Shown: piece after piece, positions 1 through 64,000 of the stretch | Position numbering within the stretch: the stretch's first letter is position 1 | How the letters are laid out: each line of letters opens with the position of its first letter | Assembly (NCBI RefSeq): GCF_000007305.1 | Contig: NC_003413.1 | Coordinates: 1,359,318 to 1,423,317, forward strand | Origin: Pyrococcus furiosus DSM 3638 | GTDB taxonomy: Archaea > Methanobacteriota_B > Thermococci > Thermococcales > Thermococcaceae | DNA: 64,000 bases | Reading direction: 5' to 3' | Program-made: the position numbers and the translations under genes | Notes under the pieces: generated by a model | Told to the model about the DNA's origin: nothing | The model's input: only the letters and a program-made list of their open reading frames with translations | The model's database searches: none

Positions 1-220
1 TAACTCCCGCAAATGACAATATCGCGTATACTAAAGCAACATCCAGAAAGATTATCCTCCTGTAGTATAAGGCGAAGAGAACCATTAGCCCCACTGTTAT
101 GGTGGTCATAATATCTACAGCCACTAACCTATCAACGGTTGTTGGCCCTCTAAATACCCTGTACATGCTGAGAAGTGTTGCTACTCCAATTAGGAGGAGA
201 TATATGTTAACCCCTATCAT
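1..220 (-). CDS. mbxB: Mbx complex MrpF/MnhF-like subunit (partial)
   Basis: This is the 5' part of a small membrane protein that runs off the left edge. The reverse strand from 220 reads MIGVNIYLLLIGVATLL, then a Gly-Pro-Thr-x-x-Asp-Arg motif typical of MrpF/MnhF antiporter subunits, then two more hydrophobic stretches. Its ATG overlaps the stop codon of the upstream MnhE-like gene (ATGA), so the two are translationally coupled. In Thermococcales this E-F order opens the operon of Mbx (now called Mbs), a ferredoxin-linked membrane complex that moves ions and serves sulfur reduction. The gene symbol rests on that order; the rest of the operon is outside the window. Confidence 0.8.
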   Translation of the reverse strand, partial: MIGVNIYLLLIGVATLLSMYRVFRGPTTVDRLVAVDIMTTITVGLMVLFALYYRRIIFLDVALVYAILSFAGV

Positions 221-723
221 TCAAAAATCACCCTTAAGAATTTTTCAAAAGGTTTAGTTATGTGCTCAGAAGCTCCCTCAACGGAGGAATCTTTGACATC
301 TATCCAGTGAATAAAGTACTTATCTCCATCAACATCTAGAGTTATTGTTCCTGGAGTCAGGGTTATCGAATTTGCCAACGCCATCTTGCCCACGTTGTTG
401 GTGAGCGTTGTCTTACACTCCACTATTCCTGGGTTTATGGGCCTCTTTGGGTGGAGCACTCTGTATGCTACATCTAAGTTTGCCATAATCATGGCCCACA
501 AGAAGTAAGGAATATATGCAATAAAGTAGAGGACTCTTTTAGGATGAAGATTTGCCAATCCCCTAGTTGTGAAGATTTCATATGTGAAGAGTGCAGCTAT
601 TGCAGAGAACAAAGCTCCAATTGTCAGTTCTTGAGGATCAAGACTTGCTGTCAAGAATAGCCAAATTATGAACAGGACTATGAAAGTGTACAGATACCTG
701 CTAATTGAACTTGCTTCCTCCAT
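217..723 (-). CDS. mbxA: Mbx complex MrpE/MnhE-like subunit
   Basis: A 168-residue protein with N-terminal hydrophobic segments (about residues 10-50 and 65-85) and a hydrophilic C-terminal half, the build of the MrpE/MnhE subunit of Mrp Na+/H+ antiporters. The stretch around LANSITLTPGTITLDVDGD is the conserved MnhE motif. It is the first gene of a minus-strand operon, followed with ATGA overlap by an MrpF-like gene. The ATG at 723 has a G-rich ribosome binding site (AGGGGGG). In P. furiosus this pair starts the Mbx (Mbs) membrane oxidoreductase operon; the assignment to Mbx rather than Mbh relies on recalled gene order and on the SurR-type site in the promoter. Confidence 0.85.
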   Translation of the reverse strand: MEEASSISRYLYTFIVLFIIWLFLTASLDPQELTIGALFSAIAALFTYEIFTTRGLANLHPKRVLYFIAYIPYFLWAMIMANLDVAYRVLHPKRPINPGIVECKTTLTNNVGKMALANSITLTPGTITLDVDGDKYFIHWIDVKDSSVEGASEHITKPFEKFLRVIFE

Positions 724-775
724 TCACAGCCCCCCTAGTTTTGAATGAAAAATTTTGCAATAATTTACACCATTG

Positions 776-799
776 GTTAACAACGAAATCTTATAAATG
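776..799 (-). promoter_or_regulatory. Mbx promoter: TATA box with SurR-type GTTn3AAC site
   Basis: On the reverse strand a TATA-like element (CATTTATAAG, 799-790) is followed five bases downstream by GTTGTTAAC (784-776), which fits GTTn3AAC, the core recognition sequence of the Thermococcales redox regulator SurR. A site just downstream of TATA fits a repressor position. The site is visible; SurR control of mbx in P. furiosus is established knowledge; the occupancy of this exact site is inferred. Confidence 0.65.
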
Positions 800-928
800 T
801 TTGCCTTTGTCCGTCTTGTTTTAAACATGAGATTATGAAATCAAAATTTCATACATATGAAAATTTAGTTTCAAATATAGGCAAAACCTTTTATAGGGAG
901 AAGGGGGTATAGGTCTTCAGGTGGTAAC

Positions 929-2695
929 ATGGCTGAGAATTTAAGTGCTGGGGAAGTTCCGAGTGGTGAGAAAGAGTTCGAAGCACTAACTAAAAGAATG
1001 CGGGAAATAATAGAATTTCCCGAGATAAGTGAAGAGGAATTTGAAGAAATGCTAAAAAATGCAAATCGAGGTTACGGAGAACCACTCCCCCATAGAACCT
1101 ACTCACTCTGTCCTGAGAGTAGGAGAGTAGTTCCCGCAGTCGTTTGGGAAAAGGATGGAATGGTCTGGATAACGAAGAAGTGTCCCGAAGGTATAATTAC
1201 AGACTTATATTCTGAAGATGTTGACTTATATTATAGATTTCTACGATGGAAGTTCGAAGATAAAAAGCTATTCTCAGTAAATGTTCCTAATACTGGAATT
1301 AACTGTCCCTTTGACTGTGGCCTTTGTGCAAGACATAGATCTCACACAAACCTTCTCAACATAGTCCTCACAAACAGGTGTAATCTTAGCTGCTGGTACT
1401 GCTTCTTCTATGCAAGAGAAGGAGAACCAGTATACGAGCCAACTCTAGAGCAAATAAGGATGATGCTAAGAAATGCAAAGAAGGAAAACCCAATTGGAGC
1501 AAACGCAGTCCAGTTCACTGGAGGAGAGCCCACTTTAAGAGACGATTTAATTGAAATAATAAAGATAGCCAAAGAGGAAGGATACGACCACGTTCAGCTA
1601 AACACCGATGGAATAAGACTAGCATTTGAGCCTGAATTAGTTAAGAAGATAAGAGAAGCAGGAGTAAACACTCTATACTTGAGCTATGATGGAATGACGC
1701 CTCAAACTAACTGGAAGAATCACTGGGAGATTCCACTGATATTTGAAAACGTGAGAAAAGCCGGTGGCCCCGGAATAGTTCTAGTCCCAACACTAATTAG
1801 AAATGTCAATGACCACGAAGCTGGGGCTATAATAAACTTCGGACTTAATCATCTTGACATAGTTAGAGGAGTAAACTTCCAGCCAATATCCCTAGTTGGT
1901 AGGGTACCCAAGAAGGAGAGGCAGAGGTTCAGAATAACGATTGCAGGAGCAATTAAGAAGATAGAAGAGCAAACAAATGGGGCTATATCTAGAGATGACT
2001 GGTACCCAATTCCAATAGCGGGTTACATAGCTAGGTTCTTCGAAGCATTTACAGGAAAGCACTACTATATGACCAGCCACTATGCCTGTGGAGCTGCAAC
2101 CTATGTTTTTCTCGACAAAGAGGAGAAGAAGGTTATCCCAATTCCCAGGTTCATAGATGTAGAAGGATTTGTTGAATTCTTAGTTGAGAAGGCTGAAGAA
2201 ATAGAAAGAGCAAGATTCAAAGGTTTAGCAAAGCTAAAAGCAATAGGAGAGACAGTCTTTATAAAATTCAAGCAGTTCTATGACGAAAAGTATGCACCAA
2301 AAGGGTTAGATGTACTTGGACTAATTAAGAATGCATTCATGCATGGAAACTATGATGCCTTAGGACAGTTCCACACTAAGACCCTCTTCCTGGGAATGAT
2401 GCACTTCATGGATGAGTACAACTACGATGTGGAGAGAGTTGAAAGATGTGTAATTCACTATGCAATGCCCGATGGAAGGATAGTTCCATTCTGTACCTTT
2501 AATGTAATACCAGAAATATATAGAGACAAAGTCCAGAGACAATTTAGTTATTCCTGGGAAGAGTGGAAGAAGCTACACCCAGATTGGGACTATAAGAAGG
2601 ACAAGTACTTCAGGACAAGAGAATTCGTCGAAAAAATGAAGAACAGCGAGCTCTACAGGAAGACTTACATTGACATAGTCAACTACTTTGAGTGA
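929..2695 (+). CDS. radical SAM protein, probable tetraether lipid synthase (Tes-like)
   Basis: A 588-residue protein with the radical SAM motif CX3CX2C at Cys151, Cys155 and Cys158 and the Gly-Gly-Glu-Pro motif near residue 200. Before it lie Cys61 and Cys85 and a CX3CX2C group (Cys126, 130, 133, in CPFDCGLC), so it should carry further iron sites. This pattern matches the MJ0619/MA_1486 family shown to join archaeol chains into tetraether (GDGT) lipids. Pyrococcus makes tetraethers, so the role fits. A TATA box (CTTTTATAGG, about 889-898) and GGTGGT precede the ATG. An 88-residue gene follows after nine bases. The family call is from motif memory; a general radical SAM methylase is the alternative. 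Confidence 0.72.
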   Translation: MAENLSAGEVPSGEKEFEALTKRMREIIEFPEISEEEFEEMLKNANRGYGEPLPHRTYSLCPESRRVVPAVVWEKDGMVWITKKCPEGIITDLYSEDVDLYYRFLRWKFEDKKLFSVNVPNTGINCPFDCGLCARHRSHTNLLNIVLTNRCNLSCWYCFFYAREGEPVYEPTLEQIRMMLRNAKKENPIGANAVQFTGGEPTLRDDLIEIIKIAKEEGYDHVQLNTDGIRLAFEPELVKKIREAGVNTLYLSYDGMTPQTNWKNHWEIPLIFENVRKAGGPGIVLVPTLIRNVNDHEAGAIINFGLNHLDIVRGVNFQPISLVGRVPKKERQRFRITIAGAIKKIEEQTNGAISRDDWYPIPIAGYIARFFEAFTGKHYYMTSHYACGAATYVFLDKEEKKVIPIPRFIDVEGFVEFLVEKAEEIERARFKGLAKLKAIGETVFIKFKQFYDEKYAPKGLDVLGLIKNAFMHGNYDALGQFHTKTLFLGMMHFMDEYNYDVERVERCVIHYAMPDGRIVPFCTFNVIPEIYRDKVQRQFSYSWEEWKKLHPDWDYKKDKYFRTREFVEKMKNSELYRKTYIDIVNYFE

Positions 2696-2704
2696 GGTGG
2701 TAGG

Positions 2705-2971
2705 ATGAAGTGGATAAAATTCACGACTAACTTAACTCCAGAAGAAGCAAAAATCGTCCAGTATGAACTCTCAACGAGAGATGAATTTTACAGAGTGTTC
2801 ATAAATCCATACGCAAAAGTGGCGGAAGTTGTTATAGATGATTCAAAAGTTAATATTGAAGAACTAAAGGAAAAACTTAAGGGTGAAGTTATAGAGGAAA
2901 AAGAAATTACCCTACAGGAGCTAATAGAGGGAAGCCTCAGCTGGAATAATGTATTGAGAAGCAAAGCTTAA
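2705..2971 (+). CDS. small conserved hypothetical protein next to the Tes-like gene
   Basis: An 88-residue soluble, charged protein (about one third Glu, Lys or Asp) with no signal peptide, membrane segment or cysteines. I do not recognise a domain. The alternating beta and helix pattern (WIKFTTN, then YRVFINP, then VAEVVIDD and a Glu/Lys helix) suggests a small alpha-beta fold. It starts nine bases after the radical SAM stop with GGTGGTAGG in between, so it is co-transcribed and could be an accessory factor of that enzyme. The role is inferred from position only. Confidence 0.75.
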   Translation: MKWIKFTTNLTPEEAKIVQYELSTRDEFYRVFINPYAKVAEVVIDDSKVNIEELKEKLKGEVIEEKEITLQELIEGSLSWNNVLRSKA

Positions 2972-2998
2972 TACCCCTTTCTTTTTTTAATTCTCTTG

Positions 2999-3538
2999 GT
3001 GTTAAAAGTGATAATTGAAAAAGTTAATGAACCAATCAAGCTAAAAGATGACCTTCTAAAATTCGTCTTTGGAGTTTATCAAAGCACAAATGGAGCGTAT
3101 CCCGCCCTAGAGTGGGCAGAGAAAAAGCCCGAACCCAACGATTTTGAGGGCTTTAAGAAAATCTATGAGCCATTTTTAGAGTTTAGGCTCACAAAAGAAT
3201 TTGATGAACTCTACGTTGCTAAGGACAATAACAATATTATTGGAACAGTAGCATTGGTATACAACCTAAAAGGAAAGGAAGTTTGGTGGGTGCCAGAAGA
3301 ACTTAGGGAGAAAAATATCGGACTAATCGAATTCTTTATGGTGGATGAAAAGTACAGAGGAAAGAGAATCGGGAGCAAACTTCTTACCTTTGCAATCAAG
3401 AGATTAAAGGAATTAGGAAAGGAAATATATATCGTGACTTTTCCCCACTTACCCGCATACCAATATTATCTAAAGAAGGGGTTTCAGAAGGTCATGGACT
3501 ACAAAGAGTTCGTGATTCTAAAATTCAAGAATTCATGA
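2999..3538 (+). CDS. GNAT-family N-acetyltransferase
   Basis: A protein of about 179 residues. The C-terminal half shows the GNAT acetyl-CoA site: a beta strand ending FFMVDEKYRGKRIGSKLL, which is the R/Q-x-x-G-x-G/A loop, then GYY-like aromatic residues near the end (AYQYYLKKGFQKV). The N-terminal 90 residues are a divergent acceptor-binding part, so the substrate cannot be told. A TTG lies directly before the chosen GTG at 2999; the true start could be either. The gene has its own short leader after the 88-residue gene and is not clearly tied to its neighbours' function. Confidence 0.8.
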   Translation: MLKVIIEKVNEPIKLKDDLLKFVFGVYQSTNGAYPALEWAEKKPEPNDFEGFKKIYEPFLEFRLTKEFDELYVAKDNNNIIGTVALVYNLKGKEVWWVPEELREKNIGLIEFFMVDEKYRGKRIGSKLLTFAIKRLKELGKEIYIVTFPHLPAYQYYLKKGFQKVMDYKEFVILKFKNS

Positions 3539-3597
3539 AAATTTCTTCACAAACAGATTATTAAGTTCTTCTGTTGACCAAAACATGGGGAGAGAAA

Positions 3598-3942
3598 ATG
3601 GATGAGCTCGAGATGATAAGAAGAAAGAAAATGTTAGAGCTAATGAAAAGAATGGGTATAATAGAGGAGAGAAAGCCAAAAAAGAAAGTCATCATTGAGG
3701 TTATCACTGCCCCAGGATGTCCCTACTGTCCAATTGCTGTTCAGATGGCCAGAGAAATAGAAAAGAAATACCCGGGAGTCATTGTAAGAGAGCTTAGTGT
3801 AGCAACTCCAGAAGGAAGAAGAAAGGCAATGGAGCACAACATTCTAGGAACGCCTACAATTCTCATAAATAACAGAGTTGAATTCATTGGAGTTCCTAGA
3901 TTCATCGACTTTGAAAGGAGAGTCAGAGAGTTATTAAGCTAA
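3598..3942 (+). CDS. glutaredoxin/thioredoxin-like protein with CPYC motif
   Basis: About 114 residues: a charged N-terminal helix rich in Lys, Arg and Met, then a thioredoxin fold with VITAPGCPYCPIA (active site Cys-Pro-Tyr-Cys), the cis-proline loop GTPTILIN and a final helix. The CPYC motif is that of glutaredoxins; archaea lacking glutathione use such proteins with other reductants. I chose the ATG at 3598 because GGGGAGAG lies just upstream; an in-frame TTG at 3574 would add eight residues that include this site. It converges with, and its stop overlaps by 20 bases, the sugar kinase on the other strand. Confidence 0.82.
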   Translation: MDELEMIRRKKMLELMKRMGIIEERKPKKKVIIEVITAPGCPYCPIAVQMAREIEKKYPGVIVRELSVATPEGRRKAMEHNILGTPTILINNRVEFIGVPRFIDFERRVRELLS

Positions 3943-4858
3943 AAATTTTTCTCCCCTCCTCGTACTTCTCCAACTCTTCTCTCCTGGGAACGCTCCAAGC
4001 TCCTCTTTTCTGAGTTGAGAGGCCAGCGACAAGGTTTGCAAACTTGCCAAGAAGGAACATATCGCTTTCTTCAAGTTTTTGTTTGTCTAGGGCTAGAAGC
4101 CCTACTAAAAGGGCAGAAACAAAGGCATCTCCAGCCCCAGTAGTATCTACGGGAGAAACTTTATAGGCAGGAACAAAGATTGACGCTTCATCACTCTCAA
4201 TTCTACATCCCTCGGCCCCATAAGTAATGGCCGTAATAAGTTTCCCTCTAGGCTCTAAGCCATACTCCTTTAATAGGTTAAATTCTTCATCGCTCAACTT
4301 TAGGATATCAACATTGGACAGGACTCTTTTCAATGTTTCCACTAACTCCTCTTCGCTCCTCCACAGATCTTTCCTAATATTTACATCAAAACTTACAAGG
4401 CTTTTCTCCTTTAGGGTTTCAATGACCTTTATCATTGTTCCTCTGCTGGGTTCTCTAGCCAGTAACACAGAACCAAAGTGAACAATTTTTGAGCTCTCCA
4501 GTATTTCCCAGGGGACTTCACTCAATTTTATGTTAAAGTAAGCAACCTCGTCGTAGAGAATGAAAGAAGGCTTTGCACCCTTTAATTGAACAAAAACCAC
4601 CCCAGTATGTTTCTCGTTGTCAATGAGAACTCCTTCAGTGTTTACGCCCTCCTCCTTTAACCTCCTTATGAGAAATCTTCCAAAAGGATCATCTCCCACC
4701 TTGCTTACTAAGAATGATGGAATACCTAATCTTGAAACCCCCACAGCAACATTTGCAGGCGCTCCTCCTGGGTGCTTCTCAAAAATTTTCACATTCTCTA
4801 AGTCCCCTTCTTCAGCTGCTATAAAATCAATCAGCACTTCTCCGAAAGCAGTAATCAT
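3923..4858 (-). CDS. PfkB-family carbohydrate kinase
   Basis: A 311-residue ribokinase/fructokinase-type protein. Both PfkB signatures are visible: HPGGAPANVAVGVSRLG near residue 30 and the C-terminal DTTGAGDAFVSALL, in which the Asp is the catalytic base and the GAGD loop is the anion hole. Length is normal for the family. It is divergent from a fucose/arabinose-isomerase-like gene with 74 bases between, so a pathway link between isomerase and kinase is plausible but unproven. The sugar (fructose, 2-keto-3-deoxygluconate, ribose or nucleoside) cannot be fixed from sequence. Confidence 0.85.
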   Translation of the reverse strand: MITAFGEVLIDFIAAEEGDLENVKIFEKHPGGAPANVAVGVSRLGIPSFLVSKVGDDPFGRFLIRRLKEEGVNTEGVLIDNEKHTGVVFVQLKGAKPSFILYDEVAYFNIKLSEVPWEILESSKIVHFGSVLLAREPSRGTMIKVIETLKEKSLVSFDVNIRKDLWRSEEELVETLKRVLSNVDILKLSDEEFNLLKEYGLEPRGKLITAITYGAEGCRIESDEASIFVPAYKVSPVDTTGAGDAFVSALLVGLLALDKQKLEESDMFLLGKFANLVAGLSTQKRGAWSVPRREELEKYEEGRKIFSLITL

Positions 4859-4932
4859 TATCGATCACCTCTAACCTTTCTTTGCTATACATATTTAAAG
4901 AGTATAACTCCACAAATTAGGGAGGTGTCATA

Positions 4933-6384
4933 ATGATAGGACTTGTCTCTTTTACAGACCCTAGGAAAACCGCTCTCTCCCACGAAAGAGAAAGTGCAAT
5001 TAAAGAAAAACATGAAAAGTTGCTGAAAGAGTTGAGTGAAGAGTTTGAGATCCTCGATATAAATGCAGAACTTGGAAAGTATTCTGAGGAAATATTTGGA
5101 ATTAACAGTGTTGAGGAAGCAATTGAAGCGGGTAGGATTGCTAAATCAAAAGGAGTAAGCGGAGTCATTCTTGGTCTCTGGCACTGGACAGAGAGTAATT
5201 TAGTTACATATTTCATTAAAGAGGCAAATGTACCCATACTACTTTATAGTGATGGCGATCCAAATTGGGCTGGAGCTACATGTGTAACTTCAGTTGGAGC
5301 TTCTCTTTGGGAAAGTTCAGTGAACGAATACGCGATCAGACACTCCAGAGTCATTGGGGATGTGGAGCTAGTAAAAGCCTGGGCAAGGGCTAGTGAAGCT
5401 ATAAAAGCACTCTCCGAAAGGGCTCTATTATTGTTCGGAGGAACATACACCTTGGGAATGGAACACTTAATGGACGATCTGCCAAGACTAAAGAAGTTTG
5501 TAGGAGACTTCATAATTCTCGACCAGTACGTAGTAATAAAGGAAGGCGAAAGTATTGAGGATGAAAAAGTTGAAGAATTCTATAATTGGCTAATGAAGAA
5601 CACAAATGTGAAGTTTGACAATAAGATGCTAACTCCAGAAGTGCTTAAAAAACAAATAAGGCTTTACCTAGGAGCAAAGAAAATTGTAGAGGAAAGAAAA
5701 GAAAGAGTAAGCGGAATTTCAATAAAGTGTCAGCCTGAGTTGAGTGAGGTTTACGGTGTCACAGCATGTACAATCCCAGCTTTCTTCCCCTTTAACCAAG
5801 ATGCCTTTGGAGAAAAGCCAATAATCCCTGCTACCTGTGAAGGAGATATAAAGGGAACCATTTCCTCAGCTTTGCTGTACTATTTAAGCGGGAAACCGCC
5901 ACTCTTTGGAGATATAAAGTACGTAGACGATGAAATTGTGATAATAGCGAACTGTGGAGCTTCCTCCCTCTACTATGCAAGGCTAAGTGATGATGCTTAT
6001 GAAAACCTTAGGGCGGTAACAATTCAAGGGCAGTGCCAAGGAAAGAGTGGGGGAGCGTTAACCTATAGAACTCCCCCTGCAGAATTCACCGTTGCTAGAC
6101 TAATAAGAAGAAACGGAAAATACTATCTCCTTTACTTCTTTACGGAAGGAGTTGAGATAACGGAAGAAATTGAAAGAAAGCTCAAATGGGGGAAACAGTG
6201 GCCGCACACAGCAATTAAAAATCCTCTCGACTCACAAGATTTTATAAGGGTTATGGGAGCTAACCATCTGTCACTAGTCCCAGGGGATTACACTGCAGAG
6301 ATAGAATATGTAACTAAAATCTGGGGAATCGAAGGAATAGATCTAAGCGACCCAATCGAAGTTAAGAAATTCTTGAAATCTTGA
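4933..6384 (+). CDS. L-fucose/L-arabinose isomerase-family protein
   Basis: A 483-residue protein resembling the fucose/arabinose isomerase superfamily: an N-terminal Rossmann-like half (VSGVILGLWHWTESNL, VPILLYSDGDPNW) and a C-terminal part with the conserved core KCQPEL, PATCEGDIKGT and NCGASS, where Glu and Asp residues would bind the divalent metal, and an end with NHLSLVPGDY supplying the metal-binding His. The ATG follows GGGAGGTG. It is shorter than E. coli FucI (about 590), as is usual for archaeal relatives. It lies divergent from a PfkB kinase, hinting at a ketose route. The true substrate is unknown. Confidence 0.75.
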   Translation: MIGLVSFTDPRKTALSHERESAIKEKHEKLLKELSEEFEILDINAELGKYSEEIFGINSVEEAIEAGRIAKSKGVSGVILGLWHWTESNLVTYFIKEANVPILLYSDGDPNWAGATCVTSVGASLWESSVNEYAIRHSRVIGDVELVKAWARASEAIKALSERALLLFGGTYTLGMEHLMDDLPRLKKFVGDFIILDQYVVIKEGESIEDEKVEEFYNWLMKNTNVKFDNKMLTPEVLKKQIRLYLGAKKIVEERKERVSGISIKCQPELSEVYGVTACTIPAFFPFNQDAFGEKPIIPATCEGDIKGTISSALLYYLSGKPPLFGDIKYVDDEIVIIANCGASSLYYARLSDDAYENLRAVTIQGQCQGKSGGALTYRTPPAEFTVARLIRRNGKYYLLYFFTEGVEITEEIERKLKWGKQWPHTAIKNPLDSQDFIRVMGANHLSLVPGDYTAEIEYVTKIWGIEGIDLSDPIEVKKFLKS

Positions 6385-8095
6385 TTTCTCCATTTTTTAT
6401 TGCCAGTTTATGCTTTTTCCCGTTTATAATAACTGGATAAATTGAAAGGTTTGGAAGCTTAGTGTTTTCTCTTGAGACTCCTTTGGGAGTAATTCCTAAT
6501 GAGGCCGTAATAAATGCAAATATGGAAGACGCACTCCATGCTTGAGGCTCATTTGCTCTGGGAATTATAAATGGTTCTGGAGCATCAACACCCGCATAGA
6601 GCTCGGGCAACGAATTCAACCGCAAGAAAGCTCTTAGAACTCTCAATGCTACATCTTCCGCCTTTTCGAGCTCTCCAACCTTTGAAAGACCTAAAGCTAT
6701 TATAGCGTTGTCGTGTGGCCATATGCTTCCGTTATGATAGCTAAATGGATTGTAGGCCTTTTCTTTCTCAGACAACGTTCTAATTCCCCACCTAGTTAGA
6801 AGTTCTGAAGAAAAGAGAGCCTCAATGACTTTTTCTTGATCTTCCACAATCCCAGAGAACAATAAATGCCCCTGATTTGAGGCCAATACATCTGAATTCA
6901 AAGCAAGCTTATACCCCTTTTTTCCCTTAAACTCCCTGTTAAACTTCTTTTTTAATTCTCTAGAAAGCTGGATAAGATAGTTTTCATCAGGATTAATTAT
7001 TTCTGAAATTTCTGCTAGAGAAAGAAGGGCTTTATACGCATAACCCTGTACCTCTACAAGAGCCACAGGTGGTTTTGTGGGAAGCCCATCTTCATCTGGA
7101 ACTCCCTCTCTCGAGTCCTTCCACCCCTGATTCATTGGAACGTAAGGATTTGCATAAGTGTATACTAAAAAACCGTTACCTTCCTCAAGCTTCTTTATTA
7201 GCCACTCGTAAGCAGAAAATAAGTTCTCCCTGAGCTTTTTTATTGTCTCTTGATCTTTGGTCCATCTGTAGTACTCACCAGCAAGGATAAGATAGAGAGG
7301 AGTCGCATCGATAGAACCATAATACGGAGAAAAAGGATAATTCCCAGAAAGCGAGAGTTCTCCAAGCCTATATTCATGAGGAATTTTTCCAGGCTCTTCC
7401 AACCTTTTAGGATCAAATTTCTCACCTTGGAGCTTTGCCAACACAAATAAAGTTCCCTTAGCATACTTTGGATCATAAGGGAGCAAAAAGAGAGAGGATA
7501 TTATTGAATCTCTGCCAAAAACGCAGAAAAAGTCTGGAATTCCAGCAAATAATGTTTTATTCCCAGTAATCTCGACGCTTAATGCTCTTAAGTGTTCTAG
7601 AGCCTTCTTTAATAATCCATACAATCCACTCGCCCTTATCTGTGGAAATGAGGGATCGTGAATCACTGGTACAGAAGCTTGAAGAGTTATCTTTACCTTA
7701 GCCGTTCTCCAAGAATAGGGAGGGAGAGAACCACTAAGTCCTTCGGTCAATACTATGACTTTCCTAACCACTCCATCCCTACCCCTATATTCGAACCCAA
7801 ACTTATTTCTTGATATTTCTCTATTAACGGGAGTTGCTATTCTCCTAACCTCAAAAACATCTCTAAACTTTGAAGTAACATTAACAATGACTTCAAAATC
7901 AACTGGATGCTTGTTAGGATTTGCCACAATAATTTTCTCTAGATACTTATTTCCTTTCAGTTTTCTAATCCTTCTAAAAACAACATCTCCTTTAACCTGA
8001 GTATAGACTTCACAAAATTCGGTGTCGTACATAAATAGCCTAATCGAATCCCCTTCAACTATTCCAAAAGATGAGCCTCCAAATATTATTCCCAT
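6362..8095 (-). CDS. glycogen debranching-type enzyme (amylo-alpha-1,6-glucosidase family)
   Basis: A 577-residue protein with an N-terminal beta-rich part (about 1-190) and an alpha/alpha barrel. Typical family strings are CVFGRDSIISSLF near residue 200, SIDATPLY, NQGWKDS and the late SYHNGSIWPHDNAI; the acidic residues within them line the catalytic pocket. No signal peptide is present, so it acts inside the cell. It converges with the upstream isomerase-like gene, their 3' ends overlapping by 23 bases. It could trim branches from stored glycogen or from imported maltodextrins; relatives of this family are often loosely annotated as amylo-alpha-1,6-glucosidase. Confidence 0.8.
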   Translation of the reverse strand: MGIIFGGSSFGIVEGDSIRLFMYDTEFCEVYTQVKGDVVFRRIRKLKGNKYLEKIIVANPNKHPVDFEVIVNVTSKFRDVFEVRRIATPVNREISRNKFGFEYRGRDGVVRKVIVLTEGLSGSLPPYSWRTAKVKITLQASVPVIHDPSFPQIRASGLYGLLKKALEHLRALSVEITGNKTLFAGIPDFFCVFGRDSIISSLFLLPYDPKYAKGTLFVLAKLQGEKFDPKRLEEPGKIPHEYRLGELSLSGNYPFSPYYGSIDATPLYLILAGEYYRWTKDQETIKKLRENLFSAYEWLIKKLEEGNGFLVYTYANPYVPMNQGWKDSREGVPDEDGLPTKPPVALVEVQGYAYKALLSLAEISEIINPDENYLIQLSRELKKKFNREFKGKKGYKLALNSDVLASNQGHLLFSGIVEDQEKVIEALFSSELLTRWGIRTLSEKEKAYNPFSYHNGSIWPHDNAIIALGLSKVGELEKAEDVALRVLRAFLRLNSLPELYAGVDAPEPFIIPRANEPQAWSASSIFAFITASLGITPKGVSRENTKLPNLSIYPVIINGKKHKLAIKNGEIKISRIS

Positions 8096-8156
8096 AAAAG
8101 AAACTTAATATCCAACCTTTATAAGAGTTAATTGCAAAAATACGCAGGGGGTATAA

Positions 8157-9473
8157 ATGAGAGTCGAAGAGTTTCTTAAACAAAAGGGAATTGAAGTGGG
8201 CGACTATGTCAGGATTATTAAAGTTGAAGACGGAGAAAAAGTAGAATATGAAGGAATAGTAATGCCCCCTTACGAGCTCTCAGAGGGAGATACGGTTGTA
8301 ATAAAGCTTGACAATGGGTATAACATTGGTATTGCAATTGAAAAGATACAAGAAATAAATGTGATAGAAAAAGCTAAGGCTAAGCCCGAAGTGCACTTCA
8401 AAGCAGAACTTGAGCCTAGGAAAGAGTTACCCACAATAACTATCCTGGGAACTGGAGGGACTATAGCTAGTAGAATAGATTACGAGACTGGAGCTGTTTA
8501 TCCAGCATTTACAGCTGAGGAACTTGCAAAAGCTGTTCCCGAAATTTTTGAGATAGCAAACATAAAACCTAAGCTACTCTTCAACATATTTAGTGAGGAC
8601 ATGAAGCCTAAACATTGGATTGAGATTGCTCATGAAACGGCAAAGGCTCTGAATTCTGGAAACGAAGGAGTTGTGATAGCCCACGGAACAGATACAATGG
8701 GATACACTGCAGCAGCACTGAGCTTCATGTTGAGAAACTTAACAAAGCCCGTTGTCTTAGTTGGAGCACAGAGAAGTAGCGATAGACCTAGTAGTGATGC
8801 TGCTATGAATCTTATTTGTGCCACAAGAATGGCAGTAAGCGATGCTGCTGAGGTTATGGTAGTTATGCACGGAGAGACAAGCGATACTTACTGCTTAGCT
8901 CATAGAGGAACAAAGGTTAGGAAGATGCATACTTCAAGGAGAGATGCTTTTAGGAGTATAAACGACATTCCCATAGCCAAGATATGGAGTGATGGAAAAA
9001 TAGAATTCCTTAGAGACGATTACAGGAAGAGAAGCGAGGGAGAAGTTTGGGTTGATGATAAGCTGGAAGAAAAAGTTGCCCTAGTGAAGGTTTATCCTGG
9101 GATGTCAGCAGAGTTAATCGACTTCTTAGTGGATAAGGGGTATAAAGGAATAGTAATTGAGGGGACTGGACTAGGGCATACCCCCTCAGATCTCATTCCA
9201 AGTATAAAGAGGGCGGTTGATGAGGGTGTGGCAGTTTGCATGACGAGCCAGTGCCTTTATGGGAGGGTGAACTTAAACGTCTATGCAACTGGAAGAAAGT
9301 TGCTTAAGGCAGGGGTTATACCGTGTGAAGACATGCTTCCAGAAACTGCCTACGTAAAGCTAATGTGGGTTCTCGGTCATACAAATGACTTAAGGGAAGC
9401 TAAGAAAATGATGCTCACAAACTATGCTGGGGAAATAACCCCCTATACTAAACCAAACACTTTCCTTATTTGA
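8157..9473 (+). CDS. gatD: glutamyl-tRNA(Gln) amidotransferase subunit D
   Basis: A 438-residue asparaginase-type subunit. An N-terminal archaeal-specific small beta domain (1-90) precedes the asparaginase fold with ILGTGGTIASRIDY (first catalytic Thr, about residue 100) and AHGTDTMGYTAAALSFML (second Thr-Asp motif), and the Lys-bearing region. GatD frees ammonia from glutamine for GatE, which converts Glu-tRNA(Gln) to Gln-tRNA(Gln). A TATA box (CTTTATAAG, about 8115-8123) and GGGGGT sit upstream of the ATG. GatE lies about 340 bases downstream, separated by a small antitoxin-like gene, so the pair is probably not a single tight operon. Confidence 0.95.
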   Translation: MRVEEFLKQKGIEVGDYVRIIKVEDGEKVEYEGIVMPPYELSEGDTVVIKLDNGYNIGIAIEKIQEINVIEKAKAKPEVHFKAELEPRKELPTITILGTGGTIASRIDYETGAVYPAFTAEELAKAVPEIFEIANIKPKLLFNIFSEDMKPKHWIEIAHETAKALNSGNEGVVIAHGTDTMGYTAAALSFMLRNLTKPVVLVGAQRSSDRPSSDAAMNLICATRMAVSDAAEVMVVMHGETSDTYCLAHRGTKVRKMHTSRRDAFRSINDIPIAKIWSDGKIEFLRDDYRKRSEGEVWVDDKLEEKVALVKVYPGMSAELIDFLVDKGYKGIVIEGTGLGHTPSDLIPSIKRAVDEGVAVCMTSQCLYGRVNLNVYATGRKLLKAGVIPCEDMLPETAYVKLMWVLGHTNDLREAKKMMLTNYAGEITPYTKPNTFLI

Positions 9474-9485
9474 AACATTTTCTTC

Positions 9486-9550
9486 ACATTTAACATTTTC
9501 TTCAAAAAATTTAGTTTTTATGTGTTAAATGTCAAAAAATTTATATACAA
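9486..9550 (+). promoter_or_regulatory. perfect 10-bp inverted repeat and TATA box ahead of the DUF104 gene
   Basis: ACATTTAACA (9486-9495) and its exact reverse complement TGTTAAATGT (9523-9532) flank a 27-base spacer and lie directly before a TATA-like AATTTATATAC (about 9537-9548). An 18-base near-tandem unit containing AACATTTTCTTCA also occurs twice (9474 and 9492). The arrangement looks like an operator upstream of the promoter that drives the small antitoxin-like gene and perhaps gatE. Confidence 0.5.
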
Positions 9551-9600
9551 CTAAGGCAATATACCAAAGAAATTCTAGGATTAACTAAGGGGGGATAAAT

Positions 9601-9759
9601 ATGAAGGTCAGGGTTGTTTATGAAAGAGGTGTGTTTAGACCAATCGAGAGTGTAGAGCTAGAAGAAGGCACCACAGCAGAAGTGGTAATTCTAGAAAAAC
9701 AAGAAAAGACTAGGATACTGGACGAGAGCTACTATGAATATGTAACTTGGGGAGAGTAA
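9601..9759 (+). CDS. DUF104 (AF2212-like) antitoxin, no toxin partner beside it
   Basis: A 52-residue protein starting [20 protein letters not shown], then [12 protein letters not shown]. This K-x-R/Y-x-x-G-x-F-R/K-P-[IL] opening is the hallmark of the AF2212/DUF104 family, predicted VapB-like antitoxins with an AbrB-like beta fold. A strong ribosome site (GGGGGGAT) precedes the ATG. The usual VapC PIN-domain toxin, normally overlapping the 3' end, is absent: the next gene is gatE after 52 bases. The acidic, aromatic tail ([11 protein letters not shown]) could be the remnant toxin-binding part. Confidence 0.8.
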
Positions 9760-9811
9760 ATCGCAACTCATTTTAACCCCCTCTATTCTTTACATTGTTT
9801 GGGGAGGAAAA

Positions 9812-11698
9812 GTGGAGAAAATAAATTATGAAGAGGTAGGACTTAAAGTAGGATTGGAGATTCATAGACAACTAGATACCAAAAAGCTCTTCTCTCCAGT
9901 TCCAAGTAAGCTTAGTGATGACGTTGACTTTACTTTTAAGAGAAGACTAAGACCTACAATGAGTGAACTTGGGGAGATTGATCCAGCTGCTCTTGAAGAA
10001 TTCAAGAAGGGAAGAACTTACATTTATGAGGCAAACAACGAACTTGGCGATCTAGTTTATATGGATGAAGAACCTCCCAGGGGGCCAGATGAAGAAGCCT
10101 TAGAGGTTGCTCTCCAGATAGCATATTTGCTAAACGCCAAACCAGTTGACGAAGTCTATTATATGAGAAAGATTGTAATAGATGGCTCAAACGTTTCAGG
10201 ATTCCAGAGAACGGCAATAATAGCCACCGACGGAAAAGTCGAAACTCCCTGGGGAACCGTGGGGATCCCAACAATATGTCTAGAGGAAGATGCCGCAAGA
10301 ATTATCGAAACAAGGGATAGGGAAGTCATCTACAGGATTGACAGACTAGGAATTCCCCTTGTAGAGATAAGCACCACTCCAGATATTCACCACCCAGAGC
10401 AGGCTAAGGTAGTTGCAAAGTTCATTGGAGATGCTCTGAGAGCCACTAGAAAGGTAAAGAGAGGGCTGGGGACAATAAGACAAGATCTAAACGTCTCAAT
10501 AAAAGGTGGAGCCAGGATTGAAATAAAGGGAGTTCAAGAGCTCGACATGATTCCAGTGATCATTGAGAGAGAAGTTCAAAGGCAGCTCAACTTGCTCAAG
10601 ATTAGAGATGAGCTCAGGAAGAGAGGAGTTACACCAGAAGACATAAAGGAAGAGTTTTACGATGTTACAGATATATTCAAAGACACAAAATCAAAAATAA
10701 TCGCAAGAATTTTGAAGAAAGGAGGAAAAGTTCTCGCAATAAAACTCCCCAAGTTCAAGGGATTAATAGGAATGGAAATCCAACCAGGAAGGAGGTTAGG
10801 AACAGAATTTGCAGATAGAGCTAAGAAGTACGTGCCTGGAATATTCCACAGCGATGAGCTTCCAAACTATGGAATAACCCAGGAGGAGGTAGAAAAGGTT
10901 AGAAAACTACTTGAATTGGAAGAGGAAGATGCGTTTGTCCTTGTTGCCGCCCAAGAGGAAATAGCCAAGAAAGCCCTAAAAGAGGTTATAATAAGGGCAA
11001 GAGAAGCAATAATCGGAGTTCCAGAAGAGACAAGGAGAGCCCTCCCAGACGGAAACACTCAATACATGAGACCTCTCCCAGGGAAAGCAAGAATGTACCC
11101 AGAAACTGACATTCCACCAATAAGGATAACAGAGGAAATGAAGAGGAGAATAAAAGAAAACTTGCCAGAGTTGCCACAAGCGAAAGTTGAAAAATACGTT
11201 AAGGAGTTTGGAATTGACAAGAGCATGGCCCAAACAATTGTGGACGATGAAAGGGATGAGCTATTTGAAGAGCTGATTGAAATGGGCGTAAAACCATCAC
11301 TTGCAGCTTCCATTCTGGCAGTTGTTCTTAAGGGCCTAAGAAAAGAAGTCCCAATTGAAAACATTACAGAGGAGCATATAAAGGGAGCATTCAGGCTGTA
11401 TTTGGAAGGAAAAATTGCCAAGGAAGCTTTTGAGGAAATATTCAAAGAGTTAGCTCAGCATCCAGAAAAAACGGCCGAAGAAGTTGCACAAGAAAAGGGA
11501 TTAACCTTGTTGAGCGAGGAGGAAGTGAGAAAGATAGTTGACGAAGTAGTTAACCAATACATAGATGTCATAAAAGAGAAAGGAATGGGAGCTATGGGAC
11601 TAATAATGGGTAGAGTGATGACCAAAGTCAGAGGCAAAGCAGATGGAAAGCTCGTGAGTCAAATAGTTAAGGAGAAGATTAGGGAGATATCCGGTTGA
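9812..11698 (+). CDS. gatE: glutamyl-tRNA(Gln) amidotransferase subunit E
   Basis: A 628-residue protein of the GatB/GatE family. The N-terminal catalytic cradle shows [19 protein letters not shown] and, further on, [19 protein letters not shown]; residues about 280-410 form the AspRS-type insertion that marks GatE against GatB; the helical and YqeY-like tail (about 480-628) binds the tRNA. It works with GatD to amidate Glu-tRNA(Gln). The start is GTG at 9812 after GGGGAGG. Gene length is normal for archaeal GatE. Confidence 0.95.
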
Positions 11699-11723
11699 AC
11701 TTTCTTTTTTACTACTTTGTTTA

Positions 11724-11781
11724 GTTTACAAATTTTAAATTTATAATTTTATGTAAACACTAACCAAAATTTTTTATAAGT
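11724..11781 (+). promoter_or_regulatory. GTTTACA/TGTAAAC inverted repeat and TATA box of the ABC module
   Basis: GTTTACA (11724-11730) and TGTAAAC (11752-11758) are exact inverted 7-mers separated by 21 AT-rich bases. A TATA-like TTTTTATAAG (about 11770-11779) follows, about 26 bases before the expected transcript start of the gene at 11807. The arms resemble those upstream of the formate dehydrogenase gene at 62515-62534. In such AT-rich DNA chance is a real possibility. Confidence 0.4.
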
Positions 11782-11806
11782 CTATTCTCTGGAGTATTAT
11801 TACGAG

Positions 11807-12394
11807 GTGAACAATATAAAAGTATATTTAGATAGGAAGCACTTTGTAGTGATGCTGTTAATGTTCTTGGCAGTAAGCACAACAACCACTAAAGCTGGAA
11901 GTTTGGAGCCATACCTTCTAGATAGAGATGTAAAAAAAGGAGGAGAAGTTTCATCTGTTGATATAAGTATAAGTGTATCAGGAGGATCCATAAATTTTAA
12001 CCTAAAAGTCTCGTACAGCGGAAAACATGGATTTGGAGCTGGAGCGGCACTATATGGCTACTATAACCCAGAAACTAATGAGTGGGCTGGTTTTGGGAGA
12101 TGGATGAACTATGAAACAAAAGACTATACAACACCAGTAATACCAATAACAAAGATTAGGTACAGGGTAAATATGTATTGGAAGGGCGACATAAAGCGAG
12201 AAAGAATTGCAACAGGAGATTACAAGGTCTATACCATTTATCATTTAACAGCAATAAGGCATACAGAAAGGCCAGGAGAAAGGTGGGACAAAGACGAAGT
12301 TCTAATAAATGGGAACTTTAGACTCTCCGGGCTTATTACAGCACCAAAAATACAATCCTCCCCTATAGAAGATAAAGAGGGGATGAAATTATGA
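11807..12394 (+). CDS. exported hypothetical protein at head of ABC module
   Basis: A 195-residue protein starting at GTG with a hydrophobic stretch (residues 11-25, FVVMLLMFLAV) after basic residues, so it is likely exported or signal-anchored. The mature part is rich in Gly, Tyr and Trp (GAGAALYGYYNPETNEWAG), beta-sheet in character and without cysteines. I do not recognise a family. It heads a five-gene plus-strand run (secreted protein, anchored protein, permease, small membrane protein, ATPase) with overlaps, so it may be the cargo or a surface partner of that ABC system. Its stop overlaps the next ATG by four bases. Confidence 0.7.
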   Translation: MNNIKVYLDRKHFVVMLLMFLAVSTTTTKAGSLEPYLLDRDVKKGGEVSSVDISISVSGGSINFNLKVSYSGKHGFGAGAALYGYYNPETNEWAGFGRWMNYETKDYTTPVIPITKIRYRVNMYWKGDIKRERIATGDYKVYTIYHLTAIRHTERPGERWDKDEVLINGNFRLSGLITAPKIQSSPIEDKEGMKL

Positions 12395-13212
12395 AAAAGA
12401 CTGTTTTCCTTCTTTTCATATTTTTGATGTTGACTCCTAATACTTTAGCTAGCGAGTCTATCCCATTAAAGTGGAGAGTGATAGTTACAAAATTGAACTA
12501 TGAAAACGGAACATACGTAATAACCTCTGATGATTATGAGGGTATTGTTTCAAACCTTACAATAACTTCCTTAGAAGATGATATGTATAACGTCACGTTT
12601 ACCCTGGACATTGAAACTAAAACTCTCAATGACTGGGTTTACAGATCTCCTAAAAGGCTTTTAATATCTCTAACTGTAGATGGAAAGACAAACACATTTA
12701 TATGTGGAAATGAGATTGTGTTTTTCCCATTTTACTTCATTCCCCATAACTTTACTATCGCCGACAAAATTTACCATATGGGCATCCCTATAGAGTTTAA
12801 AAAGAGTGAGATTATAATAGGGGATTCATTTGAAAACGGAACGAGGATAGGAGTTGGATATGTCAACAACTTAGACATTTACCAAAACATGGATACTTTC
12901 AAGGTAAAGGCATGTGCTTTTGTACATGTAAATGGAACTTGCCTTAAGTGGGAAACAAAAAAGGAGGATCCCATTTTTATATTTAGAGGTCCCTACTTAG
13001 TGCAAGCAAGTGTGATTTATCCCAAGGATCCCTTTGGTATTTTTGATGATCCCGTAACAATTATGATAACCCCTATACTTGATAATCAAACTCTAAACTT
13101 TCTAATGTCCCTCCCAAATCCTCCCTCTACTAAAGATAACAGCACTCTAATTTATGCAGGCTTAACACTTGCATTCCTGGGAATAGCTTTATGGAGAGTG
13201 ATGAAAAAATGA
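12391..13212 (+). CDS. exported protein with C-terminal membrane anchor, ABC module
   Basis: A 273-residue protein with a clear signal peptide (MKKTVFLLFIFLMLTPNTLA), a beta-rich, N-glycosylation-sequon-rich body (several N-x-T such as NGTY and NVTF) and a C-terminal membrane helix (about 252-269) followed by basic residues (WRVMKK). Two cysteine pairs (ICGN, KACAF, GTCLK) could form disulfides. It overlaps both neighbours in the operon. No family recognised; the topology suggests an extracellular domain held at the membrane next to the permease. Confidence 0.72.
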   Translation: MKKTVFLLFIFLMLTPNTLASESIPLKWRVIVTKLNYENGTYVITSDDYEGIVSNLTITSLEDDMYNVTFTLDIETKTLNDWVYRSPKRLLISLTVDGKTNTFICGNEIVFFPFYFIPHNFTIADKIYHMGIPIEFKKSEIIIGDSFENGTRIGVGYVNNLDIYQNMDTFKVKACAFVHVNGTCLKWETKKEDPIFIFRGPYLVQASVIYPKDPFGIFDDPVTIMITPILDNQTLNFLMSLPNPPSTKDNSTLIYAGLTLAFLGIALWRVMKK

Positions 13213-13985
13213 AAACTCTAGGAGTAGAACTAAAATCAAGAATAGATATGCTAAGTACAATGATAGCATTGCCTTCTGTGATTCTTTACATATTTTGGTC
13301 AACTATGAGTAAGATAGACGTTGTATCCACAAGCTCCAGTAAACTAGTTCCTATTAGCAACTATACTTCTTATCTTTCAGCAATTACCTCCAACATTGAA
13401 TTTTTTGAAGCCGTTAAAGTAGCTCAATTTGCAGCATTTCACTCTGCCTTGACTAGATTAATACTCTCGACTTTTATCACAGGCACGATTTTGGCAGCGC
13501 TATTCATTGGAGAACCCATAAGTGGTGGCCAAATAATAATAGACGTCTCTCTCGTTGGTAGCAAAGTAAATGCGATAATAAAAAGAACAACCCCAGTTGT
13601 TTATTATGGAGGTTTCTTGAGTATAATAAACGTGTTTATTGTTACTCTTTCAAAGCACTTTGGTATCTTTGTACAGTCTAGAGCCCTACTTGCCATCTTC
13701 ATATCTTCTTTCCTAGCTTTTATTTGGGGAGTAGTCCTAACAATTTTTCTAACTCTCATATTTAAAAACCAGATTTATCCCGTAGCCACTGGTTTTGTTA
13801 TTATCTTTCTTTCTATGTATTCATACTCCCTAAGAGATGTTCTCATGCCGTCTATCTCTCTAATGTATTTGATGTGGAGCAGAGAATTTGGGACCTTTTC
13901 GGAATATCTGCTGATGGGAATATTTCTAGAGGGAATAGTGGCTGTGTCCACACTCGAAATAATAAAAAGGAGGGAGATGTATTGA
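13209..13985 (+). CDS. ABC-2-like permease subunit
   Basis: About 258 residues with six predicted membrane segments and a large extracellular loop between the first and second (about residues 35-85), the layout of ABC-2 export permeases. I chose the ATG at 13209, which overlaps the preceding stop (ATGA-type); an in-frame ATG at 13191 would add six residues. The C-terminal half resembles the partial permease at 63690-64000 (shared ISxFLAxxWG pattern). It should pair with the downstream ATPase, which is frameshifted here. The substrate is unknown. Confidence 0.72.
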   Translation: MKTLGVELKSRIDMLSTMIALPSVILYIFWSTMSKIDVVSTSSSKLVPISNYTSYLSAITSNIEFFEAVKVAQFAAFHSALTRLILSTFITGTILAALFIGEPISGGQIIIDVSLVGSKVNAIIKRTTPVVYYGGFLSIINVFIVTLSKHFGIFVQSRALLAIFISSFLAFIWGVVLTIFLTLIFKNQIYPVATGFVIIFLSMYSYSLRDVLMPSISLMYLMWSREFGTFSEYLLMGIFLEGIVAVSTLEIIKRREMY

Positions 13986-14374
13986 AGGTGCTTACATATG
14001 TTATGCTAGCTTCAGTAATTTTATTCACAACTACATATCTCATTCTATACCTCACCTACGCTAAGCCTGTTGAAATAGACGTTCCTTTCTATGGGGCTCC
14101 TAGGGGATATACCACAATCACGTATGAAGAAGTTATTTTACCGCTTACTGGAAAATACAAGATAGAGAACTGCTATGTTCAAGATTCAAGAAGCATTTAC
14201 TCAAATGAAGGTTACTTGAGTGAAAGAGGAGTGAGAATCATTGTTGGCAACTATACTGAAGATGTTTATGTAAGGCTTATTCCTCAGAAGATGATCCCCT
14301 CCGAGATTATATTCCTCCTTATGGTGGGAGGTGTATTGGGATATGTAGGTGATAGAATGTTCAAATTTAAGTAA
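13982..14374 (+). CDS. small two-helix membrane protein of the ABC module
   Basis: About 130 residues: an N-terminal membrane helix, an external beta-rich domain of about 75 residues and a C-terminal helix (IIFLLMVGGVLGYVGD). The start is taken as TTG at 13982, which overlaps the previous stop (TTGA) and has a strong AAGGAGGGAG five bases upstream; a longer reading from 13874 would lie inside the permease gene. Architecture and position match the 137-residue protein at 63280-63693 in the second copy of the module, although identity is low. Confidence 0.7.
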   Translation: MKVLTYVMLASVILFTTTYLILYLTYAKPVEIDVPFYGAPRGYTTITYEEVILPLTGKYKIENCYVQDSRSIYSNEGYLSERGVRIIVGNYTEDVYVRLIPQKMIPSEIIFLLMVGGVLGYVGDRMFKFK

Positions 14375-15150
14375 AAGTTATGGAAAAGTCAAAGCTCTCG
14401 ATAATGTGAGCTTTAGGCTTAAAAAAGGGCTATCCCTTGTGGTAGGGCCAAATGGGAGTGGAAAGACTACTTTAATAAAAATACTCAGCAAATTGACTTT
14501 TCCAGATTCAGGCGAAATACTCGTTTTAGGAAAAAAGCTTGAAGAAATAAAGCCTAATGAAATAACGTTTGCATTTGAAAAGACAGTTTTCTACCCACGA
14601 ATAAAGGTAGGAGAATATCTAAAGACCCTAAGCGAAGTTAGAGGATGCAACAATGTAGAGGAAGTTATTGAAAAGTTTGAGTTAAAACAAATATTAAATA
14701 AGAGATTTAGCCAGCTTTCTCAGGGATTTAAGAGACGATTTCTTGTTGCAACGGCATTTATAGGGAACCCCAAGGTAATAATACTGGACGAACCCTTTAG
14801 CAACGTGGATATATCCGCAAAAAATCTGCTCACTCAAGTATTAGAAGAAGAAAGCAAAAAATAAGAGCATAATAGTTGTGACTCACATATTCCCAGAAAT
14901 TAATAGTATTTCTTCGCTCCTTCTCCTATACAATGGAAGAGTTCTTGCGAACATCCATGACAGAACTATAAAAAAGGTCATTGGATTTGAGGCTATCTTC
15001 AGAGATAGGGTTATTAGGAATGACATAAAAATGTTAATAGAATTAATAAGAAAAGGAGACGAGCCCCTAGAGATAAGGGGAATAACAATTGAAGATTATG
15101 CAATGAACTTAATAAAAGGGATGATGAAGTTCGCTAGACCTGAGGAGTGA
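14349..15150 (+). pseudogene. ABC transporter ATPase, frameshifted
   Basis: The reading frame from GTG 14349 carries Walker A (GPNGSGKTT), a signature of the form LSQGFKRR and Walker B with LDEPFSNVD, then stops at 14862 just after a run of six A (14856-14861). The remaining C-terminal part, with the H-loop (VVTHIF), continues in another frame to 15150. Deleting one A restores a 266-residue protein that aligns end to end with the intact ATPase at 62535-63308 (shared SKSYG, KALDNVSF, LSQGFKRRFLVA, LDEPFSNVDI). Possibilities are a true null mutation, slippage on the A run that rescues some protein, or a base-count error. Without the H-loop the short form should not hydrolyse ATP normally. Confidence 0.8.
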
Positions 15151-15172
15151 TGAGCCCTAGGGTATCTGACCA
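15119..15172 (+). ncRNA. box C/D guide sRNA (first of a tandem pair)
   Basis: All four boxes are present with correct order and spacing: C box ATGATGA (15121-15127), 12-base guide, D' CTGA (15140-15143), three-base spacer, C' GTGATGA (15147-15153), 12-base guide, D CTGA (15166-15169). The 5' half overlaps the last codons of the frameshifted ABC ATPase, whose stop codon lies inside box C'. The guide next to box D is complementary over about ten bases to the TACCCTAGGG segment of archaeal 23S rRNA as I remember it, which would direct 2'-O-methylation there. Confidence 0.85.
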
Positions 15173-15206
15173 CAAACTTTTACTTTTCTTACATAATCCC
15201 TATTGT

Positions 15207-15260
15207 AGATGATGAGGCCATCCCCTCTGATCTGTGATGAGTGGGTGAGCTGGCTGATAC
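15207..15260 (+). ncRNA. box C/D guide sRNA (second of a tandem pair)
   Basis: C box ATGATGA (15209-15215), 11-base guide GGCCATCCCCT, D' CTGA (15227-15230), C' GTGATGA (15234-15240) after a three-base spacer, 13-base guide, D CTGA (15254-15257). A short GTA/TAC pairing flanks it. Spacing matches Pyrococcus C/D sRNAs, which fold into a kink-turn and loop bound by L7Ae, Nop5 and fibrillarin. Targets not assigned. Confidence 0.88.
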
Positions 15261-15387
15261 TTTATTCATTTTTGTCAAATTTTTGTGAGATTTTGTCCAT
15301 AACTAACCATCATCGTGTTTGGGTAAATATATAACTGCCTTGTCCAATATTATGCCTTGATATACACTTGTCGGGAGGTGTACAAAG

Positions 15388-16642
15388 GTGAGTTTATTAA
15401 AGAGATACCTGGAATATCCTGTTTTGCAAAAGATACTTATTGGCCTTATTTTGGGTGCAATATTTGGTTTAATTATGGGCCACTTTGGATATGATGAAGC
15501 AGTAAAAACGTACATCAAGCCCTTTGGAGACCTCTTCGTCAGACTTCTGAAAATGCTAGTTATGCCAATAGTCTTCGCATCGCTAGTGGTAGGTGCAGCC
15601 AGCATAAGTCCAGCAAGACTTGGAAGGGTGGGAGTAAAAATAGTCCTCTACTATTTACTAACATCAGCATTTGCAGTTATGCTGGGAATTATAATGGCAA
15701 GAATCTTCAACCCAGGAGCTGGAATTCAGCTTTCAGTTGGAGGGCAACAATTCCAGCCAAAAGAGGCACCACCCATTGTTCAAACATTACTTAACATAAT
15801 TCCAACGAACCCCTTCGGAGCTCTTGCAAATGGCCAAGTCCTTCCAACGATATTCTTTGCTATCATATTGGGAATAGCAATAACATACCTAATGAACAGC
15901 AATGAAGAGAGAATAAGGAAGAGCGGAGAAACCTTGCTTCGTGCAATTGACGGTTTGGCTGAGGCGATGTACAAGATAGTTGGGGGAGTTATGCAATACG
16001 CTCCCATTGGTGTCTTTGCATTAATAGCCCACGTAATGGCAACCCAAGGAGTCAAAGTTGTAGGTGAGTTGGCAAAGGTCACGGCAGCTGTTTACGTTGG
16101 ATTATTCGTTCATATCCTCCTAGTGTACTTTGTCCTTCTCAAGGTCTTCGGGATTGATCCCCTCAAGTTCATTAGTAAAGCTAAAGATGCCATGCTAACA
16201 GCATTCGTAACGAGGAGCTCAAGTGGAACACTTCCAGTAACCATGCGTGTTGCCAAGGAGATGGGAATCTCGGAGGGAATATACTCCTTCACCTTGCCCC
16301 TGGGAGCCACTATAAACATGGATGGAACCGCACTCTACCAGGGTGTCTGTACATTCTTCATAGCAAACGCCCTAGGAACTCATCTAACAATTGGCCAACA
16401 GCTAACAATAGTCCTCACTGCTGTTCTAGCCTCTATAGGAACAGCTGGAGTCCCAGGAGCTGGAGCAATAATGTTAGCTATGGTTCTTGAGAGCGTTGGG
16501 CTTCCGCTAACCGATCCAAATGTGGCCGCAGCCTATGCAATGATCCTTGGAATAGATGCAATCCTCGGTTACTGGAGACCTAACTGGTACTGCAATAGTT
16601 GCAAAGACAGAAGGGGAGCTAAAAGAAGGAATTATAGCCTGA
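15388..16642 (+). pseudogene. GltPh-type sodium/aspartate symporter, broken in TM8
   Basis: Residues 1-393 follow the P. horikoshii transporter GltPh almost throughout: [12 protein letters not shown] at the start, [20 protein letters not shown] in HP1/TM7, [10 protein letters not shown], and HP2 ([12 protein letters not shown]). After GIDAIL the frame changes and a foreign tail runs to a stop at 16668. In the next frame, from 16568, the proper ending [16 protein letters not shown] resumes to a stop at 16640-16642. The gap removes the expected DMGRTMVN residues, which include the aspartate-binding Asp and Arg; adding back 23 bases would give exactly 425 residues, the length of GltPh. The product cannot bind substrate normally. 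GTG start after GGGAGGTG. Confidence 0.88.
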
Positions 16643-17797
16643 ATTACTTCTCTCTTTCCTTTTTATAAAATACCCATTTTCGTATTTAATGCTGGGGGTG
16701 ATTCTCTCCACTATATGAGGCTTTCTTAAAACGCTCTCCAATCTTTTTTCATGGGCAATAAATCCCCTCCTAAACCACCTGGGGTAAGGAGTCAAGTTTT
16801 CTCTACAGAGAAGCTCTTCTCTTCTGCATCTCTCCCAGAGATCTTCCCCTTTTGCTTTCCCATTCTCCACTATCTCAAGATACAAATCCCATAGGGTAGG
16901 CCTTCTACTTATGTACTCGACATCAAAGAATGCCATCCCACAACAATCTACATTTAAGGGGGTATGGAATTCGAAAAGGCCCTCTTTACAAGTTGAAAAA
17001 GCCAAACCCTCCTTTTCTGCTTTGATAGAAAATTCGCGAGCAATAGAGAGTCTATAATCAAGTGGAGGATGAAGTAATGGAGCTTCCTCTGTTGAAGTCC
17101 CTGGGAGATAAGATTCCCATTCCCTCTTGTAGATATCTTCACCTGGGAACAACTTTGAAAATAGTGGAAGTAATTCTTTCTCAATTCTTAAAAACTCTAA
17201 GATAATCATCCTTGCTCCTGCTGAAGCTATTTCTTCAATGAAAGTATGTATATCTCGTATCCACCCAGGAACAAATGGTTGAACCCTTACAATTGTGGGA
17301 ACCCCAGCCCTAGAAAGCCTCTCGATTAGTTCTAGCCGTTGTCCAGGGGAAGGAGAAAAGGGCTCTAAAACTTTCGTTTCTTCCAATGTTGGTAGAGAAA
17401 CTTGAACTACCACCAGCCCTTCTTCAGCTAACCTTTCTATCGTTTTTATGTGCTTCTCTCTGGGAATTAGCTTAGTATTGATAATTACTGGAACCTTCTC
17501 CTTAAGCGCGAGTTTCAAGAATTTAAGTGTAATTTTTCCTTCGCCCTGAAAGGGATCACTGAGAGTAGATACTCTTATGGGAGTAATTGCCAAGCCTTCC
17601 CTTATTATTCCACCAAGCATTTTTATTAGCTTAAGAGATTCCCATAGGGGCTTCTCTTTTCCATGGGCTCCTCTATACCAACGTGCATAGCAGTAAATAC
17701 ATCCAACAGAGCAAGTACTAAACAATTCTCCCCTGAGTATGCTGTGGCATAAAGAACTGACGTAACTACTTGGGCCTATTATTGGAGAGAATCTCAT
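16619..17797 (-). CDS. radical SAM protein with extra C-terminal cysteines (SplB-like)
   Basis: About 392 residues. The cluster motif [15 protein letters not shown] (CX3CX2C) lies near residue 25, followed by strands typical of a partial TIM barrel. It belongs with the spore-photolyase-like/COG1533 type of radical SAM proteins. The C-terminal third has further cysteines ([21 protein letters not shown]) that could hold an additional iron-sulfur cluster. The ATG at 17797 is preferred over an in-frame TTG at 17839 because the latter lies in the divergent promoter region. Its 3' end overlaps the decayed tail of the GltPh-like gene. The substrate is unknown; the name DNA photolyase should not be taken literally. 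Confidence 0.75.
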
Positions 17798-17859
17798 CAG
17801 CAAATTTAAAGAGTGGAAAGTTTTTATTCCTTTTGACAAAACATATGAGGGGATTACAC

Positions 17860-18441
17860 ATGGGAGTATACATCTTTAAGCCCGAAGACTTGGTTAGGTA
17901 CGAGGTCATAACTCAAGAGTGCTTGGAAAAGCTAAAAGAGAAGATTCTTAGGAAAGAAGACATCATTATCGTAGGAGGACCAAGAGCGGGAAAAACTAAA
18001 CTCATAGAGGCATTGACATTCCTAATCCCAGAGAACTGGAAAATAGGTGTGATAACTGCCTATAACGAATTTAAGCCCTTTAAAGGCAATATTTATGTGA
18101 TAAATACTGAATTTGACGGTAGAACAGTTGAAGAAAGGACTTCTGAAGTAATTGAAAAGATAAAGGAAATAGATCCAGACTATGTAATAGTTGATACGCT
18201 TCATACGATAGATGTTCCCAGGATTCTTAAGGAACTCATAGATAGTTATGGGTTTATAGTGACTTCTTTGGCTCTTTCAAGAGACCTCTTAAGCGAGATA
18301 GTGCATTGGCTGAGAATTGATGAAGAAATATTGGGGAAGTTTGACGTCGTTATAGAATTGTACAGAGACATACAAACCGGGCATAGAAAAGTCAATGCAA
18401 TATATGAAATAAAGGATGAAAAGTTGGAAAAGATATGCTAA
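17860..18441 (+). CDS. small P-loop ATPase related to GspE/PilT-type proteins
   Basis: About 193 residues. It has a Walker A motif (GGPRAGKTK) near residue 40 and a Walker B-like strand DPDYVIVDTLHT near 105, with the general look of the C-terminal ATPase domain of type II/IV secretion or archaellum motors, but it lacks the N-terminal domain of those proteins. The ATG at 17860 has GAGGGGAT upstream; an ATG at 17845 is the alternative. It stands alone and divergent from a radical SAM gene, converging with an aminotransferase. The function is unknown; an orphan regulator or motor-like ATPase are both possible. Confidence 0.65.
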   Translation: MGVYIFKPEDLVRYEVITQECLEKLKEKILRKEDIIIVGGPRAGKTKLIEALTFLIPENWKIGVITAYNEFKPFKGNIYVINTEFDGRTVEERTSEVIEKIKEIDPDYVIVDTLHTIDVPRILKELIDSYGFIVTSLALSRDLLSEIVHWLRIDEEILGKFDVVIELYRDIQTGHRKVNAIYEIKDEKLEKIC

Positions 18442-19589
18442 GCTATTCCTTTTTCTCTCTTAAGCTCCTCAATTACTTCTCTTAGGTTATCAAGCATCTC
18501 TCTTATGTCATCGAAAGTCATATATCCCATGTGACCGATTCTAAAGGTTATCTCCTTTACGCTTCCATAACCCTTTGCCAGCTCAAAGCCCCTCTTTCTC
18601 ATTGCCTCATACACTTCATCACCCTTTATCCCAGGTGGAGTAAGTACTGCTGTAATCGTTGGACTCTCATATCCAGGCTCCGCAAGGATTCCAAGGCCGA
18701 TTTCCTTAACTCCTTCCCTCACCATCTTTGCTCTCTTTTCGTACATCTCTAGCCACTTCTCTTTTCCACCCATCTTTTCAATGATTCTGAGAACAACGTT
18801 TAGGCCAAATACTTGAGGCATTGGTGGGGTCGAAGGTGTTGACTCCTTTTCCTTCAGATACTTCACATAGAGTGGAATGTCAAAGTACCATCCCCTTTCA
18901 GGCATTTTCTCAGCTATCTCCAAGAACCTCTCGCTGAAGACCCCAATAGCCAATCCTGGAGGAACACCGAAGGCCTTCTGAGAGCTTGAGAACACTACAT
19001 CTAAATCCCACTTGTCAAACTTTATATCTGCCCCACCCATAGCAGAAACAGCATCGACAAACACTAACTTATCGTGCTCCTTTGCAACTTTTGCGAGTTC
19101 TGGAAGTGGGTTGAGAACTCCAGTTGAGGTTTCGTTGTAGGTGATCGTCACGGCCTCAACATCTGGATTCTTCCTTAGTGCATCATCGAGCTCTTCAGGC
19201 TTAACAGCCTTCCCTGGGTCTTTTTGTAGAACAACAGCTTTTCTACCATTAGACTCAACGACTTCCTTGTATCTTTTTCCAAATGCTCCAATTATAGTTA
19301 CGAGAACCTTTCCACCTTTACTAACTCCGTTTCTTATGCTAGCCTCCATTATTCCTGTTCCAGAGCTTGGAACTAGGAGTACTTCTCCCTTCTCCGCTTC
19401 GAGGAAGTTTTTAAGCCTCTTAACTGTATCAACGTGAACAGCCCTATACTCTTTGGATCTGTGGCTAAACATCTGAACTTTCATTATCTCGAGAACTTCC
19501 GGGAAACAGGCAACAGGACCCGCTGTGAAAAGCTTGTACTTAGGTTTCACAAGCTCGTAAACTTCTTTAAATGCCTCTTCAAACTCCAT
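18438..19589 (-). CDS. class V aminotransferase (serine/aspartate-pyruvate or -glyoxylate type)
   Basis: A 383-residue PLP enzyme. The active-site lysine is in SSSQKAFGVPPGLAIG (about residue 200), and the Asp that holds the PLP pyridine nitrogen is in VFVDAVSAMGG. The N-terminal FTAGPVACFPEVLE and SHRSKEYRAVH motifs are typical of the alanine-glyoxylate/serine-pyruvate group. It probably moves amino groups between serine, alanine or aspartate and an oxoacid. Its stop overlaps the convergent P-loop gene by four bases. The substrate cannot be assigned with certainty from sequence. Confidence 0.85.
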   Translation of the reverse strand: MEFEEAFKEVYELVKPKYKLFTAGPVACFPEVLEIMKVQMFSHRSKEYRAVHVDTVKRLKNFLEAEKGEVLLVPSSGTGIMEASIRNGVSKGGKVLVTIIGAFGKRYKEVVESNGRKAVVLQKDPGKAVKPEELDDALRKNPDVEAVTITYNETSTGVLNPLPELAKVAKEHDKLVFVDAVSAMGGADIKFDKWDLDVVFSSSQKAFGVPPGLAIGVFSERFLEIAEKMPERGWYFDIPLYVKYLKEKESTPSTPPMPQVFGLNVVLRIIEKMGGKEKWLEMYEKRAKMVREGVKEIGLGILAEPGYESPTITAVLTPPGIKGDEVYEAMRKRGFELAKGYGSVKEITFRIGHMGYMTFDDIREMLDNLREVIEELKREKGIA

Positions 19590-19653
19590 CTAAACCACCT
19601 CGACGTAAATGTTATTTTACAGGTATAAAAATACTATGGTGGGGAAGTTGGCC

Positions 19654-20304
19654 ATGCTTCAATTAATAAATAAGGATGTGTTAAATAAAATAAAAGAGGA
19701 GCTCGAAAGATATGAGGTGAAACTAGGAGATTTCTTAACCAAAGGAACTACAAGCATCATATTTTTGGGAAAATACAGAGGAAAAGATGTCGTTGTTAAA
19801 GTCAGCAGGGATGATTCCCCCCGTAAAAATCTAAAGAAAGAAGCTGAAATTTTGAGGCATTTAAGGGGAAGAGAAATAACAGGTGATTTAATCTTGTATA
19901 CAACGGTGGGGGGAAGAGAAATTTTAGTAAGGGAATATGTTCCAGGAGAGCCAGTACTGTTAGTGACCCCCAGCAAAAAACACATACTAAAAATAGCTGG
20001 AAAAACGTTTGTCTTAGATAAGCTAGGAATAGACCATGGACAAATTCAGGGAGGAAAACATATCCTTCTTACATCAAATGATGTGTATATAATAGACTTT
20101 GAAAAAGGGAGTTTAACTAGGAAAACTAGAAACTTAACTTCCGCCCTCTCCATGCTATTTATTGGCAATAATTCAATTTCAAAGAGAGTTAGGGAAAAAT
20201 TTGACATCGATGAAGAATTTATTAGAGAGTTAAAGCTTAGACTCAGAGAGTACAAAGAGAAAAAAGAAATCAGGGGTTTATTTGACTTATTGTCGATCCT
20301 TTAG
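19654..20304 (+). CDS. predicted RIO-like/COG2112 protein kinase
   Basis: About 216 residues with a compact kinase fold: glycine-rich loop KGTTSIIFLGKY, the ATP-anchoring Lys in VVVKVS, a helix Glu in KKEAEILRHL, a catalytic loop GIDHGQIQGG and a metal-binding DFEKG in place of DFG. The activation segment and C-lobe are short. This matches the small archaeal putative Ser/Thr kinases of the COG2112 type. I chose ATG 19654 (GGTGGGG upstream); ATGs at 19609 and 19636 are in frame. Partners are unknown. It is divergent from the aminotransferase and converges with a small membrane protein. Confidence 0.72.
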   Translation: MLQLINKDVLNKIKEELERYEVKLGDFLTKGTTSIIFLGKYRGKDVVVKVSRDDSPRKNLKKEAEILRHLRGREITGDLILYTTVGGREILVREYVPGEPVLLVTPSKKHILKIAGKTFVLDKLGIDHGQIQGGKHILLTSNDVYIIDFEKGSLTRKTRNLTSALSMLFIGNNSISKRVREKFDIDEEFIRELKLRLREYKEKKEIRGLFDLLSIL

Positions 20305-20583
20305 TAAAAACAGAATTGGAAGAACCAACCCAATAAGCAAAACTACCCACCTGGGATCAATGAAAAGGCTCACAAAAACGATTACAAAAACTACAAAAGA
20401 TGTCGCAAACAAAAATTCCTTATCAAATACTCTCGATTTTGGGATTACATTTTCTTTAATGGCAATATACGAAAAATATATGGGGATTCCTAGGGAAGGA
20501 ATTAAAAGGGCAATTAAATTCTTTGTTATAATCACCAATCCTATCCCCAGTCCGAATAATAACAGAGCAACTTTCCCAATCAT
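20287..20583 (-). CDS. small multi-span membrane protein
   Basis: A 98-residue, highly hydrophobic protein with four likely membrane segments (residues about 3-30, 32-46, 55-72 and 76-93) and almost no soluble part. The start has GGGGGAAC just upstream. The 3' end overlaps the convergent kinase gene by 18 bases. No family recognised; such short membrane proteins are common and poorly characterised in Thermococcales. Confidence 0.6.
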   Translation of the reverse strand: MIGKVALLLFGLGIGLVIITKNLIALLIPSLGIPIYFSYIAIKENVIPKSRVFDKEFLFATSFVVFVIVFVSLFIDPRWVVLLIGLVLPILFLLKDRQ

Positions 20584-20611
20584 ATGTTCCCCCTAGAGAA
20601 GCAAACTTTAA

Positions 20612-20803
<192 letters not shown>

Positions 20804-21130
20804 TTACGACTTCAGCATGTTTAAAACGTCCTCTATTGTTTCTATTCCCTTTTCCAGTAACTTTTCTCCTTTTTCCGTAAGTCTATAGTACTTTCTCGAA
20901 GGTCTTCCTGCTTCACTTTCGTGCCATTCTGAGGATACATAACCTCCTTCTTCCAGCCTATATAGAACTACATATGAGCTCACGGTAGCTGGTTCAAAGC
21001 CGAATCTCTTTTTTAGCTCGTTTCTGATTTCATACGCATACATTGGCCTGTCCTTGAGCAACTTTAGTATGTACATCCACAACATTTCTTTCGTGAGTTT
21101 ATCCCTAAGTCTGAGTATAGGCTCCTCCAT
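20804..21130 (-). CDS. PadR-family transcriptional regulator
   Basis: About 108 residues with a winged helix. The segment MYAYEIRNELKKRFG, then SSYVVLYRLEEGGYV, then GRPSRKYYRLTEKGEKLL is the PadR signature, with the wing around the Tyr-Tyr-Arg-Leu-Thr strand. The ATG at 21130 has GGTGATA upstream; a longer frame beginning at 21283 overlaps the mutase gene end and has no good ribosome site. A C-terminal helix (about 90-108) would dimerise. It follows the methylmalonyl-CoA mutase gene on the same strand, so it might respond to a related metabolite, but this is inference. Confidence 0.85.
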   Translation of the reverse strand: MEEPILRLRDKLTKEMLWMYILKLLKDRPMYAYEIRNELKKRFGFEPATVSSYVVLYRLEEGGYVSSEWHESEAGRPSRKYYRLTEKGEKLLEKGIETIEDVLNMLKS

Positions 21131-21254
21131 TTTTATCACCTTCGATGAAATATATTCTCTCACCATAAAACATATCTTATTAAAATATTTTTCGGTTACC
21201 CAATACTTGAAGTGAATAAAAATGCTTGAAAAGTTGACAAAAAAGAAAGAAACA

Positions 21255-22943
21255 TCAGAAGATAAGGGGAGCCCTGTATTCACCCCAAACTTCTCTTAGT
21301 ACGTCAGTAACCTCTTGGAGAGTTGCTAAGTGCTTGTGGGCCTCAATAATGTATGGCATTAAGTTCACATCTTCTTTTTCAGCTGCATTTCTAAGCTTAT
21401 CTAAGGTCTCCTGAACCTTCTTGTTGTCTCTTTCACTTCTCAGCTTCTTCAACCTTGCAATCTGCTTCTCTCTAATGCTTGGATCAACTTTTAGAATTTC
21501 AACCTCTATGGGCTCATCACTTACAAATGCATTGACTCCAACGATTATCCTCTTGCCCTCTTCAATTTCTTTCTGGTATTTATATGCCGCCTCGGCGATC
21601 TCCTTTTGGATGTAACCTCTCTCAATTGCCCTCATCATTCCACCCATCTTCTGGATCTTCTCAATGTATTTGAGTGCCTCTTCATAGATGTGGTCTGTAA
21701 GCCACTCAATGTAATAGGCACCTCCCAGGGGATCCACAGTATCAACAACACCACTTTCGTAAGCTATAATCTGTTGAGTTCTTAGGGCTATTCTTACACT
21801 CTTCTCGGTTGGTAATGAAAGTGCCTCATCATAGCTGTTGGTGTGCAGACTCTGAGTTCCTCCCAATACTGCGGCTAGAGCTTGGATTGCAACTCTAACA
21901 ATGTTATTCTCTGGTTGCTGAGCTGTTAGAGTTGAACCAGCTGTCTGAGTGTGGAACCTAAGCATCATTGACCTGGGATTCTTAGCGTTGAACCATTCTT
22001 TCATAATGTAAGCCCACAATCTTCTAGCAGCCCTAAACTTAGCTATCTCTTCGAGGAAGTTGTTGTGTGCGGCAAAGAAGAAGCTCAACCTTGGAGCAAA
22101 CTTGTCAACATCCATTCCCCTCTCGATTACTGCTTTTACGTATTCTATACCATCTGCAAGAGTGAATGCAACTTCCTGGACTGCGTTTGCTCCAGCCTCT
22201 CTGATGTGGTAACCGCTAATGCTTATCGGGTTCCACTTTGGAACATTCTCAGCACAATACATGATTATATCAGTTGTAAGCCTCATGCTAGGCTGAGGTG
22301 GGAATATGTAAGTTCCTCTCGCAATATACTCCTTCAAGATGTCGTTCTGAACAGTTCCCCTAAGAACATGTTGAGGAACACCCTGCTTTTCGGCCACTAG
22401 AATATACATTGCCAGCAAGTTGGCCGCAGTTGCGTTAATTGTCATCGATGTAGATACTTTATCTAAGGGTATTCCATCAAATAGTATCTCCATATCCCAG
22501 AGTGAATCTATAGCAACCCCTACCTTCCCAACTTCTCCCTCGGCCAAGGGATGATCTGAATCATAACCGAGTTGAGTTGGTAAGTCAAAGGCTACGCTTA
22601 ACCCAGTCTGCCCTTGGCTTAAGAGGTACTTGTACCTTTTGTTTGACTCTTCCGCTGTAGCATATCCAGCATACTGCCTCATTGTCCATATTCTACCTCT
22701 GTACATCGTTGCATAAACTCCTCTTGTGAAGGGGTACTCCCCTGGGAAACCAAGCTTTTCCATGTAATCCCAATCTTCGCCAAGATCAGCTGGAGTGTAT
22801 ACCCTCTTAATTTCAAATCCATCATCCGTCATGAACTTTTCTTTCCTCTCAGGAGCTTTTTCGAGGAACTTCTTCACAGTAGTCTCTTCCCAGCGCTTCT
22901 CTTCCTCTCTAATCTTCTTTAGTGCCTCTTTATCAAACGTCAT
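21255..22943 (-). CDS. methylmalonyl-CoA mutase, large (substrate-binding) subunit
   Basis: A 562-residue protein with the (beta/alpha)8 barrel of the mutase alpha chain: [54 protein letters not shown] and [17 protein letters not shown] are all standard. The cobalamin-binding domain is not present, so a separate small subunit must supply it; none is in the window. The enzyme interconverts (R)-methylmalonyl-CoA and succinyl-CoA. The ATG at 22943 has GGGTGATA upstream. Confidence 0.93.
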
Positions 22944-23089
22944 AATTATCACCCAAGAACATCTTAGATATTTTACCTATAAAAAACTTTACAAACCTAA
23001 AGTTCATAGCTGGCTTTTTTATCCACTTCTTCAACTCTCATATCTCAGCTAATTTCTCAGAGACACCAAAAAGCTTTAAGCACTTAATT

Positions 23090-23533
23090 ATGATTCCTCA
23101 AGCACACCTCAAAGTTCTTTACAAGATTTATGATAAGCCTAGTAAAACAGATGTGAAGTGGACTATTACAGGAAGCTTAGGTTTTGCACTGCAAGGCGTT
23201 CCCATTGAGCCTCACGACATCGATATTCAGACCAATAAGGAGGGAGCATGCAAAATTGAAGAGCTATTTTCTGAATTCGTAATTGAGCCAGTTAAATTTA
23301 AAGAAAGTGATAAAATCTGATCTCACTTTGGCGCACTGCTAATTGACAACATTAAAGTTGAAATAATGGGAAACATTCAAAAGAAAGTCGGAAATAAATG
23401 AGAGTCCCAGTAGACATTTGTATAAAGGTATGGATATCAAGCATGTCAAGAGATAGGGAGAATTAAAAAGGCAGAATTCTTGAAAAAGTTGAGGTTTAAA
23501 AAATATGTTAAAAACAACACTTTTTATGTTTAG
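23090..23533 (+). pseudogene. nucleotidyltransferase-like gene, decayed
   Basis: The first 76 residues resemble a small nucleotidyltransferase: WTITGSLGFALQGVP, then a Asp-Ile-Asp-Ile-Gln metal motif near residue 45. A stop at 23318-23320 interrupts it, yet coding-like sequence continues directly (SHFGALLIDNIKVEIMGNIQ) and, after another stop and a frame change, ends with YQACQEIGRIKKAEFLKKL to a stop at 23533. The pieces in order look like one 145-residue gene with at least two lesions. Its original substrate is unknown. Confidence 0.7.
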
Positions 23534-23601
23534 AATTATATTTGAAGGTTTCAATAATCTTTATATGAACTAACTCCCAACTATATTCCTGGTGATATAA
23601 T

Positions 23602-24123
23602 ATGAGCGAAGAAGTTCAAGAAAGGATATGGATTCTAATAACTCCAGACAAATGTAGTGGATGTAGGCTATGTGAAGTCACCTGTTCTCTGGAACATGAG
23701 GGAATTATATGGCCAGAGGCCTCAAGAATCCGAGTATTTGAGCTCTTCCCAGGGATTAACGTTCCTCACACCTGTGTTCAATGCCCAGATTACCCTTGTG
23801 TAAATGCCTGTCCAACAAATGCCCTAAGCGTTGATGAAAAGACAGGAGCTGTTGTCGTTAATGAAGAAAAATGCATAACCTGTGGCGCATGTGTTCTTGC
23901 CTGTCCTGGGAAAGTCCCGAGGATACCAGCAGGAAAAGGAAGTGTAGTGATATGTGACCTCTGTGGTGGAAATCCAAAGTGTGTTGAGATATGTCATGAA
24001 GCAGGACATGATGCTCTGAAGATTGTTACAGGAAACTACAGGCCAATTTACAGAACTTTTGCCAAGGATCCACAGGAGAAAAGCCTTGATATAGCAAGAA
24101 AGGTCTTTGGAGAAGATTTCTGA
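23602..24123 (+). CDS. four-cluster ferredoxin-type partner of WOR5
   Basis: A 173-residue polyferredoxin with four cysteine groups: CSGCRLCEVTC, CVQCPDYPCVNACP, CITCGACVLACP and CDLCGGNPKCVEIC, as in HycB/DmsB-like electron transfer subunits. It should carry four [4Fe-4S] clusters. It precedes the tungsten oxidoreductase by 10 bases and matches the known about 19-kDa partner of P. furiosus WOR5 (PF1479 by memory). GGTGAT precedes the ATG and a TATA-like CTTTATATG lies near 23558-23566. No twin-arginine signal is present, so it is cytoplasmic. Confidence 0.9.
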   Translation: MSEEVQERIWILITPDKCSGCRLCEVTCSLEHEGIIWPEASRIRVFELFPGINVPHTCVQCPDYPCVNACPTNALSVDEKTGAVVVNEEKCITCGACVLACPGKVPRIPAGKGSVVICDLCGGNPKCVEICHEAGHDALKIVTGNYRPIYRTFAKDPQEKSLDIARKVFGEDF

Positions 24124-24133
24124 GGTGAGGAAA

Positions 24134-25882
24134 ATGTATGCATACAATGGAAAACTTCTCGATGTGGACTTAACTAGAGAAAAAGTTAAGGAAGTTGAAC
24201 TAAGTGAAGATGTTCTAAAAAAGTTCTACGGCGGTAGAGGACTAGGAACATATATTCTTTGGAAGGAGTTGGGAGAGAAGTGGGAAAAAGTTGACCCTCT
24301 TGGAGAAGAAAATCTCCTTTTGATCTTAACTGGGCCGCTAACAGGCTATTACCCAGGGATGAAGACTTCCATTGTTTCAAAATCTCCCGAAAGCAATGGA
24401 GTAGTTGGGAGTGTCCTAAGTAGCGAACTTGGATTAGAACTCAAGGCTGCAGGATACGATGGAATTATAATCAGAGGTAAAGCAAAATCCCCCGTATATC
24501 TCTTCATACACAACGATACTGTAGAGATAAGAGACGCAACAAAGTACTGGGGTATGGGTGGAATTGAGCTCTATAAAACCCTCTTAAAAGAGGTTCACGA
24601 AGAGATAAGGAAAAAAGAAAAGCTAAAAGGAGTTCCTAAGGAGCCAGCAATGATATACATAGGGAAAGGAGGTGAAAATAAAGTCCGGTTTGCCGCAATA
24701 ATGACAAAGCTAATGCACGCCGCTGGATATGGCGGTTACGGAGCCGTCATGGGTAGTAAAAATCTTAAGGCAGTTATTGCAAAGGGCAGTGGGCCCTTAC
24801 CAGAAGTTTATGATAAAGAAAAAATGAAAGTTCTTCTCAGAGAATTCTGGAAGGAGTTATTCTCAATGACCACCTTTAGAGAGTGGGGAACTGGTGCTGG
24901 AGGATACAGCGTAGGGCATGACCGGTCAAGTGAGCCGATAAGGAACTGGCAAGAGGAGTATCATGACAATGAAGAGATAAGCGTTGTCAACTTTGAGAAT
25001 AGAACGTGGATAAAGAAGTATTGGGCAGACTATGGATGTCCAGTCAACTGTATGAAGATTTCCTACCTAAGATACGGTCCCTACAAAGGTTCAATTAGCG
25101 ATGCCCCAGATTATGAGCTTCAAGCTTATATGGGGACAAACCTGGGAATATTTGAGCCAGAGAAAATTGTTTACCTTTCATACCTCGTTGATGAACTAGG
25201 TTTAGATGGGATAAACACCGGAAACATCTTGGGATTCGCAGCAGAGCTCTACCAAAGAGGAATTCTAACCAAAGAAGACCTTGGATTTGAGCTCAACTGG
25301 GGAGATGAAAAGGCGTTTGCAAAGCTTTTGCACCTGATAGTGGAAAAAGAAGGAATAGGAAAAATACTTGCAGAGGGAACCTACAGAGCAGCTCTAAAGA
25401 TTTCAGAAATTAAAGGAATCGATGTAACTAAGTATGCAGTTCACGTGAAGGGAATTGCTGTAGGAGCTCACGGAATAAGGAGCGAACTTGACTATACTAA
25501 AGACATAAGCTATGCAGTTTCGGTTCAAGGGGGCGATCACACCTCAACTGCAGCCCTTCCAGCAAAGGGATATACAGGAGAGCTAGTTGAAGCATTTTAT
25601 GACTCAGCGGTAATATGCAACTTCGTCACAAAGCCCGGGTTTGAGAAAATAATTGAGTTTGGAAATGCTCTCAGTGGATTCAACATTACTCCAGAGCAGT
25701 GGCTTAATGAAATTGGCCTAAGAATCATCCACCTTCAGAGAATACTCCTTCTCTTAGGCGGACCAGATGTGTATTGGGATCCAAGAAAAGACGACGACAA
25801 TCCACCAAGATTCTATGAACCACTCCCAAGTGTCCTGTCAAAGGAAAGGCACCCAACAGGAGGATATAAAGGCAAAGGTTAA
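24134..25882 (+). CDS. wor5: tungsten-containing aldehyde:ferredoxin oxidoreductase WOR5
   Basis: A 582-residue AOR-family enzyme. Start MYAYNGKLLDVDL with GGTGAGG upstream; the pterin-binding segments GGRGLGTYILWKEL and GPLTGYYPGMKTS are visible. The cluster cysteines are in DYGCPVNCMK and the late SAVICNF. It oxidises aldehydes to acids with ferredoxin as acceptor; published P. furiosus WOR5 has a broad aldehyde range and forms a complex with the ferredoxin encoded upstream. Unusual: just beyond its stop, in the +1 frame, lies a typical AOR-family C-terminal tail (see 25860-26006), so the protein may be truncated by a single-base change. Confidence 0.92.
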   Translation: MYAYNGKLLDVDLTREKVKEVELSEDVLKKFYGGRGLGTYILWKELGEKWEKVDPLGEENLLLILTGPLTGYYPGMKTSIVSKSPESNGVVGSVLSSELGLELKAAGYDGIIIRGKAKSPVYLFIHNDTVEIRDATKYWGMGGIELYKTLLKEVHEEIRKKEKLKGVPKEPAMIYIGKGGENKVRFAAIMTKLMHAAGYGGYGAVMGSKNLKAVIAKGSGPLPEVYDKEKMKVLLREFWKELFSMTTFREWGTGAGGYSVGHDRSSEPIRNWQEEYHDNEEISVVNFENRTWIKKYWADYGCPVNCMKISYLRYGPYKGSISDAPDYELQAYMGTNLGIFEPEKIVYLSYLVDELGLDGINTGNILGFAAELYQRGILTKEDLGFELNWGDEKAFAKLLHLIVEKEGIGKILAEGTYRAALKISEIKGIDVTKYAVHVKGIAVGAHGIRSELDYTKDISYAVSVQGGDHTSTAALPAKGYTGELVEAFYDSAVICNFVTKPGFEKIIEFGNALSGFNITPEQWLNEIGLRIIHLQRILLLLGGPDVYWDPRKDDDNPPRFYEPLPSVLSKERHPTGGYKGKG

Positions 25883-26006
25883 GCAATATTATGAGGAAAT
25901 TGGCTACGACGAACATGGAATTCCAAAGGAGGAAGTTTTGGAAGAGCTTGGCATTGGCGAGGCCAAAAGGGAAGTTAAGAGGATTAAGAAGCGCCTAAAT
26001 CTTTAA
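25860..26006 (+). pseudogene. wor5: displaced C-terminal tail of WOR5
   Basis: In the +1 frame relative to wor5 this stretch encodes VKQYYEEIGYDEHGIPKEEV followed by a short acidic-basic helix, closely like the Tyr-Tyr-x-x-x-Gly-Trp/Tyr-Asp-x-x-Gly-Ile/Val-Pro tail found at the end of AOR-family enzymes. Removing one G near 25877-25878 fuses it with WOR5 (GGYKGK-VKQYYEE), giving about 623 residues. It has no ribosome site of its own. Confidence 0.65.
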
Positions 26007-26078
26007 TTTTTCCTTTTAAACCTTTGGTTTAAATGAGCTTTTTAAGGCTTTATTGACAAAAAATATACGGTGATCTTT

Positions 26079-26510
26079 ATGGTGGAGTACAAAGACATGA
26101 CAATTAAAGTTGTCGGAGAAAGGCTTTCCCCAACTAAAATGAAGGTCAAAGCTGGAGACTTTGAGATAATGATGGATAAAGTTAATGGAGAAGCTCCAAG
26201 TCCAATCGATTATGTCCTTGCAGCTCTCGCTGGCTGTATTAACATTGTCGCAACTCTGGTAGCTAAGGACATGGGGATAAACATAGAAGACTTAACTGTG
26301 GAGGTAGAAGGTGTATTCAACCCAGGTAAGCTTTATGGTAAAGGAAACGAAAGGGCAGGATATAAGGAGATTAAAGTCAAAATTAAAGTAAAGAGTGACG
26401 CTGATGAAGAAACACTCAAAAAGTGGCTTGAACAAGTAGAGGCACGCTGTCCAGTTAGTGATAATCTAGCAAACCCAACTCCCCTAAATATTGAAGTTGA
26501 GAGGTATTAA
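26079..26510 (+). CDS. OsmC/Ohr-family protein
   Basis: A protein of about 143 residues. The fold shows in APSPIDYVLAALAGCINIVATLVAKDM, where Cys is the first peroxidatic residue on the long helix, and in the C-terminal VEARCPVSDNLANPTP with the second Cys. This two-Cys layout is that of OsmC-type thiol peroxidases; it probably reduces organic hydroperoxides. The chosen ATG at 26079 has CGGTGATC upstream. It lies two genes after WOR5 and directly before a ubiquitin-like protein. Confidence 0.87.
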   Translation: MVEYKDMTIKVVGERLSPTKMKVKAGDFEIMMDKVNGEAPSPIDYVLAALAGCINIVATLVAKDMGINIEDLTVEVEGVFNPGKLYGKGNERAGYKEIKVKIKVKSDADEETLKKWLEQVEARCPVSDNLANPTPLNIEVERY

Positions 26511-26543
26511 GTGTCTTCTTATATTTCTTTCAGGTGCCTGGGG

Positions 26544-26765
26544 ATGAAAGTAAAGGTCAAGTTATATGGTGAACTCGCTTTAAAGCACGGAGTAGAGGTG
26601 GAAGTTGAGGTAAAAGAAGGTGCAAGAGTGGTAGACATTCTTAGGATGTTGAAGATATCTCCCTCAGAGCATCATTTGATCTTAAATGAAAGGAAAGTTT
26701 CGCTAGATCACCAGCTAAAAGATGGGGATGTACTGAAAATCCTTCCAGTAGTTTATGGTGGGTAG
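26544..26765 (+). CDS. ubiquitin-like MoaD/ThiS-family small protein
   Basis: 73 residues with a beta-grasp pattern and the diagnostic C-terminal Gly-Gly (VVYGG). Such proteins are adenylated by an E1-like enzyme and carry sulfur for molybdopterin/tungstopterin or thiolation, or act as SAMP modifiers. The ATG at 26544 has GGTGCCTGGGG upstream; a longer frame from 26511 lacks a good site. It lies 660 bases after a tungstopterin enzyme, which fits a role in pterin sulfuration, but the position alone does not prove it. Confidence 0.85.
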   Translation: MKVKVKLYGELALKHGVEVEVEVKEGARVVDILRMLKISPSEHHLILNERKVSLDHQLKDGDVLKILPVVYGG

Positions 26766-27165
26766 TGAACAAAGCTTTTAGTGGATATACTCACACTCTC
26801 TCAATCTTTTCTCAAATCTTCAAACATTATATATCCAGCAAACATTTTAGTACACGATATTTAAGAGAACATACTACAAATTACAAGGCTTCGAGAAAAT
26901 TACAGAGCAAGATTATAGGCTCCGGGACATAGAATCCCAACTTTCTCTTGGAAGTGTTTTCTTTAGAGAATACTAAGGCTATACTCCCAGTAGGCACGGG
27001 ATTAGCGGAGTTTCAACTGTTCTATACTTTAGAAAGCCAAGGAAAAAGTTGTCGATGAAATTCTAATTCTAAGAGGAGAACTACCGAAAGTTTTATGTTT
27101 TTATAATTAATAATAAACTCCAGCTAGATATAATATGTAATGAGAAGCAGAAAGGAGGGACTAAT
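26766..27165. other. 400-base gap with remains of an eroded coding region
   Basis: No intact gene is seen. The plus strand still reads coding-like pieces in different frames: about 26880-26974 gives LQGFEKITEQDYRLRD to a stop, about 26966-27057 gives KAILPVGTGLAEFQLFYTLE, and about 27046-27110 gives KVVDEILILRGELPKVL. The last two are one base out of frame with each other. Together they suggest a decayed gene of unknown type. Two AT-rich stretches near 26827 and 27107 may be promoter remnants. Confidence 0.45.
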
Positions 27166-27894
27166 ATGAGACCTACTCTTGTTGATATTTTAGAAACCTA
27201 CTTTTCTAAAGAAGAACTCAAAACATTTCTTGAAGAAGCAGGACTTAAAAAATCAGGAACTAAACGTGAACTAGCTGAGAGATTAGTCAATGAGTCCAAC
27301 TATGATCCCGCTTTTCTACTCTCAAGACTAACCAAAGAAGATCTATTATGGATCCTAGAAGAAGAATTCGGGTTAAGTTTTCCACGTTCTACTAAAAAAC
27401 AAGAATTAATAGATGCAATTCTTAATGAAGTTGAAGAAATACCAGAAGGATACGATAGAAGGCAGAGCTATGAGATGACTCATACAAGAGGAAACAGAAA
27501 TTTAGAAAAAGCTATACTAAAGTCTTTGAAAATCTTTAAGCCATACAGATTTGAAAAAGAATCAGAATTAGAAGGCCAACTTGTAGTACACCTCCGAAAC
27601 ACTATAGAAGGAGCTGAAATAACACCTCAAAAAGCAGGAGCAAAGCGTGGAGATGCCTTCGTTCCAGACATTGTAATTGAAAATTTTGCTGTGGAGATCA
27701 AATTTTTCAAAAGAGGAACTAGTAGAGCCGAGTGGGATAGGTCTATTGGACAGGCAGTTAGATATTATATAGACGGCAAATATGACAAGGTGTTCCTGTT
27801 TGTTGTAGATCACGCAGGAATAGTCCCAGAGGAAGACATTGAAAAATATGAAGAGCTTCTACCATGGTTAAAAGTTATAATATCCAAATACTAG
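27166..27894 (+). CDS. SAP-like domains fused to a PD-(D/E)xK nuclease-like domain
   Basis: A 242-residue protein. Residues 15-45 (FLEEAGLKKSGTKRELAERL) and 65-95 (EEEFGLSFPRSTKKQELIDAI) are two SAP-like DNA-binding helix pairs. The C-terminal half has a nuclease-type core: ESELEGQLVVHLRNTI, then PDIVIENFAVEIKFFKRG, where Asp and the Glu-x-Lys fit the PD-(D/E)xK motif, then a helix with SIGQAVRYY. This resembles restriction-like endonucleases. The gene stands alone in a region with decayed neighbours and has a strong ribosome site (AGGAGGGA). The target and biological role are unknown. Confidence 0.72.
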   Translation: MRPTLVDILETYFSKEELKTFLEEAGLKKSGTKRELAERLVNESNYDPAFLLSRLTKEDLLWILEEEFGLSFPRSTKKQELIDAILNEVEEIPEGYDRRQSYEMTHTRGNRNLEKAILKSLKIFKPYRFEKESELEGQLVVHLRNTIEGAEITPQKAGAKRGDAFVPDIVIENFAVEIKFFKRGTSRAEWDRSIGQAVRYYIDGKYDKVFLFVVDHAGIVPEEDIEKYEELLPWLKVIISKY

Positions 27895-27937
27895 CTACAA
27901 CCGTAAAGTTTTTAAAGTGTTTGTGGGGAGTTGGTAG

Positions 27938-28065
27938 TGGTACGGCGGCCATAGCGGGGGGGCCACACCCGGTCTCATTTCGAACCCGGAAGTTAAGCCC
28001 CCCAGCGATCCCGGTTGTACTGCCCTCCGAGAGGGGGCGGGAAGCCGGGGACGCCGCCGGCCACT
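27938..28065 (+). rRNA. rrf: 5S ribosomal RNA
   Basis: The sequence has the archaeal 5S layout: TACGGCGGCCATAGCGG at the 5' end, the loop B/C string CATTTCGAACCCGGAAG, TTAAGCC, and a 3' GCCGCC that pairs with the 5' GGCGGC to close helix I. It is GC-rich against AT-rich surroundings, as expected in a hyperthermophile. It is not linked to 16S or 23S here. Ends are within about five bases; the stop codon of the convergent phosphoesterase gene lies at its 3' edge. Confidence 0.95.
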
Positions 28066-28753
28066 ATCCCACATATAATTTCTGTAGAGCTTTCATCAGT
28101 TCGCTATATTTTCCAAAATTCAATACTTCATTTTCAATTGGCACTATAACTTCCATATTATCCACTCCATGGGAAGCTAGAACTGGAGAAATGACTTCTC
28201 TGGAAATGTCATTACCATAAGCCCAGGGGCTAAAGGCCGGGAGAACTATTAAATCTTCACTCTTAAGAAAGACAGGTACTTTAATAATGGCTCCAACTTC
28301 ATCCCTCAGTCTTATTGAAGGATGCTCATGTCCTATAATGGCCCTGTTGAAGTCAAAAGGTTTATGTCCATGAGCTATCTTCCATTTCCCCAGCTCAAAC
28401 TCCTCAACTACCTCAACTCCAAACTTCTCTTTAATCCACCCTAAACCCGTGTCATGATTTCCAAGTACAATGACGAGATCAACGAGGGGAGTTAGCTCTC
28501 TTAAAAACTCTGATACTTCTAGAAATTCCCTTTTTAGGGGAATGAAAGAATGCTTTAGATCTCCAGCCACAATTAAGCTCTTTGGTTTTTCTCTTGCAAT
28601 TATTTCCTTTATTTTTGATATAATCTCTCTAAGAAGGCTCGGTATGAAATCTCCCTTCTGAACCATCACTTCCTCATACCCCAAGTGAACGTCAGAAATA
28701 ATCAAGTTCCTTCCAAGAAGTAGAGCACGTTCTGGCAACAATTTGACTCTCAT
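28064..28753 (-). CDS. calcineurin-like metallophosphoesterase
   Basis: A 229-residue protein with all metallophosphoesterase motifs in order: DVHLG (about 21), GDLKHS (about 65), GNHD (about 97), GHKP and GHEHP. These residues bind two metal ions. It is the short archaeal COG1407 type, related to SbcD/Mre11-like folds. A true DNA-repair role is not shown. Its stop codon overlaps the 3' end of the 5S rRNA on the other strand, so the transcripts converge. Confidence 0.85.
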   Translation of the reverse strand: MRVKLLPERALLLGRNLIISDVHLGYEEVMVQKGDFIPSLLREIISKIKEIIAREKPKSLIVAGDLKHSFIPLKREFLEVSEFLRELTPLVDLVIVLGNHDTGLGWIKEKFGVEVVEEFELGKWKIAHGHKPFDFNRAIIGHEHPSIRLRDEVGAIIKVPVFLKSEDLIVLPAFSPWAYGNDISREVISPVLASHGVDNMEVIVPIENEVLNFGKYSELMKALQKLYVG

Positions 28754-28776
28754 ATCTCTTCCCTGAGAACAATTGC

Positions 28777-28854
28777 TGGCGGGCCGGGGGGGATTTGAAC
28801 CCCCGACCTGCGGATTAAGAGTCCGCCGCTCTAACCAGGCTAAGCTACCGGCCC
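28777..28854 (-). tRNA. tRNA-Lys (CTT), CCA encoded
   Basis: On the reverse strand a full cloverleaf can be drawn: acceptor GGGCCGG pairing CCGGCCC, D-arm TAGCTTAGCCTGG, anticodon stem GCGGA/TCCGC with loop CTCTTAA (anticodon CTT), T-arm with GGTTCAAATCC and encoded 3' CCA. No intron. Confidence 0.95.
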
Positions 28855-28961
28855 ACTAGTCCCGAGTTCAGATGAGAAGATGCGAGTTTATAAGTTTTTC
28901 GCTAAAGTAGGTGAGGAAACCGTTAAATTATTAACCATGACTTATCCCAAAACCATGTGAT

Positions 28962-29258
28962 ATGAGCGAGATAAAAAACGTGATCACTGTAGAAAAGCTT
29001 GAAAAGTATTTCAAAATAACAAGAGAAGCTTTAGAAAAACTAGAAATTGCTGTTGATGAAAGGAGTCACCTATATGTAGTGGCAAAAGACTTTTTAACGA
29101 TGGCCAAAAGCTATTTCCAAGATGCCGAATACTACTACAAAAAGGGGGATTATGTAACTGCATTCGCCGCTTTGAATTACGCCCATGGGTTTATAGATGC
29201 TGGAGTGAGACTGGGTGTTTTTAGAGGAGAGGACAACAGGCTATTTGCATTTGGGTGA
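28962..29258 (+). CDS. DUF357 family protein
   Basis: A 98-residue all-helical protein. The C-terminal half (AKSYFQDAEYYYKKGDYVTAFAALNYAHGFIDAG) is the typical DUF357 sequence, a TPR-like helical pair found across Euryarchaeota. No function is established. It starts with ATGAGCGAG and overlaps in expression with the DUF555 gene 10 bases downstream. Confidence 0.82.
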   Translation: MSEIKNVITVEKLEKYFKITREALEKLEIAVDERSHLYVVAKDFLTMAKSYFQDAEYYYKKGDYVTAFAALNYAHGFIDAGVRLGVFRGEDNRLFAFG

Positions 29259-29268
29259 GGTGGGGGAG

Positions 29269-29661
29269 ATGGGAGATTACATAGTGGTGTTAGAAGCACC
29301 AATTGTTGTGAAGGATGTTGAGAGTGTTGAAGAGGCAATAGAAAAGGCTGTGAATAAAGTCGTGAGCGCTTTGGAGAGAGAAAAGCTAGATTTTGTAAGG
29401 GTGGAGTTAGGCTATTCCCAATGCCCCGTTTGTGGAGCCCACTTCGAGAGTGCGTTTGTTGTGGGCAATGTAGGGCTTGTGGGAATATATCTGACTCTCA
29501 AGGTGTTCAATGCGCAAAGCCTTGAGCATGCAGAGAGAATAGCCAAGGCTGTTGTTGGTAAGGCCTTAAAGAAAGTTCCCTTAAAGTTATTTGAAATTAA
29601 AGAGCTCCACAACGGAAGGGAGGGAGGAGGAATAACCTTTGAAGAAGAGTATCAAGGGTAA
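29269..29661 (+). CDS. UPF0212/DUF555 family protein
   Basis: About 130 residues with two halves: an acidic helix (VESVEEAIEKAVNKVV) and a zinc-like CPVCG motif in YSQCPVCGAHFESAF, then a helical C-terminus with KELHNGREGGGI. It matches the small archaeal UPF0212 family of unknown role. Start taken at ATG 29269, where GGTGGGG is upstream. It is probably co-transcribed with DUF357 and converges with the ThiI-like gene (10-base overlap). Confidence 0.8.
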   Translation: MGDYIVVLEAPIVVKDVESVEEAIEKAVNKVVSALEREKLDFVRVELGYSQCPVCGAHFESAFVVGNVGLVGIYLTLKVFNAQSLEHAERIAKAVVGKALKKVPLKLFEIKELHNGREGGGITFEEEYQG

Positions 29662-30575
29662 ATTGCATTTCTAACTTTCTCAAATATTTCGTCAGGGATT
29701 GCAATTACTGGATAATACACTGGAACAATGAAAAGTTCTGCATCTCTCCTGATTATCTCTTCTATCTCTCTGTCAATTACTTCTTTTCTAATTCCTCTAA
29801 TGACTCCTTTTGCCCCAAAATGTCTAATGATATCGTTAATACTTTCGAAATTTTTTACAACAGTGAATCTTACCTTAGCTCCGTAGCTGTACTTTTTGAG
29901 ATTTCTCCAAAGGGTTCTCACAAGATCTTCATCGCCTTGGCCTTCTACATAAACGGGAATAACTTCGACTCCCCTCTTCATCATTAAGAATATCGCCACT
30001 CCGGCCTCAATACTATCCAAAATTCCCACCATCTTACCCTGGGTTCCTATAGGCAAACCTCCCCATCCATAGATTTTTTCGGTGTAGATGTATGCCTTCC
30101 CCTCCATTAGTTCAATTCCCACCTCAATGTCATAATTGGTCAAATCTACCTCTCCATCTTCAGATTCCAAAATAAATTCACCAACCTTTGCCTGAAGTTC
30201 AATACTATTTAGTGGAAACTCCTTTGTTATTCGCCTAGCAGTGACTCTAAATTTAGGCTTCTCAATTCCAAGCTCTCTCTTTTTCTTTCTAAATAACTTT
30301 AGAGCTGTTTTGTTAATCTTATCCAGAGAAGCTTCAACCTCCATAGCTGGTGAAATGGATACTATTCCAAAAACCCTGGGAAGAACTTCTTTTGCTTTCT
30401 CAACCTCGTTTAGCCTAACAATAACCCTCCCATGCTTCGAGAATACTTCTTTGTATTCAATTCCCTCACTTACTAGGGCCTCACTAATGTTGTTCACAAG
30501 TATTCTCTCAAACCATTTTCTAGTTTGCCTTGATTTTGTTCCCATCTCCCCATATCGAACTATAATAGAGTTCAT
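29652..30575 (-). CDS. ThiI-like THUMP protein with degenerate PP-loop
   Basis: About 307 residues. The start MNSIIVRYGEMGTKSRQTRKWFE and the central THUMP strand pattern match the N-terminal half of ThiI (4-thiouridine synthase). The PP-loop that should read Ser-Gly-Gly-x-Asp-Ser after GLPIGTQGK reads MVGILDSIEAG here, so the ATP pyrophosphatase signature is lost, although the following AxFLMMKRGVEVIPVY is conserved. The C-terminal rhodanese domain is also absent. The protein probably binds tRNA but may not activate it. ATG 30575 is chosen because the longer frame has no good ribosome site. Confidence 0.72.
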   Translation of the reverse strand: MNSIIVRYGEMGTKSRQTRKWFERILVNNISEALVSEGIEYKEVFSKHGRVIVRLNEVEKAKEVLPRVFGIVSISPAMEVEASLDKINKTALKLFRKKKRELGIEKPKFRVTARRITKEFPLNSIELQAKVGEFILESEDGEVDLTNYDIEVGIELMEGKAYIYTEKIYGWGGLPIGTQGKMVGILDSIEAGVAIFLMMKRGVEVIPVYVEGQGDEDLVRTLWRNLKKYSYGAKVRFTVVKNFESINDIIRHFGAKGVIRGIRKEVIDREIEEIIRRDAELFIVPVYYPVIAIPDEIFEKVRNAIYP

Positions 30576-30664
30576 GGAAGACCATATGGGAAGTGGAATA
30601 AATACTTTTCTCACCAAATGATTTAAAAAGGTAAAAGAATTTAATAACAAATGGTGAAGAAAAA

Positions 30665-31333
30665 ATGTTGGAAGGATATTACATTATTGAAAACCCAGGA
30701 GTAGTGCCCTCGGAAAGAAGGTTTAGAATGAAAGACCTAAAGGCTTGGGGATATGATTTACACCTCGGAACAATTGAAGGAGAAAGAGCATATTTTGTTT
30801 CTAGAACAGGAGAAAGAGAAGAGGGTGAAACATACTCACTGCAAGGAAAAACTTATCATATTGAAAAAACAGAAAAAGAAATTCCTGAAAATGCAAGATT
30901 GCTTGCAAGGATTGTAATTGAAAGAGGACAACCTTATTTAGAGTTCTGGCTGGAAGAAGAAGATACAGTATATCCACTAGCAAAGGAAGACCCAAGAATA
31001 ATCTTAAAGAGATTATGGGAAAAGGAAAAGCTAAACCAACTTTTAAAACATGTGAGGGCCGTAGGACTTACAACGGACTTTTACAAGGATACTGTCTTCA
31101 TAAAGTCCATACCCCTGCCATACGAGGAATACCCACCCAAAGTGAGGAGGGTTCTCAGAGAAGTAAGAGATATCCACAGAGATATCATGGGGTTTGGAAG
31201 ATTTGTATTCCAGTACTTTGGAGAAGAAAATAAAACTCACAACTATCGCCTTCACTGGACGCTTCCTACTCTTCACCTGTTTGATGTAGAAATTGCCAAC
31301 GAAATTGACAAGGTCCTTGGGATGCTTGACTAA
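30665..31333 (+). CDS. conserved hypothetical protein, soluble
   Basis: A 222-residue soluble protein without membrane segments or cysteines. The N-terminal half is beta-rich with a FVSRTGEREEGE stretch; the C-terminal half is helical with many basic residues (PPKVRRVLREVRDIHRDIM). I do not recognise the family. It is divergent from the ThiI-like gene with a short intergenic region and is followed by a HEAT-like gene on the same strand. Confidence 0.7.
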   Translation: MLEGYYIIENPGVVPSERRFRMKDLKAWGYDLHLGTIEGERAYFVSRTGEREEGETYSLQGKTYHIEKTEKEIPENARLLARIVIERGQPYLEFWLEEEDTVYPLAKEDPRIILKRLWEKEKLNQLLKHVRAVGLTTDFYKDTVFIKSIPLPYEEYPPKVRRVLREVRDIHRDIMGFGRFVFQYFGEENKTHNYRLHWTLPTLHLFDVEIANEIDKVLGMLD

Positions 31334-31378
31334 AACTTAAAACAGAAAAAAACAGTAAATATCCATAAGGTGACTGCC

Positions 31379-31921
31379 ATGCCACTTTTTCAATTTAGGG
31401 GTGGGAAAGATAAAATCAAGAAACTCCTTGAAGAGGGAAAGTTTGAAGAAGTACTAGAAAAGGCAAAGTCTGACAAGAAAACACTTAATCATATAATTGA
31501 ACTCCTTGATGACAAAAACCCTGGAATAGTGGGGGATGCCCTTTTAATTTTGACATCAGTTTATAAAGAAAACCCGAACATAAATATTGACGAAAAATTA
31601 GTGAAGAAGGTTCTCAGCTTCATTCTGCATACTAATCAGTACATAAAGGAAAATGCCATGACATTTGCTATGGCAATAGCAGAAAACATGGGAGAGCAGT
31701 TCAAGGAAATTTTCAGAGAGGAAATCTCAAGACTATTAAGAGAGGGAGGAAAGCAAGAAATAGCCTTTGCCCTCCTATTAATTCAGAAGCTTAAGCTTTC
31801 GGAATTTAGAGGGGATGTAGAAAAACTGGTTAGCGTAGAGGACAAGGTAATTCTACCCTTTGAGGGCTTGAAGTGGGTAAAAGTTGGAGATATAGCAAAG
31901 AACGTGCTAGATCATCTCTGA
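31379..31921 (+). CDS. HEAT-repeat-like helical protein
   Basis: About 180 residues, almost entirely helical. Pairs of helices such as KKTLNHIIELLDDKNPGIVGDALLIL and KKVLSFILHTNQYIKENAMT give the rhythm of HEAT/ARM repeats, so it is probably a protein-binding scaffold. Start ATG 31379 follows AAGGTGAC. It converges with the PHP-domain gene by 15 bases. No partner can be named. Confidence 0.65.
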   Translation: MPLFQFRGGKDKIKKLLEEGKFEEVLEKAKSDKKTLNHIIELLDDKNPGIVGDALLILTSVYKENPNINIDEKLVKKVLSFILHTNQYIKENAMTFAMAIAENMGEQFKEIFREEISRLLREGGKQEIAFALLLIQKLKLSEFRGDVEKLVSVEDKVILPFEGLKWVKVGDIAKNVLDHL

Positions 31922-32557
31922 GAACAACAAATCTTCTTTTTTCCCTCCTGCTTTTTCAAAGACTTTAATGCTCCAGTCTACTCTTCCTACGTCTTCAGGT
32001 CTATGAGCATCACTAGCAAAAACAAGTTTTATTCCTCTTTTTATACACATTTTTACAAACTCTAAGTCAGGAACCCTATACCTTGAGCTTATCTCAAAAG
32101 CTTTCCCATATTCCTCTGCCACGTCTAAAACTTCTTTAATTTGTTCTTCAGTAGGGTAGCCTATCCAAGGAAAAACATTGCCAAAATGGCCAATTATTGT
32201 TACATTTTCGTCCATAAGAGCCAACTTTATCCTTTCAATGTACCTGTATACTTCCCCCTCTCCAAACCAATCATGAACACTTGCAATAACGTAGTCTAAA
32301 TGCTTAGCAAAGTCTTCAGTTACATCAGGTCCATTTTCAGTAATGTTTGCCTCAATTCCCACAAGAACTGGTATTTCCGCCTCCCTCCCTATGGAGCGCA
32401 CTTCGTTAACATATTTAAGGAACTTTGAGGGAGTAAAGAAGTGAATATGATCAGATATTCCAAGAAGTCTTAACCCCCTAATTTCAGCCATGTTTACATT
32501 ATCAATTACACTCCCGATTCCATCTGAATAAATTGTGTGAGTGTGTAAGTCCATCAT
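31907..32557 (-). CDS. PHP-domain phosphoesterase
   Basis: About 216 residues. Motif I is MDLHTHTIYSDG at the start; later conserved metal-binding residues appear in GISDHIHF, GIEANI, ASVHDWFG, GHFGN and VFASDAHRP. This set of His, Asp and Glu is typical of PHP phosphoesterases, related to histidinol phosphatase and to the PHP domain of PolX. The substrate is unknown. ATG codons at 32557 and 32554 are both possible starts. Confidence 0.85.
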   Translation of the reverse strand: MMDLHTHTIYSDGIGSVIDNVNMAEIRGLRLLGISDHIHFFTPSKFLKYVNEVRSIGREAEIPVLVGIEANITENGPDVTEDFAKHLDYVIASVHDWFGEGEVYRYIERIKLALMDENVTIIGHFGNVFPWIGYPTEEQIKEVLDVAEEYGKAFEISSRYRVPDLEFVKMCIKRGIKLVFASDAHRPEDVGRVDWSIKVFEKAGGKKEDLLFSEMI

Positions 32558-32633
32558 CACATGCCGGATAGGGGTAAAAGTTTAAAACCGCTACGGTTAA
32601 GCGGTAACTGGATAAAAAGGGAGGTGAGGAAAA

Positions 32634-32837
32634 ATGGGGAAGATCAGGCAAGGTTTCATTAAGAGGGTAGCTAGAGAGCTAGTTAACAAGTATCCAAATG
32701 AATTCACAACTGATTTTGAGCACAACAAGAAGAAAGTTCAGGAATTAACTAACGTAACAAGCAAAAAGATAAGAAACAGGATAGCAGGTTACGTCACAAA
32801 GCTGGTAAGAATGAAAATGGAAGGAAAGATACTTTAG
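32634..32837 (+). CDS. rps17e: ribosomal protein S17e
   Basis: A 67-residue basic protein beginning [17 protein letters not shown] and containing [12 protein letters not shown], the standard archaeal S17e of the small ribosomal subunit. It has GGAGGTGAGG before the ATG. The stop overlaps the convergent GcvH gene by four bases. Confidence 0.95.
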
Positions 32838-33238
32838 AGGGTCTTTAAGTATTCTGCGTAGGCTTTTGCATCCATTAACTCTTTAAGCTCTTCTTCTAAG
32901 TTCTTTGGCTTAATCTTGGCTATCCAAGCTTCATAGGGATCTTCATTTATTTTCTCTGGACTATCTGCAAGTTCTTCATTCACTTCTATTACTTCCCCAC
33001 TTACGGGAGCATAGACTTCACTAACGGCTTTAACGCTCTCAACTTCACAAAGGACATCTCCCTTCTCTACGACCTTTCCCACTTCGGGAAGTTCAACATA
33101 GGCCAGGTCTCCTAACTCTTTTTGAGCATAGTCAGTTATACCAACTAAAACAGTTCCGTCTTCTAAGACCTGAACCCATTCATGCTCCTTTGTATAGTAC
33201 AAACCTTCCTTAATTTTGTATTCTCCAACTTCAATCAT
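32834..33238 (-). CDS. gcvH: glycine cleavage system H protein
   Basis: A 134-residue protein with the lipoyl-domain core [18 protein letters not shown] and the lipoyl-lysine in [17 protein letters not shown]. It shuttles the aminomethyl group from P protein to T and L proteins. ATG at 33238 gives the normal length and start ([22 protein letters not shown]); a longer frame from 33292 is an unlikely start. The other cleavage-system genes are not in this window. Confidence 0.93.
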
Positions 33239-33301
33239 GGAAACCACCACTTTTAATCTCATTAAATACCCTTTAAAATCATTGTCTCCCAAAAATTGAA
33301 C

Positions 33302-33763
33302 ATGAAGGTGTTATGGATCAAAGAGATAAATGCCAAAGACATCAAAGTGTCACCAAGACCTGTTTGGAAATGCAGAACATGTCCAATGTATGGAAAGAGA
33401 CCGAGTTGCCCCCCACATGTTCCTGAGTGGAAGGAGGGGAAAGCACTAGTTTCGAGCTATGAGAAAGCGTTATTAGTTAAGTTTGAAATTGATACAGAAC
33501 ACTTTGAAAACGAAAAGAGAGAAGTTCTTAGATGGCTGTTAAATAAGGAAAAAGAACTGTTTAGGGAGGGATACTACTATGCCCTGGCTTTATTTCCTGG
33601 GAATTGTAACCTTTGCGAAGAATGCTCATTTGAGAAGAGCAGAGTATGTGTAGCCCCCCATCTTGTTAGACCGAGCATCGATGCGATAGGTATTGAACTT
33701 ACTTCAATTACAGATATCAATTTCAACGAAAGGGTACTATACGGGTTGATTCTCATGTACTAA
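33302..33763 (+). CDS. DUF2284-like cysteine-rich metal-binding protein
   Basis: About 153 residues with two cysteine groups: [15 protein letters not shown] near residue 22 and [15 protein letters not shown] near 100. The first is the DUF2284 signature. These eight-odd cysteines could bind iron-sulfur clusters or zinc. The function is unknown. TTG 33296 and ATG 33302 are alternative starts; ATG preferred. It is divergent from gcvH, with a narrow shared promoter of about 63 bases. Confidence 0.8.
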
Positions 33764-33853
33764 TGGTATTCCTGATTAATTTTATAAATTTAATTTATGC
33801 TCTTTAAGTAAAAGTTATAAGGATAAGCTGCTAAGATGCTAAAGGTGTTTGCT

Positions 33854-34414
33854 ATGGAAATGAAGGATGCAAAGCTATATGGTGGTATAGGAGCAATACT
33901 CCAACTGGTAGGCCCCTTTGTTCCCAGCATAGGGTTTATACTAGCTCTTGTTGGTTTAGTTCTAGTGTTTCTTGCGGTGAAGACAATTAGCGAAAAGAGT
34001 GGTGATGAAGGGATATTCAACAACTATCTTAAGGCATTTATAGCTCAGATCCTTGGAATTATCATATTCGTCGGAATAATTGTTGCTACTATCGGCACAG
34101 CGATTCTTAAGGGAGGAATGGGCAAGCTAGCAAATCCAATGGAATTTATGAGCCTAATTGGGACGATTCTACTTGGATTCATAATATTGTGGATCTTCTA
34201 CACAGTGGCTGGATATTTCAAGAAGAAGTCCTACGAGAATAGCCAGTACACTGGAACTGATATGTTCAAAACTGCAGGTTTGCTGTTTTTCATTGGAGCA
34301 ATACTAATTATACTAGGAATTGGTGTACTAATAATACTAATTGCAGAAATATTGGAGATTGTGGCATTCTTCTCACTACCCGAAACTTCAGAGAGTGCTC
34401 CTGTATCTGCTTAG
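33854..34414 (+). CDS. DUF996 membrane protein
   Basis: About 186 residues with five likely membrane segments: (IGAILQLVGPFVPSIGFILA), (GLVLVFLAVK), (IAQILGIIIFVGIIVATIG), (MSLIGTILLGFIILWIFY) and the last near the C-terminus. The opening DAKLYGGIGAILQLVGPF is typical of DUF996 proteins. No function is known. ATG 33854 has AAGGTG in front; an in-frame ATG at 33836 is the alternative. Its 3' end converges with the GTPase gene by 27 bases. Confidence 0.78.
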   Translation: MEMKDAKLYGGIGAILQLVGPFVPSIGFILALVGLVLVFLAVKTISEKSGDEGIFNNYLKAFIAQILGIIIFVGIIVATIGTAILKGGMGKLANPMEFMSLIGTILLGFIILWIFYTVAGYFKKKSYENSQYTGTDMFKTAGLLFFIGAILIILGIGVLIILIAEILEIVAFFSLPETSESAPVSA

Positions 34415-35461
34415 CTCCTCCTCAATTTTCTTTTTGGCATATTCATAAGCCAAGGGTCTCAACTTTTCTATAATTATTTGCCTTATCTCTTCCACGCCTT
34501 CTCCCTTTAAGGCCGAGATCTTTATTGGTTTTAATCCCTTTCTCTCTAAGAATTCTTCAACTTTCTTTACTTGCTCCTCTTTCGCAACATCTATCTTGTT
34601 TAAGACGACGATAAATGGGAACTCCTTAAACTCCTCGTATATCTCCTCGAACAAGTGCATCTGCTCTTCTATTGGAAATCCACAGTATTCGCTTGGGTCA
34701 AAGATGTATATTATCAGCTTCCCGAGATGTTTCAAGGCGAGTATTGCCTGCTTTTCAATTTCGTTTCTCTCACTTAGTGGCCTATCGAGTAACCCAGGAG
34801 TGTCAATTACCTGATATTTAAAATAGCCATCTTCAAATTGGCCAACGTTTATTCCCTTTGTTGTGAAGGGATAGCTCGCAATTTCAGGCTTTGCTGTAGT
34901 TAAAGCCTTTAGGAGAGTTGACTTACCCACATTTGGGTGGCCCGCTATAACAACCGTAGGAACTTCGAGGTCTATAACGGGAAGATCTTTCAGTACCTCT
35001 CTGGCCTTGTTTAAGTATCTAAGCCTGTCATCTATGTCTCTAAGTACACTAGCAACTCTTCCATAGAATTGCCTTCTAAGTTGAGCCATTTCTTCTGGAT
35101 CTCTTGAATACCTGATTCTCTCAACATATCTCTCTTCAAGCTCTCTAACCATTCTAATTGCCCAATCTATTCCAGCCATTGCCTTGTGAAAAGTATCCCT
35201 GTCTACAAGAACATCTACTAACTCCTGATAAAATTGCGGAAGGGTAGAAAGTCCTGGAGTGCGTTCTAGCACCTTCTTTAAATAATCCCTTATTACATTG
35301 CTAACTGTTCTGATTCTTAGCTCCTCCCTCTGCCTAGCTTTCTTAACTCTATCTCCCCTGGGCATAAAAGATGAAGCCGCTTTCTCAGCTCGCCTAAATG
35401 CCTTGTCAATTAATTCATCAGCAGTAAGGATTGTGGGCATTCTCTCAAATGGATTTCTCAT
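34388..35461 (-). CDS. NOG1/Obg-type GTPase
   Basis: A 357-residue protein. The N-terminal 160 residues are helical, as in Nog1; the G domain follows with G1 GHPNVGKST (about 170), G2 PFTTKG, G3 DTPGLLDRP and G4 VLNKID. It belongs to the COG1084 Nog1-like family, which in eukaryotes assembles the large ribosomal subunit. An archaeal role in ribosome biogenesis is likely but not proven here. Followed upstream on the same strand by a transglutaminase-like gene 14 bases away, so they may be co-transcribed. Confidence 0.9.
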   Translation of the reverse strand: MRNPFERMPTILTADELIDKAFRRAEKAASSFMPRGDRVKKARQREELRIRTVSNVIRDYLKKVLERTPGLSTLPQFYQELVDVLVDRDTFHKAMAGIDWAIRMVRELEERYVERIRYSRDPEEMAQLRRQFYGRVASVLRDIDDRLRYLNKAREVLKDLPVIDLEVPTVVIAGHPNVGKSTLLKALTTAKPEIASYPFTTKGINVGQFEDGYFKYQVIDTPGLLDRPLSERNEIEKQAILALKHLGKLIIYIFDPSEYCGFPIEEQMHLFEEIYEEFKEFPFIVVLNKIDVAKEEQVKKVEEFLERKGLKPIKISALKGEGVEEIRQIIIEKLRPLAYEYAKKKIEEELSRYRSTL

Positions 35462-35475
35462 TGTGTCTCACCTCC

Positions 35476-36492
35476 TTAAATCCACAGCCATTCTCTCCTC
35501 TTTATTATGAAGATACCGATGAGCATGGTGAGAGTATATACATACCTCCACGCATCGCTCTCAGGTTCTCCTTTATAAACTCTATCTAGGACTATCGAAG
35601 ATTCAGTAAGTCTGTATACCCTAACTTCTCTAACTTCCCAAAGTCTATCTATTGTATCCAAGTACTCGGAAAAAGTTACGGGAGCTGACCCCCAGTCAAA
35701 TATCCAGAGGGTCCCATTTATAAAGAGAGCCGCTGTGGCGTGCCCTCCAGTTATATCACCCTTAAACAGTGTATGGATAATGTAAACAGGGGATACGTTG
35801 TTATCAAGAAGAACTTGCGCTGTCAAAATTGCAAAATCACTACAAACTCCGATTCTTCGCCCTATAGTCTCTCTGGGGGTTTGAATGTAAGAGAATCCAC
35901 TTTCCAGCCTAGCATAGTCATATGGAATTTGAGAGATAAACCTTTGAACTTCAACTCCAGCTTCCATGGGATTTGTTGAATTAAGCCTAATGTTTACCTT
36001 TCCGTAGCCATACTTTATGGTACAAACCATGCTTGCCTTAAAGTCATATAGCCAGGCTGTCCTATATTCACATAAGTTCTCATTGAACGTAATTTCTTTT
36101 CCTACTTGTATTTCCTCATATCCTAATCTAAAACTCCAAATATGGGAAGTGAAAGCGGGGAAGAGTATGAACACCAAAAAAAGCATGCTAAGTATTTTTC
36201 CATCTACTAATCGAAAATACCTTTTTGGGACATTGGCTCTTCCAAAATGTTCCAAACGGGAATACAATAGCCTTTCAATTTTCTCCCCGTATTTCCATAG
36301 AATAATTAAGATGTAGTTCTTTTTCCTCCAAGGAATCTTTGTTGTTGAAGTAAAGTCTATTATACGAAGATATTCTAGAAACATTTCATCTTTAGGGAGA
36401 TTTTTAAGCTTTCTAATTCTTTCAGCTATCTCATGAGACAAAGGATCAATTTCCTCAGCACATTTTTCTAGGATTTGGTCTAATTCCTTCAT
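35476..36492 (-). CDS. transglutaminase-like membrane protein
   Basis: A 338-residue protein: a helical cytoplasmic N-terminus (about 1-98), a membrane helix (about 103-118), a transglutaminase-like domain and a C-terminal helix ending in basic residues. The catalytic triad is visible as GVCSDFA (Cys), GGHATAALF (His) and IFDWG (Asp). The domain faces outside and may be a protease or crosslinking enzyme of the cell surface. It stands next to the Nog1-type GTPase gene. Confidence 0.8.
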   Translation of the reverse strand: MKELDQILEKCAEEIDPLSHEIAERIRKLKNLPKDEMFLEYLRIIDFTSTTKIPWRKKNYILIILWKYGEKIERLLYSRLEHFGRANVPKRYFRLVDGKILSMLFLVFILFPAFTSHIWSFRLGYEEIQVGKEITFNENLCEYRTAWLYDFKASMVCTIKYGYGKVNIRLNSTNPMEAGVEVQRFISQIPYDYARLESGFSYIQTPRETIGRRIGVCSDFAILTAQVLLDNNVSPVYIIHTLFKGDITGGHATAALFINGTLWIFDWGSAPVTFSEYLDTIDRLWEVREVRVYRLTESSIVLDRVYKGEPESDAWRYVYTLTMLIGIFIIKRREWLWI

Positions 36493-36563
36493 TACTTAGG
36501 ATATTGTTTTGCGACAATAAAAATATTAACCTCCTAACAAATTTTTATATTGGTGAAACTGTT

Positions 36564-37760
36564 ATGATAAGGGCCTCAAAGAGAGCTCTCTCTGTGGAGT
36601 ATGCTATTAGAGATGTCGTTCTACCTGCAAGGGAACTTGAAAAAAAGGGAATCAAGGTAATTAGGCTAAACATAGGCGATCCTGTAAAGTTCGACTTTCA
36701 ACCACCCGAGCACATGAAGGAAGCATATTGTAAAGCAATTAAAGAGGGGCACAATTACTATGGAGATAGTGAGGGATTACCCGAGTTAAGAAAAGCTATA
36801 GTAGAAAGGGAAAAGAGGAAGAATGGAGTGGACATAACTCCCGATGACGTGAGGGTTACAGCTGCAGTCACTGAAGCTCTCCAGCTAATTTTTGGAGCTC
36901 TATTAGACCCAGGAGATGAAATTCTAGTTCCTGGGCCCAGTTATCCTCCCTATACAGGGCTTGTAAAGTTCTACGGTGGAAAGCCTGTGGAATATAGAAC
37001 TATTGAAGAGGAAGACTGGCAACCTGATATTGACGACATTAGGAAGAAGATAACAGACAGAACAAAAGCTATAGCAGTTATAAACCCCAACAACCCGACT
37101 GGAGCGCTCTACGACAAAAAGACACTTGAGGAAATCTTGAACATCGCAGGGGAATATGAAATTCCTGTTATAAGCGACGAGATATACGATTTGATGACAT
37201 ACGAGGGAGAACACATTTCTCCCGGATCATTAACCAAAGATGTTCCTGTAATAGTTATGAACGGATTATCCAAAGTCTACTTTGCCACAGGGTGGAGACT
37301 TGGATACATGTACTTTGTCGATCCAGAGAATAAATTGAGTGAGGTCAGAGAGGCAATAGATAGATTGGCAAGGATTAGACTGTGTCCAAATACCCCCGCA
37401 CAATTCGCAGCTATAGCAGGACTAACGGGCCCAATGGATTATCTCAAAGAATACATGAAAAAGCTCAAGGAGAGAAGAGATTACATCTACAAGAGGCTAA
37501 ATGAGATCCCAGGAATAAGCACGACAAAACCACAAGGAGCATTTTACATATTCCCCAAGATAGAGGTGGGACCGTGGAAGAATGATAAAGAATTCGTTCT
37601 TGACGTTCTCCACAATGCTCACGTTCTATTTGTTCACGGTTCAGGATTTGGAGAGTATGGTGCAGGCCACTTTAGAGCAGTGTTCTTGCCTCCAATAGAA
37701 ATCCTGGAAGAGGCTATGGATAGATTCGAAAAGTTCATGAAAGAAAGACTGAAAGAATGA
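36564..37760 (+). CDS. alanine aminotransferase
   Basis: A 398-residue class I aminotransferase, the length of the characterised P. furiosus enzyme. The PLP lysine is in NGLSKVYFATGWRLGY; other anchors are GPSYPPYTGLVKF, INPNNPTGALYD and SDEIYDLM. It interconverts pyruvate and glutamate with alanine and 2-oxoglutarate, giving alanine as an end product of sugar and peptide fermentation. The ATG at 36564 matches the known N-terminus; an upstream frame from 36504 would add 20 residues. Promoter TATA-like ATTTTTATATTGG lies near 36540. Confidence 0.93.
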   Translation: MIRASKRALSVEYAIRDVVLPARELEKKGIKVIRLNIGDPVKFDFQPPEHMKEAYCKAIKEGHNYYGDSEGLPELRKAIVEREKRKNGVDITPDDVRVTAAVTEALQLIFGALLDPGDEILVPGPSYPPYTGLVKFYGGKPVEYRTIEEEDWQPDIDDIRKKITDRTKAIAVINPNNPTGALYDKKTLEEILNIAGEYEIPVISDEIYDLMTYEGEHISPGSLTKDVPVIVMNGLSKVYFATGWRLGYMYFVDPENKLSEVREAIDRLARIRLCPNTPAQFAAIAGLTGPMDYLKEYMKKLKERRDYIYKRLNEIPGISTTKPQGAFYIFPKIEVGPWKNDKEFVLDVLHNAHVLFVHGSGFGEYGAGHFRAVFLPPIEILEEAMDRFEKFMKERLKE

Positions 37761-37801
37761 TACTTCTTTCTTCTCTTCTTTTTTATTGTCAAAAAATATT
37801 G

Positions 37802-37876
37802 TGGAGCCGGGACCGGGATTTGAACCCGGGTAAAGGGGATCTGCAGTCCCCCGCCTGGCCTCTAGGCTATCCCGGC
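37802..37876 (-). tRNA. tRNA-Cys (GCA), CCA encoded
   Basis: Reverse strand: acceptor GCCGGGA pairs with TCCCGGC, anticodon stem GGGGA/TCCCC with loop CTGCAGA (anticodon GCA), T-loop GTTCAAATC and encoded CCA. No intron seen. It is the first of three tRNA genes in the 300 bases after alaAT. Confidence 0.95.
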
Positions 37877-37892
37877 ATTACAAAAGTAGGAA

Positions 37893-37979
37893 TGGCGCCG
37901 CGGCGGGGATTTGAACCCCGGCGGGACCACGCCCACCGGCTTAGCAGGCCGGCGCCCTACCAGGCTAGGCTACCGCGGC
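37893..37979 (-). tRNA. tRNA-Ser (GCT), CCA encoded
   Basis: Reverse strand: acceptor GCCGCGG/CCGCGGC, anticodon stem CCGGC/GCCGG with loop CTGCTAA (anticodon GCT), a long variable arm (GGGCGTGGTCCCGCC) as expected for tRNA-Ser, and encoded CCA. Serves AGC/AGU serine codons. Confidence 0.95.
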
Positions 37980-38024
37980 ACACTCGATATTGTGAAACTA
38001 AAAGTGGGTATTTAAATTTTTTGT

Positions 38025-38101
38025 TGGAGCCGGGACCGGGATTTGAACCCGGGACCTGGGGATTACGAGTCCCCCGCCCCACCAGGCTAGGCTATCCCGG
38101 C
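38025..38101 (-). tRNA. tRNA-Thr (CGT), CCA encoded
   Basis: Reverse strand: acceptor GCCGGGA/TCCCGGC, D-arm TAGCCTAGCCTGG, anticodon stem GGGGA/TCCCC with loop CTCGTAA (anticodon CGT), T-loop GTTCAAATC and encoded CCA. Reads ACG codons. Confidence 0.95.
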
Positions 38102-38473
38102 TCAAACCCATTCTCATTTAACGCATGCCTTAGCTTATAAAAATTATCCCAACTATAATTCATTACTTCTAACTTGCAATTATTAATACAAGTAGCAAAA
38201 ATATAAAAAACTTAAAAGCATAAAATTAAAACAGTAATAAAGGAGGAGTAAATAAAATTACCCTATATATTCCACCTTTGGCAATAGTAACCCTCGGAAT
38301 AACAATACTTGTATCGAAGAAAACTTTAAGGCGTGATTTATTGGTTAAAAGATAGTCCAAATTATTGTTAAAGATTCTAGGGGTTAATATTTCGAGGATA
38401 ATTGAGGACATAGAGCAAAACAATCGACATGTTTAAAAGCCCATATTGATTTCCCAACATGAGGTGAGTACTT
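38102..38473. other. 372-base intergenic region, possible small-protein relic
   Basis: No clear gene. AT-rich DNA with a good ribosome site (AAAGGAGGAG, 38239-38248) followed by a frame reading NKITLYIPPLAIVTLGITIL then a basic tail and stop near 38355; the expected start codon reads GTA, not a usable start. This could be a mutated small membrane protein gene or chance. A TATA-like region for the YhbY gene may lie near 38430-38450. Confidence 0.35.
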
Positions 38474-38893
38474 ATGGTCACCAAGCGCTTACCTGGGAAA
38501 ATTAGGCGAGCCCTTAGGGCGAGATATTATGATATAGAGCCAAAAGCGTGGATTGGGAAGAGAGGGTTAGAGGAGAGTGTTATAAAGGAAATAGAGAATC
38601 AACTGGCAAGGACTGGAGTTCTAAAAGTCGAAATTAGAAAAGGTGCCCTAATAGCAACTAAAATGACTAGAAAGCAGATAGCTGAAAAAGTTGCCGAGCT
38701 AACCGATAGCGAACTTTTAGAAGTTAGGGGCAAAAGATTTATATTATTCAAACCGAGAGAGGGTTGGGAAAAGTATTTAAAGAAGATTAAAATGAAGGAG
38801 CAATCAAGGAAAGAAATTAAAGAAGAGCCCATACGTAAGATCAAATTGGATATCATCGAATTTAGAAAGAAATTCAAGAGAGGGAGGGGTTGA
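38474..38893 (+). CDS. YhbY/CRM-domain RNA-binding protein
   Basis: 139 residues. The YhbY fold (residues about 5-95) is clear in GKIRRALRARYYDIEPKAWIGKRGLEE, and in the strand VLKVEIRKGALIA followed by a basic helix. The tail is basic and Lys-rich. Such proteins bind large-subunit rRNA precursors. It is followed by the S19e gene with three bases between, in keeping with a translation operon. Confidence 0.87.
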   Translation: MVTKRLPGKIRRALRARYYDIEPKAWIGKRGLEESVIKEIENQLARTGVLKVEIRKGALIATKMTRKQIAEKVAELTDSELLEVRGKRFILFKPREGWEKYLKKIKMKEQSRKEIKEEPIRKIKLDIIEFRKKFKRGRG

Positions 38894-38896
38894 TAA

Positions 38897-39349
38897 ATGG
38901 CAACAGTTTATGACGTTCCCGGTGATCTTTTAGTGGAAAGAGTAGCCCAAAGACTGAAGGAGATTCCAGAAATAAAACCACCAGAGTGGGCTCCATTCGT
39001 AAAGACAGGAAGACACAAAGAAAGACTTCCAGAGCAGGAAGATTGGTGGTACTATAGAGTTGCATCAATCTTAAGAAGGGTTTACCTTGATGGCCCAGTT
39101 GGAATTGAAAGGCTTAGGACTTACTATGGTGGAAGAAAGAACAGAGGACATGCTCCAGAGAAATTCTACAAGGCTGGAGGTAGCATAATAAGAAAGGCCC
39201 TACAGCAGTTGGAAGCTGCTGGATTTGTAGAAAAAGTCCCAGGAAAAGGAAGGGTAATAACACCAAAGGGGAGAAGCTTCCTCGATAAAATAGCCACTGA
39301 GCTAAAGAAGGAACTTGAAGAAATTATTCCCGAGCTTAAGAAGTATTGA
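38897..39349 (+). CDS. rps19e: ribosomal protein S19e
   Basis: A 150-residue basic protein: [20 protein letters not shown] at the start, [18 protein letters not shown] and the winged-helix part [18 protein letters not shown] are the S19e family pattern. Part of the small ribosomal subunit. Overlaps in expression with the preceding YhbY-type gene (three-base gap). Confidence 0.95.
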
Positions 39350-39413
39350 ACCATCTCTTTTTTCCATAAAGATTTTATATTTTAACCTCACTTCTAATTC
39401 TTGGTGTTGAGTA

Positions 39414-39692
39414 ATGGTAAAGATTAGGGCATCAAAGCTCAGGGATGTTGAACTAATTACTGACACAGGAGTAAGGCTTGGATGGGTCTATGATTTGCTT
39501 TTTGAAGAGGAAGGAGAAGAAAAAGGAAAGATACTTGCAATACTTGCAGAGCCAGATGAAGATATTGACATCTCCAAGTTCAGAATTACGGAAGATGAAC
39601 TGCTCATAATACCGATAACTGCCGTAAAAAGTATTGGAGAAGTTATAATAATTGATTCTTCAAAATTAGCTCAAGTTATCAGAGCAAGATGA
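39414..39692 (+). CDS. PRC-barrel domain protein
   Basis: 92 residues. The pattern IRASKLRDVELITDTGVRLG then WVYDLLFEEEGEEKGKILA is the PRC-barrel, a beta-barrel found in the photosynthetic reaction centre H chain, RimM and many archaeal small proteins. It probably binds another protein or RNA. Its stop overlaps the DUF447 start by four bases (ATGA), so the two are coupled. Confidence 0.85.
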   Translation: MVKIRASKLRDVELITDTGVRLGWVYDLLFEEEGEEKGKILAILAEPDEDIDISKFRITEDELLIIPITAVKSIGEVIIIDSSKLAQVIRAR

Positions 39693-40300
39693 AGCTTGAC
39701 GACTCCTTTTTAACTTTATTTCCTGAAGAAGATAAGGTATATGAAGTTCTCCTCTCAACCAAATCAAACTTTACTCCTATTGGAGTTAGAAGACAGGGAA
39801 GAGTCTTAAAATTTAGGATTTTTGAGGGAAGAAGCTTTAGAGACTTAGAGGAATGTAATTACGCAATTATTCAAGTCGTCGACGATACTGAGCTCTTAGC
39901 AGGGCTAGCATATAACCTTGATGTTAAGTTTGATGTTACCCAGGGGATCAAAGTCCCAATAAGAAGAATAGAAGGCTATCCCTGGGTAGAGGGAGAAGTT
40001 AAATGTAGAATTGTAAAAGTAAAAGATTCCATTGGAGAGAGCATTGCAAAAGATTGCACATTAACTCCCATTTATATAGGTATAGAAAAAAGAGTACCCC
40101 GGCCAATAAGCAGGGCAGACAACGTTCTCTTAGAGCTAGCAGTTCTCGGAACAAGGCTCATAGTAAAGAAGAAAAGAGGGTTACAAATTAAGGACGTTGC
40201 ACAAAAGATAGAGGAATTATACGAGCTTTACAGAAAATTGGGAGGAAAAAGCGAAATCGCCGGAAAAATAATGGATATACTAAGAAAGCACTACCTGTAA
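39689..40300 (+). CDS. DUF447-family flavin-binding-like protein
   Basis: 203 residues. It resembles DUF447 archaeal proteins with a split-barrel FMN-binding-type fold: YEVLLSTKSNFTPIGVRRQG, then a C-terminal helical part with KDVAQKIEELYELYRKLGGK. The function is unknown. It is coupled to a PRC-barrel gene upstream and converges with a surface-protein gene by 21 bases. Confidence 0.8.
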   Translation: MKLDDSFLTLFPEEDKVYEVLLSTKSNFTPIGVRRQGRVLKFRIFEGRSFRDLEECNYAIIQVVDDTELLAGLAYNLDVKFDVTQGIKVPIRRIEGYPWVEGEVKCRIVKVKDSIGESIAKDCTLTPIYIGIEKRVPRPISRADNVLLELAVLGTRLIVKKKRGLQIKDVAQKIEELYELYRKLGGKSEIAGKIMDILRKHYL

Positions 40301-41842
40301 AGTTGCCTCTTCTCCAGGCTCCAATTCATCTATCCTCCACACTATTACTCCATCTTCAATTTTTACTTCTCCTTTAGTGGCCCAAACCTCTTTCGCATAG
40401 CCTTTCATTCTGTACTCAAAGTTTTTAAGCGGAAGAAATCTTGGAGCTCTTACTCTAATAAAGTGCCTTTCCCCTATGTTGTCTTCCACGATTATAGGCC
40501 TAAAGAATGCAAAGTATGAGGTAAACAGCACTGTTCCCAGGAAGAGAGCAAGGTAAAAAAGGAATTCCCAAATTCTACTAGAGATTTTAGTCCCTACTGG
40601 AGTAGGAGAAGGTGTTTGAACGGTAGTGGAGGGAGTAAAGGTTGGTGTCTTTGTTGGAGTAGCTTCCGTTGAAGGTGGATTTGAAGTGGGCGTTACAGGT
40701 TTCTTCGTTATAAATGTGGTAGAGGCAGGTAAGTACTTTGAACTTTCTGCAGAAACTTCAACTTCTCCATACCCTATATCATTTAAATTGAACCTTGCTA
40801 TACCATTTGAATCTGTGACATTGTAGATATATCCTTTTGGCCCGAAGACTTTAATCACAATCCCCTCTATAGGATAACCGTCAGGATCTACTGCCCTAAC
40901 TATTAGGGTTGTGTTTTCCTGAGATGCAAATAAGAGGGGAGTCTTAACCCTAACCAGCTCTTCTACAACTTTTCCATCTAGGTCAAGTGTAACAGTATAT
41001 ACCCCAGGCTCATTAACTTCATACTCTATTTTTCCATCCTTTCCGGTAACAAAGCTTAATGCATCTATCGTAACCTTGACGTCACTTGCGGGATTTTCAC
41101 CTTCAAAGACGTTCACTATAATCTTCCCGTTCTCAAATTTTACTGTGTAGGACAGGTTTCTTCTGTATATAGTAAAGTTATGCTCGATTTTCTTTTCCCT
41201 TCCATAGAAATTGGCAGAGAACAGAATGGTGTAATTCCCAACCTCAGTCCCAGGAAGGGATAAAGTTGTTACCCAACTTTCACCCTCTTTTACAATCGGT
41301 TTATAAGAAAGTACTTGGATAGTTTTCCCATCTCTTTTCACTTCAACTTTTGCATCTCCGTAGAGCAATAGGTTAGAATACGAGGTAATGGCCAATGTAA
41401 AGGTAGCATTTCTACCATATCTGACTTTTTCAGACCCATCTATTAAGAGAGAAAAGTTAACGACTGATCTCACTTTTAACGTTAAAATATCTTCAACTAA
41501 CTGATTTCCCCACTTTGCCACAATGTGAATCTTGTATAAACCTGCACTTGGGTTTGTTGTATAAACCTTCAAAGTTAAATTTCTGCTTTCCCCTGGAGAA
41601 AGAGCATTTACATAACCTTGGGTGAACAGCACTCCCTTAATCTGATCTATCGCATAGACTGTCACGTTGTACGCTGTTTCATTTCCCACGTTCTTTAAAG
41701 TGACATTTATAGTGAAGCTATCCCCTGGGAAAATTTCCACTTCTTTTGGAGAAATGCTAATTAAAAGTGTTGGTTGAGCTGTAGTGGGTGGCATAAACAG
41801 TGAAATAACAATTATAAAGAAAAATAGAGCTACTTTTTTCAT
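40280..41842 (-). CDS. secreted/anchored surface protein with CARDB-like domains
   Basis: 520 residues. Signal peptide at the start ([18 protein letters not shown]), several Ig-like/CARDB-type beta domains with repeated strings like [19 protein letters not shown], then a Pro/Thr/Ser-rich linker (about 390-420), a membrane helix near residue 430-450 and a cytoplasmic C-terminal domain of about 65 residues. Many N-x-T sequons. A cell-surface protein or envelope adhesin is likely. It overlaps the Hjc gene by four bases (ATGA) and is thus downstream in the same operon. Confidence 0.78.
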
Positions 41843-42210
41843 GATTTCCCCTCCAACGTTTTTTGTATTCCCAACAATACCTCAAGAGATACTCCGCTAG
41901 AAGGCGTGAAGACAAACTTCTCAATTTTTGGGCTTACCTCAATAAACCTCCACCCAACATTTAAGAACTTCACAGCCAACACTGGGATCCCTCCAAACCT
42001 TCTTGAAAATTCTATTAATCTGCCCATGTCTCTCTTTCCCACGTACAAATGATCTTTCTTTGTAACCTTAACTTCTATGCACAAATACTTCTTTCCATTA
42101 CCTGCAACTAAGTCAACTTTCTTGCTCCCTGCCGACCTCACCACAGCAAATCCATGCTTTTCCAAGAGCTTAATCAATTCTCTCTCTGCCTGGGCCCCTT
42201 TTCTATACAT
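41839..42210 (-). CDS. hjc: Holliday junction resolvase Hjc
   Basis: A 123-residue nuclease with the type II restriction-like core: Glu in [14 protein letters not shown], the Asp in [10 protein letters not shown] and Glu-x-Lys in CIEVKVTKK. The length and these residues match the well-studied P. furiosus Hjc, which cuts four-way DNA junctions symmetrically as a dimer. It is divergent from a large helicase gene with about 60 bases between, and overlaps a surface-protein gene downstream. Confidence 0.96.
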
Positions 42211-42271
42211 ACAATGTTTTTCCTATCTACCTCTTATAAACTTTTTAAACTCCTTGACATACCCTCTCGAG

Positions 42272-45019
42272 ATGCACATATTGATAAAAAAGGCAATAAA
42301 AGAGAGATTTGGAAAGTTGAATGCCCTTCAACAATTAGCCTTTCATAAAATTAGGGGAGAAGGTAAAAGTGTTTTAATAATAGCTCCGACAGGAAGCGGA
42401 AAAACTGAAGCCGCAGTAATTCCAATCTTAGACGCAATACTACGGGAGAATCTTAAACCTATAGCAGCTATTTATATAGCCCCATTGAAGGCACTAAATA
42501 GGGACTTGCTAGAGAGACTAAAGTGGTGGGAAGAAAAAACTGGGGTAATAATAGAGGTTAGGCATGGGGACACGCCTACCTCAAAAAGATTGAAGCAGGT
42601 AAAAAATCCTCCCCACCTATTAATTACAACCCCTGAAATGCTCCCTGCTATTCTTACGACAAAGTCCTTCCGTCCCTATCTTAAGAACACTAAATTTATC
42701 GTGATAGACGAGATTGGTGAACTTATAGAGAATAAAAGAGGAACCCAGCTAATCCTAAATCTAAAAAGACTTGAATTAATTACAGAAGATAAACCAATAA
42801 GGATTGGCCTTTCTGCAACAATTGGAAGTGAAGAAAAGGTAAGGCTTTGGATGGAAGCGGATGAAGTGGTAAAGCCTCGACTAAAAAAGAAGTACAAATT
42901 TACCGTTTTATACCCTCAGCCAATTCCAGAGGATGAAAAGCTTGCTGAAGAGCTCAAAGTTCCAATAGAAGTTGCAACGAGGCTAAGAGTTGTGTGGGAT
43001 ATTGTAGAAAAGCACAAGAAGGTATTGATCTTTGTTAATACCCGACAATTTGCAGAGATCTTAGGGCATAGACTTAAAGCTTGGGGAAAACCTGTTGAAG
43101 TTCACCATGGTAGCCTTTCAAGGGAAGCAAGAATAGAGGCAGAGAAGAAACTTAAGGAAGGAAAAATAAAAGCACTAATTTGTACCTCATCAATGGAACT
43201 TGGCATTGACATAGGGGATGTTGATGCAGTTATTCAGTACATGAGTCCTCGACAGGTAAATAGGCTAGTCCAGAGAGCTGGAAGAAGCAAACATAGACTG
43301 TGGGAAACAAGCGAGGCTTACATCATAACCACAAACGTAGAAGATTATCTCCAAAGCTTGGCAATAGCAAAGCTCGCACTAGAAGGAAAACTGGAAGATG
43401 TAAATCCCTACGAAAATGCCCTTGATGTCCTGGCTCACTTTATAGTTGGTTTGACAATAGAATACAGAAATGTTAACATTACTGAACCCTATTCCCTTGC
43501 GAAATCTACTTATCCCTACAGAAAGCTCTCCTGGGAAGACTATCAGAAAGTTTTAGAGATTTTAGAAGAGGCTAGAATAATAAGAAGAGATGGAGATGCA
43601 ATTAAGCTGGGAAAAAATGCCTTTAAGTATTATTTCGAGAACCTCTCAACAATACCTGACGAAATAAGTTATGCAGTTATAGATATTGCAAGTGGAAAAT
43701 CTGTTGGAAGACTAGATGAAAACTTTGTTACGGAACTTGAAGAGAGTATGGAATTCATCATGCATGGAAGAAGCTGGATCGTGCTGGAAATTAACGAAAA
43801 AGAAAGGATAATAAAGGTTAAGGAGAGCAACAATTTAGAAAGTGCACTGCCAAGTTGGGAAGGGGAGCTCATTCCAGTTCCTTTGGAAGTTGCAGAATTT
43901 GTTGGAAAGCTGAAGAGAGAGCTCCTATGGGACAAAGAGAGAGCATTAAAACTGCTTGAGGGCGTTGAATTTAATAAGGAAGAACTCGAGGTTGCAATTT
44001 CCCAACTAGTAGAATCAGAACCAGTGGCGAGTGATAGAGATATCATTATAGAATCCTATCCAAAATTTGTGATAATTCATGCTGATTTTGGAAATAAAAT
44101 TAACGAAGGGCTCACAAGATTTATCTCAGTGTTTTTATCCGCCCGATATGGGAATATTTTCCTCCCAAGAAGTCAAGCTCATGGAATTATAATTAGAAGC
44201 CCATTTAGGCTTAATCCTGAAGAAATAAAGGAAATACTGTTAATGAAAGCAGAAGTTGGAGATATTGTTGCTAGAGGAATTAGAGACACTCCAATATACC
44301 GCTGGAAGATGAGTGCAATTGCTAAGAGATTCGGTGCCCTAAGAAGGGACGCGAGAATAAAAAAAGTAGAAAGGCTGTTTGAAGGGACAATAATAGAGAA
44401 GGAGACTTTTAATGAAATTTACCATGATAAAATCGACATTGATAAAACAGAGAAAATTCTAGAAAAAATAAGAAAGGGAGAAATTAGAATGAAAACTTTG
44501 TTCAGAGAGGAAATAACGCCTCTTTCCTCTTCTTTGGCAACCCTAGGAGGAGAGTTTCTAATTAGAGATATACTTACCCAGGAGGAAGTAGAAGAGATAT
44601 TTAGGGAGAAGTTACTCGATGCTGAGTTAGTCATGGTTTGTACAAACTGCGGATTTTCCTGGAGAACAAAAGTTCGCAGGGTTATGGATAGAGTCAATGA
44701 GTTAAGCTGTCCCAAGTGTGATTCCAAAATGATAGCTCCTCTACACCCCAAAGATTCCGAAACTTTCATCTCAGCTCTCAAAAAGTTAAAAAGAGGAGAA
44801 AAGCTTAGTAGGGAAGAAGAAAAGTATTACCTTAGAGGTTTAAAGGCGGCTGATTTACTTAAAGCCTACGGGAAGGACGCTCTTTTAGCATTAGCTACCT
44901 ATGGGGTTGGGGTAGAAAGCGCCACCAGAATACTTAGGGATTATAGAGGAAAATCCCTTATAAAAGCACTTATCGAGGCAGAGAAACACTACATCCAAAC
45001 TAGAAAGTTTTGGGAATAG
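42272..45019 (+). CDS. large Lhr/Ski2-type SF2 helicase with zinc finger (ASH-Ski2 or aLhr class)
   Basis: About 915 residues. Helicase motifs: Walker A APTGSGKTEAA, APLKALNRDL, DEIGEL, GLSATIGS, HHGSLSR and QRAGRSKHR. A winged-helix region and a C-terminal zinc-binding site (CTNCGFSW and CPKCDSK) follow, then a helix-hairpin-helix-like end. This is the Lhr/Ski2 family found across archaea, including ASH-Ski2, which works with RNase J in RNA processing, and the aLhr types. Which subclass cannot be fixed from memory. ATG 42272 chosen because the earlier frame overlaps Hjc. Confidence 0.85.
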   Translation: MHILIKKAIKERFGKLNALQQLAFHKIRGEGKSVLIIAPTGSGKTEAAVIPILDAILRENLKPIAAIYIAPLKALNRDLLERLKWWEEKTGVIIEVRHGDTPTSKRLKQVKNPPHLLITTPEMLPAILTTKSFRPYLKNTKFIVIDEIGELIENKRGTQLILNLKRLELITEDKPIRIGLSATIGSEEKVRLWMEADEVVKPRLKKKYKFTVLYPQPIPEDEKLAEELKVPIEVATRLRVVWDIVEKHKKVLIFVNTRQFAEILGHRLKAWGKPVEVHHGSLSREARIEAEKKLKEGKIKALICTSSMELGIDIGDVDAVIQYMSPRQVNRLVQRAGRSKHRLWETSEAYIITTNVEDYLQSLAIAKLALEGKLEDVNPYENALDVLAHFIVGLTIEYRNVNITEPYSLAKSTYPYRKLSWEDYQKVLEILEEARIIRRDGDAIKLGKNAFKYYFENLSTIPDEISYAVIDIASGKSVGRLDENFVTELEESMEFIMHGRSWIVLEINEKERIIKVKESNNLESALPSWEGELIPVPLEVAEFVGKLKRELLWDKERALKLLEGVEFNKEELEVAISQLVESEPVASDRDIIIESYPKFVIIHADFGNKINEGLTRFISVFLSARYGNIFLPRSQAHGIIIRSPFRLNPEEIKEILLMKAEVGDIVARGIRDTPIYRWKMSAIAKRFGALRRDARIKKVERLFEGTIIEKETFNEIYHDKIDIDKTEKILEKIRKGEIRMKTLFREEITPLSSSLATLGGEFLIRDILTQEEVEEIFREKLLDAELVMVCTNCGFSWRTKVRRVMDRVNELSCPKCDSKMIAPLHPKDSETFISALKKLKRGEKLSREEEKYYLRGLKAADLLKAYGKDALLALATYGVGVESATRILRDYRGKSLIKALIEAEKHYIQTRKFWE

Positions 45020-45092
45020 ATACCAAAAGACCTTTATACTATATTGTTCCCTAACTTCTAGAGAAGTTAAATTTAGGAGGGGGTAAGGAATC

Positions 45093-47189
45093 ATGAAAAA
45101 AGCAAGCATATTACTCATCATAATGCTTATTGCCAGTGGGTTAACTATATTTAATCCAAAAGCCCTAGGGCTTGAGAAGTATTCAACACTTACTGTGGGA
45201 TTAAAATTAGGGGGATACATAGAATTTGGAGGAAAGTACGCCGTAAAGTTTGCCGATGTAGACCCCACCAACTGGAATAGGGCTGCAATTGAAATATATG
45301 AGAACGGAAACAGAGTCGCTAGGAAGATACTCGAAGAAGGACAAACTATGTACTATCCTGACGAAAATAATCCTCTATTTGGAGTTGAAGTTACGGGAAT
45401 ATGGGAATCCCAAAAAACAGCATACATAGAGATTAAAACTCCTGTTAAGCTTTTTAAAGAGAATATCACCCTCAAAGAAGGAGAATCTTACACAATGCCT
45501 TCAGGGTTCCCACAGTACAAGATCACTGTTCGTGATGTCCCCTCAGACACAAAGGCTGAGTTAACAATAAGATACCCGGATGGAACTACGGTTACGAGAA
45601 CCCTCGAAAAAGATTATCCTGTGGGAGTGCCCTATAAGATTTCGAGCGAATTAACTCAATCTTCCGTTCTAGTAATTGAATATGTTAAAGCCTCAAAGGA
45701 CAAAAGCGTCACATTTAACCTGTATATTGCTAAGATGATTTTCGCTCCTGCAAAAGTTGTTCAACCCGAAGAACAAAAAGAAGAAAAAACAACTACAGAA
45801 GAACCGATACAAGTTGTTTATGACGATGTCATCTATGCTGGAGAGAAAGTTACAATTACCTACAATAAGACCACTTATCAAATTCAGCTCGTTAGCGTGG
45901 GATATTATTCCAAATTTGACCTCATTATAGACGATAAAAGTGTCGAAACTGCAACAGTTAAAGAGGGAGGGAGCTATATATTTACAAAAGCTCCCCTAAG
46001 GGTGGAAGTTATTCCAAATACAGTAGATCTTAAATACAACAGGTTACAGGCAAAAATCTACGCTCCCATAGGTGCTTCTGGATCTGTAATTCTTAGAGAG
46101 GCAAATATAACCGTGAGACTTGACATAAGCCAGAATAGAGTTTTATTAGGAGAAGAGATAATAGTGTTCATAAAGGTTAAAAACGAAGGAAAAGGTAATG
46201 CATTCAACGTAAAGGTCTTAGCTCCAATCCCAAATAATTTTGAGCTTATAAGTGGTATTGGAACATGGGAACTCTCAAGGCTCGAACCCTTCTCAGAGAT
46301 GCCCGTACTCATTTACACACTAAAACCAAATGCGGTTGGAAACTATAGTCTAGGACCCGTAATTGTGGAGTATTACAACGAACTTGGAAAAAAGATTACA
46401 GTAAAATCAAACATAATAGAAGATATTTCCGTCTATGGAGTTCCACAATTAGAGCTAACTGGTGGGGCAATAAAAGATGGGGAGACTAAGAATTATGCAG
46501 AGAAGGAAACCAACTCAACAATCAGGTTAAGATTCACAATTTCAGCCCAAGGTGAAGATAGTAGATTCGAATTCATCAAGAACGCCACTTTATATCTAGA
46601 GCTTGGTGACTTCTTAGATGGAAAAGACTCTATAGTCCTCGGAACGATCAAAGCTGGAGAAGAAAAGGTAGTTGAAGAAGAATACAAGATATTAAAAGAG
46701 GGAGTGTATCCTTTAAAAGTTATTCTAAAATATCAAGATCCTCTAGGAAATTGGCACGAGGAAATTTATCCAAATGTCATTTTAATAAATTCAGTTCCAC
46801 CTAAAATCATCGTAAAAACTCAGACCATAGAGAAATGGCCAGAACCAGAAGAATTACCAGAATATATTGACAAAGTATTAGCAACGTTAGAGAATGCAAC
46901 ACCTCTTGCTCAGAAGATTTCAAATATAACTGAGAAGTACATTCCCAAACAACAAGAGAAAGAAACTAACATCGTTCCTTACCTCCTGGGAGTTCTAATT
47001 TTAGCCTTAGGCATTGGACTAGTATACACAGCTTACGAACTCAATCTATACAAGACTAAACTTAAAGCACTAGAAGCCAAAAAGAGAAAACCCAGGCCAG
47101 GAGGACTACCAAAGAAAGAAGATAAAACAGATATCAGAGTCTTAGAACAGATAAGTCAACAAGAGACCACAAAGGAGAAGACTCAATAA
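45093..47189 (+). CDS. large surface protein with CARDB domains and C-terminal anchor
   Basis: 698 residues. Signal peptide (KKASILLIIMLIASGLTIF), then several beta-sandwich modules; the part around GEEIIVFIKVKNEGKGNAFN is CARDB-like. Multiple N-x-T sites. A coiled-coil-like region (about 580-615) leads to a single membrane helix (residues about 632-652) and a basic, charged cytoplasmic tail. It opens the seven-gene run to 52552 and has GGAGGGGG before the ATG. Probably a major envelope or pilus-associated protein. Confidence 0.78.
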   Translation: MKKASILLIIMLIASGLTIFNPKALGLEKYSTLTVGLKLGGYIEFGGKYAVKFADVDPTNWNRAAIEIYENGNRVARKILEEGQTMYYPDENNPLFGVEVTGIWESQKTAYIEIKTPVKLFKENITLKEGESYTMPSGFPQYKITVRDVPSDTKAELTIRYPDGTTVTRTLEKDYPVGVPYKISSELTQSSVLVIEYVKASKDKSVTFNLYIAKMIFAPAKVVQPEEQKEEKTTTEEPIQVVYDDVIYAGEKVTITYNKTTYQIQLVSVGYYSKFDLIIDDKSVETATVKEGGSYIFTKAPLRVEVIPNTVDLKYNRLQAKIYAPIGASGSVILREANITVRLDISQNRVLLGEEIIVFIKVKNEGKGNAFNVKVLAPIPNNFELISGIGTWELSRLEPFSEMPVLIYTLKPNAVGNYSLGPVIVEYYNELGKKITVKSNIIEDISVYGVPQLELTGGAIKDGETKNYAEKETNSTIRLRFTISAQGEDSRFEFIKNATLYLELGDFLDGKDSIVLGTIKAGEEKVVEEEYKILKEGVYPLKVILKYQDPLGNWHEEIYPNVILINSVPPKIIVKTQTIEKWPEPEELPEYIDKVLATLENATPLAQKISNITEKYIPKQQEKETNIVPYLLGVLILALGIGLVYTAYELNLYKTKLKALEAKKRKPRPGGLPKKEDKTDIRVLEQISQQETTKEKTQ

Positions 47190-47281
47190 TTTTCACTTCT
47201 TTTTCTTATTATTTCTTCCCGAGTATCCAAAAAAGATTTATTTAAGAACTAAGAAAGTTACAGAATAGGGGGATAGAGAAT

Positions 47282-49378
47282 ATGAGAAAGTTGTATGTAC
47301 TATCCCTACTCCTGCTAATAATCTTGGGAAGTTCCGCGGTAAGCGCGAGCATACTTGAGTATTCTAGCAAAATAACATATGATTACTCACTTGAAACGGA
47401 CAAGATAAAAGATCTCAGCCTTAGCCTGCTTGCCCTTGCAGTTGCAACAGACAAAGCTGAAAGCCTAGACAGAAAGAAGTTGTGGGAGGTTACTGAAAAG
47501 CTACTCTCTCATCAGAACGGAGATGGAGGATGGGGATACTTTTATGGCAGCGTTAGCTCAGTCCCAGATACTGGATATGCTCTTTTAGCTTTAGGAACTG
47601 CACTTGAAAAGTTTGAAGGAGAGTATGATAAAGAGTATAAAATTAAAAGGGCAATAAATCGTGGAGTGGAATTTCTCCTCGATAACTATAATGGAGAAGG
47701 GTGGGGATACCTAAAGAAAATGCCCACTAGTTACTATCCCACATTAATAGCGGTTGTTGCTCTTTCTTCTCTCAATAGAGGATATCCATATACAGAGATT
47801 GCATTTTCAAATGTTCTAAAAAATACAATCCCAGAGAAACCGGAAGAACTTGCGCTATGGATTCTTGCCTATTACAATATCTATAAAGAAGAACCAACGA
47901 ATGTTGTAGAAAAGCTAATTAAGAGTGTCAAAGAGGACTATGAATATCCTTTAGCAGCATACGTTTTGTTAAAAGTTAGAGGACTTGACTTTGAAGCAGC
48001 CAAGTTATTGGCAAAAGCAGAGAGCTATAATGAGTCCTGGACAAGTCCATATTATCCAATATACACGACGATGGCATTTTCTTTAGTCTCAGAAAGCATT
48101 ATACCCCAAGGAGAGGATAAGCTCGCCAAATATTGTGCTCTTCTAGAGAACATGCAAAATGAAGATGGAGGATGGGGAATATACAAGGGTTCACCCTCAG
48201 ATGTTAGAGTCACATATTATGCCCTAATGAGCATGAAAATCTGCAATCCCCAGAGCGAAGCTGTTTATAGAGGATTAGAATTTATGAGAAGGGAGATGGA
48301 AAAGAACAAAGAACTAATCCTAATGGATGGAAAGTTAAGAGATGAGTACTTGTATGCACTTTTAGCACTACTCGAATATAGAAGCTTGGACTGGAATGAG
48401 AGAAAAGTAGAAAGAGCCCTAATAGAGAGTTCGGAATGGGGCTTTGCATATGGTAAGCAACCCCTTACCACAGCTCTCGCCATTAAAGCCCTTTTAAAAA
48501 TGGGTGCCGATAAAACTACTCCTATCGTAAAAGAGAACATAGAATGGTTATTAAGGATAAAGAAAAACGGAGGATGGGGCTTTATCTTTAGAACTGTGAT
48601 AGTTGATTGGAATTATGCTCCAGAGTACCCCGCAACTATTGAAATTTTCAACGTTCTTTGGCCATTGGTAGACGAAGAAGACCTCAAAGATACTATAGAG
48701 CTTCTTAGAAAAACTCCACCAAGAATAGAATGGCAGAAGTTATACGCCTATCTATCATTATCCGAGAAGAGCATTGAGCCTTACTGGAGCCCAGAAATTT
48801 CAGAAAGTGAAAACAATTCATTAACAGTAGCTATGCTCGTAAGGTACTATTCAATGTTCCCAGGAGTAGCAAAAGTCAATTTATATTCAGTCATCACAGA
48901 ACTAAAAGACAAAAATGTTTCCATGATAACAACTACAGAAGTCCTTAAAGACACTGTGAAAGCAATGCTAAAGGATAATTTCAACATCATAGTTAACGAA
49001 ACTGTTTTTGCTGATCCTGAATTATTAGAAGTTCCAGAAAGAGGCAATTGGATCGTCATAGCTCCAATATCAGCTGTGAAAGTTCATGAGTACAATGCAG
49101 ACGTGAAAGTAAGGGTAGGAGAAGAGATAAAAGTTAATGACCTTCCAGTAGAAGGAAAAGCAATTCTATTCATTATTCCAGGGAGAAACAGGAATGGAAA
49201 CTTAATATTCATCCTATATACAGAGCCTAAAGAGTACGCAGAAAAGCTTGCAGAAGTTATTTTCTCACAACCTATAATAAAGTACATCCATGGTAAATGT
49301 GTGGTAATAACATGGAAAGATACTAACAACAATGGAAACGTTGAAATTGAAGAGATTGACATGAAATTCCTAAAATAG
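47282..49378 (+). CDS. exported protein with prenyltransferase/squalene-cyclase-type helical repeats
   Basis: 698 residues, signal peptide (LYVLSLLLLIILGSSAVSAS) and several helical repeats marked by QNGDGGWGYFYG (about 80), YNGEGWGYLKK (about 140), MQNEDGGWGIYKG (about 290) and KKNGGWGF (about 425). These match the alpha/alpha barrel repeats of terpene cyclases and prenyltransferases, but the catalytic aspartate motif is not seen, so it is more likely a structural or binding domain. An EF-hand-like loop DTNNNGNVEIEE sits near the C-terminus and could bind calcium. No membrane anchor. It precedes the CetZ-like gene by 14 bases. Confidence 0.8.
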   Translation: MRKLYVLSLLLLIILGSSAVSASILEYSSKITYDYSLETDKIKDLSLSLLALAVATDKAESLDRKKLWEVTEKLLSHQNGDGGWGYFYGSVSSVPDTGYALLALGTALEKFEGEYDKEYKIKRAINRGVEFLLDNYNGEGWGYLKKMPTSYYPTLIAVVALSSLNRGYPYTEIAFSNVLKNTIPEKPEELALWILAYYNIYKEEPTNVVEKLIKSVKEDYEYPLAAYVLLKVRGLDFEAAKLLAKAESYNESWTSPYYPIYTTMAFSLVSESIIPQGEDKLAKYCALLENMQNEDGGWGIYKGSPSDVRVTYYALMSMKICNPQSEAVYRGLEFMRREMEKNKELILMDGKLRDEYLYALLALLEYRSLDWNERKVERALIESSEWGFAYGKQPLTTALAIKALLKMGADKTTPIVKENIEWLLRIKKNGGWGFIFRTVIVDWNYAPEYPATIEIFNVLWPLVDEEDLKDTIELLRKTPPRIEWQKLYAYLSLSEKSIEPYWSPEISESENNSLTVAMLVRYYSMFPGVAKVNLYSVITELKDKNVSMITTTEVLKDTVKAMLKDNFNIIVNETVFADPELLEVPERGNWIVIAPISAVKVHEYNADVKVRVGEEIKVNDLPVEGKAILFIIPGRNRNGNLIFILYTEPKEYAEKLAEVIFSQPIIKYIHGKCVVITWKDTNNNGNVEIEEIDMKFLK

Positions 49379-49391
49379 AGGTGATAAAACT

Positions 49392-50492
49392 GTGCGAGCC
49401 ATAATAATTGGAATTGGTCAGTGTGGAACAAAAATAGCAGATATATTCTCCTTAGTTGATTTCGAGGCTTTGGCTATCAACACATCAAGAGGAGATCTAG
49501 AGTACCTAAAGCACATTCCTCCAGACCGAAGAATCTTGATAGGAGAGAGTATAGTGGGAGGAAAAGGTGTCAACGCAAATCCAGTGCTGGGTAGAGAGGC
49601 TATGAAAAGAGACCTTCCAATGGTAATGAAAAAGATATCCTCTCTAGTAGGATTTGAAGATGTTGATATCTTCTTCCTAACCTTTGGTTTTGGAGGGGGA
49701 ACAGGAGCTGGGGGAACCCCAGTATTAGCAGAGGCCTTAAAAGAGGAATATCCAGACTCCCTCGTGGTAGCAATAGGAGCCCTACCCTTAAAAGAAGAAG
49801 GAATACGACCAACGATCAATGCTGCAATCACAATCGATAAGCTATCTAAGATAGTGGACTCGATAATAGCAATTGACAATAACAAGTTAAAAGAAAGTAA
49901 CGAAGACATTAGCCAGGCCTACGAGAGGATAAATTATGCAATCGTGGAGAGAATAGCCTCCTTACTGGCTTTAATAGATGTCCCAGGGGAGCAAACTTTA
50001 GATGCAAGCGACTTAAAATTTGTGTTGAGGGCTATGGGGAGCTTTGCAACAGTAGGTTACGCAAAGGCAGACGCAACAAAAATCAAAAGTTTATCTAGAC
50101 TGATAATAAGATCTTTCGAAAACGAGGGTTTATACCTTGATGTTAATATAGAATCAGCTCTTTACGGCTTAGTTGCAATCCACGGACCTCCAGAAGCATT
50201 GAAGGCAAACGAGATCTTTGAGGCATTGAACGAGCTAACCCAAAGGATAAGAGGAAAGCAAATTTTTAGAGGATTTTATCCAGATCCCAGGGAAAGGGAA
50301 GTTGAGGTAGTTACATTGCTCAGTGGAATTTACGAAAGTAAGAGCATTGAAGAGATCGTTATTACAGCCAAAAAATATGCTCAAGAATTTTTAAAAGCTA
50401 AGGAAGAGGGAGAATCTAAAAAGAAGAAGCTACTAAGTGGATTGCCAGATTTCGATGACATATACCCAGGTGAAGCAGATGATCAAAGTTAA
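49392..50492 (+). CDS. CetZ/FtsZ-like tubulin superfamily GTPase
   Basis: 366 residues. The tubulin signature GFGGGTGAGGTPV (about 98-110) binds GTP phosphate; the start MRAIIIGIGQCGTKIADIF and NTSRGDLE match CetZ proteins. CetZ in haloarchaea controls cell shape and motility; the role in Thermococcales is less clear. It starts at GTG after GAGGTGA. It lies in a run of surface and pilin-like genes, which suggests a link to envelope or appendage structure. Its last 14 bases overlap the next gene. Confidence 0.87.
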   Translation: MRAIIIGIGQCGTKIADIFSLVDFEALAINTSRGDLEYLKHIPPDRRILIGESIVGGKGVNANPVLGREAMKRDLPMVMKKISSLVGFEDVDIFFLTFGFGGGTGAGGTPVLAEALKEEYPDSLVVAIGALPLKEEGIRPTINAAITIDKLSKIVDSIIAIDNNKLKESNEDISQAYERINYAIVERIASLLALIDVPGEQTLDASDLKFVLRAMGSFATVGYAKADATKIKSLSRLIIRSFENEGLYLDVNIESALYGLVAIHGPPEALKANEIFEALNELTQRIRGKQIFRGFYPDPREREVEVVTLLSGIYESKSIEEIVITAKKYAQEFLKAKEEGESKKKKLLSGLPDFDDIYPGEADDQS

Positions 50493-51072
50493 AGATTCAG
50501 TTGAAGTGGCCCTTGAACTTGATGAAAAGAGAGTTTATGAACACATAGCTCACGAAAGTGCTGAAGACATGGTTAGGATAATTTCCTCAGTAGACGCTGA
50601 AAGAGCAAAACTCAAGGGGATGACAGTTCACTATATCGACGATTGGGATTTACTGATAAGAGAAAGAATTAGGAAAGGTAAAAGGCATACCGCATTTGAC
50701 TTCTATAATCCAACCCTACTAGAAACCTGGGAAGAAAAAGTCAAACTTGCTAAAAAAATTCTAAGATGGAGAAAATATTCAATAATGGGAATTATAGCCC
50801 TAATTATCGGACTTGGAATTTTAACATTTTTCCTTGAAATCCCCCTAGTAATATTTGGCCTTGCCTTATTCCCAGTGTTGTTTTATCTCAATGACTATCT
50901 TCTCCAAAAGGTTGATACAATATACTACGAACTTGTTCAATTCTTCATATATGAGCTTAGAGAATTAGTTAAGCGATATAAGTTAGACCCCAAAAAATAC
51001 GGATTCACTCTGTACAACCTAGATTATAGGGATGTTGAATTCAATAGAAATAGGGGCATTGTCAAACTATAA
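50479..51072 (+). CDS. membrane protein overlapping the CetZ gene
   Basis: About 197 residues. An N-terminal soluble part (1-105), two adjacent membrane helices (about 107-130 and 132-150) joined by a short turn, and a cytoplasmic C-terminus with YELVQFFIYELRELVKRYKLD. Start ATG 50479 has AGGTGA upstream and lies inside the CetZ gene; the two reading frames overlap by 14 bases, so translation is coupled. No family recognised; it could hold CetZ at the membrane. Confidence 0.72.
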   Translation: MIKVKDSVEVALELDEKRVYEHIAHESAEDMVRIISSVDAERAKLKGMTVHYIDDWDLLIRERIRKGKRHTAFDFYNPTLLETWEEKVKLAKKILRWRKYSIMGIIALIIGLGILTFFLEIPLVIFGLALFPVLFYLNDYLLQKVDTIYYELVQFFIYELRELVKRYKLDPKKYGFTLYNLDYRDVEFNRNRGIVKL

Positions 51073-51119
51073 CCCCAAAGATTAAATATTTCTATGAGTA
51101 GAAAAAAATAGGGGAAAAC

Positions 51120-51701
51120 ATGAAGAAAGGTCAGGTCTCACTGGAATTCCTCTTCATATTTATGATATTCACATTAATCCTCATATACTCAATAAGGATG
51201 ACAACATTTGAGAGTGGGCCTTCAGTAGAGGTCGCAAGAACCCAAATTAGTCTTGAAGAGAAAGCCTTAGCCGATGCAATTTCAAATACAATAAGCCAAG
51301 TATATGCCCACGGCCCTGGTTCAAAGTCTACAACATATGTTCACTTAACATATCTAAGATGGAAAACACAGATAGAGAGGGTTTACGGAATTAATAATCC
51401 CAGCATATTCATTACCTACAAAAATGGAACCTGTGTAACGATAAAAGGAGTATCTTGGATAGAGGAAGGAGGAAACAAAACGGTATTTTGTTCTGAATCT
51501 CTGCTTAAAGTTGACTGGTCAAACAACGGTACTATTTATAACCCATCCACTACTCACGCAGGAAATCAAGGGCTAGAGATCCCCGTGGAAAAGCTCAAAA
51601 AGACCCTTAAGATAGTTGTGGAGTGGAATCCAGATAAAAGCCCAGAGTGGAGTTACAATGAAGCTGAGGGAACTCTATATATAAACATTGGAATAGGGTG
51701 A
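51120..51701 (+). CDS. class III signal-peptide (pilin-like) protein 1
   Basis: 193 residues. MKKGQVSLEFLFIFMIFTLI is a class III signal peptide: basic residues, Gly before Gln-Val-Ser-Leu-Glu-Phe and then a hydrophobic helix. The mature protein has two Cys (TCVTI and VFCSE) that may form a disulfide and several N-x-T sites. It probably forms part of a type IV pilus-like surface filament. First of three such genes in tandem after the CetZ and membrane protein genes. Confidence 0.85.
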   Translation: MKKGQVSLEFLFIFMIFTLILIYSIRMTTFESGPSVEVARTQISLEEKALADAISNTISQVYAHGPGSKSTTYVHLTYLRWKTQIERVYGINNPSIFITYKNGTCVTIKGVSWIEEGGNKTVFCSESLLKVDWSNNGTIYNPSTTHAGNQGLEIPVEKLKKTLKIVVEWNPDKSPEWSYNEAEGTLYINIGIG

Positions 51702-51708
51702 GAAGGCA

Positions 51709-52146
51709 ATGAAGGCTCAACTAAGCATAGACTTCATATTCGCAATGACATTACTCTTGATATTCTCCCTTGGCCTAATGAGCTTTGCATTTGAGGAGAA
51801 AGAAGAAGTTGAGACACTAAACCATGCGGCAAAAGTTAGAGTGTTTGCAATAAGCCTACGAGACATGATAAATAAGGTCTACGCTATGGGGCCTGGGTTT
51901 GCTGTAGTTAAGGATATCCCCTTCACACTAGGTTCAAAAGATAACGTGACAATAACAGTAAGCACTGAAAGGAAAGTCACAGTTGTAGCTTATATAGAGG
52001 GGAAAAAATACACAGTAACTGAGACCCTTCAAGTCCCTATATTTGAAAACACGTCTGTGATTATTGAGAATGAAACTACAAAAAAGATTGTAATAAAGTA
52101 TGAAGATGGAAGAGGTGTGATCCTTGAGAGGGCAAACGGCAATTGA
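51709..52146 (+). CDS. class III signal-peptide (pilin-like) protein 2
   Basis: 145 residues. Opening MKAQLSIDFIFAMTLLLIF: Ala before Gln-Leu-Ser-Ile-Asp-Phe, a cleavable helix of class III type with Asp instead of Glu at the +5 position. The rest is a small beta-rich domain without cysteines and with N-x-T sites. Seven bases separate it from the previous pilin-like gene; it overlaps the next one by 23 bases. Confidence 0.82.
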   Translation: MKAQLSIDFIFAMTLLLIFSLGLMSFAFEEKEEVETLNHAAKVRVFAISLRDMINKVYAMGPGFAVVKDIPFTLGSKDNVTITVSTERKVTVVAYIEGKKYTVTETLQVPIFENTSVIIENETTKKIVIKYEDGRGVILERANGN

Positions 52147-52552
52147 ATTTATGCTAATATTTGGAGTGATAATGGTCACTATCATTGTTTTATTTCATCC
52201 CATATTAACTAATCAGAGAGACACAATTGTAACAAGTACTTTTAAGGAGATCGCCTCAGATGCATGTTACTATATAAACCTGGGAGTCAAGGTAGAAGAC
52301 TACGAGCATGAGCCACTGAACAATTTAGTTGGAAATGTTAAGTGTAACTTTCTAGGAATTTCCGTCGATTCAACTACCGGCGAGATTAGGGTAACGTTGA
52401 AATTCGAGGTAAATGGTAATGCTCAAGATTTTGCTAGTGGAATCATAGAGTATATTAAAAGGAGGATCACGGAAATTAGAGGATTCACAATAACAGATAA
52501 AGGCGAAATATTTTACAGAGATTCTAAAATAACAATTGAAATCCTCACCTAG
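52124..52552 (+). CDS. class III signal-peptide (pilin-like) protein 3
   Basis: 142 residues, starting MRGQTAIEFMLIFGVIMVTI, a textbook class III signal with Gly-Gln and Glu at +5. The C-terminal part has SIKVED-like strands and two cysteines (DACYYI and VKCNF). It overlaps the previous pilin-like gene by 23 bases and converges with a 92-residue gene. The tight packing of three such genes suggests one minor-pilin set. Confidence 0.83.
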   Translation: MRGQTAIEFMLIFGVIMVTIIVLFHPILTNQRDTIVTSTFKEIASDACYYINLGVKVEDYEHEPLNNLVGNVKCNFLGISVDSTTGEIRVTLKFEVNGNAQDFASGIIEYIKRRITEIRGFTITDKGEIFYRDSKITIEILT

Positions 52553-52827
52553 TCTTCTATTATCTCCACACTACCAAAAGCGTTTAAAGAATGCAAAATT
52601 AGGAGATAAAGGGTCGTGTAAGGCTCAATTCCATAAGTTTTCACGAATCCACTTCCTTTCTTAGGAATTACTAGTATTTCTACCTTTTTAAAGTCTGGAA
52701 TTATTATGACATCTCCCCGAGCCCTAATCTTAAAATTCCACCGCAATCCTTTACAAACCCTACTAAGAAATGCTATAGCTCCTTCCCATTTGTCCACGTT
52801 CGTTTTATAATATATGGTATATCCCAA
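52549..52827 (-). CDS. small hypothetical protein
   Basis: 92 residues, soluble, alpha-beta in character with a strand ending FKVEILVIPKKGSGFVKTYG-like pattern and an N-terminal MGYTIYYKTN. One Cys. No domain recognised. It is convergent with the last pilin-like gene (four-base overlap) and divergent from the exported gene at 52953. Codon usage and frame coherence support a real gene, function unknown. Confidence 0.65.
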   Translation of the reverse strand: MGYTIYYKTNVDKWEGAIAFLSRVCKGLRWNFKIRARGDVIIIPDFKKVEILVIPKKGSGFVKTYGIEPYTTLYLLILHSLNAFGSVEIIED

Positions 52828-52952
52828 GGTATCACCAATTATAGTAATGATGTTAATGTTTATAAAAATTACTATAAAATTTCAGGAATAAAAGTAGAAT
52901 TTTATGTAATGAAGATCCAAAAGATTTTTAAATTAATTTAAGTTCTCTCTAG

Positions 52953-53429
52953 ATGATGATAAGTAAAAGAATTATGCTCATGATCCTAGGAGTAGTTATC
53001 CTAACACCCACAGTCTCTGCATTAAGCATTAGCTGTCCTTCTGAAGTACTATATGATCAAACTCTTCAGTGTGAAATCATAGGAGTTAGCAAACTCAAAG
53101 AAGATAACATAGAAGTAATGCCTCCTTTGCCAGTTTTTATTGAAGACAAGCATGTTAGGATTTATACTGATACTATTATCCAGAGAAGGCGTGAGAATTT
53201 TAGAGTTGCTTTAGGCCCAATGCCTAAATGGGTTGTTGCAGCGGCTCCCCTAAATCTTTCAATTCTAATAAAAGATCCAGAATCTAAGATGACTTATTAC
53301 TTCAACAAAGTGGTCTACTTAAAAGTACCGCTCAAGAAGATTTTGAAAGCTATTGGCTTTGGAGCATTTGTAATTGGAGTTATCTTTATAGAAGTTCTTC
53401 CGCAATATACTTCCGGAAGAGCTTTGTAG
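52953..53429 (+). CDS. exported hypothetical protein with C-terminal helix
   Basis: 158 residues: signal peptide (RIMLMILGVVILTPTVSAL), a small beta domain with two Cys (SCPSEV and QCEIIG) that may form a disulfide, and a C-terminal membrane helix near residue 133-150 ending in LPQYTSGRAL. No family recognised. The next gene begins nine bases later in another frame, without a ribosome site; a single frame change would join both into one membrane protein of about 365 residues. Confidence 0.65.
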   Translation: MMISKRIMLMILGVVILTPTVSALSISCPSEVLYDQTLQCEIIGVSKLKEDNIEVMPPLPVFIEDKHVRIYTDTIIQRRRENFRVALGPMPKWVVAAAPLNLSILIKDPESKMTYYFNKVVYLKVPLKKILKAIGFGAFVIGVIFIEVLPQYTSGRAL

Positions 53430-53437
53430 CTTCAATT

Positions 53438-54052
53438 GTGGGTCCTATTTTATGGCTTGGGGATAAGTATTTAGTGACTCTCTCAGCTCTCATTGTTTAT
53501 TTTGGACTTTCAATTACCTGGGATGGAAGTTTAGATAAAAGTGCTCAAGAACTTATTAAGAGCTTAGTTGTAACTGGGAGCATAACAGTTATTCTCCTAT
53601 TGGGAATTGCACTTGCACTTGGATTATATTTAAACAAATATCCGAAAGTTTCGTTCTTTACAGGGTTGGAATGGACAACTCTCATCCCCCTAGCACTTGG
53701 TTCATCTTCTAGAGAAGACTACACCATAAGCTTTTTCATTCATATCTTCTTGATATGCATAATAGCGATTATAATATGGCGCTATGCAGACTATCCATAC
53801 TCCAAGTGTAGAAAAGCTCTTAACTTCTTTGATAAATTCTCTATCCCTTTCAATTTCCTATTACTTAGCTTCTTTTATGCATTTTATGTTGTGAAAACTC
53901 CAAAGCCTGTTCAAGCGTTTTTCTTAGCCACAACAGGATTTTTTATGTATTCAACTAAATTAGCCTTTGAAAAGGTAAAAGAGGCCAAAATTCAGTTTGA
54001 TAAGGACATAAAACGCATCGAAAGAGGAGGCATGAATATTTATAGCATTTAA
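53438..54052 (+). CDS. multi-span membrane protein
   Basis: 204 residues if GTG 53438 is the start; about six hydrophobic segments (such as LVTLSALIVYFGLSI, GSITVILLLGIALALGLYL, FIHIFLICIIAIIIWRY, and FNFLLLSFFYAFYVV). The C-terminus is a charged helix (FEKVKEAKIQFDKDIKRIER). No ribosome site precedes the GTG, and the frame is open further upstream, so this may be the 3' part of a gene joined to the preceding one. No family recognised. Confidence 0.6.
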   Translation: MGPILWLGDKYLVTLSALIVYFGLSITWDGSLDKSAQELIKSLVVTGSITVILLLGIALALGLYLNKYPKVSFFTGLEWTTLIPLALGSSSREDYTISFFIHIFLICIIAIIIWRYADYPYSKCRKALNFFDKFSIPFNFLLLSFFYAFYVVKTPKPVQAFFLATTGFFMYSTKLAFEKVKEAKIQFDKDIKRIERGGMNIYSI

Positions 54053-54085
54053 AAATTTTAAGAAAGTAGCTATAAAGTATGCATG

Positions 54086-54139
54086 AGATGATGAATAAAC
54101 CCGTTGCTGAAAAATGATGAGAGGATCGACTAGCTGACT
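54086..54139 (+). ncRNA. box C/D guide sRNA upstream of guaAA
   Basis: Box C ATGATGA (54088-54094), 12-base guide ATAAACCCGTTG, D' CTGA (54107-54110), three-base spacer, C' ATGATGA (54114-54120), 13-base guide, D CTGA (54134-54137). Geometry is that of Pyrococcus C/D sRNAs. The 3' end abuts the stop codon of the convergent GMP synthase gene. Targets are not assigned. Confidence 0.88.
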
Positions 54140-54704
54140 ACAGCTCACCACATATCTTTGCAAAATTCCTCAGTATATCTGCCCCATGCTCTGTATGGGC
54201 AACCTCTGGATGAAACTGAACTCCATAGATTGGAAGCTCTTCATGCTTCATTGCCTCAACTGGACAAGTATCACTCCTTGCAAGGAGCTTAAACTTCGGT
54301 GGAAGCTTTTTAACTTCATCCATATGGCTTTCCCAGACCCTTACTTTTCTCGGCAATCCTTTGAAGATGTCGTTCTCGTCGATTATTTCAATTTCAACTA
54401 AGCTATACTCTGCTTTCTCTCCTCTCCCAACTTCTCCCCCAAAGAACTTTGCTATGAGCTGGTGCCCAAGGCAAATCCCTAGAATTGGAACATTGAATTC
54501 TTCGTAATGTTCAAGAATCTTTTCACAATTACCAGTGTTCTCTAAGCTTGGTCCTCCAGAAAAGATAATCCCCTTAGGTTTCATTGCCTTTATCTCATCC
54601 AAAGGAGTGGTGTTAGGGATTATCTTTGCTTCTACTCCTAAATAGCGAAGAGTTCTCCATATCCTATGGACATATTGCCCTCCATTGTCCATTATAATGA
54701 TCAT
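54138..54704 (-). CDS. guaAA: GMP synthase, glutamine amidotransferase subunit
   Basis: 188 residues. Class I glutamine amidotransferase with the nucleophile in [12 protein letters not shown] (Cys about 77) and the His-x-Glu pair in [11 protein letters not shown]. It makes ammonia for the partner synthetase subunit encoded just upstream on the same strand. Archaeal GMP synthase is split into two chains, as here. Start [17 protein letters not shown] is typical. Confidence 0.95.
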
Positions 54705-54713
54705 CTCACTCCC

Positions 54714-55637
54714 TCACTCAAATTCTATTGTTGCAGGTGGCTTGTTCGTTATGTCATAAAGTACCCTTCCAACTTCGGGAATCTCGCTAGTTATTCTGAA
54801 AGCTATCCTCTGAAGAACTTCCCAGGGGACGTTCATAGCATTTGCTGTCATACCATCTACACTTTCGACAATTCTTACTGCAATAGTTTCCTTGTACGCC
54901 CTAATATCCCCCTGAACGCCTACAGTTTTAACTCCAAGGAGAACAGCAAAGGCTTGCCATGGCCTTAGTCCAGCTTTTTCAATTTCCTCTTCCACAATAG
55001 CATTTGCCTCTCTAACTATTCTTATCTTCTCAGGAGTTACTTCTCCAATAACTCTGACAGCAAGTCCTGGGCCTGGGAAAGGCATTCTGTTGTAGATTTT
55101 CTCTGGAAGGCCTAACTCCTTGGCTAATTGTCTAACCTCATCCTTATAGAGATCTCTAAGAGGTTCTATTATCTTTAGATTTAACTTCTCCGGCAATCCT
55201 CCAACGTTGTGATGGCTCTTGATTTTTCCTTGACTTTCAATCCAATCTGGTGCTATTGTCCCCTGAATGAGATATTCCGCCCCAATGTCCTTTGCAACTT
55301 CCTCAAACACCTCTATGAATACCCTTCCAATAATTTTTCTTTTCTCTTCAGGATCTGTAACGCCCTTTAGAGCTGCGAAGAATCTGTCCTGGGCATCAAC
55401 GTAGTGAAGGTTCATGCCAAATTCGTCCCTAAAGGTTTTAATTACAAACTCCGGCTCTCCTTTCCTTAGGAATCCAGTATTTACGAATACTGCATGAAGC
55501 CTATCCCCTATTGCTCTGTGAGCTAAGACTGCAGCAGTTGAACTATCAACTCCCCCTGAGAGCGCAATTATCGCCTTAGAGTCTCCTACAGTCTCTCTAA
55601 TTTCCCTAATCTTTTCTTCAATGAACTTCTCCCACAC
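54714..55637 (-). CDS. guaAB: GMP synthase, ATP pyrophosphatase subunit
   Basis: About 307 residues. PP-loop [10 protein letters not shown] near residue 30 activates XMP with ATP; the C-terminal dimer domain carries [11 protein letters not shown] and KPPATIEFE, the XMP-binding tail. It takes ammonia from GuaAA to form GMP. I chose the GTG at 55637, which has GAGGTGGG upstream and gives the length seen in relatives, over a TTG/ATG pair at 55655-55658. Nine bases separate it from guaAA. Confidence 0.93.
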
Positions 55638-55756
55638 CTTGACCCACCTCTTCATCAAACGATTGTCTAAACTTTATTAAAAGTCTTGCGAAATTAAACA
55701 TAAAGTTGTAAACAAATTCCCCTCTGGACATTTTTAGATAAAATAGATTATAAGGA

Positions 55757-56833
<1,077 letters not shown>

Positions 56834-56872
56834 TTAAACTTCGAACCAGAAAAGTTTAAGGGGTGAAAGAAA

Positions 56873-57913
56873 ATGAACAAGATTGTTACTGGAATCTTGC
56901 TTGTCTTAGTTCTAATGGCAAGTGGGTGTATAACCTCCCCAGGTGAGCAGGAGAAGGTTCTGACAGTATATGCCTATGACAGCCTAGAATACTGGCTAAA
57001 GGAGGTAATTCCAGAGTTCGAGGAAGAGTACAACGTAAAGGTGAACTTGGTCCTAGTTGGAAGTACGGGAGAACTTGTTAACAGGCTAATTATAGAAAAG
57101 GACAACCCAAAGGCGGATGTTGTAGTTGGTATTGACAACACCTTCATGAGCAAAGCAATAAAGGCGGGTGTTCTAGAAAAATACAAGCCCAGGAATGTTG
57201 ATGTTATACCTCAGTGGATAATAGAAAAGTTCGACCCCGAATTTTACTTAACACCATTCGACTATGGCTACATAGCATTCAACTACAGAACTGACTTAAT
57301 CCAAGACTATCCAAAGAGCCTGGACGATTTAACAAAGCCAGAGTGGAAGGGCAAGATTATAATTGAAGACCCAAGAACGAGTTCTCCAGGATTAGCATTC
57401 ATGCTCTGGACCATTGCGGTATATAAAGACCAATGGCTTGATTATTGGGCAAAGTTGAGGGAAAACGTCCAGATAGTAAAGGGATGGAGTGCAGCCTGGG
57501 AAGCTTTTAGTAAGGGAGAGTATCCAATAGTTCTTAGTTATGCCACTTCACCAGCAGCTTCTGTGTATTATGAAAATAACACGAACATCAGGGCTATTGA
57601 GTTCGAAGAAGGAAACTTTCTCCAGATAGAAGGTGTCGGAATAGTGAAGGGAACTAAAAACAGAGAGCTGGCAGAGAAGTTTGTAGAGTTCCTAATCAGC
57701 GAAAAGGCCCAAGAAAAGTTACCAACAACTCAGTGGATGTACCCCGTAAATAAGAACGTTAAGCTACCAGAAGTTTACAAGTACGCTCTGGAGGTCAAGA
57801 AACCCGTTACCATCGATCCAGCTCTTGTGGCAGAAAATCTTGATAAGTGGCTAAAGCAGTGGACAGAGGTGGTTGTAGAAGGAAAGAGTCCTGAAGAAGT
57901 TAAAGGACAATAA
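56873..57913 (+). CDS. thiamine-type ABC transporter substrate-binding lipoprotein
   Basis: 346 residues. Lipobox LMASGC at about residue 17-22 marks a lipid-anchored protein; the rest matches the TbpA-type family (TVYAYDSLEYWLKEVIPEFEEEYN, KADVVVGIDNTFMSKA, PFDYGYIAFNY). Such proteins bind thiamine or its phosphates, but other ligands are possible. It is on the plus strand while its ATPase and permease genes are on the minus strand, the 3' ends of the two transcripts overlapping by 14 bases. GGGGTGAAAG precedes the ATG. Confidence 0.85.
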   Translation: MNKIVTGILLVLVLMASGCITSPGEQEKVLTVYAYDSLEYWLKEVIPEFEEEYNVKVNLVLVGSTGELVNRLIIEKDNPKADVVVGIDNTFMSKAIKAGVLEKYKPRNVDVIPQWIIEKFDPEFYLTPFDYGYIAFNYRTDLIQDYPKSLDDLTKPEWKGKIIIEDPRTSSPGLAFMLWTIAVYKDQWLDYWAKLRENVQIVKGWSAAWEAFSKGEYPIVLSYATSPAASVYYENNTNIRAIEFEEGNFLQIEGVGIVKGTKNRELAEKFVEFLISEKAQEKLPTTQWMYPVNKNVKLPEVYKYALEVKKPVTIDPALVAENLDKWLKQWTEVVVEGKSPEEVKGQ

Positions 57914-58895
57914 ACCTCCTTATCTTAATCCCTACCTTTGCCCCCTTTCTTATTTTCTCTATCTCCTCTAGGGGTCTTTCAGCTAATATCGTTATGTTAT
58001 CAACCTCTAAATACACCTTCACTCTTCCTGGGATTATTTCGTAATCTACAACTCTAGCAGCATCCCCCTCTCCAATTTCAACGTGCTCAGGCCTAAAGAA
58101 TATCTTCACTTTTTTAGAGGATGTGGAAATATTAAACTCCAGAGAACCAATCTTTGCCTTTCCATCATGCACCCTTGCTTCCAACAAATTTCCATCTCCC
58201 AAAAATCTTGCGACAAATTCACTCTTTGGATTTAGGTAGAGATCCAAGGGCTCTCCCACCTGCTCTATTTTTCCAAAGTTCATCAAAGCTATTCTATCAC
58301 TTATTGCCATTGCCTCCACTTGATCATGAGTTACGTACACAGTTGTAATTCCAACTTCCCTCTGTATTCTCCTTATTTCACGCCTAAGCCTTTCCCTTAC
58401 TCTAGCATCTAAATTGCTTAAAGGCTCATCCAAAAGAAGAATATCTGGCTCAACAACTAGTGCCCTAGCAAGGGCAACTCTCTGTTGCTGTCCACCGCTA
58501 AGTTGCTCTGGATAACGATTTTCAAGACCTTCCAGTCCAACTAACTTTATAGCTTCTTTAACCTTTCTTTCAATTTCACCCCTGGGAATCTTTCTAACTT
58601 TCAATCCAAATGCAATGTTCTCATAAACGGTCATGTGAGGAAAGAGGGCGTAATCTTGAAATACGAATCCTACATTCCTTTCATAGGGCTTTTTTGATGT
58701 CACATCATCTCCATCAAACAGAACTCTACCAGAGTCAGGACTTTCAAGTCCAGCGATTATTCTCAAGGTTGTTGTTTTCCCACATCCACTTGGACCTAAG
58801 AGAGTTAACAGCTCGCCGTCTTTAACTTTTAAGCTCACCTCAAGCCTAAAGTTCTCGAAAGATTTAGTTACATTCTCGAGTTCTACCGTTACCAT
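57900..58895 (-). CDS. ABC transporter ATPase (thiamine/iron/spermidine type)
   Basis: 331 residues. Walker A GPSGCGKTT, Q-loop, signature LSGGQQQRVALARAL, Walker B LLLDEP and the H-loop VYVTHD are all intact. A C-terminal regulatory domain of about 100 residues (from about 235) is of the MalK/PotA type. It overlaps the permease gene by seven bases and is the second gene of the minus-strand pair. It energises uptake by the fused permease with the lipoprotein above. Confidence 0.9.
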   Translation of the reverse strand: MVTVELENVTKSFENFRLEVSLKVKDGELLTLLGPSGCGKTTTLRIIAGLESPDSGRVLFDGDDVTSKKPYERNVGFVFQDYALFPHMTVYENIAFGLKVRKIPRGEIERKVKEAIKLVGLEGLENRYPEQLSGGQQQRVALARALVVEPDILLLDEPLSNLDARVRERLRREIRRIQREVGITTVYVTHDQVEAMAISDRIALMNFGKIEQVGEPLDLYLNPKSEFVARFLGDGNLLEARVHDGKAKIGSLEFNISTSSKKVKIFFRPEHVEIGEGDAARVVDYEIIPGRVKVYLEVDNITILAERPLEEIEKIRKGAKVGIKIRRFIVL

Positions 58896-60454
58896 ATCTC
58901 ACCACCAACTTTTTCAATTATCAAAAAGCTAATTCCAGAAACAAGCATTAGGATTACAGCCAAAGCTGAAGCTGGGCCAAATTGCCTTGCGGATATAAAC
59001 TTATAGATGGCCATCGTTAGTGTTGTGTATTCTGGCCTTGCAAGCATGTAAGTAGTTGCGAGCTCTCCCAAGCTTATTGCAAAGGCAAATAGTGCCCCAG
59101 TTATGAGACCCTTTTGTATTAGAGGAAGCTCTACCTCTTTAAAGGCAATCCCTTCCTTAGCCCCCAGTGTTAATGCAGCTTCAAACAGAGATTTCTTTAC
59201 CTTCACTAGAGAGGACGAAAGAGCTCTTAGCACAAAGGGATATGCAACCGTTGAGTGAGCCAACGCAATTATTACCCAGGAGTCATAGAGAGGAGTCTTC
59301 CTAAAGGCGAGGAGATATCCAAGGCCCAGAACTACAGAGGAGCTAGCCAAGGGAAGAGTTGCAAGGGCATCTACCAAGATTTTTCCTCTGAATCTGTATT
59401 TAGTTAGTGTATAGGCCAGAGGAAGAGCAACTAAAAGAGAAATTATCATGGTGAAGACACCGAACATTAGAGAGTTAAGAATTGTCCTTAGAGACGTTGT
59501 TCCAAACATTGGATTGTATTCTTCCGAAAACGCCCTCATATACCATTCCAAACTAATCCTCCCGTCATAAGTTAGAGAGTCAATAACAACAGCTATCAGT
59601 GGGCCAATAATAAATACTCCAATGACCACAAAATAGAGGAGAGCTAAGTAGAGAGACAACCCTCTCAATTTCTTCTTCCCTATTATTATTCTCTGCTCTT
59701 CCATTTTTGCATAAATGCTAAGCACCTTTAAGTAGGCGTACATAAAGGTTAAGCTTAGAGTAAGTTGAAGAAGAGCTAACGCGGAGCCTGTTTTGAAGTC
59801 CAAAAGAACCATTATTGAGGTAAAGATATCAACTTCAAGGGTTGAGTACCTATACCCACCCAAGATTAGAGGAATTGAAAAGCTCATGAAGGAGAATGTA
59901 AATGTTAGAAGGGCAGAAGATATAACTCCTGGAAGAATTAGAGGGAACGTCACCTTCCTAAAGAGGAAAAAACCCTTGGCCCCTAACGTCATTGCCGCTT
60001 CCTCATAATGGGGATTTGTTCTTTCCAGTACAGTACCCACCATTCTCACTACCACTGGATAATTGTAGAAGGCATGAGCTAGAACAATCGCCTTCCATGA
60101 GTACAGAACATTAAGCCACCCAAGGGGCCCAGACTTTCCAAAAAGTATTAGAAATCCTAAAGCAACCATGACGCTTGGCATTACAAAGGGGATGGTGATT
60201 AAAGCCTTAAGAAAATCTTTCCCCGGGAAGTCATACTTAGCAAAGATGTAGGCCCCAGGAAGCCCTATGAGAAGAGTTACCACAGTTGAACCTATTGCCT
60301 GGGCAAATGTAAAGGAAATAACTCTTAAGTGATAACTATCAGTCACCACATCCACTAAGGCCTTTACATCGATTCCCTCCTTGACTATAAGGAAAATTGG
60401 AAGGTAGAAAAACACCCCCAAGAACAAAAGTGATAAAGGCAACAATCTCTTCAT
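58889..60454 (-). CDS. fused two-domain ABC permease (ThiP-like)
   Basis: 521 residues with about twelve membrane segments in two related halves, each bearing an EAA-type cytoplasmic loop: EAAMTLGAKGFFLFRKVTFPLILPG in the first half and EAALTLGAKEGIAFKEVELPL in the second. This is the build of ThiP (thiamine) and related iron/thiamine permeases. It is the first gene of the minus-strand pair; the ATPase follows with a seven-base overlap. Together with the binding lipoprotein it should form an importer. Confidence 0.88.
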   Translation of the reverse strand: MKRLLPLSLLFLGVFFYLPIFLIVKEGIDVKALVDVVTDSYHLRVISFTFAQAIGSTVVTLLIGLPGAYIFAKYDFPGKDFLKALITIPFVMPSVMVALGFLILFGKSGPLGWLNVLYSWKAIVLAHAFYNYPVVVRMVGTVLERTNPHYEEAAMTLGAKGFFLFRKVTFPLILPGVISSALLTFTFSFMSFSIPLILGGYRYSTLEVDIFTSIMVLLDFKTGSALALLQLTLSLTFMYAYLKVLSIYAKMEEQRIIIGKKKLRGLSLYLALLYFVVIGVFIIGPLIAVVIDSLTYDGRISLEWYMRAFSEEYNPMFGTTSLRTILNSLMFGVFTMIISLLVALPLAYTLTKYRFRGKILVDALATLPLASSSVVLGLGYLLAFRKTPLYDSWVIIALAHSTVAYPFVLRALSSSLVKVKKSLFEAALTLGAKEGIAFKEVELPLIQKGLITGALFAFAISLGELATTYMLARPEYTTLTMAIYKFISARQFGPASALAVILMLVSGISFLIIEKVGGEIW

Positions 60455-60476
60455 GATTGTTTGTTAGATTAAGGAG

Positions 60477-62462
60477 TTATGAAACTTTCCTTATTCTTGC
60501 TGCCGAAAACTTGAGCTCTGGAGTTCCTGCTTTATTTAACGCATCGTTGGTTAATACATTGGCCTCAAAGTGGAAGGGTATTGCTATAACACCCCTTTGG
60601 ATGTTTGATATCTTTGCCTTGAGGGTTAAGTTTCCCCTTCTCGTTTCAACTACAACGTAGTCTCCTTCTTTAATTCCGTACTCTTGGGCATCTTCCCTAC
60701 TAATTAGTACAAACGGTTCACCAATCATTTTTGTCAAGGACGGACTCCTCATTGTCATCTCTCCAGTGTTATAATGAGTAATCAACCTAACCGTTGTAAG
60801 AATGAGAGGATATTCTCCATTCGGTTCTTCCCATGGCATTATTTGTTCCACTGATATAAATCGGGCCCTTCCACCTGGAGTCAAAAATCTATCGGTATAC
60901 AACCTGGGTGATGGAATTACAATGCCCTCAGAGTTTTTCAGTTCCTCTACACTCCTATTTTCAAGTTCTGGGAATAACTTAAAGTATTCCTCTGTTATTT
61001 CCTCAACCCTTTTGTAGTTAAAACCCCTCAACCCAAGAGCATTTGCCAACATTGTTAGAATCTCCCAATCTGGCTTGCTCTCCCCTAGTGGTTCGCAAGC
61101 TTTATGACTCCACTGTATTCTCCTCTCGCTGTTCATGTAAGAACCTTCCTTCTCACAGAAGGCGGCCGCTGGCAGGACATAGTGAGCGTACCTAGCTGTT
61201 CTTGTGAGAAATATGTCCTGAACAACCAATAACTCGAGCTTAGTTAGGGCCTTTCTAACTTTTAGAACATTTGCATCACTAATGGCAGGATTTTCACCAA
61301 CGATGTAGAGGACCTTTAAATCACCATTCAATATGGCATCCCAATATTCAGTAAGGTACAAACCTCTCTCCGTGGGTAAATCTTCAACTCCCCACAATTT
61401 TGCAACTTTCTTCCTGAACTCTGAGTCAGATAAAGGGACATAACCAGGAAGGAATTCGCTCAAAGTTCCCATGTAAGCTGCTCCTTGGACATTATTCTGT
61501 CCCCTCATGGGATATAATCCACCCTTTTCCCCAAAATATCCCAGGAGAAGAGCTATATTTATTAAAGCAAGAACGTTTTCAACTCCCGCTATTTGCTGAG
61601 TAACTCCCATTCCCCATAATATAGCCCCACTTCCAGCCTTTGCAAAAGCTTCAGCTATTTCTTTAATTAACCTCGCTGGAACGCCCGTAATCTTTTCAGC
61701 ATATTCGGGAGTGTATTTCTTAACTCCCATCCTTATCTCTGAAAATCCTACAGTCCTCTTCTCAATGAAATCTTTATTGTACCAACGATTTTCAATTATG
61801 ACATTCATTATGGCGTTTGCCAAAGTTATATCAGTCCCAGGACGAATTATTACCTTATAATCCCCAAATTTCATTGTTGTAGTTTCCCGAACGTCCACAA
61901 CAATAATCTTAGCCCCATTCTTCTTGGCATTCATTATGTATTGCATAACGACAGGATGAGTTTCGGCTGGATTGTAGCCCCATATCATGAGTGCCTTGAA
62001 CTTTTCCAAATCTGAGTAGGGGTTAGTCTGAATCCCTGCTCCTAGAGTTAGCTTTAAGGCGTGTACACTTGATTCATGACACAATCTAGCACAATTGTCT
62101 ATGTTGTTTGTGCCCAAAAGTCTCGCAATTTTTTGGAGCAAATAATTTTCTTCATTAGTAATCTTTGATGAGGCAATAAAAGCTATTGAACTCGGTCCAT
62201 AATTTTCAATAATTTCTCTTATCTTCTCAGCTATCTCGGAAATTGCTCTCTCCCAGGATATTCTCTTAAAGTCACTGCCTTCTCTTTTTAGGGGGTATCT
62301 AAGTCTATCTTTTGAATAGACATGCTCAAGTGCAAATAATCCTTTTGGACAAAGCTTACCCCTGTTTGGCTCGCCCCTATAAGGCCTAACTTTCTTTGTA
62401 ATTGTATCTACCAAAAGATTGCAACCAAAACCACAGTAGGGACAAACTACTTTCACACTCAT
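60477..62462 (-). CDS. formate-dehydrogenase-like molybdopterin oxidoreductase
   Basis: About 661 residues. The N-terminal [4Fe-4S] motif CPYCGFGCNLL plus KLCPKG (C-x2-C-x3-C-x26-C) and the active-site region NNIDNCARLCHESSVHALK, where Cys would bind Mo or W, are those of the formate dehydrogenase alpha type. Later strings such as WGYNPAETHPVVMQY and GQNNVQGAAYMG bind the pterin. No other subunit genes are beside it; electron transfer partners must come from elsewhere. ATG 62462 has GGTGTGA upstream; an in-frame ATG at 62480 would add six residues. An orphan role in formate metabolism is likely. Confidence 0.85.
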   Translation of the reverse strand: MSVKVVCPYCGFGCNLLVDTITKKVRPYRGEPNRGKLCPKGLFALEHVYSKDRLRYPLKREGSDFKRISWERAISEIAEKIREIIENYGPSSIAFIASSKITNEENYLLQKIARLLGTNNIDNCARLCHESSVHALKLTLGAGIQTNPYSDLEKFKALMIWGYNPAETHPVVMQYIMNAKKNGAKIIVVDVRETTTMKFGDYKVIIRPGTDITLANAIMNVIIENRWYNKDFIEKRTVGFSEIRMGVKKYTPEYAEKITGVPARLIKEIAEAFAKAGSGAILWGMGVTQQIAGVENVLALINIALLLGYFGEKGGLYPMRGQNNVQGAAYMGTLSEFLPGYVPLSDSEFRKKVAKLWGVEDLPTERGLYLTEYWDAILNGDLKVLYIVGENPAISDANVLKVRKALTKLELLVVQDIFLTRTARYAHYVLPAAAFCEKEGSYMNSERRIQWSHKACEPLGESKPDWEILTMLANALGLRGFNYKRVEEITEEYFKLFPELENRSVEELKNSEGIVIPSPRLYTDRFLTPGGRARFISVEQIMPWEEPNGEYPLILTTVRLITHYNTGEMTMRSPSLTKMIGEPFVLISREDAQEYGIKEGDYVVVETRRGNLTLKAKISNIQRGVIAIPFHFEANVLTNDALNKAGTPELKFSAARIRKVS

Positions 62463-62514
62463 TCTCACACCTATAGACATGATAATGTCAAAAATTAAAA
62501 GTTTTTTGGTCTGT

Positions 62515-62534
62515 ATTTACACATAAATGTAAAT
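62515..62534. promoter_or_regulatory. ATTTACA-n6-TGTAAAT inverted repeat upstream of the formate-dehydrogenase-like gene
   Basis: ATTTACA (62515-62521) and TGTAAAT (62528-62534) form a perfect inverted repeat with a 6-base spacer, directly beside the stop codon of the ABC ATPase gene (62535) and 52 bases before the start of the molybdopterin gene, on its promoter side. It is a candidate operator for that gene. The arms resemble GTTTACA/TGTAAAC at 11724-11758. Confidence 0.45.
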
Positions 62535-63308
62535 CTAAAACATCTTCATCAGCCAATCTTCAATAGAAATTGGTTCTATCTTAACAAGCTTCTTTCCTTG
62601 GGAGATTAGGGAATTCACTTTTTCCACATCGTTTATTATCACATTTCCATCCTCAAATATAGCCCTAAATCCTGTCAAATCAGATAGTTCTTTTCCTCTA
62701 TAATTTGCAAGAACCTTGCCATGATAAAGAACCACAAGGGAATCTATTTCTTCAATGTTTGTAAATACGTGAGAGACAATTACTATGTTGAGCTTTTTCT
62801 TTAGCTCCAAAAATGTCCTCATCATACTTCGCTTAGCTATTATATCAACGTTACTAAACGGCTCATCAAGAAATACAGCCCTAGGATTTCCAACAAATGC
62901 TGAAGCTACTAAAAACCTCCTCTTGAACCCCTGGGAAAGCTCTTTAAATCTCTTATTTTTAACTTTATCTAGTTCAAAGAGGGTTATTATTTCATCAGAG
63001 TTATCATTCCCCCTAAGGTGTCCGACGGCACTAAGGTATTCCTTAACTCTGATGTTCGGTGGAAACACAATTTTTTCATACGCAAAACCCAATTCAGAGG
63101 CAGGAACATCCAGATAGTCCCTGCCGAATATCCTTATATTTCCAGAGTCTGGCCTTATTATATTGCTCATAATTTTGATAAAAGTTGTCTTTCCACTTCC
63201 ATTTGGCCCTAGAATAAATGACAGTCCCTCATCAAGTACAAATGAGACATTATCTAGAGCTTTTATTTCTCCGTACGATTTACTTACGTTCCAGCACTCT
63301 AAAAACAT
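62535..63308 (-). CDS. ABC transporter ATPase of the second module (intact)
   Basis: About 257 residues. Walker A GPNGSGKTT, a signature LSQGFKRRF in place of LSGGQ, Walker B VFLDEPFSNVD and the H-loop VSHVF are all intact. It is the uninterrupted paralogue of the frameshifted ATPase at 14349-15150. Start ATG 63308 has GGGGGGAT upstream and overlaps the 3' end of the preceding small membrane protein gene. Its substrate is unknown; it should pair with the permease at the window edge. Confidence 0.87.
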   Translation of the reverse strand: MFLECWNVSKSYGEIKALDNVSFVLDEGLSFILGPNGSGKTTFIKIMSNIIRPDSGNIRIFGRDYLDVPASELGFAYEKIVFPPNIRVKEYLSAVGHLRGNDNSDEIITLFELDKVKNKRFKELSQGFKRRFLVASAFVGNPRAVFLDEPFSNVDIIAKRSMMRTFLELKKKLNIVIVSHVFTNIEEIDSLVVLYHGKVLANYRGKELSDLTGFRAIFEDGNVIINDVEKVNSLISQGKKLVKIEPISIEDWLMKMF

Positions 63309-63693
63309 ATCCCCCCACCACGCCAATTATTATAATAAGGGCTACATGAGGAGTTGGAAATTTAACTTTAGGAAGCAACTTAACGGTAGCTTTGCTATTG
63401 AGGCTCTGAACTACCATCAACACAGCACCTCTGAGGTTAGTAGAAAATCTACCCTTGTGTGTACCTTCATAAGTAACTACGGTAACGTTTTCTCCTTTAA
63501 TGAGATATTCCCCCGCTATGGGAATTGTTATAAGCTTTATATTAACTGCACACGTTTTTGTTTCTTCTTCCCCTTTAGAGACTCCGAAGGATAAAAAGGT
63601 CATTTCTAGGGGATGAGAAGCTAAGAAAGTAATCACTCCTAATGTTCCAGCCAAAAATAGAGATGACAAAATAATCGTCATCCAAAACCTCAA
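63280..63693 (-). CDS. small two-helix membrane protein of the second ABC module
   Basis: 137 residues with an N-terminal membrane helix (about 5-27), an external domain of about 80 residues and a C-terminal helix (VALIIIIGVVGGYVFRVL). Same build and gene order as the protein at 13982-14374, although identity is low. Both neighbours overlap it (ATPase downstream, permease upstream), so it is part of the same operon. No family recognised. Confidence 0.72.
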   Translation of the reverse strand: MRFWMTIILSSLFLAGTLGVITFLASHPLEMTFLSFGVSKGEEETKTCAVNIKLITIPIAGEYLIKGENVTVVTYEGTHKGRFSTNLRGAVLMVVQSLNSKATVKLLPKVKFPTPHVALIIIIGVVGGYVFRVLERK

Positions 63694-64000
63694 TAGTAGT
63701 CACCTCCCTCAAAGATTTTAATTGTTACAAGAGGTGTAATGCCCAATAAGAGCAAACCAACAATGGACGTAAACTTCAACTCCACAAATTCAGGGAAGAG
63801 CATCCATTGAAAGAGGTCTAAGAAAGGAAAAATAAGTTCATTTCCTGGCAGTTCCGACAAGAATGCCCCAACCACTAGGAAAGAGAGTAGAACAGAAAAA
63901 GAGTATTCCCTTGAAGAAACAGAAATTAGCGATGAAAAGAAAATTCCCCAGGTTGAAGCTAAAAATAGCGAAATAAAGAGCTTTAACATAACACCAACTT
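63690..64000 (-). CDS. ABC permease of the second module (partial)
   Basis: The C-terminal part of a membrane protein; it continues beyond the right window edge in an open frame, so an ATG at 63989 is unlikely to be the start. Membrane segments include LFISLFLASTWGIFFSSLI and TSIVGLLLLGITPLV. It resembles the C-terminal half of the permease at 13209-13985 (both have ISxFLAxxWG and a last helix before the stop). It overlaps the small membrane protein gene by four bases. Confidence 0.75.
   Translation of the reverse strand, partial: VGVMLKLFISLFLASTWGIFFSSLISVSSREYSFSVLLSFLVVGAFLSELPGNELIFPFLDLFQWMLFPEFVELKFTSIVGLLLLGITPLVTIKIFEGGDYY

Follow-up and report, generated by a model that had tools for sequence, protein, structure and literature searches.

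Within the 64-kb stretch of Pyrococcus furiosus DNA analysed here (which we refer to as the window), seven genes on the plus strand, designated A through G, follow one another in a closely spaced run. The initial annotation of this DNA had described them as a tightly packed set, and all seven open reading frames proved to be present at the positions given there. The features of the region are as follows.

45093..47189, plus strand: gene A, 698 residues; CARDB/DUF11-like and exported, with a single membrane helix at the C-terminal end followed by the basic tail motif RPGGLPKK.
47231..47244, plus strand: BRE/TATA-like site before B (window z 2.3).
47282..49378, plus strand: gene B, 698 residues; exported; its alpha/alpha toroids, of squalene-cyclase fold, are accompanied by an alpha/beta region at the C-terminus that contains an EF-hand-like loop.
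49392..50492, plus strand: gene C, CetZ, 366 residues; GTG start; C-terminal motif GLPDFDDIY at residues 350-358.
50479..51072, plus strand: gene D, 197 residues from the conserved ATG at 50479 (the longest open reading frame begins at 50437); a membrane protein with a two-helix hairpin.
51075..51088, plus strand: weak BRE/TATA-like site before E (window z 1.1).
51120..51701, plus strand: gene E, a predicted minor pilin with a class III signal peptide, above the Class_IIIsignal cut-off.
51709..52146, plus strand: gene F, a class III signal-peptide-like pilin, by its leader pattern.
52124..52552, plus strand: gene G, a class III signal-peptide-like pilin; TTG start; the final gene of the run in P. 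furiosus.
52549..52827, minus strand: gene H, small and conserved; identified in 66 of 84 loci, it marks the end of the locus in relatives.
52549..52552, no strand: junction of G and H, whose convergent 3' ends overlap by 4 bases; relatives carry genes P4, P5, P6 and M250 here.

Intergenic distances are 92 bases between A and B, 13 between B and C, 47 between D and E, and 7 between E and F. Genes F and G overlap by 23 bases and C and D by 14, the latter confirming, from the conserved start of D, the earlier description of a two-helix membrane protein overlapping CetZ. A helicase gene (42077-45019) lies just 5' of the run in the same orientation. On the other side, two plus-strand genes of 158 and 204 residues occupy 52953-54052, between H and guaA, and have no relatives among the 84 loci and no Pfam match above cut-off; the PurP gene at 55757-56761 is PF1517, identical over 334 residues to the PurP protein of solved structure.

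Gene C is a CetZ-like GTPase, as had been proposed, scoring above the curated Pfam cut-offs for both Tubulin (PF00091; 105.6 bits, cut-off 33) and CetZ_C (PF21011; 58.3 bits, cut-off 21.6) and containing the loop GGGTGAG. At its C-terminal end it carries a short motif, GLPDF[DE]DxY, which is present at the same end in 84 of 84 full-length CetZ sequences; the mean frequency of the top residue is 0.94 within the motif versus 0.80 in the linker before it and 0.48 in the end that follows. The motif is absent from six FtsZ-like proteins taken from six genomes of the phylum. CetZ of the window is about 90-95% identical to its Pyrococcus-type orthologs, and the corresponding range for B, E, F and G is 26-51%. 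CetZ accompanies D in all 70 D-positive genomes checked (of 89), and was not found in 21 other genomes of the phylum outside the family. Five genomes of the family yielded neither CetZ nor D; since all five are drafts, the locus may simply be unassembled there.

The membrane protein D consists of a very conserved N-terminal domain, a membrane hairpin at approximately residues 97-142, and a C-terminal segment. Conservation is highest over residues 1-85 and weaker in the C-terminal part, and the hairpin is variable: columns at least 98% conserved number 42 of 80 in the N-terminal part, 2 of 48 in the membrane part, and 8 of 45 in the C-terminal part. D was found in 89 of the 94 genomes of the family Thermococcaceae, and a search of 21 other genomes of the phylum gave nothing convincing (one weak match is not D). 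Neither Pfam nor structure comparison connected D with a known family or fold; the predicted model is of moderate quality (mean pLDDT 76), and fold comparison with it was uninformative. On the basis of the positive-inside rule for membrane topology, both ends of D, including the strongly conserved part, are probably cytosolic. Considering its conservation and its position, we propose that D is the likely anchor of CetZ; the conservation of the CetZ tail motif and that of D both point toward CetZ as an anchored polymer. A membrane anchor of FtsZ or CetZ working like SepF, FtsA or ZipA would bind both the tubulin tail and the membrane; D has a membrane hairpin together with conserved parts that probably lie in the cytosol, and its binding of the tubulin tail is putative.

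For the two large proteins that precede CetZ, the earlier descriptions were correct in part. Gene A had been called a CARDB-type anchored protein of 698 residues; by eye it does have a single C-terminal membrane helix, and its matches to CARDB (19.7 bits, cut-off 22.7) and DUF11 (23.0 bits, cut-off 24.6) are weak and both below cut-off. All ten A proteins inspected, that of the window included, end in a basic, cytosolic-looking RPGGLPKK or RPGGLPKR behind the membrane helix. A adjoins B in 8 of 60 loci compared, as well as in the additional locus L001, and these are the loci with the CetZ nearest to that of the window (89.6-95.1% identical in the 8 A-carrying loci, and at most 87.5% in all others). 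Gene B, described as a 698-residue exported repeat protein, is indeed exported, and its repeats are alpha/alpha toroids of the terpene-cyclase type; an ortholog stands beside CetZ in 58 of 60 loci and is missing from that position in the remaining 2. Squalene/hopene cyclases, which are enzymes, have a catalytic DxDD motif in the toroid. This motif is absent from the toroid of B, which speaks against identifying B as such an enzyme.

The run ends in what had been annotated as three class III signal-peptide proteins. Among these, only E exceeds the cut-off of the Pfam family Class_IIIsignal (37.1 bits, cut-off 23.7); G falls below it at 18.4 bits and F has no match to that family, so that for these two the assignment depends on an N-terminal KA/RG-Q...[DE] pattern recognized by eye. 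Each of the three is present in 60 of 60 loci compared.

To place the run among its relatives, we compared 60 loci from the 89 D-positive genomes among the 94 in Thermococcaceae, chosen mainly for long contigs. The genes B-C-D-E-F-G-P4-P5-P6-M250, followed by the convergent H, occur in this order in 56 of the 60; two of the other loci lack B, in one M250 (DUF2101) has moved, and one is cut by a contig end. CetZ itself is present in all 60, and the window has the same order from B to G. An order so widely retained among the relatives compared shows that the run is not a product of chance. The initial annotation had suggested a synteny search, with a lack of conservation of CetZ next to pilin-like genes counting against its proposal; instead, CetZ stands next to class III pilins in every one of the 60 relatives compared. 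In a further set of 24 loci, E follows D in 18, and five stop at CetZ or D or directly behind one of them. The one exception is locus L015 of genome G054, where B-C-D are followed by ABC-transporter genes and E-F-G-P4-P5-P6-M250-H-guaA lie intact on a second contig (L148). The split falls exactly between D and E, and the genome has kept both blocks as well as PilB. The linkage of CetZ to the pilins is thus not required, since the two blocks are unlinked in G054.

The proximity of CetZ to pilus genes is already known, and the locus is best described as known but uncharacterised. The statement in the initial annotation that no system of this composition had been described does not stand, as both PMC4858521 and PMC9856176 report that CetZ adjoins type IV pilus genes in Thermococcales. 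An FtsZ-family GTPase and a squalene cyclase were noted in the clade 1 pilus loci of most Thermococci (Makarova 2016, PMC4858521, citing Szabo 2007), and all 15 Thermococcales cetZ regions analysed by Brown & Duggin (2023, PMC9856176), who included and discussed P. furiosus CetZ, were associated with pili, leading to the proposal that CetZ acts as a type IV pilus scaffold. According to the same source, CetZ function is known from few studies, all in H. volcanii, whose CetZ1 and CetZ2 have a negatively charged tail. We regard it as nearly certain that the run in the window belongs to this CetZ-linked clade-1 type IV pilus locus of Thermococcales.

Two blocks are also apparent in the distribution of promoter-like sites. 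BRE/TATA-like sites with z>2 precede E in 47 of 60 relatives and B in 31 of 58, with P4 in between (12 of 60). No such site precedes A in any of 8 loci or D in any of 60, and they are rare before C and F (2 of 60 each), P5 (1 of 59) and M250 (3 of 58). In the window, the corresponding z values are 2.3 before B (clear), 1.1 before E (weak), 1.7 before C and 2.6 before F. Taken with the split in G054, the sites before B and E in relatives suggest two transcription units, B-C-D and E onward, and the run in the window may yield more than one transcript. Separate promoters had been named beforehand as a point against a joint system, and the sites before E in relatives bear this out in part; the window's own site before E is weak, and its values by themselves are compatible with one transcript as well as with two.

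No pilus ATPase or platform gene is part of the run, and the earlier suggestion that a motor would be borrowed agrees with what is seen in relatives, where a PilB-type motor is encoded elsewhere. Of the 94 family genomes, 93 have a PilB-type ATPase match with an E value of 1e-95 or lower (the match in G085 is weaker), and in 41 genomes whose motor and CetZ/D genes share a long contig the two are 32-972 kb apart, with a median of 253 kb. Given this distance, the locus of relatives is, as judged from gene positions, one that works with a motor encoded in trans. We take the ATPase provisionally to be of clade 1, following Makarova 2016 (PMC4858521). A gene of 353-356 residues adjoins it in L025-L028. 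As side observations, an intein-sized insert after residue 468 is frequent in this ATPase (G013, G015, G016 and others), and one 1097-residue open frame (G007:C29:1647-4652) contains tandem PilB-like segments.

A run with neither ATPase nor platform gene could in principle be a new, self-standing machine linking cytoskeleton and surface without any type IV pilus assembly. Class III leaders, however, require a prepilin peptidase, and the strong PilB-type match in nearly all relatives also speaks against such a machine, as does DUF2341, found in 47 of 59 P6 proteins of relatives and likened to pilus-tip adhesins (Makarova 2016, PMC4858521); we consider this reading barely credible. It is distinctly unlikely, but less remote, that CetZ and the pilins are neighbours only, CetZ acting in cell shape or metabolism with the synteny simply inherited. 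The separate promoter-like sites of B-C-D and the pilins, their unlinking in G054, and the distance of CetZ from the motor gene would all fit such an arrangement, as would the CetZ proteins of Archaeoglobales, Methanomicrobiales and Methanosarcinales, which are encoded away from pilins (PMC9856176). Against it, the order is kept in 60 of 60 loci even as the surface genes diverge to the low identities given above, and halobacterial cetZ2 often adjoins a different pilus operon (PMC9856176).

The window departs from its relatives at the 3' end of the run, where P4, P5, P6 and M250 are missing from the site between G and H. In relatives, all four are on site in 58 of 60 loci (one of the others has a moved DUF2101 and one reaches a contig end), M250 being a DUF2101 membrane protein (domain checked for L020). 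No relative of any of the four was detected within the 64-kb window at E<0.1, nor by profile at 1e-4. The DUF2341 domain of P6 is present in 47 of 49 long and 0 of 10 short (359-485 residues) proteins. The P6 proteins of L069-L128 form size classes spanning 359-1217 residues, and DUF2341 is lacking in each of the ten smallest. As 12 of 59 P6 proteins of relatives lack it, this presumed adhesin domain is dispensable in some relatives, though the P6 gene itself is not missing there; for the same reason, the lack of the distal genes is not decisive for membership in the locus.

One explanation for the gap is that the four genes now lie at another place in the genome, leaving the pilus complete. 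Precedents exist: in G017 the DUF2101 gene lies alone about 36 kb from the locus (L144:12251-12970), in G054 the whole of E to M250 lies apart from CetZ, and DUF2101 is found in 87 of the 94 family genomes. In the window, however, it is the pilin block itself, tightly packed in relatives, that is broken (between G and P4), and none of the four genes turned up within the window. We hold relocation to be somewhat unlikely.

Alternatively, the pilin part may be decaying in the P. furiosus lineage, the distal block having been deleted and E, F and G losing their role, while CetZ and D persist in a different function, for instance in cell shape. Beyond the absence of P4 to M250, this would fit the changes at columns that are 90% conserved: window G has 5 of 12 such columns changed, the highest of 61 sequences, F 3 of 13 (tied for most) and E 5 of 39 (third among 61 orthologs), and the figures for D are 3 of 75 (8th of 61) and for B 8 of 77 (6th of 59), all of these counts being small. 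By eye, the window branches of the non-CetZ genes are also long relative to guaA. Yet E, F and G are intact open reading frames with leader-like N-termini, and surface proteins evolve fast in every lineage compared. Decay is, in our estimation, unlikely.

The reading that we favor, and consider reasonably probable, is that the window holds a shortened copy of the CetZ-linked clade-1 pilus locus, built in two blocks and with D as the likely CetZ anchor. B-C-D would form one block and the pilins another. CetZ would polymerise (putatively) beneath the membrane and be tethered through its tail GLPDF[DE]DxY to the conserved region of D that probably faces the cytosol; held there, the polymer would then mark or scaffold the site where the PilB/TadC machine inserts E, F and G as minor pilins, with the exported B helping the pilus base at the cell surface. 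With no P6 at the locus, the pilus may be adhesin-poor, or its tip protein may be borrowed from elsewhere. The step in which CetZ is anchored by D is the more tentative part of this scheme, and we put it at somewhat less than an even chance. A bolder version of the proposal, which we offer as a quite unlikely conjecture, makes B-C-D a separable, separately transcribed CetZ anchoring module whose tail docks on D to create a membrane-bound organiser of the clade-1 pilus, so that P. furiosus, having shed P4-P6/DUF2101, would possess a minimal CetZ-pilus unit, perhaps a DNA-uptake pseudopilus. The DNA-uptake idea arises because type IV-like pilus genes, including that of a DUF2341 protein, were recovered in a screen for transformation defects in M. 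maripaludis and are needed for its transformation, and because P. furiosus, like T. kodakarensis, is listed as naturally competent (PMC10133366).

Comparison with known systems shows where the window copy differs. Like the Thermococcales CetZ pilus regions (PMC9856176), in the same order of organisms, it has CetZ next to pilin families whose order is conserved; a GLPDF tail, D as an anchor, separate promoters and a copy without distal genes are not mentioned in that paper, supplements aside. Neither that paper nor PMC4858521, supplements again aside, mentions the tail motif, an anchoring role for D, the construction in two blocks or the shortened copy. With the clade 1 archaeal type IV pili of PMC4858521, of which the M. 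maripaludis pilus is the studied example, the locus shares the FtsZ-family GTPase, the squalene cyclase, the minor pilins and DUF2341 proteins (compared there with PilY tip adhesins; here DUF2341 is in the P6 of relatives), but the window copy lacks P4, P5, P6 and DUF2101 at the locus, and the ATPase lies elsewhere in relatives. The cetZ2-pilB2/C2 loci of Haloferacales and Halobacteriales likewise place a CetZ paralog beside pilins; they differ in containing ATPase and platform genes of their own, and CetZ2 forms a distinct subfamily (PMC9856176). The M. maripaludis transformation pilus is type IV-like with a DUF2341 protein, as in the locus of relatives, but has a role in natural transformation, and CetZ is not mentioned in the part of PMC10133366 drawn on here.

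In P. furiosus, nature has already parted the CetZ core from the distal genes, so the role of that core can be approached with no engineering; G054, with its split locus, shows that the two blocks are able to exist separately. For the broader question of how archaea place surface machines with relatives of tubulin, the locus offers a test case in two hosts listed as competent.
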